Assembly (NCBI RefSeq): GCF_016592575.1
Contig: NZ_AP017470.1
Coordinates: forward strand, 372,001 to 436,000
Direction of reading: 5' to 3'
DNA length: 64,000 nucleotides
Origin: Thermotomaculum hydrothermale
GTDB lineage: Bacteria; Acidobacteriota; Holophagae; Thermotomaculales; Thermotomaculaceae
The notes beneath the pieces were generated by a model. That model was not told the DNA's origin. It saw only the letters and a list, made by a program, of their open reading frames with translations, and made no database searches. Both the position numbers and the translations under genes were made by a program. Of this stretch, positions 1 to 64,000 are shown piece by piece. Numbering within the stretch: position 1 is the stretch's first letter; each line of letters starts with the position of its first letter.

Positions 1-897
1 ATTTATCCCGATAAGAAGATTTTAGGCATTAATTTAAAAGAATTGTTCCCTGTTCATGATTTTGTTGATAGACTTGATTTTCTCGATAGATATGTGGTTG
101 AAATAAAAGACAGACTATTTGGAGTCAGTATTGTTAAACTTTTTTCAGATAATAAGTTTAACGGATTGCTTGTGGTTTTCCAGGATTTAACCGAGATAAA
201 AAAAATGGAAAAAAAGGCTCAGTTTAAAGACAAAATGAGTGAGTTAGGTGAACTTTCAGCCTCTTTTGCACATGAGTTTAGAAATTCCCTTGCATCTATA
301 AAAGGTGCGATTCAACTGTTAAAAGAGGGTAAAGAGATGGATACAGAACTAATTCAAGTTGTTGAAAATGAAATAAACAGGTTGTCTAACGAGATAAATG
401 ATTTTTTGAGATTTGCAAGGAAGGATTATCAGAGTCCTGAGTATTCTTATATTCTCCCTCTTATAAGGGAAATTATTGAAGATTTTAAAACTCGGCTTGA
501 TAAGTCTATAAGGTTTGAATATGTTGAAGAAATAGGAGAAAAAACAAAAGTTTTCTTTGAATCAGTAAGGCTTAAAAAGGTTTTTTTTAATCTTTTAATG
601 AATGCATTAAAAGCTCTTGAGCAAGCAGAGGAAAAGAAAATTGTTGTCAGATTATATGAAAAAAGACAATATATAATTTTTGAAGTGGAAGATAGTGGTG
701 TTGGAATAAAGGACATAGACAAGTCAAAGATTTTTGAGCCTTATTACTCGGGGTTTTCCAAAGGAATTGGGATAGGGCTTGCACTTTCAAAGACTTTTAT
801 TGATGAGATGGATGGGAAAATTGATTTTGATTCTGAAGAGGGGAAAGGCTCTATTTTTAGAGTTTATCTATTAAAAGAGGGTGAAAATGGAAGGTAG
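1..897 (+). CDS. Sensor histidine kinase, 3' part (5' end outside window)
   Basis: The reading frame is open from base 1, so the start lies upstream of the window; the TTG at 43 is internal. The visible part begins in what looks like the end of a PAS domain (VVFQDLTEIKKMEKK). It continues with a HisKA box (SFAHEFRNSLASIKG, phospho-accepting His at 271-273) and a HATPase domain with N box (FFNLLMNALKAL), G1 (DSGVGI) and G2 (GIGIGLALSK). It is a complete catalytic core of the NtrB type. The 3' end overlaps the next gene, an NtrC-family regulator that should be its cognate partner. The input signal cannot be judged because the sensor part is missing. Confidence 0.9.
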   Translation: MYPDKKILGINLKELFPVHDFVDRLDFLDRYVVEIKDRLFGVSIVKLFSDNKFNGLLVVFQDLTEIKKMEKKAQFKDKMSELGELSASFAHEFRNSLASIKGAIQLLKEGKEMDTELIQVVENEINRLSNEINDFLRFARKDYQSPEYSYILPLIREIIEDFKTRLDKSIRFEYVEEIGEKTKVFFESVRLKKVFFNLLMNALKALEQAEEKKIVVRLYEKRQYIIFEVEDSGVGIKDIDKSKIFEPYYSGFSKGIGIGLALSKTFIDEMDGKIDFDSEEGKGSIFRVYLLKEGENGR

Positions 898-2254
898 AAT
901 CCTTGTAGTTGAAGACGAACATAATTTACTTCTTGTGGTGAAAAGAGCTCTTTCAAATTTAAATTGTGAGGTTGAGACAGCAACAAACGCGTCAATTGCT
1001 CAGGAATATGTTTTAAAGAAAGATTTTGACCTGATAATTTGTGATATAAAGCTTCCGGGAATGAGTGGGATTGAATTTCTTAAATGGGTTAGGGACAAGG
1101 GGATTGACTCGGAGTTTATAATTATGACTGCTTTTGCCACAACAGACACGGCAATTGAAGCGTTGAGGATGGGAGCTTGCGATTACCTGATTAAACCATT
1201 TAGCATTGACGAATTGAGGCTAATTGTTAAACGAACCCTTGATGTTAGAAGATTAAAAAAAGAAAACATACTGCTTAAAACTCAGGTTTTTCAGGATGTT
1301 AAAGAGATTGGATTAATCGGGGAAAGCGAAAAAATAAAAAAGGTAGTTAATCTTGTAAAAAAGGTTGCCCCTACAGATGCCACTGTTTTGATAACAGGAG
1401 AAAGCGGGGTGGGGAAAGAGCTTGTTGCAAAAGCAATTCATTTAAACAGTTTAAGAAAAGACAATAAATTTCTTTCTTTAAACTGTGCAGCCCTGCCTGA
1501 AACATTACTTGAATCTGAATTGTTTGGCTATGAAAAAGGGGCATTTACAGGGGCTGAAAAAGATAAACCGGGATTGTTTGAAATGGCTAATAAAGGTACT
1601 TTGTTTTTAGATGAAATAGGGGAAATGCCTTTACAGATGCAGGCGAAGCTTTTAAGGGTTTTACAAGATTTCAAGATAAGACGGTTAGGTGGTAGAGAGG
1701 ATATTAGTGTAGATGTAAGAATAATTTGCGCTACAAACAGGGATATTGAAAAAGAAGTAAAAGAGGGAAAATTTAGAGAGGACCTGTATTACAGGATAAA
1801 TGTTTTTCATATTCCAATTCCACCATTAAGGGAGAGGAGGAGTGATATTCCTATCCTTTTAAATTATTTTGTGGATAAATTTTCCAGAAAGTTAGGGATA
1901 AAAAAGCCTAATGTTTCAAAAGAATTTTTAAATTATCTTGAAAATTACCATTTTCCGGGGAATGTGAGGGAATTAGAAAACATTGTTGAAAGGGCTTTAA
2001 CAATAATGGAAGGGGATACCTTACTTCCATCGCACTTGCCGGAAAAGATTTTAACCTCTCAAAATTTTGTGCAGGAAAAGTTTGAAGTCCCTGAAGAAGG
2101 AGTTGATATTGAAAAAATCCTTGACGGTATAAGGCTTCAATACATGGAAGAGGCAATGAAAAAAACCGGTGGGAAAATGAAAGATGCTGCAAAGCTTTTA
2201 AATATGAGTTTTCGTTCTTTTAGATATTATTATCATAAATTGAAAAAAGATTAA
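887..2254 (+). CDS. Sigma-54-dependent response regulator (NtrC family)
   Basis: The order is a receiver domain with acidic pocket (VVEDE) and phospho-Asp about residue 53 (CDIKLPG), an AAA+ domain with Walker A (GESGVGKE) and the sigma-54-contacting GAFTGA loop, and a C-terminal Fis-type helix-turn-helix. About 455 aa, normal for the family. The GTG at 881 sits directly on the Shine-Dalgarno (AAAAGAGG, 873-880), so the ATG at 887 is preferred. It overlaps the upstream kinase gene by 11 bp, indicating a translationally coupled two-component pair. When phosphorylated it should activate RNA polymerase-sigma-54 at unknown promoters. No sigma-54 promoter was seen next to this pair. Confidence 0.93.
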   Translation: MEGRILVVEDEHNLLLVVKRALSNLNCEVETATNASIAQEYVLKKDFDLIICDIKLPGMSGIEFLKWVRDKGIDSEFIIMTAFATTDTAIEALRMGACDYLIKPFSIDELRLIVKRTLDVRRLKKENILLKTQVFQDVKEIGLIGESEKIKKVVNLVKKVAPTDATVLITGESGVGKELVAKAIHLNSLRKDNKFLSLNCAALPETLLESELFGYEKGAFTGAEKDKPGLFEMANKGTLFLDEIGEMPLQMQAKLLRVLQDFKIRRLGGREDISVDVRIICATNRDIEKEVKEGKFREDLYYRINVFHIPIPPLRERRSDIPILLNYFVDKFSRKLGIKKPNVSKEFLNYLENYHFPGNVRELENIVERALTIMEGDTLLPSHLPEKILTSQNFVQEKFEVPEEGVDIEKILDGIRLQYMEEAMKKTGGKMKDAAKLLNMSFRSFRYYYHKLKKD

Positions 2255-2308
2255 TAGAAAAACAAGCGAATCTTTTTAACTCCTTTATTTTTTTAGAGTA
2301 TAAAACCC

Positions 2309-2336
2309 TTTCAAAATAAAGGCTTACTGGTATAAT
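2309..2336 (+). promoter_or_regulatory. Probable sigma-70 promoter for the ExeA-like ATPase gene
   Basis: TTTCAA (2309-2314), a 16-bp spacer and a perfect TATAAT (2331-2336), ending 17 bp before the ATG at 2354. The -35 box is weak. It would drive the ATPase-ppdK pair. Confidence 0.4.
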
Positions 2337-2353
2337 AGATTTACAGGTGAACT

Positions 2354-3973
2354 ATGGATAAAAATGTAGAGAATAAAGAGAAAAAAATTCCGGCATATCT
2401 CAGGTATTGGGGGTTAAAGAAAAATCCCTTTGCACTTGCCCCAGATCCTGACATGATGTATATGAGCAGGCAGCATCAGGAATGCTTATTGCGCCTTAAA
2501 TTTACTGTTGTATCTGGCAAGGGAGGAGCTCTCTTAATCTCTGAAAATGCAGGGGATGGGAAAACAACACTGTTGAAAAAGTTTATGGAAACCATAAAAG
2601 AGGATGTTGGAACCGAGGTTAAAATAGCCTTTTTAGACCATCCAACATTATCTGTAAATGAAATGCTTGCTGAAATTGCAAGGCAGTTTGGAGTTGAGGG
2701 AATTGATGTTACAAATAAGATAAGTATTTTAAACTCAATGAAACAAAAATTGAAAGAATTAAAAGATAACGGATACAAAAATGTTGTTATTATTGACGAA
2801 GGACAGATGCTTGCCAACAACCCTGAAATGCTTCAGGAGTTAAGGATTTTAATGAACCTTGTTCACGAGGGAGAGTTTCTTTTAAGCTTTATACTATCAG
2901 GCCAGAAGCCGCTTGAGCCTGCAATTAGGAATATGCCTGAATTCTGGCAAAGGCTTCCTGTAAGGTTTTTTTTGAGAAACCTTGATTACTCTGACACAAA
3001 AAGGCTAATTCAACACAGGATTAAAATGGCTGGTGGAGATGCAAGTAAAATATTTTCCGAAACCGCTTACAAGGGGATTTACAACTTTTCTGAAGGTACC
3101 CCAAGGGTAATTCTTTCTATTGCAGACCTTGCCCTTGTTATAGGCCATTCAATGTATTCTAAAAAGATTGATTTTGCGGAAATATCCCAGGCGGCAGGGG
3201 ACATGAATAAGGGGGGAGAAAGTTATCACTACTTCAAATATCTTGACGATGAAACTGTGGATAAGCTTGAAGAGGAAAAAATAAAATGCCCATTCTGCAA
3301 CACTTTTATTGATAAAGATTTAGTTTACTGTCCCAATTGCAATTCTCTTGTTAATAAAGATGAAAACCAGAAAATGTACAAGTGTGATAGTTGTGGAATG
3401 TTAAACCTTGAAGGCCAGATGTTTTGCTCTTTTTGTGGTAATCTTCTTTTAAAAATGTGTCCTCAATGCGGATTTCACAACCCTGTGGGAAGAAAATCCT
3501 GTGAAGGGTGTGGCTATATATTTGGTGATAATGGCGGGACAAAGAATATGCTAAAACAGTTTAAAAACAGTATAATTACAAACTTTTCTAAATATACAGA
3601 TGTATCAGAAGTAAAGCATATGTTTTCAAACGAAGAGCCTTTAATGCTTGTTAAGCCTAAATTAACTTTTAAAGGCTTTTCTCCAAATTTTAAATACATT
3701 GATGGAGGAACAAAGCAAATAAAAAACTTTCACTGTTCTTTTATTCTTACAACCGGTGGGATTTCCTTTTTGGGGAAAAAAGATTCTTTTTACATTCCAT
3801 TTCACCAGATTGAAAAGATAGAAACAACAGTTGAGAAAAAGCCAAGGTTTATTGTAAGAATCAGAAATTCAGAGAAACGGATATTATTTACTCTGCCGTT
3901 TAGAGACTCTCAAAAATCGCAGTTAATAATTATCTTGAATAAATACTTATCGGGATTAAAGGAGGTTTTATGA
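2354..3973 (+). CDS. ExeA-like AAA+ ATPase with three zinc ribbons and a C-terminal PH/GRAM-like domain
   Basis: 539 aa. Residues about 15-270 are an ExeA/GspA-type AAA ATPase: the N-terminal signature (YWGLKKNPFALAPDPDMMY), an unusual Walker A (AGDGKTTLL) and Walker B (NVVIIDEGQML). Residues about 313-395 hold three successive CxxC...CxxC zinc-ribbon modules (CPFC/CPNC, CDSC/CSFC, CPQC/CEGC). The last 130 residues look like a beta-rich PH/GRAM fold (FILTTGGISFLGKKDSFYIP). ExeA relatives assemble secretion pores or partner transposases, but neither is nearby. The stop overlaps the ppdK start (ATGA), so the two are probably co-transcribed. The exact role is unknown. The ATPase call is firm; the C-terminal domain call is tentative. 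Confidence 0.75.
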   Translation: MDKNVENKEKKIPAYLRYWGLKKNPFALAPDPDMMYMSRQHQECLLRLKFTVVSGKGGALLISENAGDGKTTLLKKFMETIKEDVGTEVKIAFLDHPTLSVNEMLAEIARQFGVEGIDVTNKISILNSMKQKLKELKDNGYKNVVIIDEGQMLANNPEMLQELRILMNLVHEGEFLLSFILSGQKPLEPAIRNMPEFWQRLPVRFFLRNLDYSDTKRLIQHRIKMAGGDASKIFSETAYKGIYNFSEGTPRVILSIADLALVIGHSMYSKKIDFAEISQAAGDMNKGGESYHYFKYLDDETVDKLEEEKIKCPFCNTFIDKDLVYCPNCNSLVNKDENQKMYKCDSCGMLNLEGQMFCSFCGNLLLKMCPQCGFHNPVGRKSCEGCGYIFGDNGGTKNMLKQFKNSIITNFSKYTDVSEVKHMFSNEEPLMLVKPKLTFKGFSPNFKYIDGGTKQIKNFHCSFILTTGGISFLGKKDSFYIPFHQIEKIETTVEKKPRFIVRIRNSEKRILFTLPFRDSQKSQLIIILNKYLSGLKEVL

Positions 3974-6691
3974 CAAAGTATGTTTATTATTTTACTAAGG
4001 GCGGAGCGGAAGGCAACGCAAAAATGAAGGATTTATTAGGCGGTAAGGGAGCCAACCTTGCTGAAATGTGCAATATAGGGATTCCTGTACCCCCAGGGTT
4101 TACCATAACAACAGAAGCCTGCGTTTACTATTACAAAAATGGGGGGAAATACCCTGAAGGGCTTGAAGAACAGGTAAGGGAAAACCAAAAAAGGCTTGAG
4201 GAAGAGACTGGGAAAAAGTTTGGTGACCCTGAAAATCCTCTATTAGTATCTGTCCGTTCAGGGGCAAGGGTTTCAATGCCCGGGATGATGGATACAATAC
4301 TCAATTTAGGATTAACAGATGAAGCTGTTAAAGGTCTTGCGAAGGTTTCAGGAAATGAAAGATTTGCATACGACTCTTACAGAAGGTTTATTCAAATGTT
4401 TGGTAATGTTGCAATGAAAATCGATTCCTCTCATTTTGAGCATGAGCTTGAAAAGATGAAAAAGGAAAAGGGTGTTGAAAACGACACTGATTTAGATGCT
4501 GAAGATTTAAAAAAACTTGTGGAAAGGTTTAAGGCAATCTATAAAGAGCAGACAGGAAAGGATTTTCCTCAAAATCCGGAAGAGCAACTCTGGATTGCAA
4601 TAAACGCTGTTTTTGAATCCTGGGATAATGAAAGGGCAAAAATTTACAGAAGGATAAACGGAATTCCAGACGATTGGGGAACTGCGGTAAATGTTCAATC
4701 AATGGTATTTGGTAATTTAGGGGAAGATTCAGCAACAGGTGTTGCCTTTACAAGAGACCCAGCGACCGGAGAAAAGAGGTTTTTCGGAGAATACCTTATT
4801 AATGCGCAGGGAGAAGATGTTGTTGCAGGTATTAGAACTCCCCATCCAATAACAAAAGAGCAGGCAAAAGACAGTGGATTAACCTCTCTTGAAGAGGAAA
4901 TGCCTGAAGTTTTCAAGCAGCTTGTTGAGGTTTACCAGAAGCTTGAAAAGCATTACAGGGATATGCAGGATTTAGAGTTTACAATTGAAAGAGGGAAACT
5001 ATATCTTTTACAGACAAGAAACGGTAAGAGAACAGGCTTTGCTTCAATAAGAATTGCAGTTGATATGGTTGACGAAGGCTTGATTACGAAGGATGAAGCA
5101 ATAATGAGAATTGACCCGGCAGCTGTTACTCAATTGCTTGCCCCTGTTTTTGATAGGGAAGACAAAGAGAAGGCTTTGAAGGAAGGAAGACTCTTAACAA
5201 AAGGATTAAACGCAGGACCTGGGGCAGCAAGCGGTAGGATTGCCCTTTCCGCTGAAAAAGCTGTTGAAATGGCTAAAGATGGCGAGGTAATACTTGTTAG
5301 GATTGAAACATCTCCTGAAGACCTTGCAGGGATGGATGCTGCTGAAGGTATTTTAACAGCAAGGGGCGGAATGACCTCTCACGCTGCTGTTGTTGCAAGG
5401 GGGATGGGTAAACCATGTGTTGTTGGTGCTGGTGAGCTTGAAATAGATTACTCTAAAAAAACAGTTTCAGTTAAGGGAAAAACCTTAAAAGAGGGAGATT
5501 ACATTTCAATAGACGGAACAACTGGAGAGGTTATTGAAGGCAAATTAAAAACAATGCCCTCTGAGGTAATTCAAATACTAATCCACGGCAAAGGAAAGGT
5601 TGAAGATTCTGTAATCTGCTCAAATTATGTAAAGATAATATCCTGGGCTGAGGAATTCAAGAAGTTGGGTGTAAGAACAAACGCAGACACTCCACACGAC
5701 TCTGCAGTTGCAAGAAGTTTGGGGGCAAAGGGTATAGGGCTTTGCAGAACAGAGCATATGTTCTTTGAAGAAGACAGAATTAAGGCTGTAAGGGAGATGA
5801 TTGTTGCAAAGACAACGGAGGAAAGGGAGAAGGCTCTTGCCAAAATACTTCCAATGCAAAGAAGCGACTTTGAGGGAATCTTTGAGGCAATGGACGGACT
5901 CCCTGTTACAGTAAGGCTTTTAGACCCTCCTTTACACGAATTCTTGCCTAAAGAAGACGATGACATCAGGGAACTTGCAAAGGAATTAGGAGTAACTTTT
6001 GAGGAGTTAAAGTCAAGGGTTGAGTCTTTACATGAAATGAACCCAATGCTTGGACACAGGGGTTGCCGTCTTGGAATTACCTATCCTGAAATCTACAAAA
6101 TGCAGGTCAGGGCAATAATTGAAGCAGCAATAAACAATAAAAAGAAAGGCTTGAACCCGCTTCCTGAAATAATGATTCCACTTATTGGTTTTAAATCTGA
6201 ACTTGAATACCTTAAAAATATTTTAACTGAAGAGATAGAAAAGGTATTTGAAGAAAAGGGAGAGAGAATAGATTACCTTATGGGAACAATGATTGAGGTG
6301 CCAAGGGCTGCAATTACAGCAGACCAGATTGCAGAGATTGCTCAATTTTTCTCATTTGGAACTAACGATTTAACCCAGATGGGACTTGGCTTTTCAAGGG
6401 ACGATGCTGGGGAGTTTATCAGGATTTACATGGAGAAAAAAAATTCTTCCTCACGACCCATTCCAGAGTATAGATGTTGACGGTGTCGGTCAACTGGTAA
6501 GGATTGCCTGCGAAAAGGGAAGAAAGACAAACCCGAATTTGAAATTAGGTATATGCGGAGAGCACGGCGGAGACCCGAAATCTGTTGAATTCTGCCATAA
6601 GGTTGGGCTTAACTATGTAAGTTGTTCACCTTATAGAGTGCCTGTTGCAATAGTTGCTGCGGCACAGGCTGCTTTGAAAGAGAAAAAGTAA
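3970..6691 (+). CDS. ppdK: Pyruvate, phosphate dikinase, interrupted by a +1 frameshift
   Basis: Interconverts pyruvate + ATP + Pi and PEP + AMP + PPi. The first frame (3970-6480, 836 aa) holds the ATP-grasp region, the phospho-His domain ([13 protein letters not shown]) and most of the TIM barrel to [11 protein letters not shown]. It then leaves the family sequence at an eight-A run (6436-6443) and ends in a foreign tail. The true C-terminus, including catalytic Cys of CGEHGGDP (codon 6554-6556), continues in the +1 frame to 6691. Removing one A restores an intact protein of about 906 aa ([10 protein letters not shown]). A product ending at 6480 would lack the catalytic cysteine. Homopolymer sequencing error is likeliest; slippage or real mutation is possible. 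Start: ATG with RBS GGAGG, overlapping the ATPase stop. Confidence 0.88.
6436..6443 (+). other. Eight-A run, site of the ppdK frame change
   Basis: Upstream codons GAG AAA AAA read on in frame 1. The conserved PPDK sequence resumes as ATT CTT CCT in the next frame. Seven A residues instead of eight would give one uninterrupted frame. Poly-A runs of this length are also known slippage sites. Confidence 0.8.
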
Positions 6692-6704
6692 ATTAGTATT
6701 GGTG

Positions 6705-6737
6705 AAAGCCCCGCTTTAAAGGCGGGGTTTTCTTTTT
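6705..6737 (+). terminator. Rho-independent terminator after ppdK
   Basis: Stem CCCCGC (6709-6714) / GCGGGG (6722-6727), extended by a flanking A-tract/T-tract, followed by TTTTCTTTTTT. It separates ppdK from the PolA-like gene. Confidence 0.85.
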
Positions 6738-6746
6738 TGAGGTGAT

Positions 6747-8156
6747 ATGATTTTAGTCGATACCATTTACAAGCTTGAAAAGGCAAAAGAGAAAATCCTT
6801 AATGCCAATGTTTTAGGTGTTGATATAGAAACCTTTGACTACAAAAAAAAGGACTTTGGGACAATAAGGCTTGTTCAGGTTGCGGTTGATGATGAGGTTT
6901 ATGTGTTTGATTTATTGAAGGTGCCATTACCTGATTATTTAAAAGAGGTTTTTGAATCTAAAGAAAAAACAAAGGTTTTTCACTTTGGCTTTTTTGATAT
7001 GTCTCATTTGATAAAAAAGTATGGTTGCCGTTTTGAAAACACCTTTTGCACCTTAAACGGCACAAAGGTTTTAAGTTGCGGTCTTAATGTAAAGTATAGT
7101 TTAAAAAATGTTGCAAAAATGTTTTTAGGAGAAGAAATTGATAAAACAGAGCAACAAAGTGATTGGGGCGGAGAGTTAACAGAGTCTCAAATTGCCTATG
7201 CTTCAAAGGATGCTTCAATACTTTTAAGGCTATACAGGGTGCAATCAGAGTATATTGAGAAAAAAAAGTTAAGAAAAATAGTTAACCTTGAAAACGCTAT
7301 TCAAAGGATAGATGCCTTCAATTTTTCAGAGAGGTTTTTCCCAGAAAGTGAAAGGGTTGAAAAAGCACTGAAGGAGATAGAAGAAAACTATTTCAGAGGA
7401 TTAAATTTTAAAGAGATTGAAAAGGCAAAGAGAATTCCGCAGGTGTTAAAGGAAAAGAGGGAAGAGTACCTTTTTCTAACTAAATTAAAAGAAAAAGGAT
7501 TTTACCCTCAATTCAGGTCAAGGTGGAATACAAACGGTTTTTTTTACCAGAGAAATTACAGTGAAGGGATAAAAGACTACTTTGAGGGGGTGAAAATAGT
7601 AAAATTTTTTAACCTTGAATTGCCTGCTATCCATGCTAATGCAAGGGATTTTAAAAGTGTAGAGCTTTATTCAAGTGAAGATTTTTTCAATACGAGAGAT
7701 TTTTTGCTTTTAAAGGCGATAGGATTGAGGGACACTGATTTAATGGCTGAATACTCCCATCTTGTAAACGACTTCAGGGATAAAATCCCGGGAATTATAA
7801 GGTGGCACAAAAAAATGTTTTCTTTACTTGCGGAGAGAAAGCCTGTTAGGGTAGCAAGCGGAAAGATAATACATACCAAAAATTACCTCATAGAATATAA
7901 AGAAGGAAGAGACAAAGAGATTAGGGATAGAGAGGGTTTTATCTCTTTTCTCGTTGACGCAACTGTTTCAGATTTTATAAAAGGGTTTGTGGCATTGCTG
8001 GAAAAATCGGGGGCAAGGGTTTTGCAGGTTGATTCAAGGAAAAATTGTGTTGAGGTTTTGAATTGTGATAATAAAACTATTGAAAATGCTATTCAGAAGG
8101 CTTCAAATTTGTTTTTCAAAGAAAAACTATTTCCCCACTTTTACTCTATTGAATAA
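6747..8156 (+). CDS. DEDDy 3'-5' exonuclease fused to a reduced DNA polymerase I-like domain
   Basis: 469 aa. Residues 1-165 are an RNase D/Pol I proofreading-type exonuclease with complete motifs: Exo I D26/E28 (GVDIET), Exo II D84, Exo III Y151-xxx-D155 (YASKD). The rest resembles a pared-down family A palm. Motif A-like NARDFKSVEL (D301) is followed by a stretch like the YPG...GYVxT region, then FLVDATVSDFIK, like the FPIQGTAADIIK helix. The motif C position reads LQVDSRKN instead of LQVHDE. The O-helix motif (RxxxKxxNFG) is not recognisable. The exonuclease is probably active and the polymerase probably not. RBS GAGGTGAT precedes the ATG. It stands alone after the ppdK terminator. Confidence 0.75.
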   Translation: MILVDTIYKLEKAKEKILNANVLGVDIETFDYKKKDFGTIRLVQVAVDDEVYVFDLLKVPLPDYLKEVFESKEKTKVFHFGFFDMSHLIKKYGCRFENTFCTLNGTKVLSCGLNVKYSLKNVAKMFLGEEIDKTEQQSDWGGELTESQIAYASKDASILLRLYRVQSEYIEKKKLRKIVNLENAIQRIDAFNFSERFFPESERVEKALKEIEENYFRGLNFKEIEKAKRIPQVLKEKREEYLFLTKLKEKGFYPQFRSRWNTNGFFYQRNYSEGIKDYFEGVKIVKFFNLELPAIHANARDFKSVELYSSEDFFNTRDFLLLKAIGLRDTDLMAEYSHLVNDFRDKIPGIIRWHKKMFSLLAERKPVRVASGKIIHTKNYLIEYKEGRDKEIRDREGFISFLVDATVSDFIKGFVALLEKSGARVLQVDSRKNCVEVLNCDNKTIENAIQKASNLFFKEKLFPHFYSIE

Positions 8157-8203
8157 AACGGAGTTTTGGTTTTGGTGAGTTTTAAACCATTTTTTTATTT
8201 TTG

Positions 8204-8231
8204 TTGATAATTGATATTGTTAAGTTATACT
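8204..8231 (+). promoter_or_regulatory. Sigma-70 promoter for tsaB-rimI-lysO
   Basis: TTGATA (8204-8209), 16-bp spacer, TATACT (8226-8231), about 30 bp before the tsaB start at 8263. Confidence 0.5.
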
Positions 8232-8262
8232 TTTTTATGGATTGTTTTTTAGGGAGATTTTT

Positions 8263-8940
8263 ATGAATTGTCTCTGTTTTGATACTTCAGGTGAAAAAGG
8301 ATGTGTTGCAGTAATAAAAGACGGGAAAATTGCAGGGAGTATAGTGCTTTCCAAAATTTACGGGCACAATGAAACCTTGCTTCCATCAGCAAAGATACTT
8401 GTTGACAAATTAAATATTAAACCTGAAGAAATAAATATTGTTGGATTTGTTAGAGGCCCTGGTTCTTTTACAGGCTTGAGAATAGGTATTGCAACCGCCT
8501 ATGGAATAAATGCGGCAAATCCGAATATTGAGTTGAAAGGCTATACCTCGTTATTCCTTCATGCAAGACAGTTTTTAAAACAGGGCAAAGACACACTTGT
8601 TTTGCTTGATGCAAGAAAAAAGCAGGTTTATGCTGCATTGTTTAAAAGTAACGGAGAAAAATTCGGGTATAAGAATATTTATCCGAATGAAATTGAAAGA
8701 CTTGTTTTAGAAGCAGGGGTTGAAGATATCGTAATAACCGGTAACGGCTATTTAAAGTATAAAGAAGTGATTGATGAAAGTTTAAAAATTCAATTTAGCT
8801 ATGAACAATCTCAGGAATGCCTTGCAATACCCCTTGCAGAGGAGATATTAAATCCGTTAAATTTTGAAAAACCTTCAATTGAGCCATTGTATATCAGGAA
8901 ATCAGATGCAGAAGTCAATAGAGATAAGAAAAGAAAATAG
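8263..8940 (+). CDS. tsaB: tRNA threonylcarbamoyladenosine biosynthesis protein TsaB
   Basis: 225 aa, ASKHA-fold partner of TsaD in making t6A37 of ANN-decoding tRNAs. Recognised by the N-terminal phosphate loop region (CFDTSGEKGCVAV), the HNETLLPS segment and the hallmark RGPGSFTGLRIG, all normal for TsaB. An upstream in-frame TTG (8242) is possible, but AGGGAG (8251-8256) lies 6 bp before the ATG at 8263, which starts directly at the family N-terminus. The 3' end overlaps rimI, a common tsaB-rimI pairing. Confidence 0.93.
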   Translation: MNCLCFDTSGEKGCVAVIKDGKIAGSIVLSKIYGHNETLLPSAKILVDKLNIKPEEINIVGFVRGPGSFTGLRIGIATAYGINAANPNIELKGYTSLFLHARQFLKQGKDTLVLLDARKKQVYAALFKSNGEKFGYKNIYPNEIERLVLEAGVEDIVITGNGYLKYKEVIDESLKIQFSYEQSQECLAIPLAEEILNPLNFEKPSIEPLYIRKSDAEVNRDKKRK

Positions 8941-9340
8941 CATTTCGCAGCAGCAATTGAAGGAAATTATGGAGATTGAAAGGGCAAGTTTCAAATGCCC
9001 CTGGTCTGAATCAATGTTTTTGTCATATGGCCAGAAGTTTATCCTTGCTTATTATCAAAACAAGATAGTAGGCTATATCTGTTTTTCCACAGTTCTTGAC
9101 GAATGCCATATTTTAAATGTTGCTGTGCACCCTGATTTTAGAAAAAATGGTATTGCTCAAAAAATGATTGACGCACTTTTTGAAGAGAGAGAAAAATCAG
9201 GGATAAAATTCTATTACCTTGAAGTGAGAGTAAACAATATCCCAGCAATTAACTTTTACAAAAAAAATGGATTTAAAGAATTAGGATTAAGAAAAAAATA
9301 CTATCAGGACGGCACTGATGCTTTTGTTATGGTGAGATAG
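8906..9340 (+). CDS. rimI: Ribosomal protein S18-alanine N-acetyltransferase (RimI-type GNAT)
   Basis: 144 aa from the ATG at 8906 (MQKSIEIRKEN); the longer frame from 8864 would extend deep into tsaB. GNAT features: FxCPWSESMF near the N-terminus, acetyl-CoA loop HPDFRKNGIAQKM (motif A with RxxGIA) and the C-terminal VRVNNIPAINFYKKNGF, all typical of RimI. It overlaps tsaB by 35 bp and ends one base before lysO. Substrate specificity for S18 is inferred from family and context. Confidence 0.88.
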   Translation: MQKSIEIRKENSISQQQLKEIMEIERASFKCPWSESMFLSYGQKFILAYYQNKIVGYICFSTVLDECHILNVAVHPDFRKNGIAQKMIDALFEEREKSGIKFYYLEVRVNNIPAINFYKKNGFKELGLRKKYYQDGTDAFVMVR

Positions 9341-10261
9341 ATGTGGTGGATTTTTCTATTTTTTATTTTCGGCATAATTTCTGGGCTATTTTCCCAAAAT
9401 GAAAAACTATTAACAATTTCTGAAAAGGCTGTAAACATAGTTGTTTATTTTCTACTTTTTTTGTTAGGCGTTAGTACGGGAACAAATAAAAAATTAATAT
9501 CAGATTTTCCATCAATTGGTTTTGAAGCTTTGCTTATTGCCGTTTTTTCATTAACAGGGTGTTTTGTTTTTTCTTCTCTATGGGAAAGATTTGTTTGCAA
9601 CAGAAACGATATAAAAAATGAAGTAAATGGTAATAACAAAGAAAATAAAATCTCTATTACAGGAAGCCTCTATGTTGCGTTTTCTTTTGTTTTAGGGATT
9701 TTTTCAGGTTTTTTTCTGAATTCTGATTTAGATTTTTTAAAGAAAAATGATTTAATAACTCCCACATTGTACATTTTGCTTTTCTTTGTTGGTTTTTCAA
9801 TAGGTTCAGACAGGAATGTTTTAAAAAATATTAAAAAAATAGGGAAAAAAGCACTTCTTTTCCCTTTAATAACTGTTGTCGGCACTTTAATCGGAAGTCT
9901 GGGGATAGTTTTATTTAAAACTAATTTTTCTTATTTTGATGCAATGGCTGTTGGCTCTGGCTTTGGATACTATTCTCTCTCAAGTGTTATTATTGCTGGA
10001 TTAAAAGGTGATAGGTTGGCAACAGTTGCCCTTGTGGCAAATATTATAAGAGAAGTTTTTACCATCCTTTTTGCACCTATAATTTATTCACTATTTGGGA
10101 GGTTTGCATTAATTTCAAGCGGTGGTGCAACCTCAATGGATACCACTTTGCCTGTGATAATAAGATATTCCGGCAAAGAATTTGCCATTATTTCTGTTTA
10201 CCATGGTATTGTTTTAAGTGTTCTTGTTCCCTTTTTAGTTACTTTTTTCTGTAAAATTTGA
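9341..10261 (+). CDS. lysO: LysO-family (DUF340) lysine exporter
   Basis: 306 aa, about eight hydrophobic helices, inner membrane. Family hallmarks are LLGVSTGTNK in the N-terminal half and the conserved C-terminal block SGFGYYSLSSVII, LVANIIREVF and SSGGATSMDTTLPVI. The E. coli homologue exports lysine; that substrate is inferred here. Residues about 90-105 form a polar Asn/Lys-rich loop between the two halves. The ATG directly abuts the rimI stop, so it is translated from the same mRNA. Confidence 0.85.
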   Translation: MWWIFLFFIFGIISGLFSQNEKLLTISEKAVNIVVYFLLFLLGVSTGTNKKLISDFPSIGFEALLIAVFSLTGCFVFSSLWERFVCNRNDIKNEVNGNNKENKISITGSLYVAFSFVLGIFSGFFLNSDLDFLKKNDLITPTLYILLFFVGFSIGSDRNVLKNIKKIGKKALLFPLITVVGTLIGSLGIVLFKTNFSYFDAMAVGSGFGYYSLSSVIIAGLKGDRLATVALVANIIREVFTILFAPIIYSLFGRFALISSGGATSMDTTLPVIIRYSGKEFAIISVYHGIVLSVLVPFLVTFFCKI

Positions 10262-10326
10262 TTTTTTCAGAAACAATTTTATTTTTTTTAAGTATAATTA
10301 TCTGAAAAAGAAAAAACGGAGGGGGC

Positions 10327-12492
10327 GTGAGCAGGAGTAAATTTTTATGTGTTTTCTCTTTATTTTTTTTATTTGCTATTAACTCATTTTCATTTGATTT
10401 TAAAATTCCCTTTGTTGAAAAGGCAAATATTAAAATTGATGGGAAATTAAATGAGCGTGAGTGGGAGAATGCTTATACAGTCAATGACTTAACCCAGCAG
10501 GAGCCTGTCCCCGGAGGAAAAACCCCTTATAAAACAGTTGTAAAAGCATTTTGCGATAAAAATAACCTTTATTTTGCTTTTGTTTGCTATCAGCCAGAAA
10601 ATACAATCACCATCCATACTATGCTAAGAGACGGAAATATGAGGGGAGACGACTATGTGGCTTTAATCCTGGATACTTTTGGCGACGGTAAAACAGGATT
10701 TATGTTTCAGGTAAATGCAGCAGGTACAAGGAGAGACGGGCTTATATCAGACCCTGAATATATTTCAACAGATTGGGATGGAATCTGGACGGCAAAGAGC
10801 AAGATTTATAAAAATAAATGGATTGTTGAAATAAAAATTCCTGCGGTAACTTTGCAGTTTAGAAAACACCATCCATTTTTCAATGTTGAATTTTATTGTT
10901 TTGTAGCAAAAGATATAATTACCTTCAGGTGGGTTGGAACAACCCTTGATGCTCAACCATACGATGTTAAACTTACCGCCACAATGAAAGGTGTTGATAG
11001 ATTATCTCAGGGTAAGGGGATTTCCTTTTCTCCCTATGCAGTTACAAAGATAAACAAAAATTATGAAAATGGGAAACATTCAACATTGCAGGGAGAGGCG
11101 GGCTTTGACTTAAGATGGAATATAACCCCCGGTATTTTTGCAATGTTAACAGTGAACACTGATTTTGCTGAAACCGAAGTGGATACTCAACAGATAAACT
11201 TAACAAGATTCCCTCTATTTTTTCCTGAAAAGAGAGAGTTTTTTCTTGAAGGCTCAAATTTGTTTGATTTCGGCGTAGGATTAGGTCATGATTTTATCCC
11301 CTTTTATTCAAGGAGAATAGGGCTTTACGAAGGGAATGAGGTGCCTATTGATTACGGAGTAAAGGTTTTAGGCAGACAGGGCAAAGTAAGTGTTGCTGGT
11401 TTGTATGTTAAAACAAGGGATTCTTACAATTTGCCGGGTACCGATTTCTTTGTATCAAGACTTGCTTATGATATTACCGATAATTTCAAGGTAGGAGCTC
11501 TTTTAACTGATGGAGACCCTGACGGGGTAAGTGATAACACCTTCACAGGTGTTGATGCGGTCTGGCGAACTTCCAATTTCCTTCACAAAAAGAAAAATTT
11601 TCTTATAGGAGGATGGTGGGGGGATTCCTCTGGAGATACCACAGGAGACGACACCGACGGATACGGGTTTAAGATTGATTACCCCAACGATTTAATTGAC
11701 GCAAACATTAGCTATAAAAAATTCGGTAAAGATTTAAACCCTGCATTAGGTTTCCTTCCAAGGCCAGGGACAAAGCAGTTAAGCGGGGGAATTGCTATTC
11801 AGCCAAGACCAAAGGGGAGGCTTGGCGAATTTGTAAGGCAGTTTTTCTTTGAATTTTTCGGAATGCAGGTTAGAAATGTAAAAGGCTACATTGAAAGCTG
11901 GAGAATTTTTACTGCTCCCATAAATCTGGTTACCCCTGCTGGTTACCACTTTGAGTTCAACTATGCCCCTCAATACGAATATTTAACTGATGATTTTGAG
12001 ATTGCCGAAGGGGTTGTTATCCCGGCAGGAGGTTATCGGTTTAACAGGGAAAGGATTGAAATAAACATGCCACGCTCAAAATCACTTCAATTTGGTGGAA
12101 GAGTCTGGTTTGGTGATTTTTACAATGGAAGGTTGAACCAGTGGGAAACATACATGCAGTGGAGCAATACAGACGGTTCAATTCAACTTACAGTTGAAGC
12201 GGAAAATGATTACGGTTATTTGCCTGAGGGAAACTTTATTGAGAGATTGTGGCAGGTGAAACTAATTTATGCCTTCAACCCTGATTTTGTTATTTCAAGT
12301 TACACCCAGTACAATTATTCAAGTGGTGAAATTGGAATGAATAACAGGATAAGGTATACAATTGAGCCAGGAAAAGACATTTTCTTTGTATGGAATTACA
12401 ACTGGCAGAGGTTTGACGGGGAGTCTCTTTTTAATTCAAGGCTTACCGGGAATCAGATTGCTGTAAAAATACGCTGGACATGGAGAAAATAA
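10327..12492 (+). CDS. DUF5916-type outer-membrane protein with family 9 carbohydrate-binding-like domain
   Basis: 721 aa with a GTG start behind GGAGGGGG and a signal peptide (hydrophobic residues 6-20, cut about NSFSF). Residues about 30-220 form a CBM9-like beta sandwich (KIDGKLNEREWENAY, DDYVALILDTF, GTRRDG, DWDGIW). The remainder is rich in alternating aromatic strands and contains RFPLFFPEKREFFLEG, typical of DUF5916 proteins. It ends in strands with aromatic termini expected of an outer-membrane barrel. Function of the family is unknown; an uptake or surface-binding role is inference. A TATAAT lies at 10293-10298. It stands alone and is followed by a shared terminator. Confidence 0.82.
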   Translation: MSRSKFLCVFSLFFLFAINSFSFDFKIPFVEKANIKIDGKLNEREWENAYTVNDLTQQEPVPGGKTPYKTVVKAFCDKNNLYFAFVCYQPENTITIHTMLRDGNMRGDDYVALILDTFGDGKTGFMFQVNAAGTRRDGLISDPEYISTDWDGIWTAKSKIYKNKWIVEIKIPAVTLQFRKHHPFFNVEFYCFVAKDIITFRWVGTTLDAQPYDVKLTATMKGVDRLSQGKGISFSPYAVTKINKNYENGKHSTLQGEAGFDLRWNITPGIFAMLTVNTDFAETEVDTQQINLTRFPLFFPEKREFFLEGSNLFDFGVGLGHDFIPFYSRRIGLYEGNEVPIDYGVKVLGRQGKVSVAGLYVKTRDSYNLPGTDFFVSRLAYDITDNFKVGALLTDGDPDGVSDNTFTGVDAVWRTSNFLHKKKNFLIGGWWGDSSGDTTGDDTDGYGFKIDYPNDLIDANISYKKFGKDLNPALGFLPRPGTKQLSGGIAIQPRPKGRLGEFVRQFFFEFFGMQVRNVKGYIESWRIFTAPINLVTPAGYHFEFNYAPQYEYLTDDFEIAEGVVIPAGGYRFNRERIEINMPRSKSLQFGGRVWFGDFYNGRLNQWETYMQWSNTDGSIQLTVEAENDYGYLPEGNFIERLWQVKLIYAFNPDFVISSYTQYNYSSGEIGMNNRIRYTIEPGKDIFFVWNYNWQRFDGESLFNSRLTGNQIAVKIRWTWRK

Positions 12493-12497
12493 AAAAA

Positions 12498-12523
12498 GGG
12501 GCTTATAAAAGCCCCTATTCTTT
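12498..12523. terminator. Bidirectional terminator between convergent genes
   Basis: Perfect 7-bp stem GGGGCTT (12498-12504) / AAGCCCC (12509-12515) with an ATAA loop. It is flanked by A7 on the left and ATTCTTTTT on the right, so it can serve both the DUF5916 gene (+) and fumarase (-). Confidence 0.85.
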
Positions 12524-12545
12524 TTCCTATTAAGAAATAATTTAT

Positions 12546-13133
12546 TTAATCTATCCCTAAAAGCTTTTTACTCTTTTCAAGTGATTTTTCAAGTACAGTT
12601 TTGTGAAGGGAATTTCCGTGGGAATCCATTGTTACCACAACAGGGAAGTCTTTTACCTCAATTACCCAGAAAGCCTCTGGTGTTCCAAACTCTTCAAGCA
12701 TGAAAACTTCTTTTACCTTAACAACTCTTTTGGCAAGCAATGTTCCCAGTCCCCCAACTGCGTGAAAGTAAACTGCGCCAACTTCCTGCAAGCCTTTTAA
12801 AGTCTTTTCTCCCATTCCGCCTTTACCAATAACACCTCTCACCTGATACTCTCTAATAACATCTGCCTGATAAGGTTCTTCCCTTGATGAGGTGGTTGGG
12901 CCTGCTGCAACAAATTCCCATTCTCCGTTTTCGTTCTTCTTTACAACAGGGCCGCAGTGATAAATTACGCTATCTTTAAGGTATGGCCTTATAAAGTCAG
13001 GCTTTTTTTCAACCATAAGTTTGTGAGCCTGGTCCCTTGCAGTTACCATTGTGCCGCTTAAAAGAACCTCGTCGCCTATTTTAAGTTTTCTTATCTCTTC
13101 TTCCGAAACAGGAAGGTTTATTTTAATCGTCAT
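12546..13133 (-). CDS. fumB: Fumarate hydratase class I, beta (C-terminal) subunit
   Basis: 195 aa. Forms the iron-sulfur fumarase together with the alpha subunit and carries the C-terminal domain of class I fumarase/tartrate dehydratase. Recognisable blocks: DEVLLSGTMVTARDQAHK, YHCGPVV, AAGPTTSSR and the GKGGMGEKT loop. Start ATG at 13133 with AGGTGG upstream, overlapping the alpha gene by 11 bp, as usual for this pair. Reversible hydration of fumarate to malate in the cytoplasm is expected; a tartrate dehydratase role cannot be excluded. Confidence 0.9.
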   Translation of the reverse strand: MTIKINLPVSEEEIRKLKIGDEVLLSGTMVTARDQAHKLMVEKKPDFIRPYLKDSVIYHCGPVVKKNENGEWEFVAAGPTTSSREEPYQADVIREYQVRGVIGKGGMGEKTLKGLQEVGAVYFHAVGGLGTLLAKRVVKVKEVFMLEEFGTPEAFWVIEVKDFPVVVTMDSHGNSLHKTVLEKSLEKSKKLLGID

Positions 13134-13995
13134 ATTCCACCTCGCCGTTTGACATAATTCTCATGGTTTTTCTTCTAAATGCCCAGCACATATATGAAAC
13201 TGAAACATAATATGTTGCAGGGTGTCTATGTTGAGCATCCACAAAAACATCTAAAACAGTTGTTTTCCCGCCAAACCCCATTGGGCCTATTCCCAATTCG
13301 TTTAACTCTTTTTCAAGCCTGTCTTCAAATTCTGCAAGGACAGGATTCTCATTATTTGAGCCCATTTTTCTAAAGAAGGTTTTCTTTGAAAGAAGGTAAG
13401 AAACCCCTCTGTCTCCGCCAATTCCAACGCCTATTGTTCCAGGTGCACATCCAAAGCCCTGTGCCTTTGTTACGGCATCAATAATAACCTTTCTAACACC
13501 CTCTAAATCCCTTCCAGCCTTTAACTCTGCATTTGGAAGTTTATACTGGGCGCCAACATTTTCGCTTCCGCCGCCTTTAAGCATAAGTTTAAACTCAATA
13601 TAGTCTTTGTCCCAGCAATGATAGGTTATGTAAGGTGCATTTTTACCAACATTGTTGCCTGAATTCTTCCCTGTAACAGGGTCAACAGCATTTGGCCTTA
13701 AATAATTCTTTTCAGTTGCCTCAATTGTTGCCTTTTTAATCTCTTCAGTAATTTCCCATTCCTTCATTCCGTATGGGTAATTTACATAAAAAATAACATG
13801 CCCCGTATCCTGGCAAATAGGGGTTGAATTTTCCCTTGCAAGCTTAACATTTTCAAGGATAACATTGAACACACTTTTCTCAGTTGAGCCTTCATCAGCC
13901 TCTTCATAAGCCCTTTTTAGCCTTTCCTCAACATCAGGGGGCAAATCCGTTGACGCTCTCCTTATCAATTCCAGAATATGATTCTTTAATTCCAT
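13123..13995 (-). CDS. fumA: Fumarate hydratase class I, alpha (N-terminal) subunit
   Basis: 290 aa. Binds the labile [4Fe-4S] cluster of class I fumarase. Three candidate cysteine ligands are visible: PICQDTG, GFGCAPGTIGVGIGGD and MCWAFRRKT. The SGNNVGKNAPY and GGGSENVGAQ blocks are typical. ATG start with GGGAGTGGGAGT upstream; a promoter lies at 14057-14085. With fumB it supplies the TCA-cycle fumarase step, and oxygen sensitivity of class I enzymes fits an anaerobic lifestyle. Confidence 0.92.
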   Translation of the reverse strand: MELKNHILELIRRASTDLPPDVEERLKRAYEEADEGSTEKSVFNVILENVKLARENSTPICQDTGHVIFYVNYPYGMKEWEITEEIKKATIEATEKNYLRPNAVDPVTGKNSGNNVGKNAPYITYHCWDKDYIEFKLMLKGGGSENVGAQYKLPNAELKAGRDLEGVRKVIIDAVTKAQGFGCAPGTIGVGIGGDRGVSYLLSKKTFFRKMGSNNENPVLAEFEDRLEKELNELGIGPMGFGGKTTVLDVFVDAQHRHPATYYVSVSYMCWAFRRKTMRIMSNGEVEYDD

Positions 13996-14056
13996 ACTCC
14001 CACTCCCTCTATTTTTTCGGTTGATAACCTAAAACAATTCGCACTGATAAATAAAT

Positions 14057-14085
14057 TATATAACATTTTTATCCTTTGATGACAA
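14057..14085 (-). promoter_or_regulatory. Promoter of the fumarase operon
   Basis: On the minus strand TTGTCA (14080-14085), 17-bp spacer, TATATA (14057-14062, part of TATATAAT). It lies about 60 bp upstream of the alpha-subunit start. Confidence 0.5.
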
Positions 14086-14349
14086 AAGAGAGTTTTTAAA
14101 TTCATAGGGAATTAAAAAATGTTTTACAAAAAATCTCAATGATTAAGTAAATTTTAGAAATTGTATGAAAATTTTATAATAAATAGGAATGGATGTGTTT
14201 TTTTTGTCTTCTTATTTGTGAGAAAATTTGAAAAAAGTTAATTTCCAAAAGGATTGGAATTGTTGCTGATTATTGTGAACAGTGAAAAAGAAAGGGGAAT
14301 AAAAAATATTTTTCTGCCAACTTTTTTATTGTTTCCTTCGTCTTATAAT

Positions 14350-14379
14350 TTGATTTAAGTTAACTTTTAGATGTATAAT
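14350..14379 (+). promoter_or_regulatory. Promoter of the M6-type protease gene
   Basis: TTGATT (14350-14355), 18-bp spacer, perfect TATAAT (14374-14379). It leaves an untranslated leader of about 110 nt with two small dyads: ATCC/GGAT near 14430, and TGGACT (14450-14455) / AGTCCA (14464-14469). The remaining 13996-14350 intergenic DNA holds only the divergent fumarase promoter and AT-rich sequence. Confidence 0.5.
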
Positions 14380-14496
14380 GTAAAAAAATTATACTGGAAT
14401 GTTGTGGGAAAAGGTGACAAAGTACTATCCTGAATCGGATTACTTGACCTGGACTGTTGAGTTAGTCCATTACTAATAATTTTTAAAGGGGGGAAG

Positions 14497-17400
14497 ATGG
14501 TTAAAAATGTATTAATTTTTTTGATTTCTCTTTCTGTTTGCTTTAACTCCTTTTCAATGGTGGCAAATCCCTTTTTGAAACAGGTTAAGCAGCCTGATGG
14601 GAAAGTTGTTAAGGTTCATTATGTGGGAAATGAGTGGAAGCATTACCTGATTGATGAAAGCGGGAATATTCTTGAGAGGGATAAAAAGGGTTTCTGGGTG
14701 AAAAGGGGAAGTTATAGAGATGTATTAAGTAAAAAGCCATCTTCCCCCCGTGTTTTTAATGATTTTAAAAATCAAAAGGAAGGTAAGGGCCTGTCAGAGT
14801 TTATTTATAAAAGGATGTACAACGATTTTTTGAAAAAGGGCTATTCTTTTGAAAGTTCTAATTTCAAGGGAAATACAAAGGGAAGTTTTAACCATCCTGT
14901 TCTCGTAATCCTTGTTGAGTTTTCAAATTTCAGCCATGTTGCAACAACTCCGTCTGACTGGGCAAATAGTTTTTTTTCAGATAAGGGGAAAACGGTTAAA
15001 AACTATTATAAAGAGGTGTCTTACGGAAAGGTAAATATTGTCCCTGTATCAGATTCATTTGGGGAAAGCGACGGGGTTGTTGGCTGGATTACACTTCCTT
15101 ACAACCATCCGGATACGGGAAACAGTATAACACTTGATAATTTAAGGATTGCGTCAGACGCAATAAAAAAGGCAGACAAATATGTTGATTTTTCAAAGTA
15201 CGATAAAAACTGGGATGGGGTTATTTCTGTTAATGAGTTGTCTATTTTTATAGTTGTTGCAGGCTATGAGTGTTCTTACTCTCCCCAGTACCACCCCTCA
15301 ATATGGGGGCATAAGGCTGCACTATATCCTGAATACGGCTATCCTGGTGTTCTTTGTGATGGGGTTTTAGTCGGGGAGTACAGTGATAACCGGGCAAAGA
15401 CAGGCGGATACATGGAGATAGGAGAGTGGCAGCAGTCTAATGAAAATGACGGGCATAAGGCAACAATAGGTATTATGTGCCACGAACTTGCCCACGATAT
15501 GTTCGGGATAATTGATTTGTACGATACAGATTATTCAAGCCAGGGAATAGGTTGTTTTGGCCTTATGGGTGCAGGCTCCTGGGGAATGGCTAAAGACGAC
15601 AGTTTTCCGGGGGAGACACCTGTTCACTTTTGTGCTTGGTCTAAGATTTTTTGCGGCTTTCTATCCCCGCAAACAGTTTTTTACGGGGATGTAACTGTCA
15701 ACTCAATTGAGGATAATCAAGATATTAAAAAGATTTTAACTCCTGAAAGTGGCGAGTACTTCCTTGTCTCCAACAGGCAGCAGAAGGGCTTTGACAGGGG
15801 GCTTTACGCCTTTTTCGGTGAAGATGGAGGCGGTCTTGCAGTTTGGCACATAATAGATAAGGCATACAACAACAATCTGGACTTTTACAGAAAGGTTGAC
15901 CTGATTTCTGCAAGAAGGTGCGGGGATATGTTAAGCTGGTATGATTTAGGAAAGAGAGAAGATTTGTTTTTTGAGGGAAACAATACAAGTTTAACTCCTG
16001 ACACAATTCCCTCTTCAAATATTTCAAACGGGGTTGATAGCAGGGTAAAACTTACAGATATATCTAATTCCTCAGATGAAATGAGTTTTAAACTCTCTTA
16101 CACTTCCCCTGTTTTTTCAACCTTAAACTATAAAGCAAACTCATGGTCAGGGGTAGATGATTATAGTTACCTTGCAATTGATAGAGAGAGAGGCCTTGTT
16201 TTTGCCTTAAATATGGAAAACGGGGTACAGATCTACAGGATTAATGAAGATAAGTTTATCCCTGTTTCAAAGATTGACTCAATTGGTCTTTTTGTCAGGT
16301 GCAGGTATAAAGACGGTTATTTGTATGTAATAGATGCCAAAGGAAGGGCATTAATTTATAATATTTCAGATGAGAATAATCCATACCTTGTTTCTCAAAT
16401 AGACTATGGCCACCAGAGTATGGATTTGATTATCAGGGATAATTACCTTTACATTTCTGTTGGGGATGGGTTTTTAATAGTTGATATTTCAGATAAATCA
16501 AACCCCTCTATTGTTTACGAGAATTATAGTTTAACTGCTGTTTTAGATATTGCCTTAAAGGGGGATGCCCTTTATGTTACCTCTTATTCAGGCAGATTTA
16601 TTCAAAATCCTGAAAGGGGGGTTTTGGTTTTTAATGTTCAGGATAAGGGAAATCCACATTTTGTTACAAGGCTTGATACAGGGGATGATACAAGATGCGC
16701 AATTGTTTATGGAAACTATCTTTTTGCAGGGGAAGGCCCTGATTACCTGTACGATATAAGCAATCCTTTAAATCCTGTTTTTGTTAAAAGGTTGAAAATT
16801 CACGGCACTTTCTGGAGAATTTTCGGGCAAGACCTTTTAGTTTCAACTTATGGGGATGTAAATGGAACTCTTCGCTGCTATGACCTTTCAACAATCCCAG
16901 ATGTCCCTCTTAAGTGGAGTGTCTTTCAAAAGACAGGTTGTTTTGCTGAATTTAATAGTTATTTAATATACGAGAATTCTTATAACAACTCTTTAGACCT
17001 TTGCCTTTTGAAGGATTTTGAGTGGCGCAAGGTAATGGTTGATAAAACTGTTTTAGGGGATTACTCTTTTTTGCGGTCAACAATTAAGAGAGACGGAGAT
17101 ACATTTTTCAGAAACGATACAAAAAAAACCTATGGTGTTAAGGTTAACGGGGATTCTTTTTCAGATGTAAAAGAAATTCCATTTGAGCAGTTTTTTGTAA
17201 AGAATGGAATTTTTTATAGTTTTGAATACAGTGATGGCGGTTACTTTTTTAAGGTTTTTGAGGGAAATGAGGATTTAACAAAATTTGAATATTTAGGCAA
17301 GGGGCAAACTGATTTTAATTTTAGGGTACTGGACAGCCTGTGTGCAAAATACAACAATCTCTTGTTTGTGCCAGGTGTTAATAAGGATGAAAACGGGGAT

Positions 17401-20400
17401 TATTACTATGGTGTGGATGTGTTTGATGTTTACAACCTGTCAAATCCAGTAAAATTATCAACTATTAGTTTTGAAAAAAACAAGTATATTTCAGGGATAG
17501 CCTATAAAAACAATTTTCTTTACATAGTAACTGAAGAGGTTAAACCAAACAACACTCCTGACACATTATACCTCTATACTATTTCAATGGATGATTTAAA
17601 CAATCCTGTTGTAATTGACACAATAGAGTTGAATAGAAAGGATGGCTATTTAAACTTTTTCCCTGTTTACTTTGACTTTGTTAAGGGAAAACTCCTTTTA
17701 GCAAGATGTGATGCAGCAATAGATGTGTTTAAACAGAATTCAGACGGGACATTAATTAGAGAAAACGAGATAGATTTGTCAAATTATTCTTTTAACGGAA
17801 TTTACAACTTTGATATTGACGGGGATTATGCCTATATTGGTTGTGATGTGAGTATTTTAAAGGCTGACATATCTGATTTAAACAATTTTAAAATAGTAAA
17901 ACAACTTCCCTTACCTTATTCAGATTTTATTGAGATTTTAAACAGGGATTACATTGTGTCAATTATACAGTCGTGGGGAGAATTTTTCCTTATTGATAGA
18001 AACGCCTGGGAGTCAGATTTACCTGTCCTTGATAGAGTTTATGCAGACTATTTTATTTCAGATTACTGTATTGACGGGGGTAATGTCTTTTATGTTACAA
18101 GCAAAAGTGTCGTTAAACTAAAGATTAACGGGGATTCTATAGATGAGGAAAAGAGGGCTTCAATATTGCCATTCAACGACATTAGTATGGTGCATTCAAG
18201 GTCAACCTTGGGACAGGATTCAAACAATGTTTATGTGCTTACGAGAGGTGGGCAAAATTGGATGTTTTCCGTGTTTAGAAAAAGCGATTTAAGCCTTGTT
18301 TCACAAAAGCCTGTTCCTGAAAATTCTCTTATTGAAGAGAGTGAAATTTTTGGAAGAGACCTCTATGTTGTCGTCAAAGAGGATGGTGGATATTATCTAA
18401 AACACTATCAGGCGGATTATTCTTACGATTTAAGTTTAAAAGGGAGTGTAAAATTAAACGATAGAAGGGATGACTTTTTTATTTCCATGGTTAAAAAGGG
18501 GAATTACATTGTTTTAAACAACTTTTTTGAGGATTTGTATGTTGTAAAAACACTTAATAATGGGAATTTAAGCCTTGTTAACACCTATAAGAGAGAGGGA
18601 TTTGGATTTTTAAGGGTAAGGGGAGATTACCTGCTATTGTGTGGTTACGGGATTAAGTTGTTTTCTTTTAACGAAGGTGAATTAAACAAGGTTGACTGCA
18701 TATTTGATAATTTTTCAGCAGACGATGCATACTTTGACGGGAATACTCTTGTTACAGTGTTTAAAAATATTATGAGGTTTTACAACTTTGACGGGGGAAG
18801 GTTTTATCCTGCTGGAAGCGTAAAGTTAAACGATTCTGTTGATACAAATTATGTTGAAAAGGTTGGAGATAAATTCCTGCTATTTGATTTAGTCCACGCA
18901 ACAAGGATATGGGTTGTTAAAGAGTGTGATAAGCCTGTAATCTCTTCCTTTAATTCAGATAAATCAAGGGGGGCTGTTCCTTTAATAGTAAACTTTGAGG
19001 CAAACCTTGAGTCATATCCTGAAAATTCTGTTTTTCAGTGGGATTTTGACGGAGATGGAGAAATTGATTTGCAAACTCAAACACCTGTTGCAGATTATAC
19101 CTATTTAAAAGAGGGGCATTATTCTCCGTGTCTTATAGTTAAAACTCCTGACGGAAATGAGATAAAATCAGAGAAACTTGCAATTACCGTGTATTCAGAC
19201 AAGCCTCTCACAATCCCTCTAAATTTTGGAAACTGGTATAACAAAATTAAACTAGTTTTAATCAACAACGAAGATTCTGCAATTAACCTTAATGTTGCTT
19301 TAAAGGATGGAAGTGGAAATGAAATAGAAAGCAGGTCTGTTGAAGTTGGGGGAATGGGAAGGTGTGACCTTGATTTTACTGCAACAGATGGCTTTATTGA
19401 GATTACAGGTGAGGGAAATTACTCTGCTTATGTTTACCTTGAAGGGGAAAACAAAAAGAGTTCAGCCGTTGCTGACAGGTGTTTAGGTTCAACTTTAATA
19501 ATTCCCCACATTGCAGAGGAAAGCAATTTTTGGGATTCAATTGTTGCATTTTCATCGTTTAAGAAAGAGGATTTTAGGATTGAGACCAGTTGTTCTAAAA
19601 AGGATTTCAACGGCTTTTCAAATGTAATGAATGTTGAGGATTTGTTAAGCGGTGATTGTGCCGACTATCAAAAGGGGTGGGGAAAGTTAAATCTCTTTGG
19701 CAACAATCCTTTAAGTGATGAGGAAAACGGTGCTGGCTTTGAGTTTTTTGTAAAAAACAATAGTGACGGTGCTGGATTTTCTCTAAACTCTGAAGGGAAT
19801 AATACTCTTATTATCCCCCACATCCCTGATGAAAGGGATATATTCTGGACAGGCATTGTAATTGATAACCTTTCTAACAGGGATAATGAAATCCTGTTCC
19901 ACTTTTACTATAAAAACGGTATGCCATTAGACATTGATTACTCTTACACCTTAAAGCCTTATGAAAAACTTAAAAGGACAATTGCAGGTTTATTCCCTGA
20001 TTTGCCTGAAGGCGTTGTTTCCTGCGTTGTTGAAGGGGAATTGCCTTTGACAGGGTGTGAAATTTACGGTACTTTTGATGCCGGCATTGCTGGATTTCCC
20101 CTTGATTTTTCTAAATCAACAGAAGGTGCAATGCCTGTTGTTAAAGGGGATAACCTCTGGAATGGGATTGCCGTTTTCAATTCATTGAATAAAGGGATAA
20201 GTCTAACCTTGAAACTTTATTCAAAAGATGGAACATTGAAGGATGAGAGGGCTATTGAGTTGCTTCCCTATGAACACAGGCAATTTGTTTTAAGTGATAT
20301 TTTTCAGATTGAAAAGGGTGATACTCTGCGCTTTTCATCTGATTTGCCTGTTTCATTTATTGAGGTGCAGGGGGATAAGGGTTACAAGACAATGAATGCG

Positions 20401-20415
20401 TTGAGGGTGAAGTAA
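14497..20415 (+). CDS. Giant secreted M6-family metalloprotease with beta-propeller repeats and a PKD domain
   Basis: 1972 aa with a signal peptide (residues 1 to about 22). The protease domain is about residues 100-440, with zinc motif HELAHD at 329-334 followed by GIIDLYDTD and the GLMGAGSWG turn of immune inhibitor A-type M6 peptidases. Residues about 560-1480 hold many short repeats of the LVIVD/propeller type (e.g. LFIVDISDKSNP-like LIVDISDKSNPS and YLYDISNPLNP). A PKD domain follows at about 1490-1565 (FQWDFDGDGEIDL). The C-terminal 400 residues contain repeated all-beta modules with LIIPHI(A/P)(D/E)E motifs. No sorting anchor is seen. It is likely an extracellular or surface degradative enzyme, monocistronic. 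RBS AAAGGGGGG. Confidence 0.85.
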   Translation: MVKNVLIFLISLSVCFNSFSMVANPFLKQVKQPDGKVVKVHYVGNEWKHYLIDESGNILERDKKGFWVKRGSYRDVLSKKPSSPRVFNDFKNQKEGKGLSEFIYKRMYNDFLKKGYSFESSNFKGNTKGSFNHPVLVILVEFSNFSHVATTPSDWANSFFSDKGKTVKNYYKEVSYGKVNIVPVSDSFGESDGVVGWITLPYNHPDTGNSITLDNLRIASDAIKKADKYVDFSKYDKNWDGVISVNELSIFIVVAGYECSYSPQYHPSIWGHKAALYPEYGYPGVLCDGVLVGEYSDNRAKTGGYMEIGEWQQSNENDGHKATIGIMCHELAHDMFGIIDLYDTDYSSQGIGCFGLMGAGSWGMAKDDSFPGETPVHFCAWSKIFCGFLSPQTVFYGDVTVNSIEDNQDIKKILTPESGEYFLVSNRQQKGFDRGLYAFFGEDGGGLAVWHIIDKAYNNNLDFYRKVDLISARRCGDMLSWYDLGKREDLFFEGNNTSLTPDTIPSSNISNGVDSRVKLTDISNSSDEMSFKLSYTSPVFSTLNYKANSWSGVDDYSYLAIDRERGLVFALNMENGVQIYRINEDKFIPVSKIDSIGLFVRCRYKDGYLYVIDAKGRALIYNISDENNPYLVSQIDYGHQSMDLIIRDNYLYISVGDGFLIVDISDKSNPSIVYENYSLTAVLDIALKGDALYVTSYSGRFIQNPERGVLVFNVQDKGNPHFVTRLDTGDDTRCAIVYGNYLFAGEGPDYLYDISNPLNPVFVKRLKIHGTFWRIFGQDLLVSTYGDVNGTLRCYDLSTIPDVPLKWSVFQKTGCFAEFNSYLIYENSYNNSLDLCLLKDFEWRKVMVDKTVLGDYSFLRSTIKRDGDTFFRNDTKKTYGVKVNGDSFSDVKEIPFEQFFVKNGIFYSFEYSDGGYFFKVFEGNEDLTKFEYLGKGQTDFNFRVLDSLCAKYNNLLFVPGVNKDENGDYYYGVDVFDVYNLSNPVKLSTISFEKNKYISGIAYKNNFLYIVTEEVKPNNTPDTLYLYTISMDDLNNPVVIDTIELNRKDGYLNFFPVYFDFVKGKLLLARCDAAIDVFKQNSDGTLIRENEIDLSNYSFNGIYNFDIDGDYAYIGCDVSILKADISDLNNFKIVKQLPLPYSDFIEILNRDYIVSIIQSWGEFFLIDRNAWESDLPVLDRVYADYFISDYCIDGGNVFYVTSKSVVKLKINGDSIDEEKRASILPFNDISMVHSRSTLGQDSNNVYVLTRGGQNWMFSVFRKSDLSLVSQKPVPENSLIEESEIFGRDLYVVVKEDGGYYLKHYQADYSYDLSLKGSVKLNDRRDDFFISMVKKGNYIVLNNFFEDLYVVKTLNNGNLSLVNTYKREGFGFLRVRGDYLLLCGYGIKLFSFNEGELNKVDCIFDNFSADDAYFDGNTLVTVFKNIMRFYNFDGGRFYPAGSVKLNDSVDTNYVEKVGDKFLLFDLVHATRIWVVKECDKPVISSFNSDKSRGAVPLIVNFEANLESYPENSVFQWDFDGDGEIDLQTQTPVADYTYLKEGHYSPCLIVKTPDGNEIKSEKLAITVYSDKPLTIPLNFGNWYNKIKLVLINNEDSAINLNVALKDGSGNEIESRSVEVGGMGRCDLDFTATDGFIEITGEGNYSAYVYLEGENKKSSAVADRCLGSTLIIPHIAEESNFWDSIVAFSSFKKEDFRIETSCSKKDFNGFSNVMNVEDLLSGDCADYQKGWGKLNLFGNNPLSDEENGAGFEFFVKNNSDGAGFSLNSEGNNTLIIPHIPDERDIFWTGIVIDNLSNRDNEILFHFYYKNGMPLDIDYSYTLKPYEKLKRTIAGLFPDLPEGVVSCVVEGELPLTGCEIYGTFDAGIAGFPLDFSKSTEGAMPVVKGDNLWNGIAVFNSLNKGISLTLKLYSKDGTLKDERAIELLPYEHRQFVLSDIFQIEKGDTLRFSSDLPVSFIEVQGDKGYKTMNALRVK

Positions 20416-20455
20416 AAATTTCAGGTTTTGAATATTTGTTGTAAGGGTTTTTATA

Positions 20456-20503
20456 AACAGGGGGTTTTATTTGCTTTTAAACCAGCAGGTAAAAGCCCCT
20501 GTT
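20456..20503. terminator. Possible terminator-like stem at a convergent gene end
   Basis: AACAGGGG (20456-20463) pairs with CCCCTGTT (20496-20503) across a 32-nt loop. It overlaps the last codons of the minus-strand gene. The T-tract is poor, so the function is uncertain. Confidence 0.3.
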
Positions 20504-20881
20504 GAATTTTATCTCACCATTTTCTTTTATCTCTTTTATTGTGTCTGCAATCCTTGCAAGGGATATGTTTATGTTGTCTGTTGATTGTATTACAACAGGG
20601 ATTTTCCCAAATTTTTCTTTAAGTTTCTTAAAGTTAGGCGAAGGCTTCCCGCTTGCAATAACTTCTCTATCTTTTAAAATCTCCAAAGCATTTTTTAGTT
20701 TTTCTTCACTTCCGTGCTTTTCTTCTTTGAAGTCTTTAAGCGGGTTTTTTATTTCCTTTTCAAATGTTATTGTGTTGTTTTCTAAATCAATTGTGTAAAA
20801 GAGGATTTTTTCAGAATCACCGAAATGGCTGTTTGCAACCTTTCCGTCTTTTTCCGCAATTGCTATTTTAATCTTTTCCAT
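20477..20881 (-). CDS. NifX/NifB-type dinitrogenase cofactor-binding-like protein
   Basis: About 134 aa from the ATG at 20881 (MEKIKIAIAEKDGKVANSHFG), which has AAGGAGAGG just upstream; an in-frame earlier start would lie inside the preceding gene. The N-terminus matches the Nitro_FeMo-Co fold (IAIA...VxxHFGxxxxFxxY). The middle (LKNALEILKDREVIASGKPSPNFKKLKEKFG) fits the usual position of the cofactor-binding segment. No nif genes are in the window; such stand-alone proteins are common in anaerobes. It is the last gene of a glycosylation operon, overlapping the glycosyltransferase by 14 bp. The link to that operon's job is unknown. Confidence 0.65.
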   Translation of the reverse strand: MEKIKIAIAEKDGKVANSHFGDSEKILFYTIDLENNTITFEKEIKNPLKDFKEEKHGSEEKLKNALEILKDREVIASGKPSPNFKKLKEKFGKIPVVIQSTDNINISLARIADTIKEIKENGEIKFNRGFYLLV

Positions 20882-22493
20882 TATTCCTCTCCTTTTTCTC
20901 AATTTTGATAAAGCACAAATCCTTGCTTCCAACCTTTCTTTCAGCAAGGACTTTAACAGGTATCCCCATTCGTTTTAGCCTTTCGCACCATAGTTTTTTA
21001 ACAATTCCAAATGAGTTAGGCGTTTCTCTTAAGTATTTTACAAACAAATCAATGTTGTCTTCTTCATTTTGATAGGGAAATTCAACTAAATTCCTGTCTC
21101 CGTATAAAACATGGGCTGAACGGAATTGCGCTATTGCAATCTTTGAATCCTTGTTTAAGAATCTTTGATACTCTTTAACAAAGTATCTCATTGAGTTTCT
21201 TTTATTTAGGTGCGGGAAGATTATTCCTGAAATTGCCGCTGTTAGAAAAAAGAATGTAATGGCAGGCTTAATAATATTTGAAAAGTAAGTTTTTTCTTTT
21301 TCTTTCCTTAAAATAAGGATAAGTAAAAGCGAAATTAAAATGGGAATTTCAAGAATTACAAATGAGGTGTCTTTGAAAAAAGACTTGTTTATAGAGTAAA
21401 AAAGAATAAATAAATAGCCTGATATAAACAAGATTGATACTAAAATACCTGTTGTTTTTATCCACTTTTTTTCTTTAAACTTAAATAAAAACTCTGCTGT
21501 TAAAGTTGATATTGCAGGGTACATTGGAAGAATGTAAAGCCCTCTTTTCCCGTTTGGTATTGAAAAGAAAACAACTGTAAATAAAAACCACGAAAGCAAA
21601 AATTTTTCACTGTCTGAAAGTTTTAACTCTTTCCTGTTTTTCCACAAATGCCATAAAAAATAGTAAAGAAAGATACTCCACGGAAAGAAATCATAGATTA
21701 AAACCTTTGCATAGTAATAAACAGGCTGAAAGTGGTGCCACGATTTTGCAAACCTAACCACTGTTTGCTTAAATAAAATATTTTCAAGGTAAGCTGTTTG
21801 TTCCCCTGACAAACTTTGATAGATTAAAAGAATAAGCCACAAACCGACAGGGAATAAATAAGCAAATATTGTTTTAAAAGAAAAAAGTTTTGTTTCTTGC
21901 CATTTATTTATCCACAAAAGATAGGTAATTATTGCGCCTAATGGGATAATAAGCCCGACAGGGCCTTTGGTTAATGTGGCAACTCCCATTATAAAGAATG
22001 ATAAAACAAGCATATTTTCTTTTTTATCTTTTAAATAAAGTAGTGCAAGATAAACAGAGAGATAAACCAGAAAGGATAGAACCATATCAATTTGAGCATG
22101 GCTTGACTGCCACCAAACTTTAACGCATGATGCAAAAATCAAAGATGAGGCAAAGGCAATATCCTCTGAATAACCTAACTTTAATGCAATAAGGAAAACT
22201 AAAATTATTGAAAACGCCCCTGATAAAGCCACAGGCAAAATCCCTGCCTGTGTATTAAATCCACCTGTTAACTTTGAGGATAGGGCAATTGTCCAGAAGT
22301 AAAACGGAGGTTTGTCAGGGTATGGCCTTTTATTCCTGTGGGGCATAACAAAATTGCCTGATTCAACCATCTCCTTTGCAACAAGCACAAAGCGCGGTTC
22401 ATCAGGCTCCCACAAATCCCTTTTAAATGAAGGCAAAAAATTTAATAGAAAAAAAAGTAAGGCAAATAAAATAAGCCCTGTTTTTTTGTTCAC
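20868..22493 (-). CDS. ArnT-like membrane glycosyltransferase (GT39/GT83 fold)
   Basis: 541 aa, about 11-12 predicted membrane helices. The first periplasmic loop has the signature RDLWEPDEPRFVLVAKEMVE, with the acidic catalytic residues of polyprenyl-phosphate sugar transferases, and YPDKPPFYFW. The C-terminal 120 residues form the soluble periplasmic domain. It should transfer a sugar from an undecaprenyl-phosphate donor to lipid A or another surface acceptor. ATG overlaps the preceding gene (ATGA). Operon order GT2, LAB_N protein, this gene parallels arnC/arnT-like sets: the GT2 makes the lipid-linked sugar and this protein uses it. The actual sugar is unknown. Confidence 0.85.
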   Translation of the reverse strand: MNKKTGLILFALLFFLLNFLPSFKRDLWEPDEPRFVLVAKEMVESGNFVMPHRNKRPYPDKPPFYFWTIALSSKLTGGFNTQAGILPVALSGAFSIILVFLIALKLGYSEDIAFASSLIFASCVKVWWQSSHAQIDMVLSFLVYLSVYLALLYLKDKKENMLVLSFFIMGVATLTKGPVGLIIPLGAIITYLLWINKWQETKLFSFKTIFAYLFPVGLWLILLIYQSLSGEQTAYLENILFKQTVVRFAKSWHHFQPVYYYAKVLIYDFFPWSIFLYYFLWHLWKNRKELKLSDSEKFLLSWFLFTVVFFSIPNGKRGLYILPMYPAISTLTAEFLFKFKEKKWIKTTGILVSILFISGYLFILFYSINKSFFKDTSFVILEIPILISLLLILILRKEKEKTYFSNIIKPAITFFFLTAAISGIIFPHLNKRNSMRYFVKEYQRFLNKDSKIAIAQFRSAHVLYGDRNLVEFPYQNEEDNIDLFVKYLRETPNSFGIVKKLWCERLKRMGIPVKVLAERKVGSKDLCFIKIEKKERNNGKD

Positions 22494-22783
22494 TCCTGTT
22501 TTTCTCCCGCCTGTTCAAGTTGCTTTTTCTCTCTTAAACGAAAGACAATATTCCTTATGTAAACAATAAGCCCGCTTGCCTGCCCTAAAATAAACACAGG
22601 GTCTTTTCTGTAAAGTGCATAGATAAAAAGCATTAAACCGCCTGTTAAACTTAAATACCAGAAAGCCATGGGAATTACGCTGCGTTTTTCCCTCTCGCTT
22701 GCAATCCACTGTACAATAAATCTTGCAGCAAAAATCCCCTGTGCGGCAAATCCCCAGATAAGAAAAAATTTATCTAAACTCAT
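22490..22783 (-). CDS. Lipid-A-disaccharide synthase N-terminal-like membrane protein (LAB_N)
   Basis: 97 aa, three hydrophobic helices, starting FLIWGFAAQGIFAARFIVQW and including ERKS..PMAFWYLSLTGG and FILGQASGLIVYIRN, the LAB_N signature. Stand-alone LAB_N proteins occur beside glycosyltransferase genes and may bind or flip lipid-linked sugars; the biochemical role is unproven. Overlaps both neighbours by 4 bp (ATGA), so it is strictly coupled in the operon. Confidence 0.85.
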   Translation of the reverse strand: MSLDKFFLIWGFAAQGIFAARFIVQWIASEREKRSVIPMAFWYLSLTGGLMLFIYALYRKDPVFILGQASGLIVYIRNIVFRLREKKQLEQAGEKQE

Positions 22784-23535
22784 TTGTCATCCTTTTTTAA
22801 AATGTCATCGCTTGTTTTTTTATATTCCCACTTTAAATACCTTTTCAGCATCCACCTTACAGCCATTACATCGTTAAATCCGACAAATGCACGGTTTAAA
22901 ACACCATATTTGGATTTCCCCCTTGTCCTTTCCCTGTGGTTAACAGGGATTTCTGTAATTGTATATCCCTTCATTCTAACAAGGGTTGGGAAAAACCTGT
23001 GCATTCCATTAAATGGGGGTAATTTCTGAACGCATTCCCTTTTCATAACTCTGATAGAGCAACCGACATCTGAAACACTCTCCTTTGTCATCCAGTTTCT
23101 AAAGCCATTACCTATTTTTGAGGATATCTTTCTTATTATATTGTCCCTTCTCTTTGCCCTTATTCCGTTAACCATATCAAAGCCGGACTCTTCAAGGTGC
23201 TTAATCATTTTAGGCAAATCGTGAGGGTCATTTTGCATATCCCCGTCAAGTGTCGCAACAAGCTTTCCCCTTGCTTCCTCAAAGCCTGCTAAAAATGCTG
23301 CAGTTTGCCCTCTATTTTCTTTAAATGAAAAAAACCTCACCTTATCAGGAAATTTTTCAACCATTTGTTCAAGTAAGGGAAGGGTATTGTCTGTTGAGCC
23401 GTCGTCAACAAAAACAATCTCATACTTTTTATCAAAATCCTTCAATGCCTCAACAATCTCCTCTGTTTGAGGAACAATATTCTCTTCTTCGTTGTAAACA
23501 GGAATAACGATAGACAGGTAAATACTTTCGCTCAT
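22780..23535 (-). CDS. Family 2 glycosyltransferase (ArnC/DPM1-like)
   Basis: 251 aa. GT-A fold with SIVIPVYNEEENI at the N-terminus, nucleotide-sugar motif VFVDDGSTDNT and DxD-like TLDGDMQNDP, then RERTRGKSKYG. Unlike E. coli ArnC it lacks the two C-terminal membrane helices, resembling dolichol-phosphate mannose synthase. It should charge polyprenyl phosphate with a sugar for the ArnT-like enzyme downstream. Start ATG at 23535 with AAGGAG 8 bp upstream; promoter at 23569-23596. First gene of the four-gene operon. Confidence 0.9.
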   Translation of the reverse strand: MSESIYLSIVIPVYNEEENIVPQTEEIVEALKDFDKKYEIVFVDDGSTDNTLPLLEQMVEKFPDKVRFFSFKENRGQTAAFLAGFEEARGKLVATLDGDMQNDPHDLPKMIKHLEESGFDMVNGIRAKRRDNIIRKISSKIGNGFRNWMTKESVSDVGCSIRVMKRECVQKLPPFNGMHRFFPTLVRMKGYTITEIPVNHRERTRGKSKYGVLNRAFVGFNDVMAVRWMLKRYLKWEYKKTSDDILKKDDK

Positions 23536-23568
23536 ATAAAATATCTCCTTGAAATCTTTTTCTGTAAG

Positions 23569-23596
23569 ATTATACCATTGACAAAGGAAAAATCAA
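23569..23596 (-). promoter_or_regulatory. Promoter of the glycosylation operon
   Basis: Minus strand: TTGATT (23591-23596), 16-bp spacer, TATAAT (23569-23574), 35 bp upstream of the GT2 start. Confidence 0.55.
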
Positions 23597-23650
23597 AAAT
23601 CGCATTTTTATTTAAAAATGTTGTAAGTTTTCTTTTTATTTTCAAACTTT

Positions 23651-23680
23651 TTGCTGAAAAGTTTATTGATATGTTAAAAT
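23651..23680 (+). promoter_or_regulatory. Possible promoter of ilvE
   Basis: TTGCTG (23651-23656), 18-bp spacer, TAAAAT (23675-23680), about 50 bp before the ilvE start. Divergent to the glycosylation promoter. Confidence 0.35.
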
Positions 23681-23728
23681 TTTAATGAAAGTTAATAATT
23701 TTTTTTCAAAAAATAAAGTGAGGTGATT

Positions 23729-24646
23729 ATGTTTAGTAAGAAATTGAAGGTTTGGATGAAAGGGAAGATTATAGATTTTGAGGAAGCAAAGGTTAGTGTG
23801 CTTTGTCATGCACTTCATTATGGGACTTCTTTTTTTGAAGGAATCAGGGCTTATAAAACAAAAAAGGGAACTGCTATTTTCAGGTTAAAAGAGCATGTTG
23901 ATAGGCTTTACAATTCTGCGAAGATTTACAGGACTGAAATTCCCTTTACCCGTGATGAGTTGATTGATGCAATTGTTAACCTTATTAAAATTAATAATCT
24001 TGAGGCTTGCTATATAAGGCCTCTCGTGTATAGAGGGTTAGGTGCTTTAGGTGTTAACCCTTTTAATTCTCCAGTTGAGGTTATGATTGCTGTCTGGGAG
24101 TGGGGTGCTTATTTGGGAGAGGATGCAATTACCAAGGGTGTTGATGTTAAAGTTTCAACCTGGACCAAGATTGCTCCCAACACTTTGCCTGCAATGGCAA
24201 AGGCTGGTGCAAATTATATGAATTCTCAGTTGGCTAAAATGGAAGCAATTGTTGATGGTTATGAAGAGGGTATTCTTTTAAATGCACAGGGGTTTGTTGC
24301 AGAGGGCAGTGGTGAGAATTTATTCTTGATTAAAGATGGAAAGATTTATACAACTCCCTATTCTTCATCTATCTTGCCTGGGATTACGAGGGATTCTGCT
24401 ATTAAGATTGCAAAGGATTTTGGCTATAAGGTTATAGAAACAAGTATTCCAAGGGAATGGCTTTACATTGCAGACGAGTTGTTTTTCACAGGTACTGCTG
24501 CTGAGGTTACTCCAATTAAGAGTGTTGATAGAATCCCTGTTGGAGAAGGTTCAAGAGGTCCTATTACTGAGAAAATTCAGTCTGAACTTTTCTCTATTTT
24601 AAGGGGAGAAAAGGAAGATAGGTATAATTGGTTAAGTTATATTTAA
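23729..24646 (+). CDS. ilvE: Branched-chain amino acid aminotransferase
   Basis: 305 aa, fold type IV PLP enzyme that transaminates Leu, Ile and Val with 2-oxoglutarate. Family blocks: [29 protein letters not shown], the PLP-Lys region [28 protein letters not shown] and [12 protein letters not shown]. The GTG at 23723 overlaps the RBS (GAGGTG, 23720-23725), so the ATG at 23729 is chosen. Monocistronic, ending in a strong terminator. Confidence 0.93.
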
Positions 24647-24663
24647 TTTCTTGTTTATACTAT

Positions 24664-24696
24664 AAAAAAAGCCCCGCTTTTAGCGGGGCTTTTTTG
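24664..24696. terminator. Bidirectional terminator between ilvE and hsp20
   Basis: Perfect 8-bp stem GCCCCGCT (24671-24678) / AGCGGGGC (24682-24689) with a TTT loop, flanked by A7 and T6. It serves ilvE (+) and hsp20 (-). Confidence 0.92.
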
Positions 24697-24715
24697 TTTC
24701 AGGGGGGTGTCTAAA

Positions 24716-25162
24716 TTATTTGTTAACCTTAATGTTGATTTTCTTTGGCTTTTGTTCTTCTTTCTTTGGAAGTTTAATTGTAAGAATTCCGTTTTTCTGC
24801 TCTGCAGAAATCTTGTTTACATCAACAGTTGATGGCAACTGGAATGACCTCTGGAATGAACCGTAAGCCCTTTCAATTCTGTGATAGTTTTCCTTTTTAA
24901 CCTCTTCTTCAAACTTTCTTTCGCCCTTGATTGTTAGCATGTTGTTTTCAACTGTTACTTCAATGTCTTTTTCATTCATTCCAGGCACTTCGGCCTTGAT
25001 AACAATTTCGTTTTCTGTTTCATAGATATCTACAGCAGGTACCCACGCACCTGTGAGGAATTCGTCATCAGTTGCTGGAAGCAATCCTTCATCAAACATC
25101 TTGTTGAGTCTTTCAGATAATGTCATTAATTCTCTGAAAGGATTGTACCTTGTGATTGCCAT
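24716..25162 (-). CDS. Small heat shock protein, Hsp20/alpha-crystallin family
   Basis: 148 aa, ATP-independent holdase. N-terminal MAITRYNPFRELMTLSERL, then an alpha-crystallin domain (WVPAVDIYETENEIVIKAEVPGM to GILTIKLPKKEE) with the conserved AYGSFQRSFQLP segment and a short KK-rich tail lacking a clear IxI motif. The ATG at 25162 is chosen because AAAGGAGG immediately precedes the alternative GTG at 25168. Transcribed from a near-consensus promoter overlapped by a dyad. Confidence 0.93.
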   Translation of the reverse strand: MAITRYNPFRELMTLSERLNKMFDEGLLPATDDEFLTGAWVPAVDIYETENEIVIKAEVPGMNEKDIEVTVENNMLTIKGERKFEEEVKKENYHRIERAYGSFQRSFQLPSTVDVNKISAEQKNGILTIKLPKKEEQKPKKINIKVNK

Positions 25163-25204
25163 AGCCACCTCCTTTAACAGGATTTGTTTTCAAAATCCAG
25201 TATT

Positions 25205-25235
25205 AATATAAAACTTGATAAAAATCTTGTCAAGT
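25205..25235 (-). promoter_or_regulatory. Strong hsp20 promoter with overlapping dyad
   Basis: Minus strand: perfect TTGACA (25228-25233), 17-bp spacer, TATATT (25205-25210). An inverted repeat ACTTGA (25213-25218) / TCAAGT (25230-25235) covers the -35 and the spacer and could be an operator for a heat-shock repressor. It is not a CIRCE element. Confidence 0.65.
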
Positions 25236-25377
25236 ATTTTTAAAAATTTTTTTTAGATTTTTGAATTGTTAAAGATTGACAGTATTGAGGTGTTTAAATT
25301 GATGGGGGGTAGTTGTTGTGAGTAGATTGTGTGGGATATATTTTATAAAGATGTTATAAAATAATTTTATTTTACTG

Positions 25378-25406
25378 TTGACATATTTAGTCTCGGGAAT
25401 TAATTT
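25378..25406 (+). promoter_or_regulatory. Promoter of the DUF505 gene
   Basis: Perfect TTGACA (25378-25383), 17-bp spacer, TAATTT (25401-25406), 29 bp before the ATG at 25436. Confidence 0.6.
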
Positions 25407-25435
25407 CTAAATGAGAAAACATTACGGAGGGTTAT

Positions 25436-27397
25436 ATGATAGTGAAAAAGGTTCACGCTGAGATGTTGCTTAAACTTTTAAATGAGAAAAAAAAGGGAGA
25501 GCATTTAACTGTTCTTGAAGAGAAAAATGAAAATGTAATCAGGGTTCTTGAAAGGGAAGGGCTATTATCCCTTGATTCTAATTTAAACGCAAGGCTTACC
25601 TATGCAGGTGAGGGGATTGCCATTCTTTTAAATGAGTTAATAGAGAGTGGGAAATTGTCTCCTGTGGATAAGTGGGAAGATGATTGGAAATGGCTTGGCT
25701 CTTCTGTAATTGCAATGCTTGATTCCGCTCAAAAGGGTGGAAAGGTAACAGATGTATCCCTGAAGCCTTTACAAGATAGAGGCTTTGTTGAAAAGGTAAA
25801 GGATGATAAAACAAAGAAAGAGTTTTATCAGGTTAATGAGGCTGGAAAAGTTATTTTAGATTTGTTTAAAAAGGCAAGTCCACTGCTTGTTATTTCTTCT
25901 GAGCTTGCAAATTTTATTAGAGAATTGCCTGCGGGACCAACACTTTCTTCAAGAATAACAGGGAATAAATATTATGAACACCTTTTAGAGGCAATGAGGT
26001 TAATTGCTTACAGTGTTCCATCTTCTGATATTTTTGCTTTTACAGCTTTAGGCCAGGCTGTTAAAAATGCCCTTGAAACAGGTGGGTTTGTTTCTGAAGG
26101 GTATGTGATAACACCAGACATTCTCATTTCTCTTGCTGAGTTAATTGATGGAAATGAGATTTCTGATAAGGCTTTAACCTGGTTGCAGGCACTTGCCTTT
26201 GTTGATTCTGAAAAGAATCTCCTACCTGCAGGGGAATGGGCTATGGAGGCTTACAGGCTGTGGAAGAAAGAGGCAAGGACTGATTTGTGGAGTTTTTCTC
26301 TGGAAGAGGAAGAGGTTGCAGTTCTTGAGGTAATTGAAATTTTGTGGAAGAAAAATAAAGAAAATCCCGAAATAGCCCCAACTTTTGAACAGATAAAAAA
26401 GGAACTTGTTGATAGAAAAATTAAAGAGTATAAAAAGCTTCTTGATAAATATGGTAAAAAGATTAAAGAAATGCCTGAAAAATACAGAAAGATTGCTGAA
26501 GAGTTTGCAGAGGCTAAAAACTATGAAAAATGGTTTGACGATAACTTTAATTTAAGGATTGCTCTGTTTTCCCTTGAGTCTTTTAACTTGATTGAAACAG
26601 TGACAAACGATAATTTTAAGGAATTGTTCTCTTTAACAGAGTATGGAGAAAAGGTGCTTGAAGACCAGAAGATTAAAAGAAGAGAGATTAGTTCAAGTTC
26701 TGTTAAGTCAATTACAATGACGAGAAAGGAATTCTCTTCTCCGAATATTGAGTGGTATGAAAAAGCAAAGGAAGAAGGCTTAATAGGAAGCAATGAACCT
26801 ACAAAATCTGGGTATTTTTATGCTTACCTTGCTGAAAATATTGAAAGAAAACCGTATTTAACAAAGTATGAGCACGAGATATTTAAAATGATTCCTGAAA
26901 AAGGAGTAACCGTTGATGAAGTTTTGTCTAAAGCAAAAAATGATGATGAAAAACGAAAATTAAAGTGGGCTTTAGAAAAATTAGAGGCAAGGCATTTTAT
27001 AGAAATCTTGCCTGACGGCAATATTGTTGAGACAGAGGCGGGAAAATTAATGGATAAGGCATTAGGTGGAGTTGCCTCTGGTTTTGCAACACCGGTTACC
27101 CCTGTAATGTACAGGGTGATTAAGGCTTTAAAAGAGGTTGGTTCTCTCTATCAAACTGAGAAAAAGGTAAGGATTTTACCTAAAAAATACAAAGAGGCTG
27201 TTAAGAAAAGTGGTTTGTCAGAAGAAGTTTTCGCAGAGGCATTTAATATTTGCAAAAAGGCTGGTTTTGTTGGGGTAAACACGGTAAATGAAACAGGATT
27301 ATTGCTTTTAGAGGCGGTTGATTTGATGAATCCTGAGGAAACACTTGAAGGTTATACCGATATTTACGAGTACAAAAAAGGAACTGTAAAAGAGTAA
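25436..27397 (+). CDS. DUF505-like protein made of repeated winged-helix-like modules
   Basis: 653 aa, cytoplasmic, no signal or membrane segment. It starts VKKVHAEMLLKLLNEKK and appears to be built from several winged-helix-like units: residues about 8-70 (VIRVLEREGLLSLDSNLNARLT), 75-145, 240-280, 365-405 and 470-540 each end in a 'xGxxVxxx' wing-like hairpin. My assignment to DUF505, a family seen in thermophilic and anaerobic bacteria, is from memory of its general sequence. No function is known. Strong RBS CGGAGG, own promoter and own terminator. Divergent from hsp20. Confidence 0.7.
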   Translation: MIVKKVHAEMLLKLLNEKKKGEHLTVLEEKNENVIRVLEREGLLSLDSNLNARLTYAGEGIAILLNELIESGKLSPVDKWEDDWKWLGSSVIAMLDSAQKGGKVTDVSLKPLQDRGFVEKVKDDKTKKEFYQVNEAGKVILDLFKKASPLLVISSELANFIRELPAGPTLSSRITGNKYYEHLLEAMRLIAYSVPSSDIFAFTALGQAVKNALETGGFVSEGYVITPDILISLAELIDGNEISDKALTWLQALAFVDSEKNLLPAGEWAMEAYRLWKKEARTDLWSFSLEEEEVAVLEVIEILWKKNKENPEIAPTFEQIKKELVDRKIKEYKKLLDKYGKKIKEMPEKYRKIAEEFAEAKNYEKWFDDNFNLRIALFSLESFNLIETVTNDNFKELFSLTEYGEKVLEDQKIKRREISSSSVKSITMTRKEFSSPNIEWYEKAKEEGLIGSNEPTKSGYFYAYLAENIERKPYLTKYEHEIFKMIPEKGVTVDEVLSKAKNDDEKRKLKWALEKLEARHFIEILPDGNIVETEAGKLMDKALGGVASGFATPVTPVMYRVIKALKEVGSLYQTEKKVRILPKKYKEAVKKSGLSEEVFAEAFNICKKAGFVGVNTVNETGLLLLEAVDLMNPEETLEGYTDIYEYKKGTVKE

Positions 27398-27410
27398 TTT
27401 TAAAGTTTGC

Positions 27411-27437
27411 AGGGGGCATTAAGCCCCCTTATTTTTT
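27411..27437 (+). terminator. Terminator after the DUF505 gene
   Basis: AGGGGGC (27411-27417) / GCCCCCT (27423-27429) with an ATTAA loop, then TATTTTTTT. Confidence 0.88.
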
Positions 27438-27485
27438 TGTAATTTAGTTTAAGACTATGAAAAAATAATTAAAGGTTTTTGTTTT

Positions 27486-28061
27486 TTATTTCAGAATTTT
27501 TTTCAAAAGGTCTGAAAGACGGTTTTTTAGTATTTCAAGGCCTGTTGGAATATTTTCAAAGTGAGATTTTTGGTTTTCTTCAGTGTTGAGTGTGTCTGTA
27601 ACTGTTTTAATTGCTATTAAGTCAGGTGTCTTCTTTGCAATGTAAAAGCATTCCATATCAATTAAATCAATTCCTGCTTGAAAAAGAGAGTTTTTTTCCT
27701 CTCTGTTAAATACAGGTTTTCTAACCGTTGCAAGGGATAAATTTTTCTTTAAAGCAAATTGCTCATTGCTTTTAAGAGGGATTACTGTGTTGAATTTAGA
27801 ATATACTGTTACTTTTGCAGGGAAAATTGTTTCAAAGAGAGAGAGTTCAGGATTTACACTTCCGCATACCCCGGCATTAATAATAAATTTAAAATCTTCA
27901 AAAGGGATTTTCTCAAGGTTTTCAATGCAATTTTCCCCTATTCCAATGTCAATAATCTCAATTTTCTTTTCCTCTATTAACCTTTTAGTAAATTGATGAG
28001 AGGCAAGTGACTTTTTTTCTTTTTTTGTTGAAGTTAGAATTAAAATATCTCTTTTTCCGAT
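27486..28061 (-). CDS. Nucleoside phosphorylase/nucleosidase-family protein with probable ATC start
   Basis: 191 aa read directly from the minus strand. Family signs: RDILILTSTKKE (first strand), FIINAGVCGSVNPELSLFE (like the GxAGxxxxxLxxGD block) and LIDMECFYIAKK (like DMEGAAxA), then IKTVTDTLNTEEN. No ATG, GTG or TTG exists between the upstream in-frame stop and the first strand. The best start is ATC at 28059-28061, 6 bp after GAGGAG, giving MGKRDILIL. It overlaps gpsA by 22 bp, consistent with coupling. It is shorter than typical MTA/SAH nucleosidases (about 230 aa). Substrate unknown: MTA/SAH or futalosine are possible. A mutated start codon (pseudogene) is the main alternative. Confidence 0.7.
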   Translation of the reverse strand: MGKRDILILTSTKKEKKSLASHQFTKRLIEEKKIEIIDIGIGENCIENLEKIPFEDFKFIINAGVCGSVNPELSLFETIFPAKVTVYSKFNTVIPLKSNEQFALKKNLSLATVRKPVFNREEKNSLFQAGIDLIDMECFYIAKKTPDLIAIKTVTDTLNTEENQKSHFENIPTGLEILKNRLSDLLKKILK

Positions 28062-29047
28062 TTTAAACTCCTCGTCATTAACTCTTTTACCCCTAATTTC
28101 GGGTCTTTTTTGTCATAAATAATTTCATAAACCTTTTCTGATATTGGCATTTCAACCCCTGTTTTTTCAACAAGTTGCTTCACTGAGATAGCGGTTTTTA
28201 CACCCTCTGCCACCATTCTCATATGGGACATTATCTCTTCAATTGTCTTGCCTTTGCCTAATTCCCTGCCAACTGAAAAGTTTCTTGAAAGGGTTGATGT
28301 GCAGGTTAATACAAGGTCTCCCATTCCTGCCAATCCGGGAAAGGTTTCAGGCTCTCCTCCTAAAACAAGCCCTATCCTTGTTATTTCCACAAGCCCCCTT
28401 GTTATAAGGGCAGCCCTTGTGTTTGCACCATAGCCCAATCCATCAACCATACCAGATGCAAGGGCTATTACATTTTTTAAAGCACCGCAAACCTCAATGC
28501 CTGCAACATCTGTGGTTCTATATAATCTAAAGTATTCGCTTGCAAAAGCGTGTTGAACCTCTTTTGCTGTTTCTTCGTCAGGAAATGCAACTGTAACTGC
28601 TGTTGGGTATTTTTTTGCAACCTCTTTGGCAAATGAAGGGCCTGAAATTACCCCTATATGCTCAACTCCAACTGGGTCTAAAAATTCATGTAAGATTTCT
28701 GTTACCCTTTTTAATGTGTTATTTTCAATTCCCTTGGATGCAGAGAGAAAAATCATATCTTTTTTTACAAATGGAAGGAATTGTGGAATTACATGCCTGT
28801 AAACTTGAGTTGGAACAACAGTTAAAACCACCTCTGCTTCATCAAGACAGAATTCAAAGTCAAATGATGGCGTCAGGTTTTCTGGAAAAGGAAATCCAGG
28901 AAGGTAAATTACATTTTCTCTTTTATTTATAATATCTTCAGCACCTTCTTCCTTGTAAACCCAGAGTCTTACCCTATGACCAATGTCTGCAAGGTATAAT
29001 GCCAATGCGGTTCCCCAGCTTCCAGCTCCAATTACCGCTATTTTCAT
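28040..29047 (-). CDS. gpsA: Glycerol-3-phosphate dehydrogenase [NAD(P)+]
   Basis: 335 aa. Reduces dihydroxyacetone phosphate to sn-glycerol 3-phosphate for phospholipids. Dinucleotide-binding motif VIGAGSWGTALA at the N-terminus, SASKGIE, ISGPSFAKEVA, the catalytic-Lys block VCGALKNVIALASGMVDGL, and NTRAALITRGL, all canonical. ATG at 29047 behind GGGAGGGG. Downstream gene overlaps by 22 bp. Confidence 0.95.
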   Translation of the reverse strand: MKIAVIGAGSWGTALALYLADIGHRVRLWVYKEEGAEDIINKRENVIYLPGFPFPENLTPSFDFEFCLDEAEVVLTVVPTQVYRHVIPQFLPFVKKDMIFLSASKGIENNTLKRVTEILHEFLDPVGVEHIGVISGPSFAKEVAKKYPTAVTVAFPDEETAKEVQHAFASEYFRLYRTTDVAGIEVCGALKNVIALASGMVDGLGYGANTRAALITRGLVEITRIGLVLGGEPETFPGLAGMGDLVLTCTSTLSRNFSVGRELGKGKTIEEIMSHMRMVAEGVKTAISVKQLVEKTGVEMPISEKVYEIIYDKKDPKLGVKELMTRSLKSEKEIF

Positions 29048-29171
29048 AACCCCTCCCGCAAATTAAATTTTAATTAGAATATCATAATTTGAGGTGGTTT
29101 TAAAGGTTTAAGGTGTAATTGGTTTTGTGTTTTAAATTTGTAATTTGTAGTTAAATAAGGGATTTTCTCCT

Positions 29172-29714
29172 TTATTCGCCAGATAGTTTAAAAGATTTTA
29201 CAACCTTGTAATACGCTCTGTCTGGTTTTAGGATGGATTCAAATAGGGTTATAGAGTTTACAGTAAATTGAAGTGGATTAACCTTTTTTTCTTCAATCTT
29301 TGCCTGTTTTTTTACCCTGTAAATTGTGATGTGGGGTTTAAACTGCCTTTTTTCAGGTTTAACTCCAAATCTTTCGCAGATTGAGTCAAGGCTTTCCGCT
29401 ATTGCTTTTATAGGTTGAAGGGGGATTGATGATACAAATACTATTCTTGGTTTAAAACAATCAGGGAAACAGGATAGTTTCTCAAGTGTAAGGGTAAAGG
29501 GGTGGATTTTTTCTGTAAATCTTTCAATTTCACTTGAAAGGCTTTCTATTTTTTCTTCCTCAAAATCCCCTATAAACTTTAATGTTAAATGCAATGCATC
29601 TCTATGTGTTTTTCCTTTTACACCTAATTTTTTTACAAGGTTGTTTTGCTGAATAATCAGTTCATTTTTAATGTTTTCAGGAAGTTCAAGGGCTAAAAAT
29701 AGCCTTTTTTTCAT
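29172..29714 (-). CDS. thpR: RNA 2',3'-cyclic phosphodiesterase (2H family)
   Basis: 180 aa, 2H phosphoesterase (LigT/ThpR). The two catalytic HxT motifs are visible: LHLTLKFIGDF in the first half and PHITIYRVKK in the second. N-terminal KKRLFLALELPENIK is typical. The start overlaps the cinA stop (ATGA), the third gene of a purD-cinA-thpR operon. Confidence 0.93.
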   Translation of the reverse strand: MKKRLFLALELPENIKNELIIQQNNLVKKLGVKGKTHRDALHLTLKFIGDFEEEKIESLSSEIERFTEKIHPFTLTLEKLSCFPDCFKPRIVFVSSIPLQPIKAIAESLDSICERFGVKPEKRQFKPHITIYRVKKQAKIEEKKVNPLQFTVNSITLFESILKPDRAYYKVVKSFKLSGE

Positions 29715-30934
29715 TTTAAGAATTCCTTTCTCAATAAGTCAAATGCGCGGGATGTTGATTGTTGCCTTACCATTTCTCTATTGCCTCTGAAATTGTATTT
29801 TTTTACAACAGTTTTTTCTTTTGAAGATGCTGCAATATAGACCAGACCAGCAGGCTTTTTCTCTGATTGAGAGGGGCCGGCAACTCCGGTTATCCCTATT
29901 CCAAAGTCAGAGTTAAATAGTTTTCTAACATTGTTTGCCATAAAAAATGCAGTTTGTGCAGATACAGCGCCAAATTTTTCAATTGTTTTTTCAGGAACAT
30001 TCAGTATGTTTATCTTTGCCTCATTTGAATAACTTACAATCCCGCCTAAAAAAGCCTTTGAACTTCCGGGAATGTCTGTTATAAGTTTGCCTAACCATCC
30101 CCCTGTACAGGATTCAGCAAAGGCAACAGTTTTGTTTTTTTCAATCAGCAAATCAAGAACCGCATTTTCAAGGAATATGTCTCCGTATCCAAAAAAAACG
30201 TCAGGAAATTTTGATATTACCTTTTTTGAAAATTCTTCCACCTTTTCTTTGTCAAAGCCAGAAAGTATTACCTGAACCTTTCTTAAAGACGCTAAAATTG
30301 CATAAGTTATCCCATTTTCTTCAAAATCTATTTCCTTTAATGTATTGTCAATTATTGCTTCAGGGATTGATGCAAAGTTCATTGAGATTGAAAATCTTTG
30401 TGGCAATTTGTATTTTTTATTAAGTCTTTCAATGACAAAGTTTTCAATCATATACTGCATTTCCCTTGGCACTCCAGGAAGGAGAATAATTGTTTTCCCA
30501 TTGCATTCTAAAAATATTCCAGGTGCAGCCCCGGGCCCGTTTGGAATTGGAATAGCATTTTCAGGGATTAAAGCCATTTTTTTAGAGTTTTCAGGAAATG
30601 CAATCCCCCTGACTTTAAACCTTTCCTTCAGATTTTCAAGTATTTTTTCATCAAGTTTAAGGGACACTTTGCAAAGTTCAGCAACCACCTCTTTTGTGAA
30701 ATCGTCTTCAGTGGGTCCCAATCCCCCTGTTGAGATGACTATATCAACCCTGTTTATTGCTGTTTCAAATGCGTTTTTTAAACTCTCCCAATTGTCTCCA
30801 ACAACAGTTTTGAAAGAGACTTCAATTCCAAGTTTGTTCAGGTGTTTTGTTATAAAAAGGGAGTTTGTGTCAACCTTTGAAGCCCCTAACAATTCGCTCC
30901 CTATTGCTATTATTTCTGCAGTTACTTTTTTCAT
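29711..30934 (-). CDS. cinA: CinA-family protein (MoCF domain plus nicotinamide-nucleotide amidase domain)
   Basis: 407 aa, standard length. N-terminal molybdopterin-binding-like domain (IIAIGSELLGASKVDTNS, STGGLGPTEDDFT, NGPGAAPGIFLE, LLPGVPREMQYM) and C-terminal PncC-type deamidase (VAFAESCTGGWLGKLITDIPGSS, GITGVAGPSQSEKKPAGLVYIA). It recycles NMN and probably repairs ADP-ribose derivatives. ATG overlaps the purD stop by 4 bp. Confidence 0.95.
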   Translation of the reverse strand: MKKVTAEIIAIGSELLGASKVDTNSLFITKHLNKLGIEVSFKTVVGDNWESLKNAFETAINRVDIVISTGGLGPTEDDFTKEVVAELCKVSLKLDEKILENLKERFKVRGIAFPENSKKMALIPENAIPIPNGPGAAPGIFLECNGKTIILLPGVPREMQYMIENFVIERLNKKYKLPQRFSISMNFASIPEAIIDNTLKEIDFEENGITYAILASLRKVQVILSGFDKEKVEEFSKKVISKFPDVFFGYGDIFLENAVLDLLIEKNKTVAFAESCTGGWLGKLITDIPGSSKAFLGGIVSYSNEAKINILNVPEKTIEKFGAVSAQTAFFMANNVRKLFNSDFGIGITGVAGPSQSEKKPAGLVYIAASSKEKTVVKKYNFRGNREMVRQQSTSRAFDLLRKEFLK

Positions 30935-32191
30935 ATTACTGCTATATCTTTCCTGAAAAACATTCCCTTAAATTTAATCTGCTTTAAAAACCCGTACGCT
31001 TCTTTTCTTGCTGATTCAACATCTGGTGCAAGGGCTGTTACTGATAAAACCCTTCCGCCATTTGTTACAAGTTTCCCTTCTTCATTTAATTTTGTTCCTG
31101 CGTGAAATACAATTATGTTTGAACTTGTGGGTTCAGGCAGGTTTATCTCAAAGCCTTTTTCGTATTTTCCAGGGTAACCCCTTGAGACTGCAACAACATT
31201 AACAGCCACATTGCTTGATATTTTAATATTCCCTTCAAGCTTGCCCTTTGCAACAGACAAAAGCAAAGGCACAATATCGTTTTCAATTCGCGGCAGTATT
31301 ACCTGTGTTTCAGGGTCGCCAAACCTTACATTAAATTCAAGAACAAAAGGTCCTTTTTTTGTAAGCATAAGACCGAAGAATACAGTTCCTTTGAAATTAA
31401 TTCCTTCCTTTTTCAAGCCTTCCATAAATGGTTCTATAATTTTATTTTTAATTGTTTCTTTCGTTGTTGCGTTTATTTGAGGTGAGGGAGATACCGCCCC
31501 CCATTCCCCCTGTGTTTGGCCCTTTTTCTCCGTCGTAAATCTTTTTATGGTCTTTTGCGCTTGGCAAAATAATATAATCATTTCCATCTGTAATTATGTG
31601 AATTGAGGCTTCCCAGCCAACTAAAAACTCTTCAAGAACAACCTTTTCTCCAGCATCTCCAAATTTTTTGTTATCCATTAATTCTGTTATTGCATTCATT
31701 CCCTGAACAATATTTTCGCAAATAACAACTCCCTTTCCGGCAGCAAGGCCGTCTGCCTTGATTACTGTAGGGCAGGTTATTTCCCCGCTTCCTATGTAAT
31801 TCCTTGCTTCAACAGGGTTTTCAAAAACAACATACTTTGCAGTTGGGATATTGTATTTTTCCATAAATTTTTTGGCAAATATTTTAGAACCTTCTAAAAT
31901 TGCCCCCTCTTTTTTAGGTCCATAGATTAACAGCCCTTCTTCTTCAAACCTGTCTGCTATGCCTTCCACAAGAGGTTGCTCAGGTCCCACAACAGTTAAA
32001 TCAATCTTGTTGTTTTTTGCAAAATCAATAAGTTTGTCAAAATCTGTTGGCTTTATATCAACGCGCTCAGCAAGGTTTGCAATTCCTGCATTTCCCGGTG
32101 CACAGTAAATTTTATCAACCAAAGGTGATTGTGAAATTTTCCACGTTAATGTGTGTTCCCTTCCTCCGCTACCAATAATAAGAACTTTCAT
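30931..32191 (-). CDS. purD: Phosphoribosylamine-glycine ligase, interrupted by a frameshift
   Basis: GAR synthetase of purine synthesis, an ATP-grasp enzyme. The N-terminal frame (32191-31448) starts MKVLIIGSGGREHTL and runs to GPNTGGMG. The C-terminal frame (to 30931) resumes at AVSPSP and holds FKGTVFFGLML and FVLEFNVRFGDPETQVILPR. The break is a run of six C (plus strand 31497-31502; G6 in the gene). Five G would give the canonical TGGMGAVSP and one protein of about 420 aa. Homopolymer error is likely. The ATG at 32191 is preferred over 32197, which touches the GGGAG RBS. Confidence 0.88.
31497..31502 (-). other. Six-C/G run, site of the purD frame change
   Basis: Dropping one G from ATGGGGGGC restores the conserved GGMGA(V/Y)SP block of purD. 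With six the frame runs on into about 13 unrelated residues and a stop. Confidence 0.8.
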
Positions 32192-32432
32192 AACCATCTC
32201 CCAGCCTGATTTTTTTCCATACCCTTATTTAACAACAATTAGCTTTAAAAAGCAATAACAGACTATTTTTTTCTCTTAATAAGTTTGAACTTAAATGGCT
32301 AAAAACAAGAGAAAGAAAAAAATATTTCTGTGGTATGAAATTCAAAGGTTACTCTCCAACTAAATCCACAAAATTAGAATTAACATTGCAGAGGATAGGA
32401 AATAGAAATTGATTTTACTGTATTTAAAAGTG

Positions 32433-32461
32433 AAGTAAAAAAGAGGGGGAAACTCCCCCTC
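32433..32461 (-). terminator. Terminator of the small unknown gene
   Basis: Minus strand: GAGGGG/CCCCTC stem (plus-strand 32444-32449 and 32456-32461), followed on the minus strand by T7. It begins at the stop codon of the 95-aa gene. Confidence 0.75.
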
Positions 32462-32747
32462 ATTCTTCAATGCACACAATTTTTTTTACAAGTTTAATTT
32501 TGTGTTTAAGTGACATGGAATATTTGTCTCCAATTTCTGAGATGTCAATATCTCTGTCCATAAACTCATTATGAAGAGCAGCAAGATATGCACCCCGTGC
32601 GCTTCCCCAGCCTGGATTTCCAACCTCTCTGTTAAATGCTTCAATTAGTTCTGCATCGCTCATTTTCTCAAACCTTGCCTTAAATTCGTCAAAATAATCC
32701 TGCGGGGTAAAGAATTTCCCGTTTTCGTGATGTTTCTTTTCAGCCAT
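32460..32747 (-). CDS. Small cytoplasmic protein of unknown function behind an attenuator leader
   Basis: 95 aa, not recognised. It begins MAEKKHHENGKFFTPQDYF, is highly charged and probably helical. It has a central GNPGWGSARGAYLAALHNEF block that looks conserved, and a Lys-rich C-terminus ending CIEE. No membrane segment. Strong RBS (AAAGGAGG) and its own terminator. Its 5' leader carries a terminator/antiterminator pair, so expression is probably controlled by premature termination. Identifying the leader's ligand would be the best route to a function. Confidence 0.6.
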   Translation of the reverse strand: MAEKKHHENGKFFTPQDYFDEFKARFEKMSDAELIEAFNREVGNPGWGSARGAYLAALHNEFMDRDIDISEIGDKYSMSLKHKIKLVKKIVCIEE

Positions 32748-32763
32748 TTTTAAACCCTCCTTT

Positions 32764-32906
32764 CTTTAGAAATAAAAAAACCCGCGCTCCAACTTAGGAA
32801 CGCGGGTTAATTTTTTTCCAAAAATAAATCCCCGCTTTAGCACCCTGTTTATCCTTAACGGAAAGGCCGGGGCAAGTTGGAGCTTAAATCCTCGCCTTTC
32901 TTTTTT
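32764..32906 (-). promoter_or_regulatory. Attenuator / candidate riboswitch leader
   Basis: Leader of about 140 nt (minus strand). 5' part: possible aptamer with CCCCG...CGGGG enclosing a TCC/GGA hairpin. Element GCTCCAACTT (plus complement 32874-32883) is perfectly complementary, over 10 bp, to AAGTTGGAGC in the downstream terminator (32786-32795). Pairing these two would break the terminator. It does not match TPP, SAM, FMN, purine, cobalamin, glycine, c-di-GMP, fluoride or ZTP consensus features that I know. Class unknown. Confidence 0.65.
32771..32808 (-). terminator. Leader terminator of the attenuator
   Basis: Minus strand: CCCGCGTTCC / GGAGCGCGGG, 10 paired positions with a TAAGTT loop, followed by T7. 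It lies between the leader and the RBS of the 95-aa gene, so it must be read through for expression. Confidence 0.85.
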
Positions 32907-32913
32907 CTCTCTT

Positions 32914-32922
32914 ATTATATCA
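32914..32922 (-). promoter_or_regulatory. Extended -10 promoter of the attenuator leader
   Basis: Minus strand: TG-A-TATAAT (TATAAT at plus 32914-32919), an extended -10. The -35 (near 32935-32941, TTAAGA/TTTAAG) is weak. The predicted start is around 32906. Confidence 0.5.
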
Positions 32923-33103
32923 CTTTTTTAATGGTCTTAAAAAAACGAGATTTTTATTTGGTTAATGAGTGATTGGGATATAAGCTTGATTTTAAGCTAA
33001 TTCCCAGCAAATTGAATTTGGAAAAAGTTAATTGTATTAATTAATGCCCGGATGTTTTAAAGAGTAAAGTGGGGTGGGGTTGGTTTTTGGGGGCATAAAA
33101 AAA

Positions 33104-33179
<76 letters not shown>

Positions 33180-33197
33180 ACCCGTCAAGCGATATAA

Positions 33198-33225
33198 ATA
33201 TTATCATAATGACCAAAGTTGTCAA
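33198..33225 (-). promoter_or_regulatory. Promoter of tRNA-Asn
   Basis: Minus strand: perfect TTGACA (33220-33225), 16-bp spacer, TAATAT (33198-33203), 19 bp from the mature 5' end. Confidence 0.65.
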
Positions 33226-33346
33226 CAAAATTTTTTAAATTTTTTTGTGTTGAAAAATGTCAATAACTTCTTTTATTTGTGTTTGTTAGCATTTGTCGTC
33301 AATTGTTTTAGGCTAACCGTTTTATCCTTGTTTTTTGCATTTTTTC

Positions 33347-33375
33347 TTGATTTTTCGGTTTTTTTCGTTTATATT
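33347..33375 (+). promoter_or_regulatory. Promoter of lexA-dinB
   Basis: TTGATT (33347-33352), 17-bp spacer, TATATT (33370-33375), 30 bp before lexA. No known LexA box type overlaps it. A distant dyad GTTAGC (33285-33290) / GCTAAC (33312-33317) is upstream. Confidence 0.5.
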
Positions 33376-33404
33376 CTGTTTAGATAAAGGGGAAGGGGGA
33401 GATT

Positions 33405-33989
33405 ATGAAATTAACGAGAAAGCAAAGGGAGTTGCTTGACTGCGTTTCTTTTCTTCTTGAAAAGAACGGGCATTATCCCACTTTAAAAGAGATTGCCGAT
33501 TGTATGGGACTTAAATCTGTTTCAACCGTTCATGAGCATATTAAAAAGCTTAACGAAAAGGGGGTTGATGTATTTTCGGTTGCTTCAAGGGATGAGCCTG
33601 AAACAAAGATGGTGAGTATTCCACTTTTTGGCTATGTTACAGCCGGTGAGCCTGTTACTGTTTACGAGTTTGAGGAGAATGTTGAAGTGCCTGCCTCAAT
33701 TGTTACCACTCCTATGAAGACTTATGCTCTGAAAATTAGAGGAGATTCCATGATTGATGAGCATATTTGCGATGGGGATATTGTTATTGTTGAAAAAAGG
33801 GACACGGCGTACAACGGTGATATTGTTATTGCCCTTGTTGATGGACATGAAACTACTGTTAAAAAGTTTAGAAAAAGGGGAAAAAAGGTAGAGCTTATTC
33901 CTGCAAACAAGGAAATGAAGCCAATGGTTTTTGACGAGAATAGGGTGAGAATTCAGGGTGTCGTTATAGGGGTTGTGAGGAAGTATTAA
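33405..33989 (+). CDS. lexA: LexA repressor
   Basis: 194 aa. N-terminal winged helix (TRKQRELLDCVSFLLEKNG, TLKEIADCMGLKSVSTVHEHI) and C-terminal S24 latent protease: cleavage site Ala80-Gly81 (VTAGEP), catalytic Ser115 (RGDSM) and Lys153 (ETTVKK), all present. RecA-stimulated self-cleavage should derepress SOS genes. The error-prone polymerase dinB follows 53 bp downstream, probably in the same transcript. RBS GGGGGAG. Confidence 0.96.
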   Translation: MKLTRKQRELLDCVSFLLEKNGHYPTLKEIADCMGLKSVSTVHEHIKKLNEKGVDVFSVASRDEPETKMVSIPLFGYVTAGEPVTVYEFEENVEVPASIVTTPMKTYALKIRGDSMIDEHICDGDIVIVEKRDTAYNGDIVIALVDGHETTVKKFRKRGKKVELIPANKEMKPMVFDENRVRIQGVVIGVVRKY

Positions 33990-34042
33990 TTTTTTTTGTA
34001 AGTTAAATAGCAATTTTGTTTTTGTTGAAGTTAGAGGGAGTT

Positions 34043-35155
34043 ATGCTTGAAGGGATAGGCTCTATATTCTGCCACATTGATATGGACGCTTTCTTTGTTT
34101 CGGCAGAGTTGAGGGATAAGCCTGATTTAAGAGGTAAGCCTGTTGTTGTTGGCGGTGGAGTGGGGGACAGGCTTGGGGTTGTCGCTTCAGCATCTTATGA
34201 AGCAAGGGCTTACGGGGTCAAATCAGGCATGCCTATTTTCAAAGCAAAAACTCTCTGCCCCTCTTTAATTGTGTTAAGGCCTCATCATAGGGATTATACG
34301 AGGCTTTCAGCAAAAGTAATTGAGGTTATGAAAACAGTTTCTCCCGATGTCTATCAACTTTCAATAGACGAGGCTTTGATTGATTTGAAGGGGGTTATAA
34401 GGATATGGAAGTCCCCTTTGAGAGCGGCTCACGAAATTATTACAAGGATAAAAGAAAAACTAAATTTGCCGTGTTCTGCGGGAATTTCAAGGTTCCCCAA
34501 AATTGCAAAATTCTGCGCCAAGATTGCAAAGCCTCATGGGATTGTGTGGGCTATTGATAGACACGAAAAGGAATTTTTAAGAGAGTATTCGGTTGATTCT
34601 ATGCCCTATTTTGGGGAGGCCACAAAGAGATTTTTTTATTCAAATAATGTTTTTAAAATAGGGGATGTTGCAGAGAGGTTTCCTGTTTTCTGGCTTAAAT
34701 TTCTCCTTTCAAACCCTGTTGTAAATGAGTATCCAAAATCAATATCCTCTGAAGTAACCCTTGATAAAAACACAATGGATAGAAGTGAGGTTGTAAGGAT
34801 TTTAAAAAAACTTTGCCAGAAAATAGCAAAGGAGATGAGGGAGAATGGCTTTGTGGCAAGAGAGATTGCAGTTAAGGTAAGGTATTCTGATTTCAGAAAT
34901 TTCGGGGCAAATCTAACAAAACAACACCTTATATTTGACGATGAAATAATTGCAAAATCTTTAATTTTGTTCAAGCAGGCTGATTGCCTTCCCCTTTCAA
35001 TAAGGCTTGTGGGGGTAAGGCTTTCAAACTTTGTAAAAGAGGAATCTCTGCTTTTACTCCCCTCTCCCAGTGAGTACAGAAAAAAATCAAACCTTTTTAA
35101 AACCATTGATTCTTTGCGGGACAAATACGGCCTTTCTTCAATCTATTTTGGTTAG
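34043..35155 (+). CDS. dinB: DNA polymerase IV (Y family)
   Basis: 370 aa. Palm motifs FCHIDMDAFFVSAE and YQLSIDEALIDL carry the catalytic acidic residues; thumb and little-finger regions follow. The last residues give no clear QL(S/D)LF-type clamp motif (ends GLSSIYFG). The ATG at 34043 is chosen (RBS AGAGGGAG, 34032-34039) over an in-frame TTG at 34016. Position behind lexA indicates SOS control. Confidence 0.92.
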   Translation: MLEGIGSIFCHIDMDAFFVSAELRDKPDLRGKPVVVGGGVGDRLGVVASASYEARAYGVKSGMPIFKAKTLCPSLIVLRPHHRDYTRLSAKVIEVMKTVSPDVYQLSIDEALIDLKGVIRIWKSPLRAAHEIITRIKEKLNLPCSAGISRFPKIAKFCAKIAKPHGIVWAIDRHEKEFLREYSVDSMPYFGEATKRFFYSNNVFKIGDVAERFPVFWLKFLLSNPVVNEYPKSISSEVTLDKNTMDRSEVVRILKKLCQKIAKEMRENGFVAREIAVKVRYSDFRNFGANLTKQHLIFDDEIIAKSLILFKQADCLPLSIRLVGVRLSNFVKEESLLLLPSPSEYRKKSNLFKTIDSLRDKYGLSSIYFG

Positions 35156-35375
35156 CTTAACTTTTTTTCAGAATTTTTTTTACACATTTATATTTCTCCA
35201 TTTTTCTTAATTGAAGATGATAAATCCTATGCTTATTTATCTGAAAAAAAAGAATTGTTTAAAAATTAAATTGACTTTTTTCTTTTTCTACTATATTATT
35301 ACAACAAATTAAATGACATAAACATCTGGGGCACACAAAAGGAGTTAAATAAATGATAGAAGTTTTGAGGAAATA

Positions 35376-35660
35376 ATGGTTCTTTTGGAAACCAACAATT
35401 ATTTTAAAACAGGAAAGTCTGCTCTTTATAAAATCTCAATAGCAGGAAAAATCCCTAAAGTGAAAATAGAATTTGAAAATTATAACAAGGTTATAATCCT
35501 TTTACGACATTTTTTTATTGCATGTTTGTTGCAAACTGTAATTGGCCTGATAAATATTATGGAATTTTTAAATCACAAAAGCTCAAAAACGACGGAGGTT
35601 TACACCTATGTAACTACAAAGAATCTTTCAGCAACAAAAAATCCGTTTGATAACCTATAG
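35376..35660 (+). pseudogene. Remnant: excisionase-like HTH fragment joined to a tyrosine-recombinase C-terminus
   Basis: 94 codons. The first third resembles an HTH_17/excisionase helix-turn-helix (YFKTGKSALYKISIAGKIPKVKI). The second half is a decayed C-terminal catalytic part of a tyrosine recombinase: LRHFF (RxH), then FLNHKSSKTTEVYTYVTTKNL with the late His and nucleophile Tyr, ending KNPFDNL as in XerD/IntI-like proteins. The core between RHxFA and LGH is degenerate and the upstream catalytic Arg is absent, so it is inactive. It marks the left side of the accessory island. Confidence 0.7.
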
Positions 35661-35673
35661 GAGGGCGTGAAAT

Positions 35674-35793
35674 ATGATTATAAAAGGATGTAAATGCAAA
35701 CAGTTTCCATATCTTTCAAATTTAGTTTTGTATCCTAACGGTTTGGATATAACTGAGTTAAATGAAATGACTGAATGGGAGTTTTATGAATAA
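35674..35793 (+). CDS. Small ORF of 39 aa, unknown
   Basis: ATG at 35674 with AGGAGGG 8 bp upstream. The protein begins MIIKGCKCKQFPYL and ends EMTEWEFYE. The stop overlaps the ORF of the zinc-ribbon protein, whose own RBS lies just after. The good RBS and coupling favour real expression, but there is no recognisable family and it may be a remnant. Confidence 0.4.
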   Translation: MIIKGCKCKQFPYLSNLVLYPNGLDITELNEMTEWEFYE

Positions 35794-35806
35794 AAAGGAG
35801 GTGTAT

Positions 35807-36112
35807 ATGGGGTACATTTGTCAATATTGTGGACATAGATCTCCATCTGCAAGTGGAGGATCTTGTTCATACAGTCCTACAAGATCACACGTTTATATCC
35901 AAGAATCATCAAGCGGATATATATGTTCATATTGTGGACATAAATCTTCATCTGCAAGTGGTGGGAGTTGTTCATACAGCCCTCATAAAAAACACAGATA
36001 CATAGTAAAACATGCGGGGCAATACGTTTGCAAATATTGTGGACATAAATCTCCATCTGCAAGTGGTGGGAGTTGTAGTAAAAGTCCTTTCGGAAAACAC
36101 GAGTATATCTAG
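35807..36112 (+). CDS. Triple tandem zinc-ribbon-like protein
   Basis: 101 aa consisting almost entirely of three copies of a 33-36 residue unit: YxCxYCGHKSxSASGGSCSxSPxxxHxYI. Each unit offers C-x2-C plus a later Cys and His, a plausible Zn site. Start ATG at 35807, preceded by AAAAGGAGGTG; the upstream in-frame ATG (35786) precedes this RBS. Related single-unit small proteins exist in many genomes without known function. The near identity of the units implies recent internal duplication. It lies in the accessory island beside the integrase remnant. Confidence 0.7.
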   Translation: MGYICQYCGHRSPSASGGSCSYSPTRSHVYIQESSSGYICSYCGHKSSSASGGSCSYSPHKKHRYIVKHAGQYVCKYCGHKSPSASGGSCSKSPFGKHEYI

Positions 36113-36236
36113 TTTGTTAAGCCGTTCAGTCATTTCATTTATTAGCGGACATACGGTTTCGCTATGTTTCTTCCAAATTCGGCAAAGTTAAATTTATATA
36201 TCTACAAACCTTTAACAGAAATTACGGGTTTCAACT

Positions 36237-36986
36237 ATGAATAATAAACAAGAAAAAATAGTAGAAATTCTAATCAAAAAAGGAAAAAAATTATTAAATC
36301 AACCATACAAAAGGATTATATTTACTAAAAATTCGGATGCTAATGATTTACTTAATGATATTGAAAATTATCCTCATGTATTCGTGCTTGCTTGTATGAT
36401 GAATAGGCAAATAAAGGCAGAGAGAGCTTGGTTGATCTCTTATGAAATATCTAATGAGATTGGTGGATTTGAATTTTTTAGATTCCTGACAATAAGTCAA
36501 GAAGAGTTTAGGGAAATGTTTATGAGAAAAAATCTTCATAGATTTAATGATACTATGGCAAAGAATTTCTATCTTGGAATCCAAAAATTACATAAAGATT
36601 ACAACAATGACGCGTCAAATATTTGGAAAGGAAAACCAAGAAGTGCAACAGTAGTTAAGAGATTTTTAGAGTTTAAGGGTGTTGGTGTTAAAATTGCAAC
36701 GATGGCAGCAAATATATTAGCAAGAGAATTTAAAATTCCGATGAGTGACTATATTTGTATAGATATATCGCCTGATACCCATGTAAATAGGGTTTTCAAG
36801 AGATTAGGATTTATTTCTAAAAGTGCAAGTGATCATGAGCTAATCTATGCTGCTAGAGAACTTAATCCAGAATATCCAGGAATTTTTGATTTGTCATGTT
36901 GGGAAATAGGAAGAAAGTGGTGTAAACCAAAGAAGCCTGATTGTGATAATTGTTATTTGTATCGGTATTGCCCAAGGAAAATTTGA
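36237..36986 (+). CDS. Endonuclease III-like HhH-GPD DNA glycosylase with [4Fe-4S] cluster
   Basis: 249 aa. Helix-hairpin-helix FKGVGVKIATMAANI with catalytic Lys152, the catalytic Asp180 in SPDTHVNRVFKRLG, and the EndoIII-type cluster ligands C229-x6-C236-x2-C239-x5-C245. All active-site features of a bifunctional glycosylase/AP lyase are present, yet the N-terminal 70 residues are unlike Nth and the protein is divergent. Weak RBS. The codon usage is more AT-rich than in neighbouring housekeeping genes and it lies in the accessory island, suggesting transfer. Target lesion unknown. Confidence 0.78.
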   Translation: MNNKQEKIVEILIKKGKKLLNQPYKRIIFTKNSDANDLLNDIENYPHVFVLACMMNRQIKAERAWLISYEISNEIGGFEFFRFLTISQEEFREMFMRKNLHRFNDTMAKNFYLGIQKLHKDYNNDASNIWKGKPRSATVVKRFLEFKGVGVKIATMAANILAREFKIPMSDYICIDISPDTHVNRVFKRLGFISKSASDHELIYAARELNPEYPGIFDLSCWEIGRKWCKPKKPDCDNCYLYRYCPRKI

Positions 36987-37439
36987 GGTGGAAATATTGG
37001 ATTAATATTTCAAGATCGTGGTAAAACCGTTTTACTCTTAATTAATATTGAAATATTCTACCTATCAATATTTTTTCATTATATTTACATTAATTATAAA
37101 TTTTAGTCCAAGGAATTTTGTTTTCTTTTGCTTTTTTTATATCATAGAATTATATTTTTAATAGGCTGCTCAAAGATAATGATATTTTTCACACGGAATT
37201 AGTTAAGTTGACAAAGGTGTTAAAATCCCTGGTGATTTTTAAATTAGGTTGTTAATTCAAAATATACAAGAGTTCAAAATAGGGAATAATTATGTGTAAA
37301 ATAACCAATAGCAAGCAATTAAAAATGAAAGAGCAGCATAGATTAGGTGGTTTTAAAAAGCAACTATTTGTTTTTTATTAGAATGCCTGATTTTATGTTA
37401 TGTCTTATCAACTTTTAGGAAAGAAAGGAGAAAATTATT
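36987..37439 (+). other. Intergenic region with nested palindromes and a repeat copy
   Basis: 450 bp without a gene. It contains an outer 10-bp inverted repeat AATATTTCAA (37004-37013) / TTGAAATATT (37048-37057) enclosing the palindrome GTAAAACCGTTTTAC (37021-37035). The first copy of a diverged 110-bp repeat follows at 37290-37402. The middle is plain AT-rich DNA. Confidence 0.6.
37290..37402 (+). repeat. Diverged island repeat, copy A
   Basis: 113 bp, similar over its whole length to copy B: it begins TTATG(T/G)GTAAAATAA, shares TAGCAAGCAATTAA and GATTAGG, and ends TTTTATGTTATG. It sits 38 bp upstream of the secreted-protein gene. Confidence 0.65.
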
Positions 37440-37946
37440 ATGAAAATGTCATTTATCCTTGTTTTGACAACGATTTTTTTAATATCTCCCGTTAATGTGT
37501 TTTGTCAGGAAAAGCCTACAAAAAACAAACAAAATGCTCAGTCCTCACAGATTAAGAATGATTCACCATTATCCTTCCTTCCGAAGGGAACTATTATCCA
37601 CAAGCGCACAAAGGATAAAATTTATGTTTTCCTTCCTCATAATACTAAAATTCAGGGATTGTTGTGCAGAGGGGATAAACATCAGGGTTGGGAAACAGTT
37701 TTTTATACCAACGGCAAACTGGCATTAGCCTGGTTGGCAAAACCGGCAGTAATTCAAGGGATTCCCTGTGCAGCCGCCAGTTTCTGGACAGAACTTTTTG
37801 GTGGCACAGCAGCGGTTACTTTTCACCCTGATGGCAAATTGGCAGGGTGCAAGTTGGCTAAAGATGTAACCATTGACGGCCACACCTTCAAAAAGGGAGA
37901 CTATGTCCGTTTTGACTCTAAAGGAAAGTTGATTTTGAAAAAATAA
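37440..37946 (+). CDS. Secreted MORN-like repeat protein, unknown function
   Basis: 168 aa with a signal peptide (hydrophobic 4-20, cleavage about FCQEKP), then a Gln/Lys/Asn-rich linker and two or three copies of a 'G.....VxFxxDGKLxxxxLAKxxxIxG' unit (TNGKLALAWLAKPAVIQGI, PDGKLAGCKLAKDVTIDG, DSKGKLIL). The unit resembles MORN-type repeats of periplasmic proteins. No function is known. RBS AAGGAG. It lies in the island between the two 110-bp repeat copies, like a cassette. Confidence 0.6.
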   Translation: MKMSFILVLTTIFLISPVNVFCQEKPTKNKQNAQSSQIKNDSPLSFLPKGTIIHKRTKDKIYVFLPHNTKIQGLLCRGDKHQGWETVFYTNGKLALAWLAKPAVIQGIPCAAASFWTELFGGTAAVTFHPDGKLAGCKLAKDVTIDGHTFKKGDYVRFDSKGKLILKK

Positions 37947-38062
37947 AATATGAAGAATATAATAGTTTTATCGTGTTGGCTTAAAGGGAGAGGGGGTTGG
38001 ATTTTATATTGACTTTTAGATTAAATTATTGAGTCAGCATAAAAAAACAAAATAATCACGCA

Positions 38063-38172
38063 TTATGGGTAAAATAAATTTTAGCAAGCAATTAACAAAA
38101 GGTAAATATTGATTAGGCGTTCTAAAAGAGTAATTTTTGATTTTACAATGTTACACTTAATTTTATGTTATG
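38063..38172 (+). repeat. Diverged island repeat, copy B
   Basis: 110 bp, second copy of the repeat at 37290-37402. The first 33 bp match at about 28 positions and the last 12 bp are identical. It precedes the 264-aa orphan gene by 22 bp. Confidence 0.65.
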
Positions 38173-38194
38173 AAAAAATAGTGTGGGGTTGCTG

Positions 38195-38989
38195 ATGAAA
38201 TTAATTAAAAAACTTAAACCTGTGTTTGATGAAGACTATGAAGAGTGGAATGAGATTGTTAGCGAAATAAATGGTTTTATTCCCCCTTTATTTTGGTATG
38301 GGGGGGCGGCATTTGATATGGAACCAATTGTTTCATTGTTTAACGGCTCATTTCCAAAAGATGCTCAGAGATTTTTATCACCAAATATTTTTCCAGTCCT
38401 TACTGATTATAATTCAAAAATATGTGAGGCAATTAAGTATATCTATGAGCATTTTTATAGTGAAAACTTTTCTATTGATTCTTTGCCAAGAGATTACTGG
38501 TTTAGAATGCAATTAAAAAGGTTTGAAATATTACAAATGATTCCATTAACTTTATTTGATCCCGATGAATTAATGAAAATAAGAAGTAATTATAAAGGGT
38601 TCCATTCAAGCGTTACAACTTCAGTTGTTCCCGATGATAAATGGCACTTTGTTTTCATTAATGCTGCAGTAGAAGGAGAAAATATTAGTTTTCTGTATGG
38701 TCTTATTGAAAATTTAGTGTTCTGGAAAGAAGTTGTTGAATCAAACAACCTTAAAATTGAATCTTTTTGTGGACTAAGGTTAGGTGGAAAATCAGGTAGT
38801 TGGGACTTTACACATAGTCCAAGTAGTGGAAAATTGTTTAATGCTATTCGCAACAGTAAAGCAAGCAAACCAAAATTGTGGATTGCTGATGAATGTTATG
38901 AACTTAGAAAAATTTGGAGAGAAATAGAACCCCATGACAATGGGTTTTATGGACAAATGCATTTTTTTGAAGCAAAATGGGATTTTTAA
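38195..38989 (+). CDS. Orphan island protein, unknown
   Basis: 264 aa, not recognised. Soluble, no signal peptide, rich in aromatic residues. Possible conserved segments are PPLFWYGGAAFDMEPIV near residue 35 and LRLGGKSGSWDFTHSPSSG near 200. Start ATG at 38195 behind GTGTGGGG rather than the GTG at 38183, which overlaps it. It directly follows repeat copy B, parallel to the previous gene's position after copy A. Probably a mobile-region passenger gene. Confidence 0.5.
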   Translation: MKLIKKLKPVFDEDYEEWNEIVSEINGFIPPLFWYGGAAFDMEPIVSLFNGSFPKDAQRFLSPNIFPVLTDYNSKICEAIKYIYEHFYSENFSIDSLPRDYWFRMQLKRFEILQMIPLTLFDPDELMKIRSNYKGFHSSVTTSVVPDDKWHFVFINAAVEGENISFLYGLIENLVFWKEVVESNNLKIESFCGLRLGGKSGSWDFTHSPSSGKLFNAIRNSKASKPKLWIADECYELRKIWREIEPHDNGFYGQMHFFEAKWDF

Positions 38990-39178
38990 TTCAGAAATTG
39001 AACTAAAATTTCTTAATAAATTTTTAACATGATACGATTAAGTAATATTTTATTCTTGTAATAGGGACAAATGTTATTAAAAAAAGTGTTATATTCTCTC
39101 ACAAACTTATAAAAAACTTTTTTAAATAATCGATTTTTGGGGTATAAGTTCGGTTTTTATTTAATTTGTTTTGGTTAG

Positions 39179-39601
39179 TTACTCTTTTTCAAGAAATTGT
39201 TTTGCAAATTTGTATTTTTCAAGCCTTTTCAAGTCTTTTTCTGTGATTTTATTTAGCCTTGAAGTGTCCATGTTGTGCTCTAAATCGGCAAGTTTAACCT
39301 TTCTTGCAATTGGGTTTGCTTTTACTCTTTTTAGGTAATCCTTGTATTCTTCCCCTTTTTCCTTTGTCATTGCTTCAACTGCGGAAATTACTTCTTCTGA
39401 ATATCCCATTTTCTTTAATGTTTCAAAACTTATATCTTCTATGTCTTCAACAATGTCGTGAAGAAGGGCAACAATCTTTTCTGTTTCACTTTCCATTTTT
39501 TCAGCAACAGTTAAAAGGTGCTCAATGTAGGGTTTTCCCCCTTTATCTTTTTTGTCTTTGAATTTTTCTTTTACAAATTCAAGTGTTTTTTCATAGTTCA
39601 T
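39179..39601 (-). CDS. Small HD-domain hydrolase, alarmone-hydrolase-like
   Basis: 140 aa covering only an HD domain of the RelA/SpoT-type: H28 (YIEHLLTVA), H48-D49 (ALLHDIVED) and D106/N110 (KLADLEHNMD). Length and motifs fit small (p)ppGpp hydrolases (MESH1-like), but the usual RFG loop is not evident and other phosphohydrolase activity is possible. Divergent from addA; the shared upstream region contains three phased direct repeats. Confidence 0.78.
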   Translation of the reverse strand: MNYEKTLEFVKEKFKDKKDKGGKPYIEHLLTVAEKMESETEKIVALLHDIVEDIEDISFETLKKMGYSEEVISAVEAMTKEKGEEYKDYLKRVKANPIARKVKLADLEHNMDTSRLNKITEKDLKRLEKYKFAKQFLEKE

Positions 39602-39646
39602 AAATTATCCCCCTTTTTCTATTATGGTTTTCTTTTATTTGATTGC

Positions 39647-39730
39647 AATGTTGGAGAACAGTCAATAAAAATATTGTAAAAATGTGGAGAGTATTCCTTA
39701 AAATTGCACAAAAAATGTGGAGTGTGTTCC
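39647..39730. repeat. Three direct repeats phased at 33 bp upstream of addAB
   Basis: AATGTTGGAGAACAGTC (from 39647), AATGTGGAGAGTATTCC (from 39681) and AATGTGGAGTGTGTTCC (from 39714). Their GGAG cores begin at 39653, 39686 and 39719, exactly 33 bp apart, about three helical turns. They lie between the HD gene (-) and addA (+), placed as an operator array. Confidence 0.7.
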
Positions 39731-39812
39731 ATATTTAAATAGAAAATTGTGGCAAAATATAATTCTTCGTATTGATTTTTTTGGTGTATAATTTGTTTAA
39801 AATGAGGGAGAT

Positions 39813-42800
39813 ATGGAAGAAAATAACAAGAGACTGATAATCTATAAGGCTTCAGCAGGGGCGGGGAAGACATACAGGCTTTCTCAGCACTATGTTAACC
39901 TTCTAAAAACCTATGCAGATACTTTAAAATCCCAAAACAATAAAATTCAGATTAAAAAAATTTGCGGTGAGAACAGGGATAATGAGAAAGAAGACGGCAG
40001 GACTGTTTTAAGCCTTGATAATATTGTGGCAATTACCTTTACAAATAAGGCTGCCGCTGAAATGAAGGAAAGGGTTTTAACCTTTCTTAAAGAGATTGCA
40101 ATGGGAAGAAAAACTGAAAAAGAAGGCTTTTCCCTTCAAAAAAAAGAGGCGCTTGATGTTTTAATATCTGTTATAGAGAATTTTTCCGATTTTCAGGTAA
40201 CCACAATTGATTCATTTATGAACAGCATTTTTAAGGCTTTTGCGGTTGATTTGAATGTTTATCCTGATTATGACATTACATTTGAGGAAAAGGAGATTTT
40301 TGATATTGCTGTTGGGGAGTTGTTTGCAGATGAGAGGTTTAGTAACACTCTTTTATCCTTTTTAGATGTGTTGCTTCAGGTTGAAAAGGGCGGTTTTGAC
40401 GGGGAAAGGATAATAAGGAATGCATTAAACAATTTCAGGGAATCGGATTTTTTAAACAGGGTTTTGCAGGATAAAGCAAGGTTGAGGGATTATATTGCGG
40501 TTAATACTGACGAGGATAGTTTTTCCCTTTTGTGGAATTTGTTTAAAGTGAATTTTGAAGCAAAATTCGGTTCTTTTAAATGCCAGAGTGAGGTTAGTAA
40601 TTTTTCTCAAGCCTTAAATTTTATTAAAGAAGAGATGGGTATTGTTTTTGAAAACCTTAATAAAGAGTGTGAGTCAATTTCAGGGTTACTTCACGGAACT
40701 AAAGCAAAGTGGCTTAAAAAGAAAAACATAGAGGATACTTTCTCCTCTAACATCTGGGAGAAAATGCTAACAAAAGATGGAGATTATGCAGGGCTTATTC
40801 TTTCAAAAAGTGGAGACCAAAAAATAGATTCATTTAAAAGGGATAAAATTAACTCTTATCTTGAATGTTTGCATTTTTTGTATAAATCCTATTACCTTTT
40901 TAAGGCTGTTTACAATGACTCTTCATCTGTTGAGGTTTACAAAAAGGTGCTTGAAATAGAAGAGGATATTAAAAAATCCTTAAACCTGGTTATTGGCGGG
41001 AAGATAACGGAAAGGGTTAAAACTATTTTAGATGATTACTCCCTTCCATACGCTTTTTGCAGGTTAGGGGAGAGGATTAACCATTACCTTATAGATGAGT
41101 TTCAGGATACTTCAGATAGCCAATTTGACGCAATGTGTCCAATTATTCACAATGCCTTATCCGAAGGGGGAAGCCTGTTGGTTGTTGGGGATAAAAAGCA
41201 GGCAATTTACGGCTGGAGAGGCGGGGATTACAGGGTTTTTGACAGGGTGGAAAGCAATAATGATAATTGCTCATTGATGAGTGTTGTTGAGGAAGATGAG
41301 TATTTAAATAAGCCTATAAAAATAAATTACAGGTCTGCTAAAAACATTGTTAAATTCAACAATAATGTTTTTGGACAGGTTGTAAATAGAGACTCTGCCC
41401 AACCTATTCTGGTAAGTTTTGAAAAAGATGAAAAAGATAAGGCATTTCAGGAGATTGAAAAAGTTTTCAGGGATTTCAAACAGGAACCGAATTCAAAAGA
41501 GAAGGGCTATGTTGAGGTTAATTTGTTTAAGTGCAATTCAAAAGATGGAAAAGACGCCTGCGTTGAAGAAAACTATAAGAAGGAATTTTTCAGGATTTTA
41601 AAGGATACTTTAGAGAGGTTTTCAGGGAAAGACATAATGATTCTTGCAAGGAGAAAGGAAGATTTAGGTAAGATTGCAGAGTTTATCTTTGAATTCAACG
41701 CTGAATATAAAAAGAATGTGTCTTTTGTTACCGAGGACTCTTTAAAACTTTTGAATAACAGGGATATAAAAAACCTGCTCCTGCTTTCAGGTTTTTTTAT
41801 AAATGTTAGCGATGTTTCGCTGTTTAAAGGCCTTGCTGAAAACGGATTTTTTCCACTTGAAGACAAATCTAAGTTTTTTGAAGAATTAAGTGAAGCGAAA
41901 GGATTTTCAATTTTAAAGGCAAAGGAGATTCTCTCTAAAACAATAAAACAGGGATTGGGTATTGATTTTGCTGAAATTTTTGAGGAGAGTTTTCTAAATT
42001 CAAAACTTCTATCCCCTTACGAATTTTTCATAAACCTGATTTCCTGTTTTGATTTTTCCGATTACTCTTTCGGCTTTGATTTAAAGGAAAACGGGGCATA
42101 CTTTGACAGGTTTTTAGAGGTTGTTTTAACTCTCTCTGAAAAGGGAAACTCTGTTGCTGAAATTGTTGATTACTTTTATCAAAATGAGGACATTACTCTT
42201 TCAATGCCTGAAAATATTGATGCTATAAGGCTTATGACAATTCACAAGGCAAAGGGGCTTGAAGCAGAGGTTGTAATTATCCCGTTTTACGATTGGAGTA
42301 TGGTTGGAAGGTTAGATTCAGAGTATATTGAGTTGGATTTAAAAGACTGGTTTGAAAAGGCGGGAAACAGGAAGGTTATTCTTAAAAACGACGGCAGATT
42401 AAGGGAGATTTCAAAAAAGGCAGGGGAAAAGTATTTTGATTATAAATTAAGAAAGTTTATTGAATCGCTAAACCTTATGTATGTGGCAAATACAAGGCCA
42501 AAAAAAGAGTTGTACATAGTTGGCGCTTTGATTTATAAAGACAAAGAGTTTAAGGATGTTTCAAAAACTTACATTACTTCGGCTTTTGTTTTGAAGAATC
42601 TTGCAGATAATTTTCTTGAAGAAAAGGACAATATGTTCCATTTTGCTTCAGGTGAGAAAAGCAAAGGGAAATCAATTGAAGAGGAAAAAGGAAAATCAGG
42701 AGAAGAAGTTTTTTCCTTTGCGCCTTCAATAAGGCAGCACTTTAAATCTATTGAGGAAAGGGATTATTTGTTTGACTATAAAAGCGAAGAGTTTGGAAAT

Positions 42801-43214
42801 CTCTTTCACCTGACAATGAGTTTTATTAAAGATTTGAAAAGTGAAGAAAACATAAATGAGGTTGTGGAAAAGGCGTACGAAAAAGCGGCGAAACTTTCAG
42901 GAGTAAGCGAAGGCTTTGAAGAGGTTAAAAAACTTGCACGACAAACGGTTTTAAATTTAAAAGATTACTTTTTTAATATTGATGCTGAGTGGAATGAAAA
43001 GGAAGTTATAAACAGAAAGGGGTTTATCTTCAGAATTGACAGGCTTGTTTTGAAAAATGGCGAGTACATTGTAATTGACTATAAAACAGGGGCAAAGGAT
43101 TTGGAAAAACACAAAACTCAAATTGTAAATTATCTCAATGTTTTTAGAGGCAATAAACTAAAATCTAAAGGCATTATTTACTATACGGAAGACGGAGAAA
43201 TTGTAAATGTCTGA
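39813..43214 (+). CDS. addA: AddA-like UvrD-type helicase/RecB nuclease
   Basis: 1133 aa. SF1A helicase motifs: Walker A KASAGAGKTYRLSQ (residues about 8-21), AITFTNKAAAEMKERV, motif II DEFQDTSD, motif III VVGDKKQAIYGWRGGD, motif V TIHKAKGLEAEVV and motif VI MYVANTRPKKEL. The C-terminal RecB-family nuclease core is FRIDRLVLKNGEYIVIDYKTG. With the overlapping next gene it forms the end-processing helicase-nuclease that prepares double-strand breaks for RecA. Start ATG with GAGGGAG; overlaps addB by 8 bp. Confidence 0.9.
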   Translation: MEENNKRLIIYKASAGAGKTYRLSQHYVNLLKTYADTLKSQNNKIQIKKICGENRDNEKEDGRTVLSLDNIVAITFTNKAAAEMKERVLTFLKEIAMGRKTEKEGFSLQKKEALDVLISVIENFSDFQVTTIDSFMNSIFKAFAVDLNVYPDYDITFEEKEIFDIAVGELFADERFSNTLLSFLDVLLQVEKGGFDGERIIRNALNNFRESDFLNRVLQDKARLRDYIAVNTDEDSFSLLWNLFKVNFEAKFGSFKCQSEVSNFSQALNFIKEEMGIVFENLNKECESISGLLHGTKAKWLKKKNIEDTFSSNIWEKMLTKDGDYAGLILSKSGDQKIDSFKRDKINSYLECLHFLYKSYYLFKAVYNDSSSVEVYKKVLEIEEDIKKSLNLVIGGKITERVKTILDDYSLPYAFCRLGERINHYLIDEFQDTSDSQFDAMCPIIHNALSEGGSLLVVGDKKQAIYGWRGGDYRVFDRVESNNDNCSLMSVVEEDEYLNKPIKINYRSAKNIVKFNNNVFGQVVNRDSAQPILVSFEKDEKDKAFQEIEKVFRDFKQEPNSKEKGYVEVNLFKCNSKDGKDACVEENYKKEFFRILKDTLERFSGKDIMILARRKEDLGKIAEFIFEFNAEYKKNVSFVTEDSLKLLNNRDIKNLLLLSGFFINVSDVSLFKGLAENGFFPLEDKSKFFEELSEAKGFSILKAKEILSKTIKQGLGIDFAEIFEESFLNSKLLSPYEFFINLISCFDFSDYSFGFDLKENGAYFDRFLEVVLTLSEKGNSVAEIVDYFYQNEDITLSMPENIDAIRLMTIHKAKGLEAEVVIIPFYDWSMVGRLDSEYIELDLKDWFEKAGNRKVILKNDGRLREISKKAGEKYFDYKLRKFIESLNLMYVANTRPKKELYIVGALIYKDKEFKDVSKTYITSAFVLKNLADNFLEEKDNMFHFASGEKSKGKSIEEEKGKSGEEVFSFAPSIRQHFKSIEERDYLFDYKSEEFGNLFHLTMSFIKDLKSEENINEVVEKAYEKAAKLSGVSEGFEEVKKLARQTVLNLKDYFFNIDAEWNEKEVINRKGFIFRIDRLVLKNGEYIVIDYKTGAKDLEKHKTQIVNYLNVFRGNKLKSKGIIYYTEDGEIVNV

Positions 43215-46206
43215 ATTTAAACTAATTGCAGTTGATGTATCAATAAATTTTGTTGATTTAATTTCAAAGGATGTTGAAAAGTTAGCGGGGAAGGAAAAAG
43301 AGGTAATTGTTATCTTCCCAAATGTAAGGCCGTTGAGGTTTATTGAGAAGAATCTCTCCCTTGCTTCTTTGTTGAATGTGCGTCTATTTTCAATGGGGGA
43401 TTTTGTAAGGGAGACTGTAATAAACTTTTCTGAACCCCCCCCTGAAATTCAGGATGAGATTGACAGGCTAATCTTTATACTCAACATTTTGAAGAAAAAC
43501 AGGGATTTATACACAAAATTGGGTAATGACGACTCCCTTGTTTTCCCGTGGGTTAAGAGGCTTTCCTCTCTTTTCAGTGAAATTGACACTCAGTTAATTG
43601 ATAGCGTTAAGGATTTTGAATACTTTGACAACACTGTTAAACAGGCAAAGATACTTCTTGAAAATTTAAACTCTCTTTACAATGATTACAGGCATCAGGT
43701 TGAAAATAAAAACCTTTCATTTGGCGGGGATTTGTACAAAAGGTGTGTGGAAATTTTTGAAAACGGGAAGGTTGAAAAGGAATTTAGCGCTAAGGTTTTT
43801 ATCCTTGCAGGCTTTTCGTACCTTACAAACAGTGAAAAAAGGATAATTAACTATTTAAAGGATAACTTTGAAACATACCTATACTTTCAGGCAGATACAG
43901 AAAACAGGCTTCACAGAATAGGTGAAAAAAACTTTGATGCTTACGGTGTTTATAGAAAATGGTTTAGCGGGAGAGAGTGGGATAAAAAGCCTGAATTAAG
44001 AAAGGGGTTTGAGTTTGAGCCGGAAATAAAATTTTACGAAAGTTACGATGTTCACTCTCAGGTAAGGCAGGTTGTTAAGGCTTTAAAGGATTTAAGTGAA
44101 AGTGAGAAAGTTAATGATTTGAATAATCCTAAAAAGATAGGGATTATCCTTCCAGATTCAAAGACTCTCTTTCCGTTATTGTTTTACATTTCAAACATTT
44201 ATGACAGTGAATTGCCAAAAAACATAACAATGGGATTTCCCCTTTCAAAAACAGGATTCGGGGATTTTCTAAACAGGCTTTTTAAAACACTTGTTGATAT
44301 TGAAAGAAATGGGGGTAAAAAGGTTTATGTCCCTGTTTTTCTTAAACTTATAAAAAGCGAGATAATGGCATTTTTCAACCTTAAAGCAAAAAATGAATAT
44401 TTTGATTTGCTTTTCAATTTTCTTATTGAGAATAACATTGTTTTCCTTGATTTTGATAAAACAGATGAGCAGTTTGAAGGGGAGAGGGATTTAGGGGATT
44501 TTGCCATTAAAATATACAAAAATTTATTAAAGCCTTTTCTTGAAGCAGATAGTTTTGAATCATTGCACAGGGCTTTTGAAAACCTTTATTCACTTTTAGA
44601 TAAAGATAGTTTGAAAAATTCAGGCTATGTTTACGATGCAATTGTCCTTGATTACTTTTTAACCTCTGTTGTTGCAAGGTTAAATTCCCTGAAAGAGGAA
44701 AATTTAAAAGGCATCAACTTTAACCAGAGGCTTTTTTATTCTGTTATAAACACTCTTTCAAAGTCTGTTTCTGTGCCATTTGAGGGAAATCCCCTTAAAG
44801 GGATACAGATTATGGGGATGCTTGAATCAAGGAGTTTGTCATTTGATTACCTTTTTGTCCTTGATGTAAACGAGGGGATTTTGCCTGACACTGAGAAAAT
44901 AGACCCTTTAATGCCTGAATCCTTAAAGTTTGAGTTGGGGCTTTCTTCATTTAAAGACAGGGAAAGGCTGATAAAATACAACTTTTTCAGGCTTATTGAT
45001 TCAAGCAAGAATGTTTACCTGTTTTATCAAAGCGGCCAGACAACACTTGAGAAGAAGACGAGAAGCAGGTTTATTGAACAGTTAATCCTTGAAAAAGAGT
45101 TTGAAAAAGGAATTGATTTAAGCGATGAAATTATTAAAGCAAAAATGCCTTTGTATTCACTTAACCTTAACAAAAATAAGAAGGATAATTCACTTCCCTG
45201 CGAGTTCAAGGAAGGGATTGAGAAAGATAAGTGGATGCAGGATAAAATAGAGGGATTTTTCAGGGAAGGCAAGGGTATTTCAGCAACCTTTATTGATAAT
45301 TTTCTGCAATGTCCTTATATGTTTTATTTACATAGGATAGCGGGAATTGAGGAAAAGGCTTCCCTTGAGGAAAGCCAGAGGGCTGACAAGGTTGGAACGC
45401 TGATTCACCACCTTCTTGAAAAGGGGTTTGAAAAGCATAAGGGAGAGTATTTAACAGAAAAATTGATCTCAAATATTCGCAAAAAGGTTTTAGATGAAGC
45501 GGTAAATTTTATAGATAGAGGGCAGTTTAAGTACTTTGATTTTCACGGTGTTGAAGATGTATTTAAGTATTTAAAAAACCTTGAAAGTGTTAAAAAAGAA
45601 ATTTTGAAAAAGGTTGTTGAGTTTAGGTTGAGTAAACTGTTTGAATTTTTCATTCATCAGGTTAAACAAGATGAAAGGCTTCAATTAATTGATGTTGAAA
45701 AAGAGATTGAAGTTGAGGGGTTTGAGTTTGAAGGAAGAAAGGTAAGGTTTTACGGAAAGATAGACAGGGTGGAGAAAATTAACGGAGATACAATTAGGAT
45801 TGTTGACTATAAAACAGGAAGGTATGCAAAAGTGCCCTCTAAAAAGAAGTTGTCAGAATTAATGGCTGACGATTTAGATGACAGTGTGTTATGTGTTGAA
45901 TACTTAAAAAACTCAATAAACTCAATCCAATTGCCGTTTTACATTTACCTTTATTCAAAAAAAGAGAATGTGGAAGATGTTTCTAAAATAAAAAGTTGTC
46001 TTTATCTTTTAGGAGAGTCAAATTTTAAAGATATTGAGAAAGAATTTGATTTTAATGGAGTCCCTTCTTTTGGTAGGCTTGAATATTTTGAAAATATTTT
46101 AAAACTAATTTTTGATAGAATGCTAAACTCAAAATTTATTGTTGCAACTCCGGGAGACTCCTGCAAGTTCTGCAATTACAAACACTTCTGCCTTTTTTCA
46201 AAGTAA
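43207..46206 (+). CDS. addB: AddB-like PD-(D/E)XK nuclease with Fe-S staple
   Basis: 999 aa. N-terminal inactive helicase-like region without a Walker A, as in some AddB/RexB relatives. The nuclease domain contains FYGKIDRVEKINGD and IVDYKTG. Iron-sulfur staple: Cys in FLQCPYMFYL and C-x2-C-x5-C at the C-terminus (CKFCNYKHFC). Together with the upstream subunit this supports the AddAB type rather than RecBCD. The last gene of the pair; a hairpin follows at 46240. Confidence 0.88.
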   Translation: MSEFKLIAVDVSINFVDLISKDVEKLAGKEKEVIVIFPNVRPLRFIEKNLSLASLLNVRLFSMGDFVRETVINFSEPPPEIQDEIDRLIFILNILKKNRDLYTKLGNDDSLVFPWVKRLSSLFSEIDTQLIDSVKDFEYFDNTVKQAKILLENLNSLYNDYRHQVENKNLSFGGDLYKRCVEIFENGKVEKEFSAKVFILAGFSYLTNSEKRIINYLKDNFETYLYFQADTENRLHRIGEKNFDAYGVYRKWFSGREWDKKPELRKGFEFEPEIKFYESYDVHSQVRQVVKALKDLSESEKVNDLNNPKKIGIILPDSKTLFPLLFYISNIYDSELPKNITMGFPLSKTGFGDFLNRLFKTLVDIERNGGKKVYVPVFLKLIKSEIMAFFNLKAKNEYFDLLFNFLIENNIVFLDFDKTDEQFEGERDLGDFAIKIYKNLLKPFLEADSFESLHRAFENLYSLLDKDSLKNSGYVYDAIVLDYFLTSVVARLNSLKEENLKGINFNQRLFYSVINTLSKSVSVPFEGNPLKGIQIMGMLESRSLSFDYLFVLDVNEGILPDTEKIDPLMPESLKFELGLSSFKDRERLIKYNFFRLIDSSKNVYLFYQSGQTTLEKKTRSRFIEQLILEKEFEKGIDLSDEIIKAKMPLYSLNLNKNKKDNSLPCEFKEGIEKDKWMQDKIEGFFREGKGISATFIDNFLQCPYMFYLHRIAGIEEKASLEESQRADKVGTLIHHLLEKGFEKHKGEYLTEKLISNIRKKVLDEAVNFIDRGQFKYFDFHGVEDVFKYLKNLESVKKEILKKVVEFRLSKLFEFFIHQVKQDERLQLIDVEKEIEVEGFEFEGRKVRFYGKIDRVEKINGDTIRIVDYKTGRYAKVPSKKKLSELMADDLDDSVLCVEYLKNSINSIQLPFYIYLYSKKENVEDVSKIKSCLYLLGESNFKDIEKEFDFNGVPSFGRLEYFENILKLIFDRMLNSKFIVATPGDSCKFCNYKHFCLFSK

Positions 46207-46230
46207 AATAAATATTTCTATTAATTTACC

Positions 46231-46255
46231 AATAAAAAAGGCGGCTTATGCCGCC
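46231..46255 (-). terminator. Terminator of speH-speE
   Basis: GGCGGC (46240-46245) / GCCGCC (46250-46255) with a TTAT loop. On the minus strand it is followed by T6, so it terminates speE. On the plus strand the T-tract is poor. Confidence 0.8.
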
Positions 46256-46260
46256 TCAAT

Positions 46261-47097
46261 TTACTCAATTAAATCTTTTACAAATTTAGGCAATGCAAAG
46301 GCTGCTTTGTGTACTTCAGGGGTATAATACTTCAATTTTTCTGCGAAATCTTTTGTAAATTCAGGATTTAAATCGTTTATATAGTGGTATTTTTTTGATG
46401 CAAAGGCAAAAGACCACATCCCTGTTGGATAGGTTGGAATAAATGCAAGGTAAGGAGAAACTATAGGAAATACCTGTTTTAAAGATGAGAAAACCTCTTT
46501 AATAAAATCTCCCTTTAAAAATGGATACTCTGTTTGAGCAACCATTATCCCGTCTTTTTTTAGTGCATCAAAAACAAATTTGTAAAAATCTGTATGAAAT
46601 AAGCCTTCTGCAAAAGCAACAGGGTCTGTTGAATCAATAAAAATAATATCAAATTTATTTTTGTGGTTTTTTATGTATTCAATACCGTCGTCAATTATTA
46701 CACTTACCCTTTCATCGTCAAAACCGCATGCAACAAAGGGTAGGTGCTTTTTTGATATTTCAACAACCTCTCTGTCTATCTCCACAAGGGTAATATTTTT
46801 TACCCTTGAATGCCTTTCTATCTCTCTTATTGTTCCCCCGTCTCCACCACCTATTACAAGAATATTTTCAGGCTTAGGGTGGCATGATAGGGCAATATGT
46901 GAAATCATTTCGTGGTAAACAAACTCGTCTTTTTCGGTAAGCATAACAAAATCATCAAGGGTGAAAAGCCTTCCATACTCCACTGTGTCATAAACTGCAA
47001 GTGTCTGGAATTTGCTTTTTCTAAACTCAACTAAATTTTTTACTCTAAAAGACAGACGCAAATTATCTGTCTGATTTTCGGTAAACCAGAGATTCAT
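46261..47097 (-). CDS. speE: Spermidine synthase
   Basis: 278 aa. Aminopropyltransferase with MTase fold. Recognised by LWFTENQTDNLRLSFRVKN, EFVYHEMISHIAL, the dcAdoMet-binding VIGGGDGGTIRE, EIDREVVEISKKHLP and catalytic IFIDSTDPVAFAEGLFHTDFYK. Works with SpeH encoded just upstream (25-bp gap), so putrescine plus decarboxylated AdoMet yields spermidine. Confidence 0.95.
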   Translation of the reverse strand: MNLWFTENQTDNLRLSFRVKNLVEFRKSKFQTLAVYDTVEYGRLFTLDDFVMLTEKDEFVYHEMISHIALSCHPKPENILVIGGGDGGTIREIERHSRVKNITLVEIDREVVEISKKHLPFVACGFDDERVSVIIDDGIEYIKNHKNKFDIIFIDSTDPVAFAEGLFHTDFYKFVFDALKKDGIMVAQTEYPFLKGDFIKEVFSSLKQVFPIVSPYLAFIPTYPTGMWSFAFASKKYHYINDLNPEFTKDFAEKLKYYTPEVHKAAFALPKFVKDLIE

Positions 47098-47122
47098 GTT
47101 TTTTCCTCAAAAATCCGCTTAT

Positions 47123-47521
47123 TTATGCGGTTACAGGTTTATGATGATACTCTTTTAATTCCTGATTAACTATGCCTAACTGGCCTCTTTTAAGTTCCAT
47201 TGCTGAGTAATGTGAGCATTCAAGAGTCTTTTTTAAATGCTCAAACGCTATCCATGGGTCAACTGTTTCTCCGCAGGTGAATAAATCAACAGCGGCATAG
47301 CCGTATTCAGGCCAGGTATGGATTGTTAAATGGGATTCGGCGATTATTACAACACCTGAAACACCGTGAGGGCTAAAATGGTGGAAATTGCTGGTAACTA
47401 TTGTTGCGCCAGCCATATCAGCTGCTTCATTCATTACCTTTTCAATGAAATCTGCTTCGTTAAGAAGGGAAGGATTGCAGTCATAAAACTCTACTAAAAT
47501 ATGTCTTCCTAATGCTTTCAA
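47123..47521 (-). CDS. speH: S-adenosylmethionine decarboxylase proenzyme
   Basis: 132 aa, prokaryotic class 1B AdoMetDC. Self-cleavage at Glu62-Ser63 ([14 protein letters not shown]) makes the pyruvoyl group; His68 and Cys83 (LFTCGET), the processing and catalytic residues known from the Thermotoga enzyme, are in identical positions. The start is TTG at 47521 with AGGAGGT upstream; no ATG fits. A 29-aa leader ORF with a better RBS precedes it, suggesting translational control. Confidence 0.94.
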
Positions 47522-47537
47522 TTTTTACCTCCTTTTG

Positions 47538-47627
47538 CTATCCGTTAGTGTAATCTCTTTGTAAAAAAGTGTTAATACCCCATATCTTTTTCCCTACGCA
47601 TCGGTCATAACATAGGTCAGAAACCAT
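47538..47627 (-). CDS. Putative leader peptide ORF upstream of speH
   Basis: 29 codons, ATG at 47627 with consensus AAAAGGAGG 4 bp upstream, stop 16 bp before the speH TTG. The peptide begins MVSDLCYDRCVGKKIW. The RBS and start codon lie in the loop of a perfect 7-bp inverted repeat TAGGTCA/TGACCTA (plus 47612-47645). No homologue is known to me. It may be a regulatory ORF comparable in role to upstream ORFs of eukaryotic AdoMetDC; that is inference. Confidence 0.45.
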   Translation of the reverse strand: MVSDLCYDRCVGKKIWGINTFLQRDYTNG

Positions 47628-47645
47628 AAATCCTCCTTTTGACCT
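47612..47645 (-). promoter_or_regulatory. Stem-loop presenting the leader-ORF ribosome binding site
   Basis: Minus strand: TAGGTCA, 20-nt loop containing AAAGGAGG and ATG, TGACCTA. An alternative CCTA/TAGG pairing with bases near 47592 is possible. Likely a regulatory structure for the spe operon. Confidence 0.4.
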
Positions 47646-47762
47646 AAAAAATAAAAAAAAATGCGCAAATTTAATTTTAATCTTTTTTTTGTGCTATGCA
47701 ATAAAAAAAATTAACAAAATTAAGTTTTTTTATTATGAAAAAATAGAGGTTTTATAGAGGAT

Positions 47763-49076
47763 TCAAGCTGATTGTTTCTTTGATAGGTTTATTTTTCTTG
47801 CTAATTTGAAGGCAAAAATCATTTCCTCTGTTGTAAGTGAATTGTTCCAGGAATAAAAGGAAGAGCCTTTTGTTAATACAGGGGATTTTTTTTCAAATAT
47901 AGATTTGTCTGTATATCCTTGAATCCCAGGAACGGGATAAAACGGGGAAATTCCAATTAAGCAGGGAAGTTTTTCAAGGAATTTTATGGTTGAAATGGTT
48001 TTTTCAAAGCTATCGTTTTTCAAGCCTGTAATAAAGTAAACAATTGAAGGAATTTGATTTTTTTTAAGAAAATTTAAGGTTTCAATAAGTTTATCAACAC
48101 TTGCAGGCCTTTTGTTTTTTTTAAGTATGTTTTTATCAATATGTCCTATTGAAAGGTTAAACTGTTTGACGCCTAAATGAATAAGTTTTTCAACAGTTTC
48201 GATATCAAGGAAGGTGTGGTCTATCCCGTTTTCAAACGAAAATGTTGTGTCAGGAAAGTGTTTTTTAAATAACTTTAAAACCTCAATTAAATAGTCCTTA
48301 GCAAGTAAAATATTGTCGTCTTCAAAGTTAATATTTGCATTTTTTAACTTGAGTTTTTTTATCTCTCTTTCAATCTTTTCAATAGGTATTGTTCTAAATT
48401 TTCTCCCCTGCACTATAAAGTTTGAACAAAATGCGCATTGCTTTGGGCATCCCCTTGAAAGAATTGTTGAGTAATAGTTTCTTTTTTTTGTTGAAAGGGT
48501 TTTTGTTAGAATGAAGTCTAATTCATCTTTTTCAGTTAATCTTTGAGGTTTAATAATTCCATAAGTTTTCCCTTCAATTGCCTTTAATACACTTTCCCCT
48601 ATTGTTTCAATTTCCCCTGTAAAAATTGCATTGAAAACTAAAGTTTTTTCAAAGTATTCAGGAAAGCAGGAAACTCCGCTTCCCCCTGCAAACATTGGGG
48701 TTTTTGGAAATTCTTTCTTTAAAAAAGTTGTAAACTCAATAAACTCCTTTGCATATGCAAAGGCAAAAAGGGAAAGCACTATACAATCAGGGGAAAAGTC
48801 TTTAATTAATTTTGCACATTGTTCAAAGGAATAGCCAAACCTTTTGTATTTTTTGAAAAAAAGGTTGTCTTCCTGTTTTAAAAACGGCTTCAGGTATTCC
48901 AATTCAAAAGGAAGTTTTGTTTCTTTTTGCTTTTTGTTTGGAAAGTCAAAGAGTTTACATTGAAAACCGTATTTTTCAAGAAAGTTTTTAACATACCTTG
49001 CACCTAAAAAAGCCCCTCTGTGAGGGGTGTAATAAAAATCTTTGATAGGGGGTATAACAATTGCAATCTTTTTCAA
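47763..49076 (-). CDS. B12-binding-domain radical SAM protein
   Basis: 437 aa. The N-terminal 170 residues look like a cobalamin-binding Rossmann domain (PPIKDFYYTPHRGAFLGARY, CIVLSLFAFAYAKEF). The radical SAM core has the cluster motif SRGCPKQCAFCSNF (C-x3-C-x2-C) about residue 210, then FEDDNILL. No accessory Fe-S domain is visible. Class B rSAM enzymes methylate or rearrange unactivated carbons; substrate unknown. It follows rsgA after one base, probably co-transcribed. Confidence 0.85.
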   Translation of the reverse strand: MKKIAIVIPPIKDFYYTPHRGAFLGARYVKNFLEKYGFQCKLFDFPNKKQKETKLPFELEYLKPFLKQEDNLFFKKYKRFGYSFEQCAKLIKDFSPDCIVLSLFAFAYAKEFIEFTTFLKKEFPKTPMFAGGSGVSCFPEYFEKTLVFNAIFTGEIETIGESVLKAIEGKTYGIIKPQRLTEKDELDFILTKTLSTKKRNYYSTILSRGCPKQCAFCSNFIVQGRKFRTIPIEKIEREIKKLKLKNANINFEDDNILLAKDYLIEVLKLFKKHFPDTTFSFENGIDHTFLDIETVEKLIHLGVKQFNLSIGHIDKNILKKNKRPASVDKLIETLNFLKKNQIPSIVYFITGLKNDSFEKTISTIKFLEKLPCLIGISPFYPVPGIQGYTDKSIFEKKSPVLTKGSSFYSWNNSLTTEEMIFAFKLARKINLSKKQSA

Positions 49077-49077
49077 T

Positions 49078-49980
49078 TTAATCCCTTTTTATATTAAAGG
49101 AAAAGTCCTCTTCAAGTATTTTCAGGTAAGAGTTGTACCTCTCTTCCGAAATCTCTCCCTTTTCCAACGCTTCCTTTACTCCGCATTGAGGCTCTGTAAT
49201 GTGCATACAATCGTTGAATTTACAGGTGTAATCTGTAAATTCCCTGAAAAAGCCTGACAATTCCCTTTCATCCATAATGTAAGATAGGTCAACTTTTGAA
49301 AAGCCTGCTGTATCCCCTATAAATGAGTTTTCTCCAAAGGGGATTAAACTTGCTCCCACTGTTGTATGCCTTCCCCTTTTTGTTTTTTTGCTAACCTCTC
49401 TTGTTTTTATCTCAACACCTGTAATTGCTGTAATTAAAGATGATTTTCCCACACCTGAAGCACCTGCAAAGACACAAATATTGTCGTGAAGAAAGTGTAT
49501 TAAATCATTTAAATTTTCTTTTTCCTTTGCAGAAACCTTAACAACTGTGTATCCGGCAGAGGTGTAAATATTTTCCCATTTTTCCAATTCTCTTTTTTCT
49601 TCCTCTGTTTCAAGCAGATCTATTTTATTAAATACAATTACAGGTTCAACCTGGTAATAGTCGTAAGCAACAAGAAGTTTGTCAAGCATTCCTGTGTTTA
49701 TTGGCGGATTTTTTATTGTTGTGATTAACAAAACCTTGTCAACATTTGCAATTTTTGGCCTGAACAACTGGTTTTTTCTTGGAAGTATGTTTTCTATAAT
49801 GATTTTTCCATCATCTGTTAACTCTCCCTCAAAGTAATCGCCCACAAATATTTTTTTCATTTTTTTCTTAATTAGTGTTCCCCTTGCAAAGGCAAGGTAT
49901 CTTTCTTTTAACTCAGGTATATACCCGAAAGTTCCCAAACCTTCTTTTGAAATAATTATTCCTTTGTATTTCTTTCCCAT
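49078..49980 (-). CDS. rsgA: Ribosome small subunit maturation GTPase RsgA
   Basis: 300 aa. Circularly permuted GTPase: OB-fold N-terminus, then G4 VFNKIDLL before G1 FAGASGVGKSSLI and G3 DTAGFS. C-terminal zinc site C-x4-C-x-H-x5-C (CKFNDCMHITEPQC). Supports 30S maturation. ATG at 49980 with GGGAGG; promoter 50010-50037. Confidence 0.95.
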   Translation of the reverse strand: MGKKYKGIIISKEGLGTFGYIPELKERYLAFARGTLIKKKMKKIFVGDYFEGELTDDGKIIIENILPRKNQLFRPKIANVDKVLLITTIKNPPINTGMLDKLLVAYDYYQVEPVIVFNKIDLLETEEEKRELEKWENIYTSAGYTVVKVSAKEKENLNDLIHFLHDNICVFAGASGVGKSSLITAITGVEIKTREVSKKTKRGRHTTVGASLIPFGENSFIGDTAGFSKVDLSYIMDERELSGFFREFTDYTCKFNDCMHITEPQCGVKEALEKGEISEERYNSYLKILEEDFSFNIKRD

Positions 49981-50009
49981 ATTGCCTCCCTTTCTGTTTC
50001 ATTTTAGAT

Positions 50010-50037
50010 AATCTATAAGTTTTTGTCCTTTAGTCAA
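50010..50037 (-). promoter_or_regulatory. Promoter of rsgA
   Basis: Minus strand: TTGACT (50032-50037), 16-bp spacer, TAGATT (50010-50015), 30 bp upstream of rsgA. Confidence 0.4.
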
Positions 50038-50108
50038 ATTTTTATTTGCTTTATTAGGTTTTCTATTGTGCTAAAATCAGTTTGAAGTTCTTTGTAAGGA
50101 GATTGCTT

Positions 50109-50309
50109 ATGAATATTGGAATGGGAGAAGCGCTATTACTTTTGCTTATTCTTTTACTTTTGTTTGGTGGGAAAAAGTTACCAGAACTTGCTGAAGGGTT
50201 GGGCAAGGCTGTTAAAAATTTTAGAAAAGCAGCTTTAGATGATGAAGAAGATACAGAAAAGAAAGAAGAAAATACAACTAAAAAGGAAGAAAGCGGAAAA
50301 GAAAAGTAA
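50109..50309 (+). CDS. tatA: Twin-arginine translocase subunit TatA
   Basis: 66 aa from the ATG at 50109 (AAGGAG 7 bp upstream; the frame also opens at an unconvincing 50082). N-terminal single helix ending LFGGKKLPELAEGLGKAVKNFRKA, the TatA hinge and amphipathic helix, then a Glu/Lys tail. First of a compact tatABC set. Confidence 0.92.
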   Translation: MNIGMGEALLLLLILLLLFGGKKLPELAEGLGKAVKNFRKAALDDEEDTEKKEENTTKKEESGKEK

Positions 50310-50312
50310 TCA

Positions 50313-50699
50313 ATGTTCGGTATAGGTTTTGGTGAATTACTTTTATTGTTGGTTATAGCTTTAATTGTTTTTGGGCCTGAAAAATTGCCTGAGGTTGCAA
50401 AGACATTAGGTAAGTTTTACAGGCAGGTAAGGGATTACTCTGATTCTTTAAGGGAAACTGTTGAGCGTGAATTAAACCTTGAAGAGTTTAAAAAGTTAAA
50501 CAATATTCCAGATGAAGTCTCTCAGCTTGTTTTACCTAAAGAGGAAGTTGAGAGACGAAAGAAAGAGGTATTGGAGAGGCTAAAAAGAAAACAGGCTGAA
50601 TCAGAAGAAAATGGAATTAGTCCTGAAAAAAGTGAACAGGCAAGTAATATTAATTTAGATGACGGGAATAATGGTGGAAGAAAAGAAAGAGAAGAATGA
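50313..50699 (+). CDS. tatB: Twin-arginine translocase subunit TatB
   Basis: 128 aa. N-terminal FGIGFGELLLLLVIALIVFGPEKLPEVAKTLGK, with the Glu in the helix and the FGPEKLP hinge typical of TatB, then a long charged helix. Longer than TatA and adjacent to tatC, hence TatB. Starts 3 bp after tatA and overlaps tatC. Confidence 0.88.
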   Translation: MFGIGFGELLLLLVIALIVFGPEKLPEVAKTLGKFYRQVRDYSDSLRETVERELNLEEFKKLNNIPDEVSQLVLPKEEVERRKKEVLERLKRKQAESEENGISPEKSEQASNINLDDGNNGGRKEREE

Positions 50700-51432
50700 T
50701 AGGGAATTTAAAAAGCAAACTTTTTTTGAGCACCTTGCCGAATTAAGGTCAAGGTTGCTGTGGAGTATAGGCTATTTAATTTTAGGCTTTATTGTTGCCT
50801 ATGCCTTTCATAAGCAGATTTTTCACCTTATAGCCCTTCCCTTGCTTGAAATTGCCCCAAAGCAGTACAAAAGTATTTTTGCTTTCCATCATTTAAGTGA
50901 ACCTTTTTTTACTTATTTAAAACTTTCTTTTTATGCTGGGATTTTTATAGCATCCCCCTTTATCCTTCATCAACTATGGCTTTTTATTTCTCCAGCTTTG
51001 TATAAAGAGGAAAAAAGGTATGCTATCCCATTTATCTTCTTTGCCACATTGCTATTTTTAGCAGGGGGAGCTTTTGGTTATTTTGTTGGTTTAAAGTATA
51101 TGATTTCTTTCTTTTTAAGTGAGGCTGAAGGCCTTGTTCCAGTACTTACAATGGAAGGTTATTTCTCCCTTGCCACAACTGTAATATTAGGAATGGGGAT
51201 TGTTTTTGAAACGCCTATACTGATTTTTTTCCTCTCTATAATGGGGGTTGTTGATTACAAATTCTTAATCTCAAAATTCAAGTATGCTATTTTCTTTATC
51301 TTTTTAATTGCTGCAATAATTACCCCTTCCGGAGACCCTATAACACAGACTGTTTTTGCAGTCCCCATGCTTTTGTTATACATATTGGGGATTTTAGTTG
51401 CCTATCTTTTTGGTTCCAAAAAGAGCGAATAA
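50671..51432 (+). CDS. tatC: Twin-arginine translocase subunit TatC
   Basis: 253 aa, six helices. Signature FFEHLAELRSRLLWSIGYL at the N-terminus, FTYLKLSFYAGIFIASPFILHQLWLFISPALY and the late block IITPSGDPITQTVFAVPMLLLYILG. Start uncertain: ATG 50671 (MVEEKKEKN) or 50659, neither with a strong RBS; both overlap tatB. Exports folded Tat substrates. Confidence 0.93.
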   Translation: MVEEKKEKNDREFKKQTFFEHLAELRSRLLWSIGYLILGFIVAYAFHKQIFHLIALPLLEIAPKQYKSIFAFHHLSEPFFTYLKLSFYAGIFIASPFILHQLWLFISPALYKEEKRYAIPFIFFATLLFLAGGAFGYFVGLKYMISFFLSEAEGLVPVLTMEGYFSLATTVILGMGIVFETPILIFFLSIMGVVDYKFLISKFKYAIFFIFLIAAIITPSGDPITQTVFAVPMLLLYILGILVAYLFGSKKSE

Positions 51433-51449
51433 AACTTTGTTGAAAATTG

Positions 51450-51474
51450 CCACATATGTTAAAAATTACCACAT
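51450..51474 (+). promoter_or_regulatory. Candidate enhancer (UAS) of the sigma-54 locus, site 1
   Basis: CCACATATGT (51450-51459) and CCACAT (51469-51474), about 135-160 bp upstream of the sigma-54 promoter at 51608, a normal enhancer distance. The same hexamer recurs in dyads before the second sigma-54 promoter. Confidence 0.5.
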
Positions 51475-51607
51475 TTATCTAACTTTAAGAAAATAAACAA
51501 AAAAAAATTCTCATTCAATTTCTCTGTTGAATATTTCTGCAAAATTATTATTATAAAAATTCTCTTTATTTGCTTAATTTGTTGAAAATAAAGTATTTAT
51601 TTGTATT

Positions 51608-51623
51608 TGGCACGGCTTATGCA
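51608..51623 (+). promoter_or_regulatory. Sigma-54 promoter 1
   Basis: TGGCACG-GCTT-ATGCA matches the -24/-12 consensus TGGCACG-N4-TTGCA at every conserved base except one, with correct GG-N10-GC spacing. Predicted start is around 51634, about 100 nt before the first small gene. Confidence 0.85.
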
Positions 51624-51635
51624 AATATTCATAGG

Positions 51636-51663
51636 TGAAGGCCGAAAGAGGCAAAGGCCTTCA
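51636..51663 (+). promoter_or_regulatory. 5'-end hairpin of the sigma-54 transcript
   Basis: TGAAGGCC (51636-51643) / GGCCTTCA (51656-51663) with a 12-nt loop, immediately at the predicted transcript 5' end. Its arm sequence recurs in the terminator at 52311. Possibly mRNA stabilising. Confidence 0.55.
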
Positions 51664-51731
51664 GGGTTCTTTGAAAAGTCAGGTGTTAAACGATGAAAAG
51701 ATTTTTAAAAATTAAATATAAGGAGGCTAAC

Positions 51732-51911
51732 ATGACTGTTTTATTGGTAATTTTAACTTTTGCCGTTTGCTTTGCAATTGGTACTTACCTTGAGCGTAAA
51801 AGGGAAGCTGAGAAAAGGGTAAAAATGGCATCTATGGTGGCGAATGCGGCATTTGCTCAGGACGGTGGAGAGCCTGTTAAAGATACTGAAGAAAAAGAAG
51901 ATAGAAAATAA
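51732..51911 (+). CDS. Small single-span membrane protein with FAQDGG motif (A)
   Basis: 59 aa: N-terminal membrane helix (TVLLVILTFAVCFAIGTYL), a basic stretch, then FAQDGG at residues 41-46 and a charged C-terminus. The ATG at 51732 has AAGGAGG upstream; the frame opens earlier at 51693 without RBS. Same architecture and motif position as the next two genes. Not recognised as a known family. First gene of sigma-54 transcript 1. Confidence 0.7.
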   Translation: MTVLLVILTFAVCFAIGTYLERKREAEKRVKMASMVANAAFAQDGGEPVKDTEEKEDRK

Positions 51912-51922
51912 GGGGGATAAAG

Positions 51923-52102
51923 ATGGTTGCTTTATTAGTTGTTTTAACAATTGTTGCGTGCTTGACGGTTGATATGATTGTTCTTTCAGTTAGAAAAAAG
52001 AGAGCGGAACAGAGGAAGCTTGCCCTTGAACCTAATCTTATGTTTGCTCAGGATGGTGGTAAGCCGGTTAAAGATAATGAAAAAAAAGAAGATAAGAAAT
52101 AA
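51923..52102 (+). CDS. Small single-span membrane protein with FAQDGG motif (B)
   Basis: 59 aa: helix VALLVVLTIVACLTVDMIVL, basic RKKRAEQRK, FAQDGG at 41-46 and a lysine-rich tail. RBS GGGGG. Its DNA is identical to copy C for more than 100 bp from the start codon, so B and C are a recent tandem duplication. Function unknown. Context suggests a part of, or assembly peptide for, the downstream redox module. Confidence 0.7.
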   Translation: MVALLVVLTIVACLTVDMIVLSVRKKRAEQRKLALEPNLMFAQDGGKPVKDNEKKEDKK

Positions 52103-52113
52103 GGAGGATAAAG

Positions 52114-52308
52114 ATGGTTGCTTTATTAGTTGTTTTAACAATTGTTGCGTGCTTGACGGTTGATATGATTGTTCTTTCAGTTAGAAAAAAGAGAGCGGAA
52201 CAGAGGAAGCTTGCCCTTGAACCTAACCTTGTGTTTGCTCAGGATGGTGGTAAATCTGTAAAAGAAGATAAAAAAGAAGTTTCGAATACTAAAAAGGATG
52301 AAAAATAG
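52114..52308 (+). CDS. Small single-span membrane protein with FAQDGG motif (C)
   Basis: 64 aa, near-identical to B up to the FAQDGGK motif (residues 41-47) and then diverged (tail VSNTKKDEK). RBS AAGGAGG. A UUCG-capped terminator follows, separating the small genes from the GcvH-like gene. Expression may be higher than that of the downstream genes for that reason. Confidence 0.7.
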   Translation: MVALLVVLTIVACLTVDMIVLSVRKKRAEQRKLALEPNLVFAQDGGKSVKEDKKEVSNTKKDEK

Positions 52309-52310
52309 CA

Positions 52311-52337
52311 AGAAGGCCTTCGGGCCTTCTTTTTTTG
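52311..52337 (+). terminator. UUCG tetraloop terminator within the locus
   Basis: Perfect 8-bp stem AGAAGGCC (52311-52318) / GGCCTTCT (52323-52330) with a TTCG loop, then T7. It lies only about 15 bp before the next start codon, so the GcvH-like gene is probably reached by partial read-through. Confidence 0.9.
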
Positions 52338-52347
52338 GAGGTGTGTT

Positions 52348-53157
52348 ATGACACCGCTTTTGGTTTTCTTAAGTTTTTTATTTGGGGCTGTTTTTGTTAA
52401 TTCGAAAAAAACTGAGAGAAATGTTTTGTCGTTTAAGGTTGAAAGTGAAGGATTAAAAGAGGTTTTTCCTGACTTAGACTCTAATAGAAAAATATGCAAA
52501 TACTATTTTTCAGGGGATTTAGAATCACCATTAGTATGCGATAACGAATTTGAATGCAGGGATTGCCCCATACATAAACGCTTTGTTAATTCTTTGGTTT
52601 TCACAGAGGAAAAGTTTTTTTGTACGAAAAAGGTAATGGGTCTGGATTTTTCACCGTGTATTTTTTATCACAGGGGGCATACTCTTTTAAGCATTACAAA
52701 AAATGGTAATGTTCTTGTGGGGATAGATTCCTTTATTTTAAATTTAATAGGTAAAAAAGCAGAAAAGGTTGTTTTACCTGAAGAGGGTGATTTTATTGAG
52801 GCGAATGAAATAGGTTTTTCTTTGATAATAGAAAAGGATTACTTCCCTATTTTGTCACCTGTTTCTGGTGAAATAGTTAAGGTAAACGACAATATTGCAC
52901 AAGATATAAAGGATAACAAGGCATTTGTATGGCTTTGTATGGTAAAGCCATTTAACCTTGAAGAGGATCTGCCATCATTATTGCTGGGTAGAGAGGCAGA
53001 GGAATGGTTTAAATATGAAGTGAATTCTTTTAAAAACAATTTGTTTAGAGATTCTGAATTTGCGGCAGATGGCGGGGAGTTGGCTATATCCAATTTAAAT
53101 ACCATTCCCGAAGATTTTGTTGAGAATTTTCTATATTCGTATAAAAGAAGGGGTTAA
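52348..53157 (+). CDS. Membrane-anchored GcvH-like lipoyl-domain protein with FAADGG motif
   Basis: 269 aa. N-terminal membrane helix (TPLLVFLSFLFGAVFV). A Cys-bearing linker follows (C50, C64, C70, C73, C92, C104, including ECRDCPIH). Residues about 107-205 resemble glycine cleavage H protein: NGNVLVGIDSFILNLIG, LPEEGDFIEANEIG and ILSPVSGEIVKVND. Lys163 sits exactly seven residues before SPVSGE, like the lipoylated lysine of GcvH. Near the end comes FAADGG (238-243), like the small upstream proteins. No other glycine cleavage genes are present, so an electron- or sulfur-carrier role, as for LbpA-type proteins, is more likely than glycine metabolism. Confidence 0.75.
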   Translation: MTPLLVFLSFLFGAVFVNSKKTERNVLSFKVESEGLKEVFPDLDSNRKICKYYFSGDLESPLVCDNEFECRDCPIHKRFVNSLVFTEEKFFCTKKVMGLDFSPCIFYHRGHTLLSITKNGNVLVGIDSFILNLIGKKAEKVVLPEEGDFIEANEIGFSLIIEKDYFPILSPVSGEIVKVNDNIAQDIKDNKAFVWLCMVKPFNLEEDLPSLLLGREAEEWFKYEVNSFKNNLFRDSEFAADGGELAISNLNTIPEDFVENFLYSYKRRG

Positions 53158-53174
53158 TAGATTGTTAGAAATTT

Positions 53175-53186
53175 CTACATATGTGG
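53175..53186 (+). promoter_or_regulatory. Candidate UAS of sigma-54 promoter 2, site 1
   Basis: CTACATATGTGG, a near-perfect dyad, about 150 bp upstream of the sigma-54 promoter at 53332. Same core as the site upstream of promoter 1. Confidence 0.5.
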
Positions 53187-53250
53187 AATTTTGCAACAAT
53201 GAGTATAATTTAAACATTTTAAAAAAGAAAGTTTGCATTCGATTTTTTAA

Positions 53251-53269
53251 ATGTGGTATTTTTCTACAT
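53251..53269 (+). promoter_or_regulatory. Candidate UAS of sigma-54 promoter 2, site 2
   Basis: ATGTGG (53251-53256), N7, CTACAT (53264-53269): an inverted pair of the same hexamer about 65-80 bp upstream of the promoter. Confidence 0.5.
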
Positions 53270-53331
53270 TTTTTTTATTTATGTTTTTCTGAGAAAATTT
53301 TTATTTTCTTTGTTTTCTGTAAGTTGTGTTT

Positions 53332-53347
53332 TGGCACGATTTTTGTA
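53332..53347 (+). promoter_or_regulatory. Sigma-54 promoter 2
   Basis: TGGCACG-ATTT-TTGTA. The -24 element is perfect and the -12 element has GT in place of GC. It lies about 140 bp before the ferredoxin gene. A further small dyad GTAG/CTAC lies at 53345-53358. The rest of the 330-bp intergenic region is AT-rich. Confidence 0.7.
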
Positions 53348-53487
53348 GAAAATATCTACGGGGATTTTTCCCACATTTTTTATAGTGGAAAGGACATTTT
53401 GTTAATATTTTCATTATTTTTCATTGCGTTGAATAAAAAAAAGGATTAGATTATGGACATAGGTTCATTCTTAATTTGGAGGCTTAA

Positions 53488-54279
53488 ATGAGTAAAGCAA
53501 TGTTGATTGATTTAACCGAGTGTGCGGGATGTGGAGTATGTGCTGAGGCCTGTAAAAAAGAACATAATTTGCCTGGTAAGGTTGGGAAAACCTTGGATTA
53601 TGCAAATTATACAGTTGTTAACGAGGTAACCGATGATGTTTACATGAGAAACCTGTGCAGGCATTGTGTTGACCCTACCTGTGCATCGGTTTGCCCTGTA
53701 TCTGCATTACACAAGACACCAGAAGGCCCCGTAGTTTATGATTTTGACCTCTGTATAGGTTGCAGGTATTGTATGATGGCATGCCCTTTCCAGATTCCAA
53801 AGTATGAATGGCATAAGCCTATTCCGCAAGTTAGAAAATGTATTATGTGTTATGACACAAGGATTAAAAAGGGATTGCCGACAGCCTGCGCTGAAGCCTG
53901 CCAGAACGAAGGTGGTGGAGCAACTTACTTTGGTGAAAGAGATGAGTTATTGAAGATGGCACACCAGAGAATTAAGGATAATCCTGATACTTACCATAAT
54001 TTTGTTTATGGGGAACACGAAGTTGGTGGGACAAATGTTATGTTTCTTCTCCCTAAAAATGTTCCTCTTGAAAAGTTTGTCCCCTATGGATTAAAGAATA
54101 ATCTTCCTACGGAACCTTTGCCTGATTTAACCTGGAATGTGTTGAATAAAATCCCTGTTTTTGTCCCTGTTTGGGCTACATTTCTTACTGGAATGTGGTG
54201 GCTGAACAATAGAAAGATTGAGGTTGAAAAGAATAATGGAATAAAACCTAAAGATAACGATGAAAACAAAGGAGAATAA
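53488..54279 (+). CDS. HybA/DmsB-like four-cluster ferredoxin subunit with C-terminal membrane anchor
   Basis: 263 aa. Sixteen cysteines in four [4Fe-4S] motifs: CAGCGVCAEAC, CRHCVDPTCASVC, CIGCRYCMMAC, and CIMC...CAEAC. Residues about 228-246 (VFVPVWATFLTGMWWL) form a membrane helix. No Tat signal, unlike classical HybA, so the clusters probably face the cytoplasm. Followed after 2 bp by an NrfD/HybB-like gene. It should shuttle electrons between the quinone site of that subunit and an unidentified partner; no molybdopterin or hydrogenase catalytic subunit is in the locus. RBS GGAGG. Confidence 0.88.
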   Translation: MSKAMLIDLTECAGCGVCAEACKKEHNLPGKVGKTLDYANYTVVNEVTDDVYMRNLCRHCVDPTCASVCPVSALHKTPEGPVVYDFDLCIGCRYCMMACPFQIPKYEWHKPIPQVRKCIMCYDTRIKKGLPTACAEACQNEGGGATYFGERDELLKMAHQRIKDNPDTYHNFVYGEHEVGGTNVMFLLPKNVPLEKFVPYGLKNNLPTEPLPDLTWNVLNKIPVFVPVWATFLTGMWWLNNRKIEVEKNNGIKPKDNDENKGE

Positions 54280-54281
54280 TC

Positions 54282-55427
54282 ATGAAAATAAAGGGATTTA
54301 AAATAACATTCTGGCGCGTTGTGGCGGCGATTATCCTTGTTGCAGGTGCTATTGCAACCTATCAAAGGTTTGTGTATGGACTTGGAGCAGCAACAAACCT
54401 TTCTGATAAATTTCCCTGGGGTTTGTGGGTAGGTTTTGATGTTATAAGCGGTGTTGGGCTTGCAGCTGGAGGCTTTACAATAACCGCTATAGTTTACATA
54501 TTTAATTTAAAAAAATACCATTGCATTGTTAAGCCCACTGTTTTAACCGCGTTTTTAGGCTATTCATTTGTTGGTATTGCTTTGCTTTGGGATTTAGGTA
54601 AGTACTTTGACATATGGCATCCCCTTGTTTTTGGAAACCATCATTCCCCTATGTTTGAGCTTGCCGTTTGCGTTGCAACATATACTGCAGTTTTAGCCCT
54701 TGAATTTTCATCATTTGCTTTGGGCAAGTTTAAATGGTTTAGGAAGCCTGTAAATTTTTTAAAGGGGATATATATTGTACTTGTAATTTTAGGTGTTTTG
54801 ATTTCAACATTGCACCAGTCTTCGTTGGGAACTCTCTTTGTTATTGTTCCTGAGAAATTACATCCTCTGTGGTACACAAAACTCCTTCCAGTTTACTTTT
54901 TTGTTACAGCTGTTGGTGCAGGATTGGGAATGACTATTGTTGAGTCATACCTTAGCTGGAGGGCTTTAGGCCACGAAGCACCCCTTGATGTTTTGGCAAA
55001 CCTTGCAAGGGGAATGGTTGTTATTCAGCTTACATACTTTGTCGCGTATTTTGAAGGATTGATTGTTGGACATAAACTTCATTACCTTTTTGATGGTTCA
55101 TTCTATTCCTTTATGTGGTGGCTTGAAACCTTACTGTGGACTATAGTTCCAACAGTAATTGTCTTTAAAAAGAATTGGATTACAACAAGAGTGGGTGTTT
55201 TTACAGCAGGTTTTTCCTATGTGTTGGGGTTTCTCCTTAACAGGTTGAATGTTTCAATGACTGCTATGGAATACTCTCTTAAAGCAAACTATTTGCCATC
55301 ATGGCAGGAGATGGCAGTGTCTGCCTCTTTTGTGGTTGTTATGTTTATAATCTTCGGATTTGCAGTTAAGTATTTTGATATTTTTGAAGAAGAGCATCCT
55401 TACGAAGAACAGATTGAAACAACATAA
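54282..55427 (+). CDS. NrfD/HybB-like integral membrane quinone-interacting subunit
   Basis: 381 aa, about ten membrane helices. Typical HybB/NrfD features: FPWGLWVGFDVISGVGLAAGG near residue 45, KPTVLTAFLGYSFVGIALLWDLGKY, STLHQSSLGTLF and LHPLWYTKLLPVYFF. Expected to bind quinone/quinol and exchange electrons with the preceding ferredoxin. Starts 2 bp after the ferredoxin stop and ends in a strong terminator. Confidence 0.9.
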   Translation: MKIKGFKITFWRVVAAIILVAGAIATYQRFVYGLGAATNLSDKFPWGLWVGFDVISGVGLAAGGFTITAIVYIFNLKKYHCIVKPTVLTAFLGYSFVGIALLWDLGKYFDIWHPLVFGNHHSPMFELAVCVATYTAVLALEFSSFALGKFKWFRKPVNFLKGIYIVLVILGVLISTLHQSSLGTLFVIVPEKLHPLWYTKLLPVYFFVTAVGAGLGMTIVESYLSWRALGHEAPLDVLANLARGMVVIQLTYFVAYFEGLIVGHKLHYLFDGSFYSFMWWLETLLWTIVPTVIVFKKNWITTRVGVFTAGFSYVLGFLLNRLNVSMTAMEYSLKANYLPSWQEMAVSASFVVVMFIIFGFAVKYFDIFEEEHPYEEQIETT

Positions 55428-55431
55428 ATTC

Positions 55432-55458
55432 AAGCCCCGCAAAATGCGGGGCTTTTTG
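55432..55458 (+). terminator. Terminator after the NrfD-like gene
   Basis: AAGCCCCGC (55432-55440) / GCGGGGCTT (55446-55454), 9-bp stem with an AAAAT loop, then TTT. The kinase gene begins 9 bp later, so kinase expression depends on read-through or on a promoter further upstream. Confidence 0.88.
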
Positions 55459-55466
55459 AGGTTAAT

Positions 55467-57056
55467 ATGAAGGAAAAAATAAGGACTTTGAGATTTAAGG
55501 TAATGTCAATTGTGGCAATTGCCCTTACAACAGGTTTCTTTATATTTGCTTTTCTTATACTTTCTCATCAGGAGAGGGTTTATTATGATTATTTAAAACT
55601 TAACCTTAATACAATTTCTGACACAATTTTAAAGGCATTAGAGATTGATATGATGCAGAATAACAGGGAGGCTATAGAGAGTACACTGAAACTTATTGGC
55701 CATCAGGATTTAATAAAAGAGTTAAGGATTTATAGCCATAAGGGAAATATTTATGCATCTATAAATGACAATGAGAAAAGAAAAAAGTTGTCTTTGTCGG
55801 AAGTTCAATGTGCAGTTTGTCATTCTCAATCTAATAAGGCTTTGACAAATATTGATAAACAGGATTATCTGGTTTTTTATAAAGAAAAAACAACAAACCC
55901 ATGTACCTTAAAAGCTATTGTCCCTATTTTAAACTCTCCTAAATGTTATTCTGCTTCATGCCATGCGCATAGCAAAAATGAAAAAATACTGGGTTTTTTA
56001 AACATTGCAGTTTGTACTCTGAAGTTACATGAGTCTTTAAATAAAGATAGATGGATAATTTTGCTTATTTCTGCTATATTTGTTTTTGTGCTTTCATACC
56101 TTATAGTATTTCTACTAAAACGACAGATAACTTTTCCTATAAGGCAGCTTGTGCAAAGTACAAAAGCAATTAGTGTTGGAGATTTTAACCTTGATTTGCC
56201 TACTGAAAAAAAAGATGAAATTGGGGAACTGGCAAAAGCTTTTGAAAAAATGGTTAAGCGTATTGAAGAGTTTAAAAAGGAATTGGAAGGCTGGAATAGA
56301 GAGCTTGAAAAAAGGGTAGAAGAAAAAACGCAGAAACTAAAAGTTGCCCAAAAAAAGATTTTGCAGGCTGAAAAAATGTCTTCCCTTGGCAGGCTTGCTG
56401 CAGTAATTGCCCACGAAATTAACAACCCTATTTCGGGGTTGATTGTTTTTATAAACCTTTTGAAAAAGCAGATTGAAAGAGGTGATTTAAGTGAGAGAGA
56501 GCTTGAGAGAATGTACAAAAACCTTGCTTTAATGGAAAGCGAGGCAAAGAGATGTGGGAAAATCGTTTCAGAATTACTTGCTTTTTCTAAAAGGGAAAGC
56601 GAAATAGTTCCCTGTGATATTGTTGAAATCATTAATAGGGCAGTAAGTTTAATGCAAATAAAATTAAAGGATAGCGATATAAAAATTGAAACTGAATTTG
56701 CGGAAAAACTTCCAAAGGTAAAGTGTGACCCGTCAAAGATGCAACAGGTGTTTATTAACCTCATTCAAAATGCTGCTGATGCTATGCCTTTAGGTGGCAA
56801 AATAACTATAAAGGCAGAGTATAATGAAAAAAGAAAAGGTGTTCAGGTGAGTCTCTCTGACACAGGAGTTGGAATCCCTGAAGAGTATCTTTCCCATATC
56901 TTTGAACCATTCTTTTCTTCTAAGGATAACGGGCAAAGCATTGGAATAGGCTTGTTTGTAGTTTACGGGGTTATAGAGCAAATTGGGGGGAAAATTACAG
57001 TTGAAAGTGAGGTAGGAAAAGGAACAACCTTTAATATATGTATTCCAACTGTTTAA
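55467..57056 (+). CDS. Heme c-type sensor histidine kinase
   Basis: 529 aa. TM1 about 11-33, periplasmic domain to about 196 and TM2 197-218. HAMP follows, then a coiled coil, HisKA (GRLAAVIAHEINNPISG, His316) and HATPase (FINLIQNAADAMPLGG, DTGVGIPEEYL, GIGLFVV). The periplasmic domain carries C115AVCH, a canonical heme c motif, and C160YSASCH, a CX4CH variant; together they suggest one or two covalently bound hemes used as a redox or gas sensor. Partner is the sigma-54 activator 10 bp downstream. RBS GAGG. Confidence 0.88.
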   Translation: MKEKIRTLRFKVMSIVAIALTTGFFIFAFLILSHQERVYYDYLKLNLNTISDTILKALEIDMMQNNREAIESTLKLIGHQDLIKELRIYSHKGNIYASINDNEKRKKLSLSEVQCAVCHSQSNKALTNIDKQDYLVFYKEKTTNPCTLKAIVPILNSPKCYSASCHAHSKNEKILGFLNIAVCTLKLHESLNKDRWIILLISAIFVFVLSYLIVFLLKRQITFPIRQLVQSTKAISVGDFNLDLPTEKKDEIGELAKAFEKMVKRIEEFKKELEGWNRELEKRVEEKTQKLKVAQKKILQAEKMSSLGRLAAVIAHEINNPISGLIVFINLLKKQIERGDLSERELERMYKNLALMESEAKRCGKIVSELLAFSKRESEIVPCDIVEIINRAVSLMQIKLKDSDIKIETEFAEKLPKVKCDPSKMQQVFINLIQNAADAMPLGGKITIKAEYNEKRKGVQVSLSDTGVGIPEEYLSHIFEPFFSSKDNGQSIGIGLFVVYGVIEQIGGKITVESEVGKGTTFNICIPTV

Positions 57057-57066
57057 GGAGTAAATT

Positions 57067-58419
57067 ATGCAAGATTTAAACGCAAAAATTCTAATTGTAG
57101 ATGATGAAATAATAGTAAGGGAATCATTAAGAAACTGGCTTTCTGAGGAAGGGTATTTTGTTGATGTAGCTGAAAATGCTGATGAGTGTTTTAAAAAATT
57201 AGGTGAAAGAGAGTTTGACATTGTCTTTCTTGACATTAAAATGCCTGAGGTTGATGGAATAGAGGTTTTGAAAAAAATTAAAGAAATTTATCCTATTATT
57301 GATGTTGTTATGATTACGGCCTATGCGTCTATTGATTCAGCGGTTCAGGCTATGAAGTTAGGTGCTTATGATTACCTTACAAAGCCCTTTGATCCTGAAC
57401 ATTTATCTGTTCTTGTGAAAAAAATTTTATCCAAAAGAAGGCTTGAAAGTGAAAACAGGAAGCTCAAAGAAACAATTGAAACAACTTTAAAGCATGTAAA
57501 CCTTGTCGGAAAAAGCGAGGCAATGCAAACAATAGTTAAACAGATTGAAGAGGTGGCTCAAACAGATGCCTCTGTTTTGATTACAGGGGAAAGTGGGACA
57601 GGAAAAGAGGTTGTTGCAAGGGCAATTCACTTTGCAAGCCCAAGAAGGTTTGAACCGTTGGTTACAGTAAGTTGCGGAGCGCTTCCTGAAGGGTTAGTTG
57701 AAAGTGAATTATTTGGATATGAAAGGGGGGCTTTTACCGGTGCTTTCTATAAAAAGAAAGGAAAATTTGAGGCAGCAAACGGCGGCACCCTTTTCCTTGA
57801 CGAAATTGGAGAATTGAATCAAAAGATGCAGGTTGATTTATTAAGGGTTTTGCAGGAAAAAGAAATAATGAGAATTGGTTCAAATAAAGTAATTAAAGTT
57901 GATTTCAGGGTAATTTCCGCAACAAACAGAGATTTAAAGAAGATGGTTGAAGAAGGCACTTTCAGGGAAGATTTATTTTACAGGTTAAATGTTTTCAATA
58001 TACACATTCCACCTTTAAGGGAAAGAATAGAGGATATCCCTTTGCTTGTTGAGCATTTTGTTAATCAATTCAGAAGAAGAATGGGTAAGGATGTTGAAGG
58101 ATTGACACCTCAGGCAATGAACAAATTAATGAAGTATCCATGGCCTGGAAATGTTAGAGAGCTTGAAAATGCAATTGAAAGGGCTTTTGTAATTGCAAAA
58201 GGCAAGTACATTACAACAGATGACCTTTCTTTTTTAGATGGAAACAATGCTAAATTGACAACACCACCAGCACTTTCCTTGTCTGAAATTGAAAAACACC
58301 ACATTATCAATGTGCTAAAAGAGTGTGACTATAATATATCCAAAGCGTCTAAAATATTGGATATTGATAGGACGACTCTTTACAACAAAATGAAAAAATA
58401 TGGCATTTCTAAGCAATAA
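57067..58419 (+). CDS. Sigma-54-dependent response regulator paired with the heme sensor
   Basis: 450 aa. Receiver (IVDDE, phospho-Asp56 in LDIKMP), AAA+ with Walker A GESGTGKE and GAFTGA, Fis-type HTH (ISKASKILDIDRTTLYNKMK). ATG with AAGGAG. The only sigma-54 promoters in the window stand at the head of this same locus, with repeated dyads upstream, so this protein probably activates them. The DNA-binding assignment is inference. Confidence 0.93.
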   Translation: MQDLNAKILIVDDEIIVRESLRNWLSEEGYFVDVAENADECFKKLGEREFDIVFLDIKMPEVDGIEVLKKIKEIYPIIDVVMITAYASIDSAVQAMKLGAYDYLTKPFDPEHLSVLVKKILSKRRLESENRKLKETIETTLKHVNLVGKSEAMQTIVKQIEEVAQTDASVLITGESGTGKEVVARAIHFASPRRFEPLVTVSCGALPEGLVESELFGYERGAFTGAFYKKKGKFEAANGGTLFLDEIGELNQKMQVDLLRVLQEKEIMRIGSNKVIKVDFRVISATNRDLKKMVEEGTFREDLFYRLNVFNIHIPPLRERIEDIPLLVEHFVNQFRRRMGKDVEGLTPQAMNKLMKYPWPGNVRELENAIERAFVIAKGKYITTDDLSFLDGNNAKLTTPPALSLSEIEKHHIINVLKECDYNISKASKILDIDRTTLYNKMKKYGISKQ

Positions 58420-58948
58420 AAGAATAATTCTCTCACCTGTTGATATCTCTCCAGAACTTTTAAAGGGTGAGGTAAAAGAAAAATTAGAGATTATCTTTAA
58501 ACGAAAGGTGGTAATTGAAAAAACAGGCTTAAAAATTGACGATTTTTACGACCCTGTAAGGGAGCAGTATAATTCAACAGAAATATTAAAGCACTTTATA
58601 TTCAACCACCCTGCCGAATTAGAAGAAAAGGTGTGCTTAATTGTCCCATACGATTTGTTTATTCCTATTTTAACCTTTGTATTTGGAGAAGCACATATGA
58701 ATGGGAATTACTGTATTGTTTCTCTCTTTAGATTGAAAGAGGCTTTTTACGGTAAAGAGTGTGATGAAAAACTCCTTAAAGAAAGGTTATTGAAGGAAAT
58801 TGTCCATGAGTTAGGACATACATTTGGCCTTACCCACTGTATTGATAACAAATGCGTAATGTTTAGCTCATACTCTATTGAAGACACAGACAAAAAATCT
58901 ATTTTCTTCTGTGATTCTTGCTTTGAAAAACTGGATAAAAATTTGTAG
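58400..58948 (+). CDS. amzA: Archaemetzincin-type zinc metalloprotease
   Basis: 182 aa. Extended zinc motif H136-E-L-G-H140-T-F-G-L-T-H146-C147 followed by C152 and the C-terminal C171-x2-C174, the four-cysteine second zinc site of archaemetzincins; the Met-turn is CVMFSS. Overlaps the regulator gene by 20 bp. Physiological substrates are unknown for the family. The position next to the two-component genes may be only operon convenience. Confidence 0.9.
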   Translation: MAFLSNKRIILSPVDISPELLKGEVKEKLEIIFKRKVVIEKTGLKIDDFYDPVREQYNSTEILKHFIFNHPAELEEKVCLIVPYDLFIPILTFVFGEAHMNGNYCIVSLFRLKEAFYGKECDEKLLKERLLKEIVHELGHTFGLTHCIDNKCVMFSSYSIEDTDKKSIFFCDSCFEKLDKNL

Positions 58949-59275
58949 TTGGGTATTAGGTGGTTTAGGGTTTTGGGTATTGGGATTGTCTTGTCTCGTG
59001 TCCCGTCCTGAAAAAAGTGGACACATTTAGTTTAATTATAGATTTTGAATTATTAATTTTAGATTTTGGATTTAGGGAGAGTTTCTTTAATTTAAAGTTT
59101 TCTTCCTCAATTAAGAATCCATCAGTCAACATCTAAAATTACTTAAATAATGGGTTTTAGGTTCTGAGTGTTAGGTTTTTTATGCCAACCTATATCAGGA
59201 CGGGACAGACACTAAAACCTGACACCCAGTACTTAATACCCCAATACCCAATACCCTATTCCCCCACAACCTCAA
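58946..59275. repeat. Inverted-repeat element, MITE-like or IS remnant
   Basis: No gene here. Perfect 13-bp inverted repeat TGTCCCGTCCTGA (58999-59011) / TCAGGACGGGACA (59195-59207). It is flanked outside by G/T-rich minisatellite-like arms on the left (GGGTATTAGG, GGGTATTGGG) and their complement on the right (CCCAATACCCAATACCC near 59239-59256). Next to the left repeat, AAAAAAGTGGACAC completes a GTGTCC...GGACAC dyad reminiscent of IS3-type ends. Confidence 0.6.
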
Positions 59276-59324
59276 ACCCTTTTTATTTCCCTCTTATGCT
59301 ATAATTCACTAAAAGGGAGGATTT

Positions 59325-59828
59325 ATGGACTTGATTAAGGCTATTTTTCAAAGAAGAAGCATAAGAAAATACAGAAATAAACCTGTTGAAAAGCATATTT
59401 TGATGCAGTTGGTTAAATATGGGATGTATGCGCCGACGGCAAGGAATACAAGAAGCTGGCACTTTTACATTGTATCAGACAGGGAGAAATTAGATGAGGT
59501 GGCAAAAAAGCACCCTTATGCAGGTATGCTTAAAACAGCAGGGGGAGCAATCCTTGTCTGTGGAGACAAAAGTATTGAGCCTATGGAAGGATACCTTTCA
59601 CTTAATTGTGCAAATGCCTGTGAAAATATTATGCTTGGGGCTTTAGAGCATGGTTTGGGGACATGCTGGATAGCTGTTTATCCAAGGGAAGAGAGAATTA
59701 AACTTGTTTCAGAGATTTTCAACCTTCCTGAGAATCACCTTCCGATAGCCTTAATTTCAGTGGGATATCCTGATGAAGAAAAACAGATTCTCGACAGGTT
59801 TGAAAAAGAAAAAATCACTTTTATTTAG
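59325..59828 (+). CDS. Nitroreductase-family FMN oxidoreductase
   Basis: 167 aa. FMN-binding residues in FQRRSIRKYRNKPVE and the APTARNTRSWHFYIV block; GLGTCWIAVYP and LPIALISVGYPDE at the end. Short single-domain member. Substrate unknown: quinones or nitroaromatics are typical. Overlaps the next ORF region and probably shares its transcript. RBS GGGAGG. Confidence 0.88.
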   Translation: MDLIKAIFQRRSIRKYRNKPVEKHILMQLVKYGMYAPTARNTRSWHFYIVSDREKLDEVAKKHPYAGMLKTAGGAILVCGDKSIEPMEGYLSLNCANACENIMLGALEHGLGTCWIAVYPREERIKLVSEIFNLPENHLPIALISVGYPDEEKQILDRFEKEKITFI

Positions 59829-59839
59829 TGGAGAATGAG

Positions 59840-60706
59840 ATGGATATAATAAACTTTTACTTAAGTGGAGACGGGAAATTCAGGTTTGTGTTTGCTGAGA
59901 CAAAGGATGTTGTAAATAAAATAAGGGAAATTCACAAAATGACATACCCTGTGGCAAATGCTGTTTCAAGGTTTGTTACAGGAACAGTATTGATTTCAAG
60001 CAATTTAAAAAGCGGTGATGTTTTAGGGGCATACCTTGATGTAAACGGCCCGATAGGCGGAATTAGATGTGAGGCAAACTCTTATGGACACATAAAGGGT
60101 TATGCAATAAACCCTGATGTGGGTGTTGATGAGTTTGATTCTAATTATGTAATGGATTTAAATCAGTTGCTCGGAAGTGGAATGCTAACTGTTACAAGGG
60201 TGTTGAAGAGGGGCAAGGTGCCTTTTACCTCAAATATTGAATTTAAAGGTGGTTCACTTGCTTTAATGTTTGCAGATTACCTAAAAAGGTCTGAGCAGAT
60301 AAACAGCGCTGTTTTTATATCAAACTTTATGAAACCTGACGGCTTTATTGAAAATTGCGGCGGCTTTATTGTACAACCAATGCCTGATGCAACAGAGAAA
60401 GAGATAGAAAAAATGGAAAAGGAAATTGAAAAACTTCCCCCATTCAGTGAGGTTTTAAAAGAGGTGGACAATGTCAATCAGGCTGCACTGCTTTTATTCC
60501 CAAATTATAAATTAAAGCAAATAGGGGAAAGGCATCTTGTGTTCAAGTGCACCTGTTCAAGAGATAAGGTGCTAAAAGTTTTAAAGTCTTTAAAAGAAGA
60601 GGATAGAAAACAGCTTCTTCTTGACGACGGGACATACCTTGTTGTTTGTGAGTATTGCAAGAAAGAATACAGGGTTAAAAAAGAAGAAGTTGAAAATTTT
60701 AAATAA
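59840..60706 (+). CDS. hslO: Redox-regulated chaperone Hsp33
   Basis: 288 aa from the ATG at 59840 (GGAGA five bases upstream); a GTG at 59828 overlapping the upstream stop lacks an RBS. Blocks: VSRFVTGTVLISSNLK, DVNGPIGGIRCEANSYGHIKGY, LGSGMLTVTRVLKRG. Zinc-switch cysteines CTC...CEYC at the C-terminus are intact. Activated by oxidation plus unfolding. Confidence 0.93.
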   Translation: MDIINFYLSGDGKFRFVFAETKDVVNKIREIHKMTYPVANAVSRFVTGTVLISSNLKSGDVLGAYLDVNGPIGGIRCEANSYGHIKGYAINPDVGVDEFDSNYVMDLNQLLGSGMLTVTRVLKRGKVPFTSNIEFKGGSLALMFADYLKRSEQINSAVFISNFMKPDGFIENCGGFIVQPMPDATEKEIEKMEKEIEKLPPFSEVLKEVDNVNQAALLLFPNYKLKQIGERHLVFKCTCSRDKVLKVLKSLKEEDRKQLLLDDGTYLVVCEYCKKEYRVKKEEVENFK

Positions 60707-60737
60707 AAAGGTAAAATAAGTTTTGCGTCATATTTTA

Positions 60738-60766
60738 TTGACTTGAAGGGTAAACTGTGATATTTT
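60738..60766 (+). promoter_or_regulatory. Promoter of rplU-rpmA
   Basis: TTGACT (60738-60743), 17-bp spacer, TATTTT (60761-60766), 36 bp before rplU. Confidence 0.55.
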
Positions 60767-60802
60767 TACCTTTGACTTTGAAATAAAGGGAGGAGCACGC
60801 AA

Positions 60803-61111
60803 ATGTATGCAGTAATCGAAACTCAGGGAAAACAGCACAAAGTGGTTGAGGGGCAGACTCTCCTTGTTGATAGATTGGAAGGAGAAGTTGGAACAAAGGT
60901 TGATTTAAAGGTTCTCCTGTTAGGAGAAGACGGCAATGTTGAAGTTGGTACCCCTTACCTTGAAAATGCAAAGGTTGAAGCAAAGATAGTTGAGCAGAAA
61001 AAAGATGAGAAAGTGCTTGTTTTCAAGAAAAAGAGAAGAAAGCAGTACAAAAAACTCAACGGGCACAGACAGCCTATCACTGTTTTGAAGATTGAAAAGA
61101 TAGTAAAGTAA
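60803..61111 (+). CDS. rplU: 50S ribosomal protein L21
   Basis: 102 aa, standard. MYAVIETQGKQHKV start, FKKKRRKQYKKLNGHRQP rRNA-binding end region and ITVLKIEKI. RBS GGGAGGAG. Followed by rpmA, the universal pair. Confidence 0.97.
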   Translation: MYAVIETQGKQHKVVEGQTLLVDRLEGEVGTKVDLKVLLLGEDGNVEVGTPYLENAKVEAKIVEQKKDEKVLVFKKKRRKQYKKLNGHRQPITVLKIEKIVK

Positions 61112-61129
61112 TTAAATAAGGAGTATAGT

Positions 61130-61405
61130 ATGGCACATAAGAAAGGGCAAGGAAGTAGCCGTAACGGTAGAGACAGTAAGTCAAAAAGGCTTGGTGTTAA
61201 AAGGTTTGACGGTCAGTTTGTTAAGGCAGGCTCAATAATCGTAAGGCAGAGGGGAACAAGAATTAAGCCTGGCAAAAATGTTGGCAGAGGCAAAGACGAC
61301 ACCCTGTTTGCTCTCACCCATGGCTATGTTAAATTTCAGGACAGGGGAAGAATGGGTAAGTTTGTAAACATTATTCCTGCTGAGGTTACCGAGACTGTTC
61401 ATTAA
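61130..61405 (+). CDS. rpmA: 50S ribosomal protein L27
   Basis: 91 aa. [24 protein letters not shown] start without the Firmicute-type cleaved extension; [24 protein letters not shown]. The N-terminus reaches the peptidyl transferase centre. RBS AAGGAG. Confidence 0.97.
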
Positions 61406-61437
61406 TCTGGTTAAAATTATTAAAATTTGATAAAGTT

Positions 61438-61463
61438 AAGGGGGAGTGAATCCCCCTTTTTTT
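61438..61463 (+). terminator. Terminator after rpmA
   Basis: GGGGGA (61440-61445) / TCCCCC (61451-61456) with a GTGAA loop, then T7. It partly separates L21/L27 from obg. Confidence 0.85.
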
Positions 61464-61478
61464 AATGGAAAAGAGTGA

Positions 61479-62549
<1,071 letters not shown>

Positions 62550-63176
62550 ATGATAGGATTTTACGGGGGAAGCTTTAATCCAATCCACATAGGGCATATT
62601 GAGGTTTCTAAATTTTTGTTAAAATCCCCATACATTGAGAAAATATGCTTTACTCCAGTCTATAAGCACCCATTTAATAAATCACTTGCCCCTTTTGAAG
62701 ACAGGGTTAATATGATTAAACTTGCAATTCAAAGGGAAAATAACCTTTGTCTGTCTGAAGCAGAGAAGGAAAAGGGTGGCGTATCCTATACCATAGATTT
62801 ACTTGAGTTTTTAAAGGATAAATTCGGGGATAACTTCTTTTTTTTAGGGGGTCTTGACACTTTAAACTCAATTGATAGGTGGAAAGACTGGGAGTATATA
62901 GTTTCAAACTTTAACATTCTCTTTACCACAAGGGCAGAAGTCAATTTAGATAGTGAAAAAATAGAAAAGGTAAAACAGGTTTCTAAAAGAAATTTCAACA
63001 TTGTTAAAAAAATTGAGGATTTAAACCCCAAAGGGTTGAACCTTATTGAGGTTCCCTATATTCCTGTGTCATCCACTTTAATAAGGAACAGGATAAAAAA
63101 TGGTGAAGATTTAAGTGGAATATTACATTCTAATGTAATATCATATATTTACCGAAAAAAACTTTATAAGGAGTAA
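62550..63176 (+). CDS. nadD: Nicotinate-nucleotide adenylyltransferase
   Basis: 208 aa. HIGH-like GGSFNPIHIGHIEV at the N-terminus and C-terminal VPYIPVSSTLIRNRIKNGED (SSTxIR). Adenylates NaMN for NAD synthesis. Abuts obg without a gap; conserved obg-nadD-rsfS-rlmH order. Confidence 0.95.
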   Translation: MIGFYGGSFNPIHIGHIEVSKFLLKSPYIEKICFTPVYKHPFNKSLAPFEDRVNMIKLAIQRENNLCLSEAEKEKGGVSYTIDLLEFLKDKFGDNFFFLGGLDTLNSIDRWKDWEYIVSNFNILFTTRAEVNLDSEKIEKVKQVSKRNFNIVKKIEDLNPKGLNLIEVPYIPVSSTLIRNRIKNGEDLSGILHSNVISYIYRKKLYKE

Positions 63177-63181
63177 ATTTT

Positions 63182-63529
63182 ATGGAAAATGTGGATTTAT
63201 TTGTTAATACTGTTATAAACGCAGCTGAGGACAAAAAGGCTGAAAATATAGAGGTTTTAAAGGTTAGTGATTTAACCACTATTGCAGATTTTTTTGTAAT
63301 AATGACTGGAAATTCAAAGGTGCAAAACCAGGCGATAGCAGATGCAATAGTTGAGAAGGCTGGCAAAAAGGGGCTTTTCAGTGTTGAAGGATATGACCTT
63401 GCAGAGTGGATACTTCTTGATTACGGTTCTGTTATTGTTCACATTTTCACTCCAGAAAAGAGAGAGTTTTACGACCTTGAAAGCCTCTGGGCTGATGCGG
63501 AAAAGATTTTAAAGAGAGATGAAAATTAA
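63182..63529 (+). CDS. rsfS: Ribosomal silencing factor RsfS
   Basis: 115 aa. TIADFFVIMTGNSKVQNQAIADAI and the WILLDYGSVIVHIFTPEKREFYDLESLWADA hallmark regions. Binds L14 and blocks subunit joining. RBS AAGGAG; overlaps rlmH by 11 bp. Confidence 0.95.
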   Translation: MENVDLFVNTVINAAEDKKAENIEVLKVSDLTTIADFFVIMTGNSKVQNQAIADAIVEKAGKKGLFSVEGYDLAEWILLDYGSVIVHIFTPEKREFYDLESLWADAEKILKRDEN

Positions 63530-63980
63530 GTTTATTTGGCCAGGTGAAACAAAAGAATCCTGTTTATCTAAACTGGAAAGTAATTATATAAAAAAAATAT
63601 CAAGGTTTATTAAGTGCGAAAAGATTGTGTTCAAATCAAGGTTTAATGAAGAAAAAAGCAAGCAAATTGCATTTGAGGAAGGTGAAATAGAAAAAAGGTG
63701 TGGCAATTTGAACAATCTTATACTTTTAACAGAAAAGGGAAAGGAAATGGACTCCTTTGAATTTGCAAAATTTTTGGAAAAAAAACTCAATTTTCAATCT
63801 GACGATATAGTATTTGCTGTCGGCGGTGAAAACGGGTTTAGTGAAAATTTCTTTAAAAAGGGAATGTTTTTGCTCTCTCTTTCAAAAATGACATTTACAC
63901 ATGAATTTGCACGAATTATACTATTAGAGCAGGTGTATAGAGCGTTTACCATAATAAAAAACATAAAGTATCAGAGGTAA
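63519..63980 (+). CDS. rlmH: 23S rRNA pseudouridine1915 N3-methyltransferase
   Basis: 153 aa, SPOUT fold. IILLEQVYRAFTIIKN-type C-terminus with the conserved QxYRAxxI...YxR end, and VFAVGGENGFSE as the SAM-binding knot. Complete within the window. Confidence 0.94.
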   Translation: MKIKFIWPGETKESCLSKLESNYIKKISRFIKCEKIVFKSRFNEEKSKQIAFEEGEIEKRCGNLNNLILLTEKGKEMDSFEFAKFLEKKLNFQSDDIVFAVGGENGFSENFFKKGMFLLSLSKMTFTHEFARIILLEQVYRAFTIIKNIKYQR

Positions 63981-63982
63981 GA

Positions 63983-64000
63983 ATGAAAAACAGGGATTTA
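63983..64000 (+). CDS. Start of a CDS cut by the window edge
   Basis: ATG at 63983 with AGAGGTAAG upstream, three bases after the rlmH stop; only MKNRDL is visible. Product unknown. Confidence 0.35.

Follow-up and report, generated by a model that had tools for sequence, protein, structure and literature searches.

The window, a stretch of 64,000 nucleotides of the Thermotomaculum hydrothermale genome, contains on its minus strand a transcription unit whose order, read from the sequence, is promoter, leader of about 160 nt, ribosome binding site and an open reading frame of 95 amino acids (Table 1). The extended -10 promoter element, the strong terminator with its seven T and the ribosome binding site had been noted by the first-pass annotation, whose coordinates are correct; the terminator, described there with a 10-bp stem, has 12 pairs. 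No -35 element is present and the promoter was therefore missed by the -35/-10 scan; counterpart -10 elements lie directly 5' of the motif in the related leaders of G003, G004 and L031 (see below), and the RNA is predicted to start a few bases downstream of TGATATAAT, at about 32907. A second terminator closes the gene, which therefore forms a single-gene transcript. A tRNA-Asn(GTT) gene, likewise on the minus strand (33104-33179), precedes the leader promoter at a distance of about 180 nt. The shorter loci L002-L004 around the homologous genes yielded no tRNA, and this arrangement is probably not conserved. Elsewhere in the window, purD (30931-32197, minus strand) is apparently split into two overlapping reading frames, one with GARS_N and GARS_A (31448-32197) and one resembling the C-terminal part (30931-31587), which seems to reflect a frameshift or a sequencing error, and a 108-aa reading frame on the plus strand (35786-36112) is built from three nearly identical copies of CxYCGHxSPSASGGSCSxSPxxxHxYI, which may be zinc ribbons.

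Table 1. Positions in the window of the elements of the leader and of the gene that follows it. Pseudoknot strands are predicted pairings.
Feature	Position	Strand	Basis
Extended -10 promoter element TGATATAAT	32914..32922	-	read from sequence
P1 5' strand GAAAGGC	32894..32900	-	pairs with GCCUUUC 32867-32861
L1 third strand GAGGAUUUAAG, holding UUU (32888-32886), putative SAM-II U10-U12 equivalent	32883..32893	-	
P2a 5' strand CUCC	32879..32882	-	pseudoknot pairing with GGGG 32833-32830
Antiterminator 5' strand GCUCCAACUU	32874..32883	-	duplex with 32795-32786, -17.2 kcal/mol
P2b 5' strand UUGCnCC, UUGC as putative SAM-II U20-C23	32869..32875	-	invariant in 4/4 leaders except n = C/A/C/C
P1 3' strand GCCUUUC	32861..32867	-	pairing with GAAAGGC
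Variable stem-loop (P3-like, UUCC...GGA) and A-rich L3	32846..32860	-	alignment of four leaders
P2b 3' strand GGU-GC-U-AAA, GCUAAA as putative SAM-II G42-A47	32836..32844	-	invariant in 4/4 leaders
P2a 3' strand GGGG	32830..32833	-	pairing with CUCC
Intrinsic terminator hairpin AACCCGCGTTCC-TAAGTT-GGAGCGCGGGTT	32779..32808	-	sequence and terminator scan
Antiterminator 3' strand AAGUUGGAGC (terminator loop and descending arm)	32786..32795	-	
Ribosome binding site AAAGGAGG	32756..32763	-	read from sequence
95-aa gene, unnamed protein family, ATG at 32747	32460..32747	-	homologues found
Intrinsic terminator right after the 95-aa gene	32443..32461	-	terminator scan

The encoded protein belongs to a family with the sequence pattern FNREVGNxGW...RxxYLxAL...RxxDxS...SLKxKVxL. 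The earlier description of a small gene without a known family holds, as no Pfam, NCBIfam, PHROGs or PADLOC family matches the protein and its structure model (about 90 aa, pLDDT 83, with three helices and, at the C terminus, a short hairpin) retrieved nothing from the PDB below E = 2.8. Searches of plasmid and phage proteins returned no homologue, and no obviously conserved neighbour gene was seen in the loci inspected by eye. Homologous genes are present in three of the four other genomes of the genus, with protein identities of 67% (G003) and 61% (G004), and in both of these genomes the entire leader is retained. In G001 (L004 / L030) the homologue is truncated, with neither its 5' end nor the leader left, and adjoins foreign sequence resembling an insertion element. 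A further homologue in a Caldisericales genome, of another phylum (L031), has a leader of this kind as well, GAAAGGTGAGAATTTAAGCTTCAACTTGCCCCTGCCTTT...GGGTGCTAAAGCGAAG, with a terminator of its own behind it; among 54 genomes of that phylum the gene occurs in this one only, which suggests that this copy was acquired by transfer. The core is thus shared by four leaders, those of three Acidobacteriota species and that of a Caldisericales genome, the leader being conserved together with the gene in G003, G004 and L031. Its occurrence before homologous genes in both sister species and in L031, and hence in two phyla, shows the leader to be a real element. A model built from the four (R2), which scores them at 85-100 bits, gave over 297 Acidobacteriota genomes only weak matches without the core outside the genus; an A2 match in G167 (L011) was spurious. 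In viral contigs AACAGGGTGCTAAAGCGG was matched 13 times, always within one coding context, TTTAANCTYCAACTTGC was matched 30 times and never followed by GCTAAA, and the combined gapped pattern had no match.

The terminator hairpin comprises 12 pairs including its A-U ends (-22.9 kcal/mol) and is followed by seven T from 32780; the 51-nt segment around it folds far better than its shuffles (z = -7.8). All 12 pairs are kept in the four leaders with three double-sided, compensatory changes (6 of 500 shuffles as good), and the energy stays between -18 and -23 kcal/mol. The ten-base complementarity reported before between 32786-32795 and 32874-32883 is exact: GCTCCAACTT (32883-32874) and AAGTTGGAGC (32795-32786) form 10 Watson-Crick pairs, a run reached by one of 2000 shuffles of the upstream part. 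The duplex is retained in all four leaders (-13.3 kcal/mol in G003, -14.5 in L031), in G004 weakly (-7.3 kcal/mol). The leader therefore contains the two parts that identify an attenuator, a terminator and a mutually exclusive antiterminator, both conserved, and the proposal of a terminator/antiterminator riboswitch leader has good support, the leader being conserved in four genomes of two phyla with both structures maintained. A plain constitutive attenuator, in which the terminator is accompanied by an upstream complementarity due to chance and no ligand is sensed, is a very improbable reading. Nested folding of the upstream 93 nt gave no more structure than shuffles (z = +1.06), in line with such an attenuator and also what a pseudoknot would lead one to expect; the conservation of the majority of upstream letters in two phyla, however, goes far beyond the needs of a terminator, the antiterminator pairing is never lost, and in homologous genes a SAM-I/IV riboswitch takes the place of the leader.

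The upstream part can be arranged as an H-type pseudoknot whose complementarity is in place in the four leaders, 87% of the alignment cells being paired against 37-66% when the strands are slid. P1 measures 7 bp in the window leader, 6 in L031 and 4 in G003 and G004; P2a changes from CUCC/GGGG to CUUC/GAAG in L031, one double-sided change; P2b is formed by UUGCnCC and GGUGCUAA with one bulged U and has a C.U mismatch in three of the four leaders. Covariation in P1 and P2 does not exceed that of shuffles (209/500; four sequences only). A small hairpin after P1 is found in three leaders and is missing from L031. The letters invariant across all four are UUUAA, UUGC and UGCUAAAG. The antiterminator strand CUCCAACUU coincides with the 5' strand of P2, so that the pseudoknot and the antiterminator exclude each other. 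The CCCCG...CGGGG helix that had been proposed to close the aptamer is present in the window, but it did not survive the comparison: across the four leaders its pairing is kept in only 75% of the cells, without any compensatory change. Two other candidates were discarded, a 5' hairpin GAGG/CUCC whose strands do not pair and a 5' GGA/UCC pairing that is possible but conflicts with P2.

As noted before, the leader could not be matched to a known class: no Rfam family reaches its gathering cut-off on it, and an 80-base cmscan gave no match at E<=10. The models RF00521 and RF01726, and the SAM-V model RF01826, which does not reach its cut-off and has no match there, gave nothing above noise at the leader locus. 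In the RF01726 model (L088-L117) a GAU/AUU mini-hairpin within the loop of P1 stands in place of the pseudoknot, which may help to explain missed divergent members. An attenuator controlled by a protein or by tRNA, ribosomal-protein-like or T-box-like, in place of a small-molecule riboswitch deserves hardly any credence. Its traces are weak sub-threshold matches to L20_leader (29.8 bits against a cut-off of 58.7) and to the trpB motif (28.1 bits, far under the cut-off), both rejected since they come mostly from the terminator, and the stretch CAGGGUGCUAAAGCGGGG, which resembles the T-box AGGGUGGnACCGCGG. Against it, Rfam gives no T-box match, neither stem I nor a specifier is present, UGCU stands where UGGN is expected, the letters resembling a T-box are remote from the terminator and take part in the pseudoknot pairing, and there is no leader reading frame with a ribosome binding site.

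The leader closely resembles the SAM-II riboswitches. In these, 13 nucleotides are completely conserved (U10-12, U20, U21, G22, C23 and G42-A47), with U11 and U21 facing the sulfonium and U44 and A47 holding the adenine and the carboxylate (PMC3764141). All 13 are present in the window leader and invariant in the four leaders, the UUU of L1 being invariant here as it is in SAM-II (PMC3764141); the unpaired U of GCUAAA would be the equivalent of U44, the contact to the adenine of SAM. The crystallised SAM-II RNA runs GAUUUAA-CC-GUA-UUGC ... GCUAAA-AA-GGG (PMC8494917), and aligned to it the window leader reads GAUUUAA-GCUCC-AAC-UUGC ... GCUAAA-GC-GGGG; the joints that separate P2a from P2b measure 3 nt and 2 nt, as in this metX RNA. 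Further features shared with SAM-II (RF00521, SAM_alpha; RF01726, SAM-II long loops) are the predicted pairing of the P1 loop with the 3' strand, UGCUAAA with its preceding U, a P2a of 4 bp and the transcription terminator platform; L031, without a hairpin after P1, is like SAM-II in this respect too. SAM-II riboswitches are mostly transcriptional (PMC6061858), and SAM-induced termination has been predicted for the one before S. meliloti metZ (PMC9373788). As a positive control, 28 of 30 Rfam-certified SAM-II (RF01726) loci from Bacteroidota were found to hold UUU..UUGC..GCUAAA. In contrast to SAM-II, P2b (UUGCnCC/GGUGC) is longer here by two C-G pairs, L1 is longer, and the gap between UUU and UUGC amounts to 10 nt in the window leader against 6-7 nt in RF01726 loci (7 nt in 22, 6 nt in 6). 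The leader also differs in its P3-like hairpin (three of four), in its Acidobacteriota and Caldisericales hosts, in escaping both Rfam models and in the unnamed gene that stands downstream instead of a met gene. No report of SAM-II in Acidobacteria or Caldiserica was found in the literature.

The leader has features of SAM-V as well, where U19, U20, G21, C22, n23 and C24 pair with G43...A49 around a bulged U47 and P3 is followed by a conserved A (PMC6061858). The same P2 pattern (U-A, U-A, bulged U, G-C, C-G, n.n, C-G) and the same pocket are found here, with a P2b one pair longer, and a P3 hairpin followed by A is placed between P1 and the 3' strand of P2. SAM-V acts on translation, its P2a of about 2 bp overlapping the Shine-Dalgarno, whereas in the window the platform is a terminator and the longer P2a is placed about 83 nt before the ATG, separated from it by the terminator and without overlap with the Shine-Dalgarno near the start codon. 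A strict descriptor taken from the literature (the 13 letters, a 5-bp P1 and, at the joints of SAM-II, a P2a with 3 bp or more) has one match in the window, at the leader. It occurs 843 times in 804 million bases of random sequence of window composition (both strands counted), that is, at 1.0e-6 per base and strand or about 1e-4 per leader, and 138 times in 400,000 sequences of leader composition; these chance figures are on their own suggestive and not final, because the resemblance was noticed after the conserved letters had been seen. The leader is kept out of RF00521, RF01726 and RF01826 by scores under their cut-offs and by the differing lengths of L1 and P2, and it is, as far as its letters tell, a new variant of the SAM-II/SAM-V superfamily missed by Rfam. 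Of the possible new riboswitch class announced earlier, the absence of an Rfam match stands and the novelty shrinks to a new variant at most, the pocket nucleotides and the topology being those of SAM-II/SAM-V.

A second line of evidence comes from the homologous genes. Directly upstream of the gene in eight of the ten loci found by protein alone lies a SAM-I/IV riboswitch (RF01725) above the gathering score (L025, L032, L033, L034, L037, L050, L082 and L083; L025 is closely related to L050, and L082 and L083 have very low protein identity). The hosts of the homologue loci are Capnocytophaga, another Bacteroidota genome, Sphingobacterium, a delta-proteobacterium and virus-tagged contigs. Both exceptions belong to Sphingobacterium, where the family copies look decayed: L074 has a SAM-I/IV riboswitch followed by a disrupted gene start, L036 has an intact gene behind what remains of the riboswitch, its 3' half, and L035 has neither a riboswitch nor a clear start codon. 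When five such genomes were searched with RF01725, seven sites were obtained, six of them preceding a family member and the seventh (L074) a remnant of its first codons. No RF01725 match was found in the window genome or in the Caldisericales genome at E<=0.001. Since RF01725 lies upstream of the homologues, one gene family appears to stand behind two unrelated SAM riboswitch folds, SAM-I/IV in Bacteroidota and the delta-proteobacterium, with its unrelated junction fold, and the SAM-II-like fold here. RF01725 and RF01726 were reported in a Genome Biology 2010 paper (PMC2864571), in an additional file of which the link between SAM-I/IV and this protein may already be listed.

The pocket and the homologues also bear on the nature of the ligand. 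Riboswitch variants with altered specificity are known in other superfamilies, and the leader could in principle belong to a separate class that re-uses a SAM-II-like core for a SAM-related ligand such as SAH, methionine or decarboxylated or modified SAM; its escape from every SAM model and the longer P2b (two C-G pairs) and L1 would agree with this reading. We consider it unlikely, since every published invariant pocket letter is kept, including U11, U21 and U44/A47 (PMC3764141), and the SAM-I/IV riboswitches of the homologous genes have SAM as their ligand. With the SAM-II/SAM-V pocket present and homologues behind an unrelated SAM riboswitch, the leader very probably senses SAM. From its sequence we infer that the ligand is SAM, how the RNA folds in three dimensions and in which direction it regulates, and the leader is most likely a divergent SAM riboswitch of the SAM-II/SAM-V superfamily acting as a transcriptional OFF switch.

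At high SAM the nascent RNA would fold into the H-type pseudoknot (P1 GAAAGGC/GCCUUUC, P2a CUCC/GGGG, P2b UUGCnCC/GGUGC(U)AA), with UUU as the third strand in the major groove. The pseudoknot would keep CUCCAACUUG in P2, so that the terminator forms and the 95-aa gene is off. At low SAM, GCUCCAACUU would be freed to pair with AAGUUGGAGC in the loop and descending arm of the terminator, and transcription would proceed into the gene. Changes in AAGUUGGAG are expected to lock the switch off. Judging by this regulation, the protein would be made when SAM is low.

The placement of SAM riboswitches very probably ties this protein family to SAM metabolism. We see an even chance of a stronger reading, in which the leader is a class of its own, so far without a name, inside the SAM-II/SAM-V superfamily, and search models can tell it apart as they do SAM-V from SAM-II, a split made on similar grounds (PMC2704228). 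In this reading the 95-aa family would have a dedicated and hitherto overlooked part in SAM homeostasis, would have come repeatedly under the control of unrelated SAM riboswitches and would be made only at low SAM. Because the three SAM-II/SAM-V models of Rfam miss the leader, the superfamily would reach further than current annotation, extending to thermophilic Acidobacteriota and Caldisericales. In the genomes examined this family is always the target of SAM-I/IV, which suggests that the Bacteroidota SAM-I/IV riboswitches there serve to control it. Two structurally unrelated SAM sensors would converge on one small family without name, domain or structure, and this convergence gives the family a metabolic context in which its function becomes directly testable.
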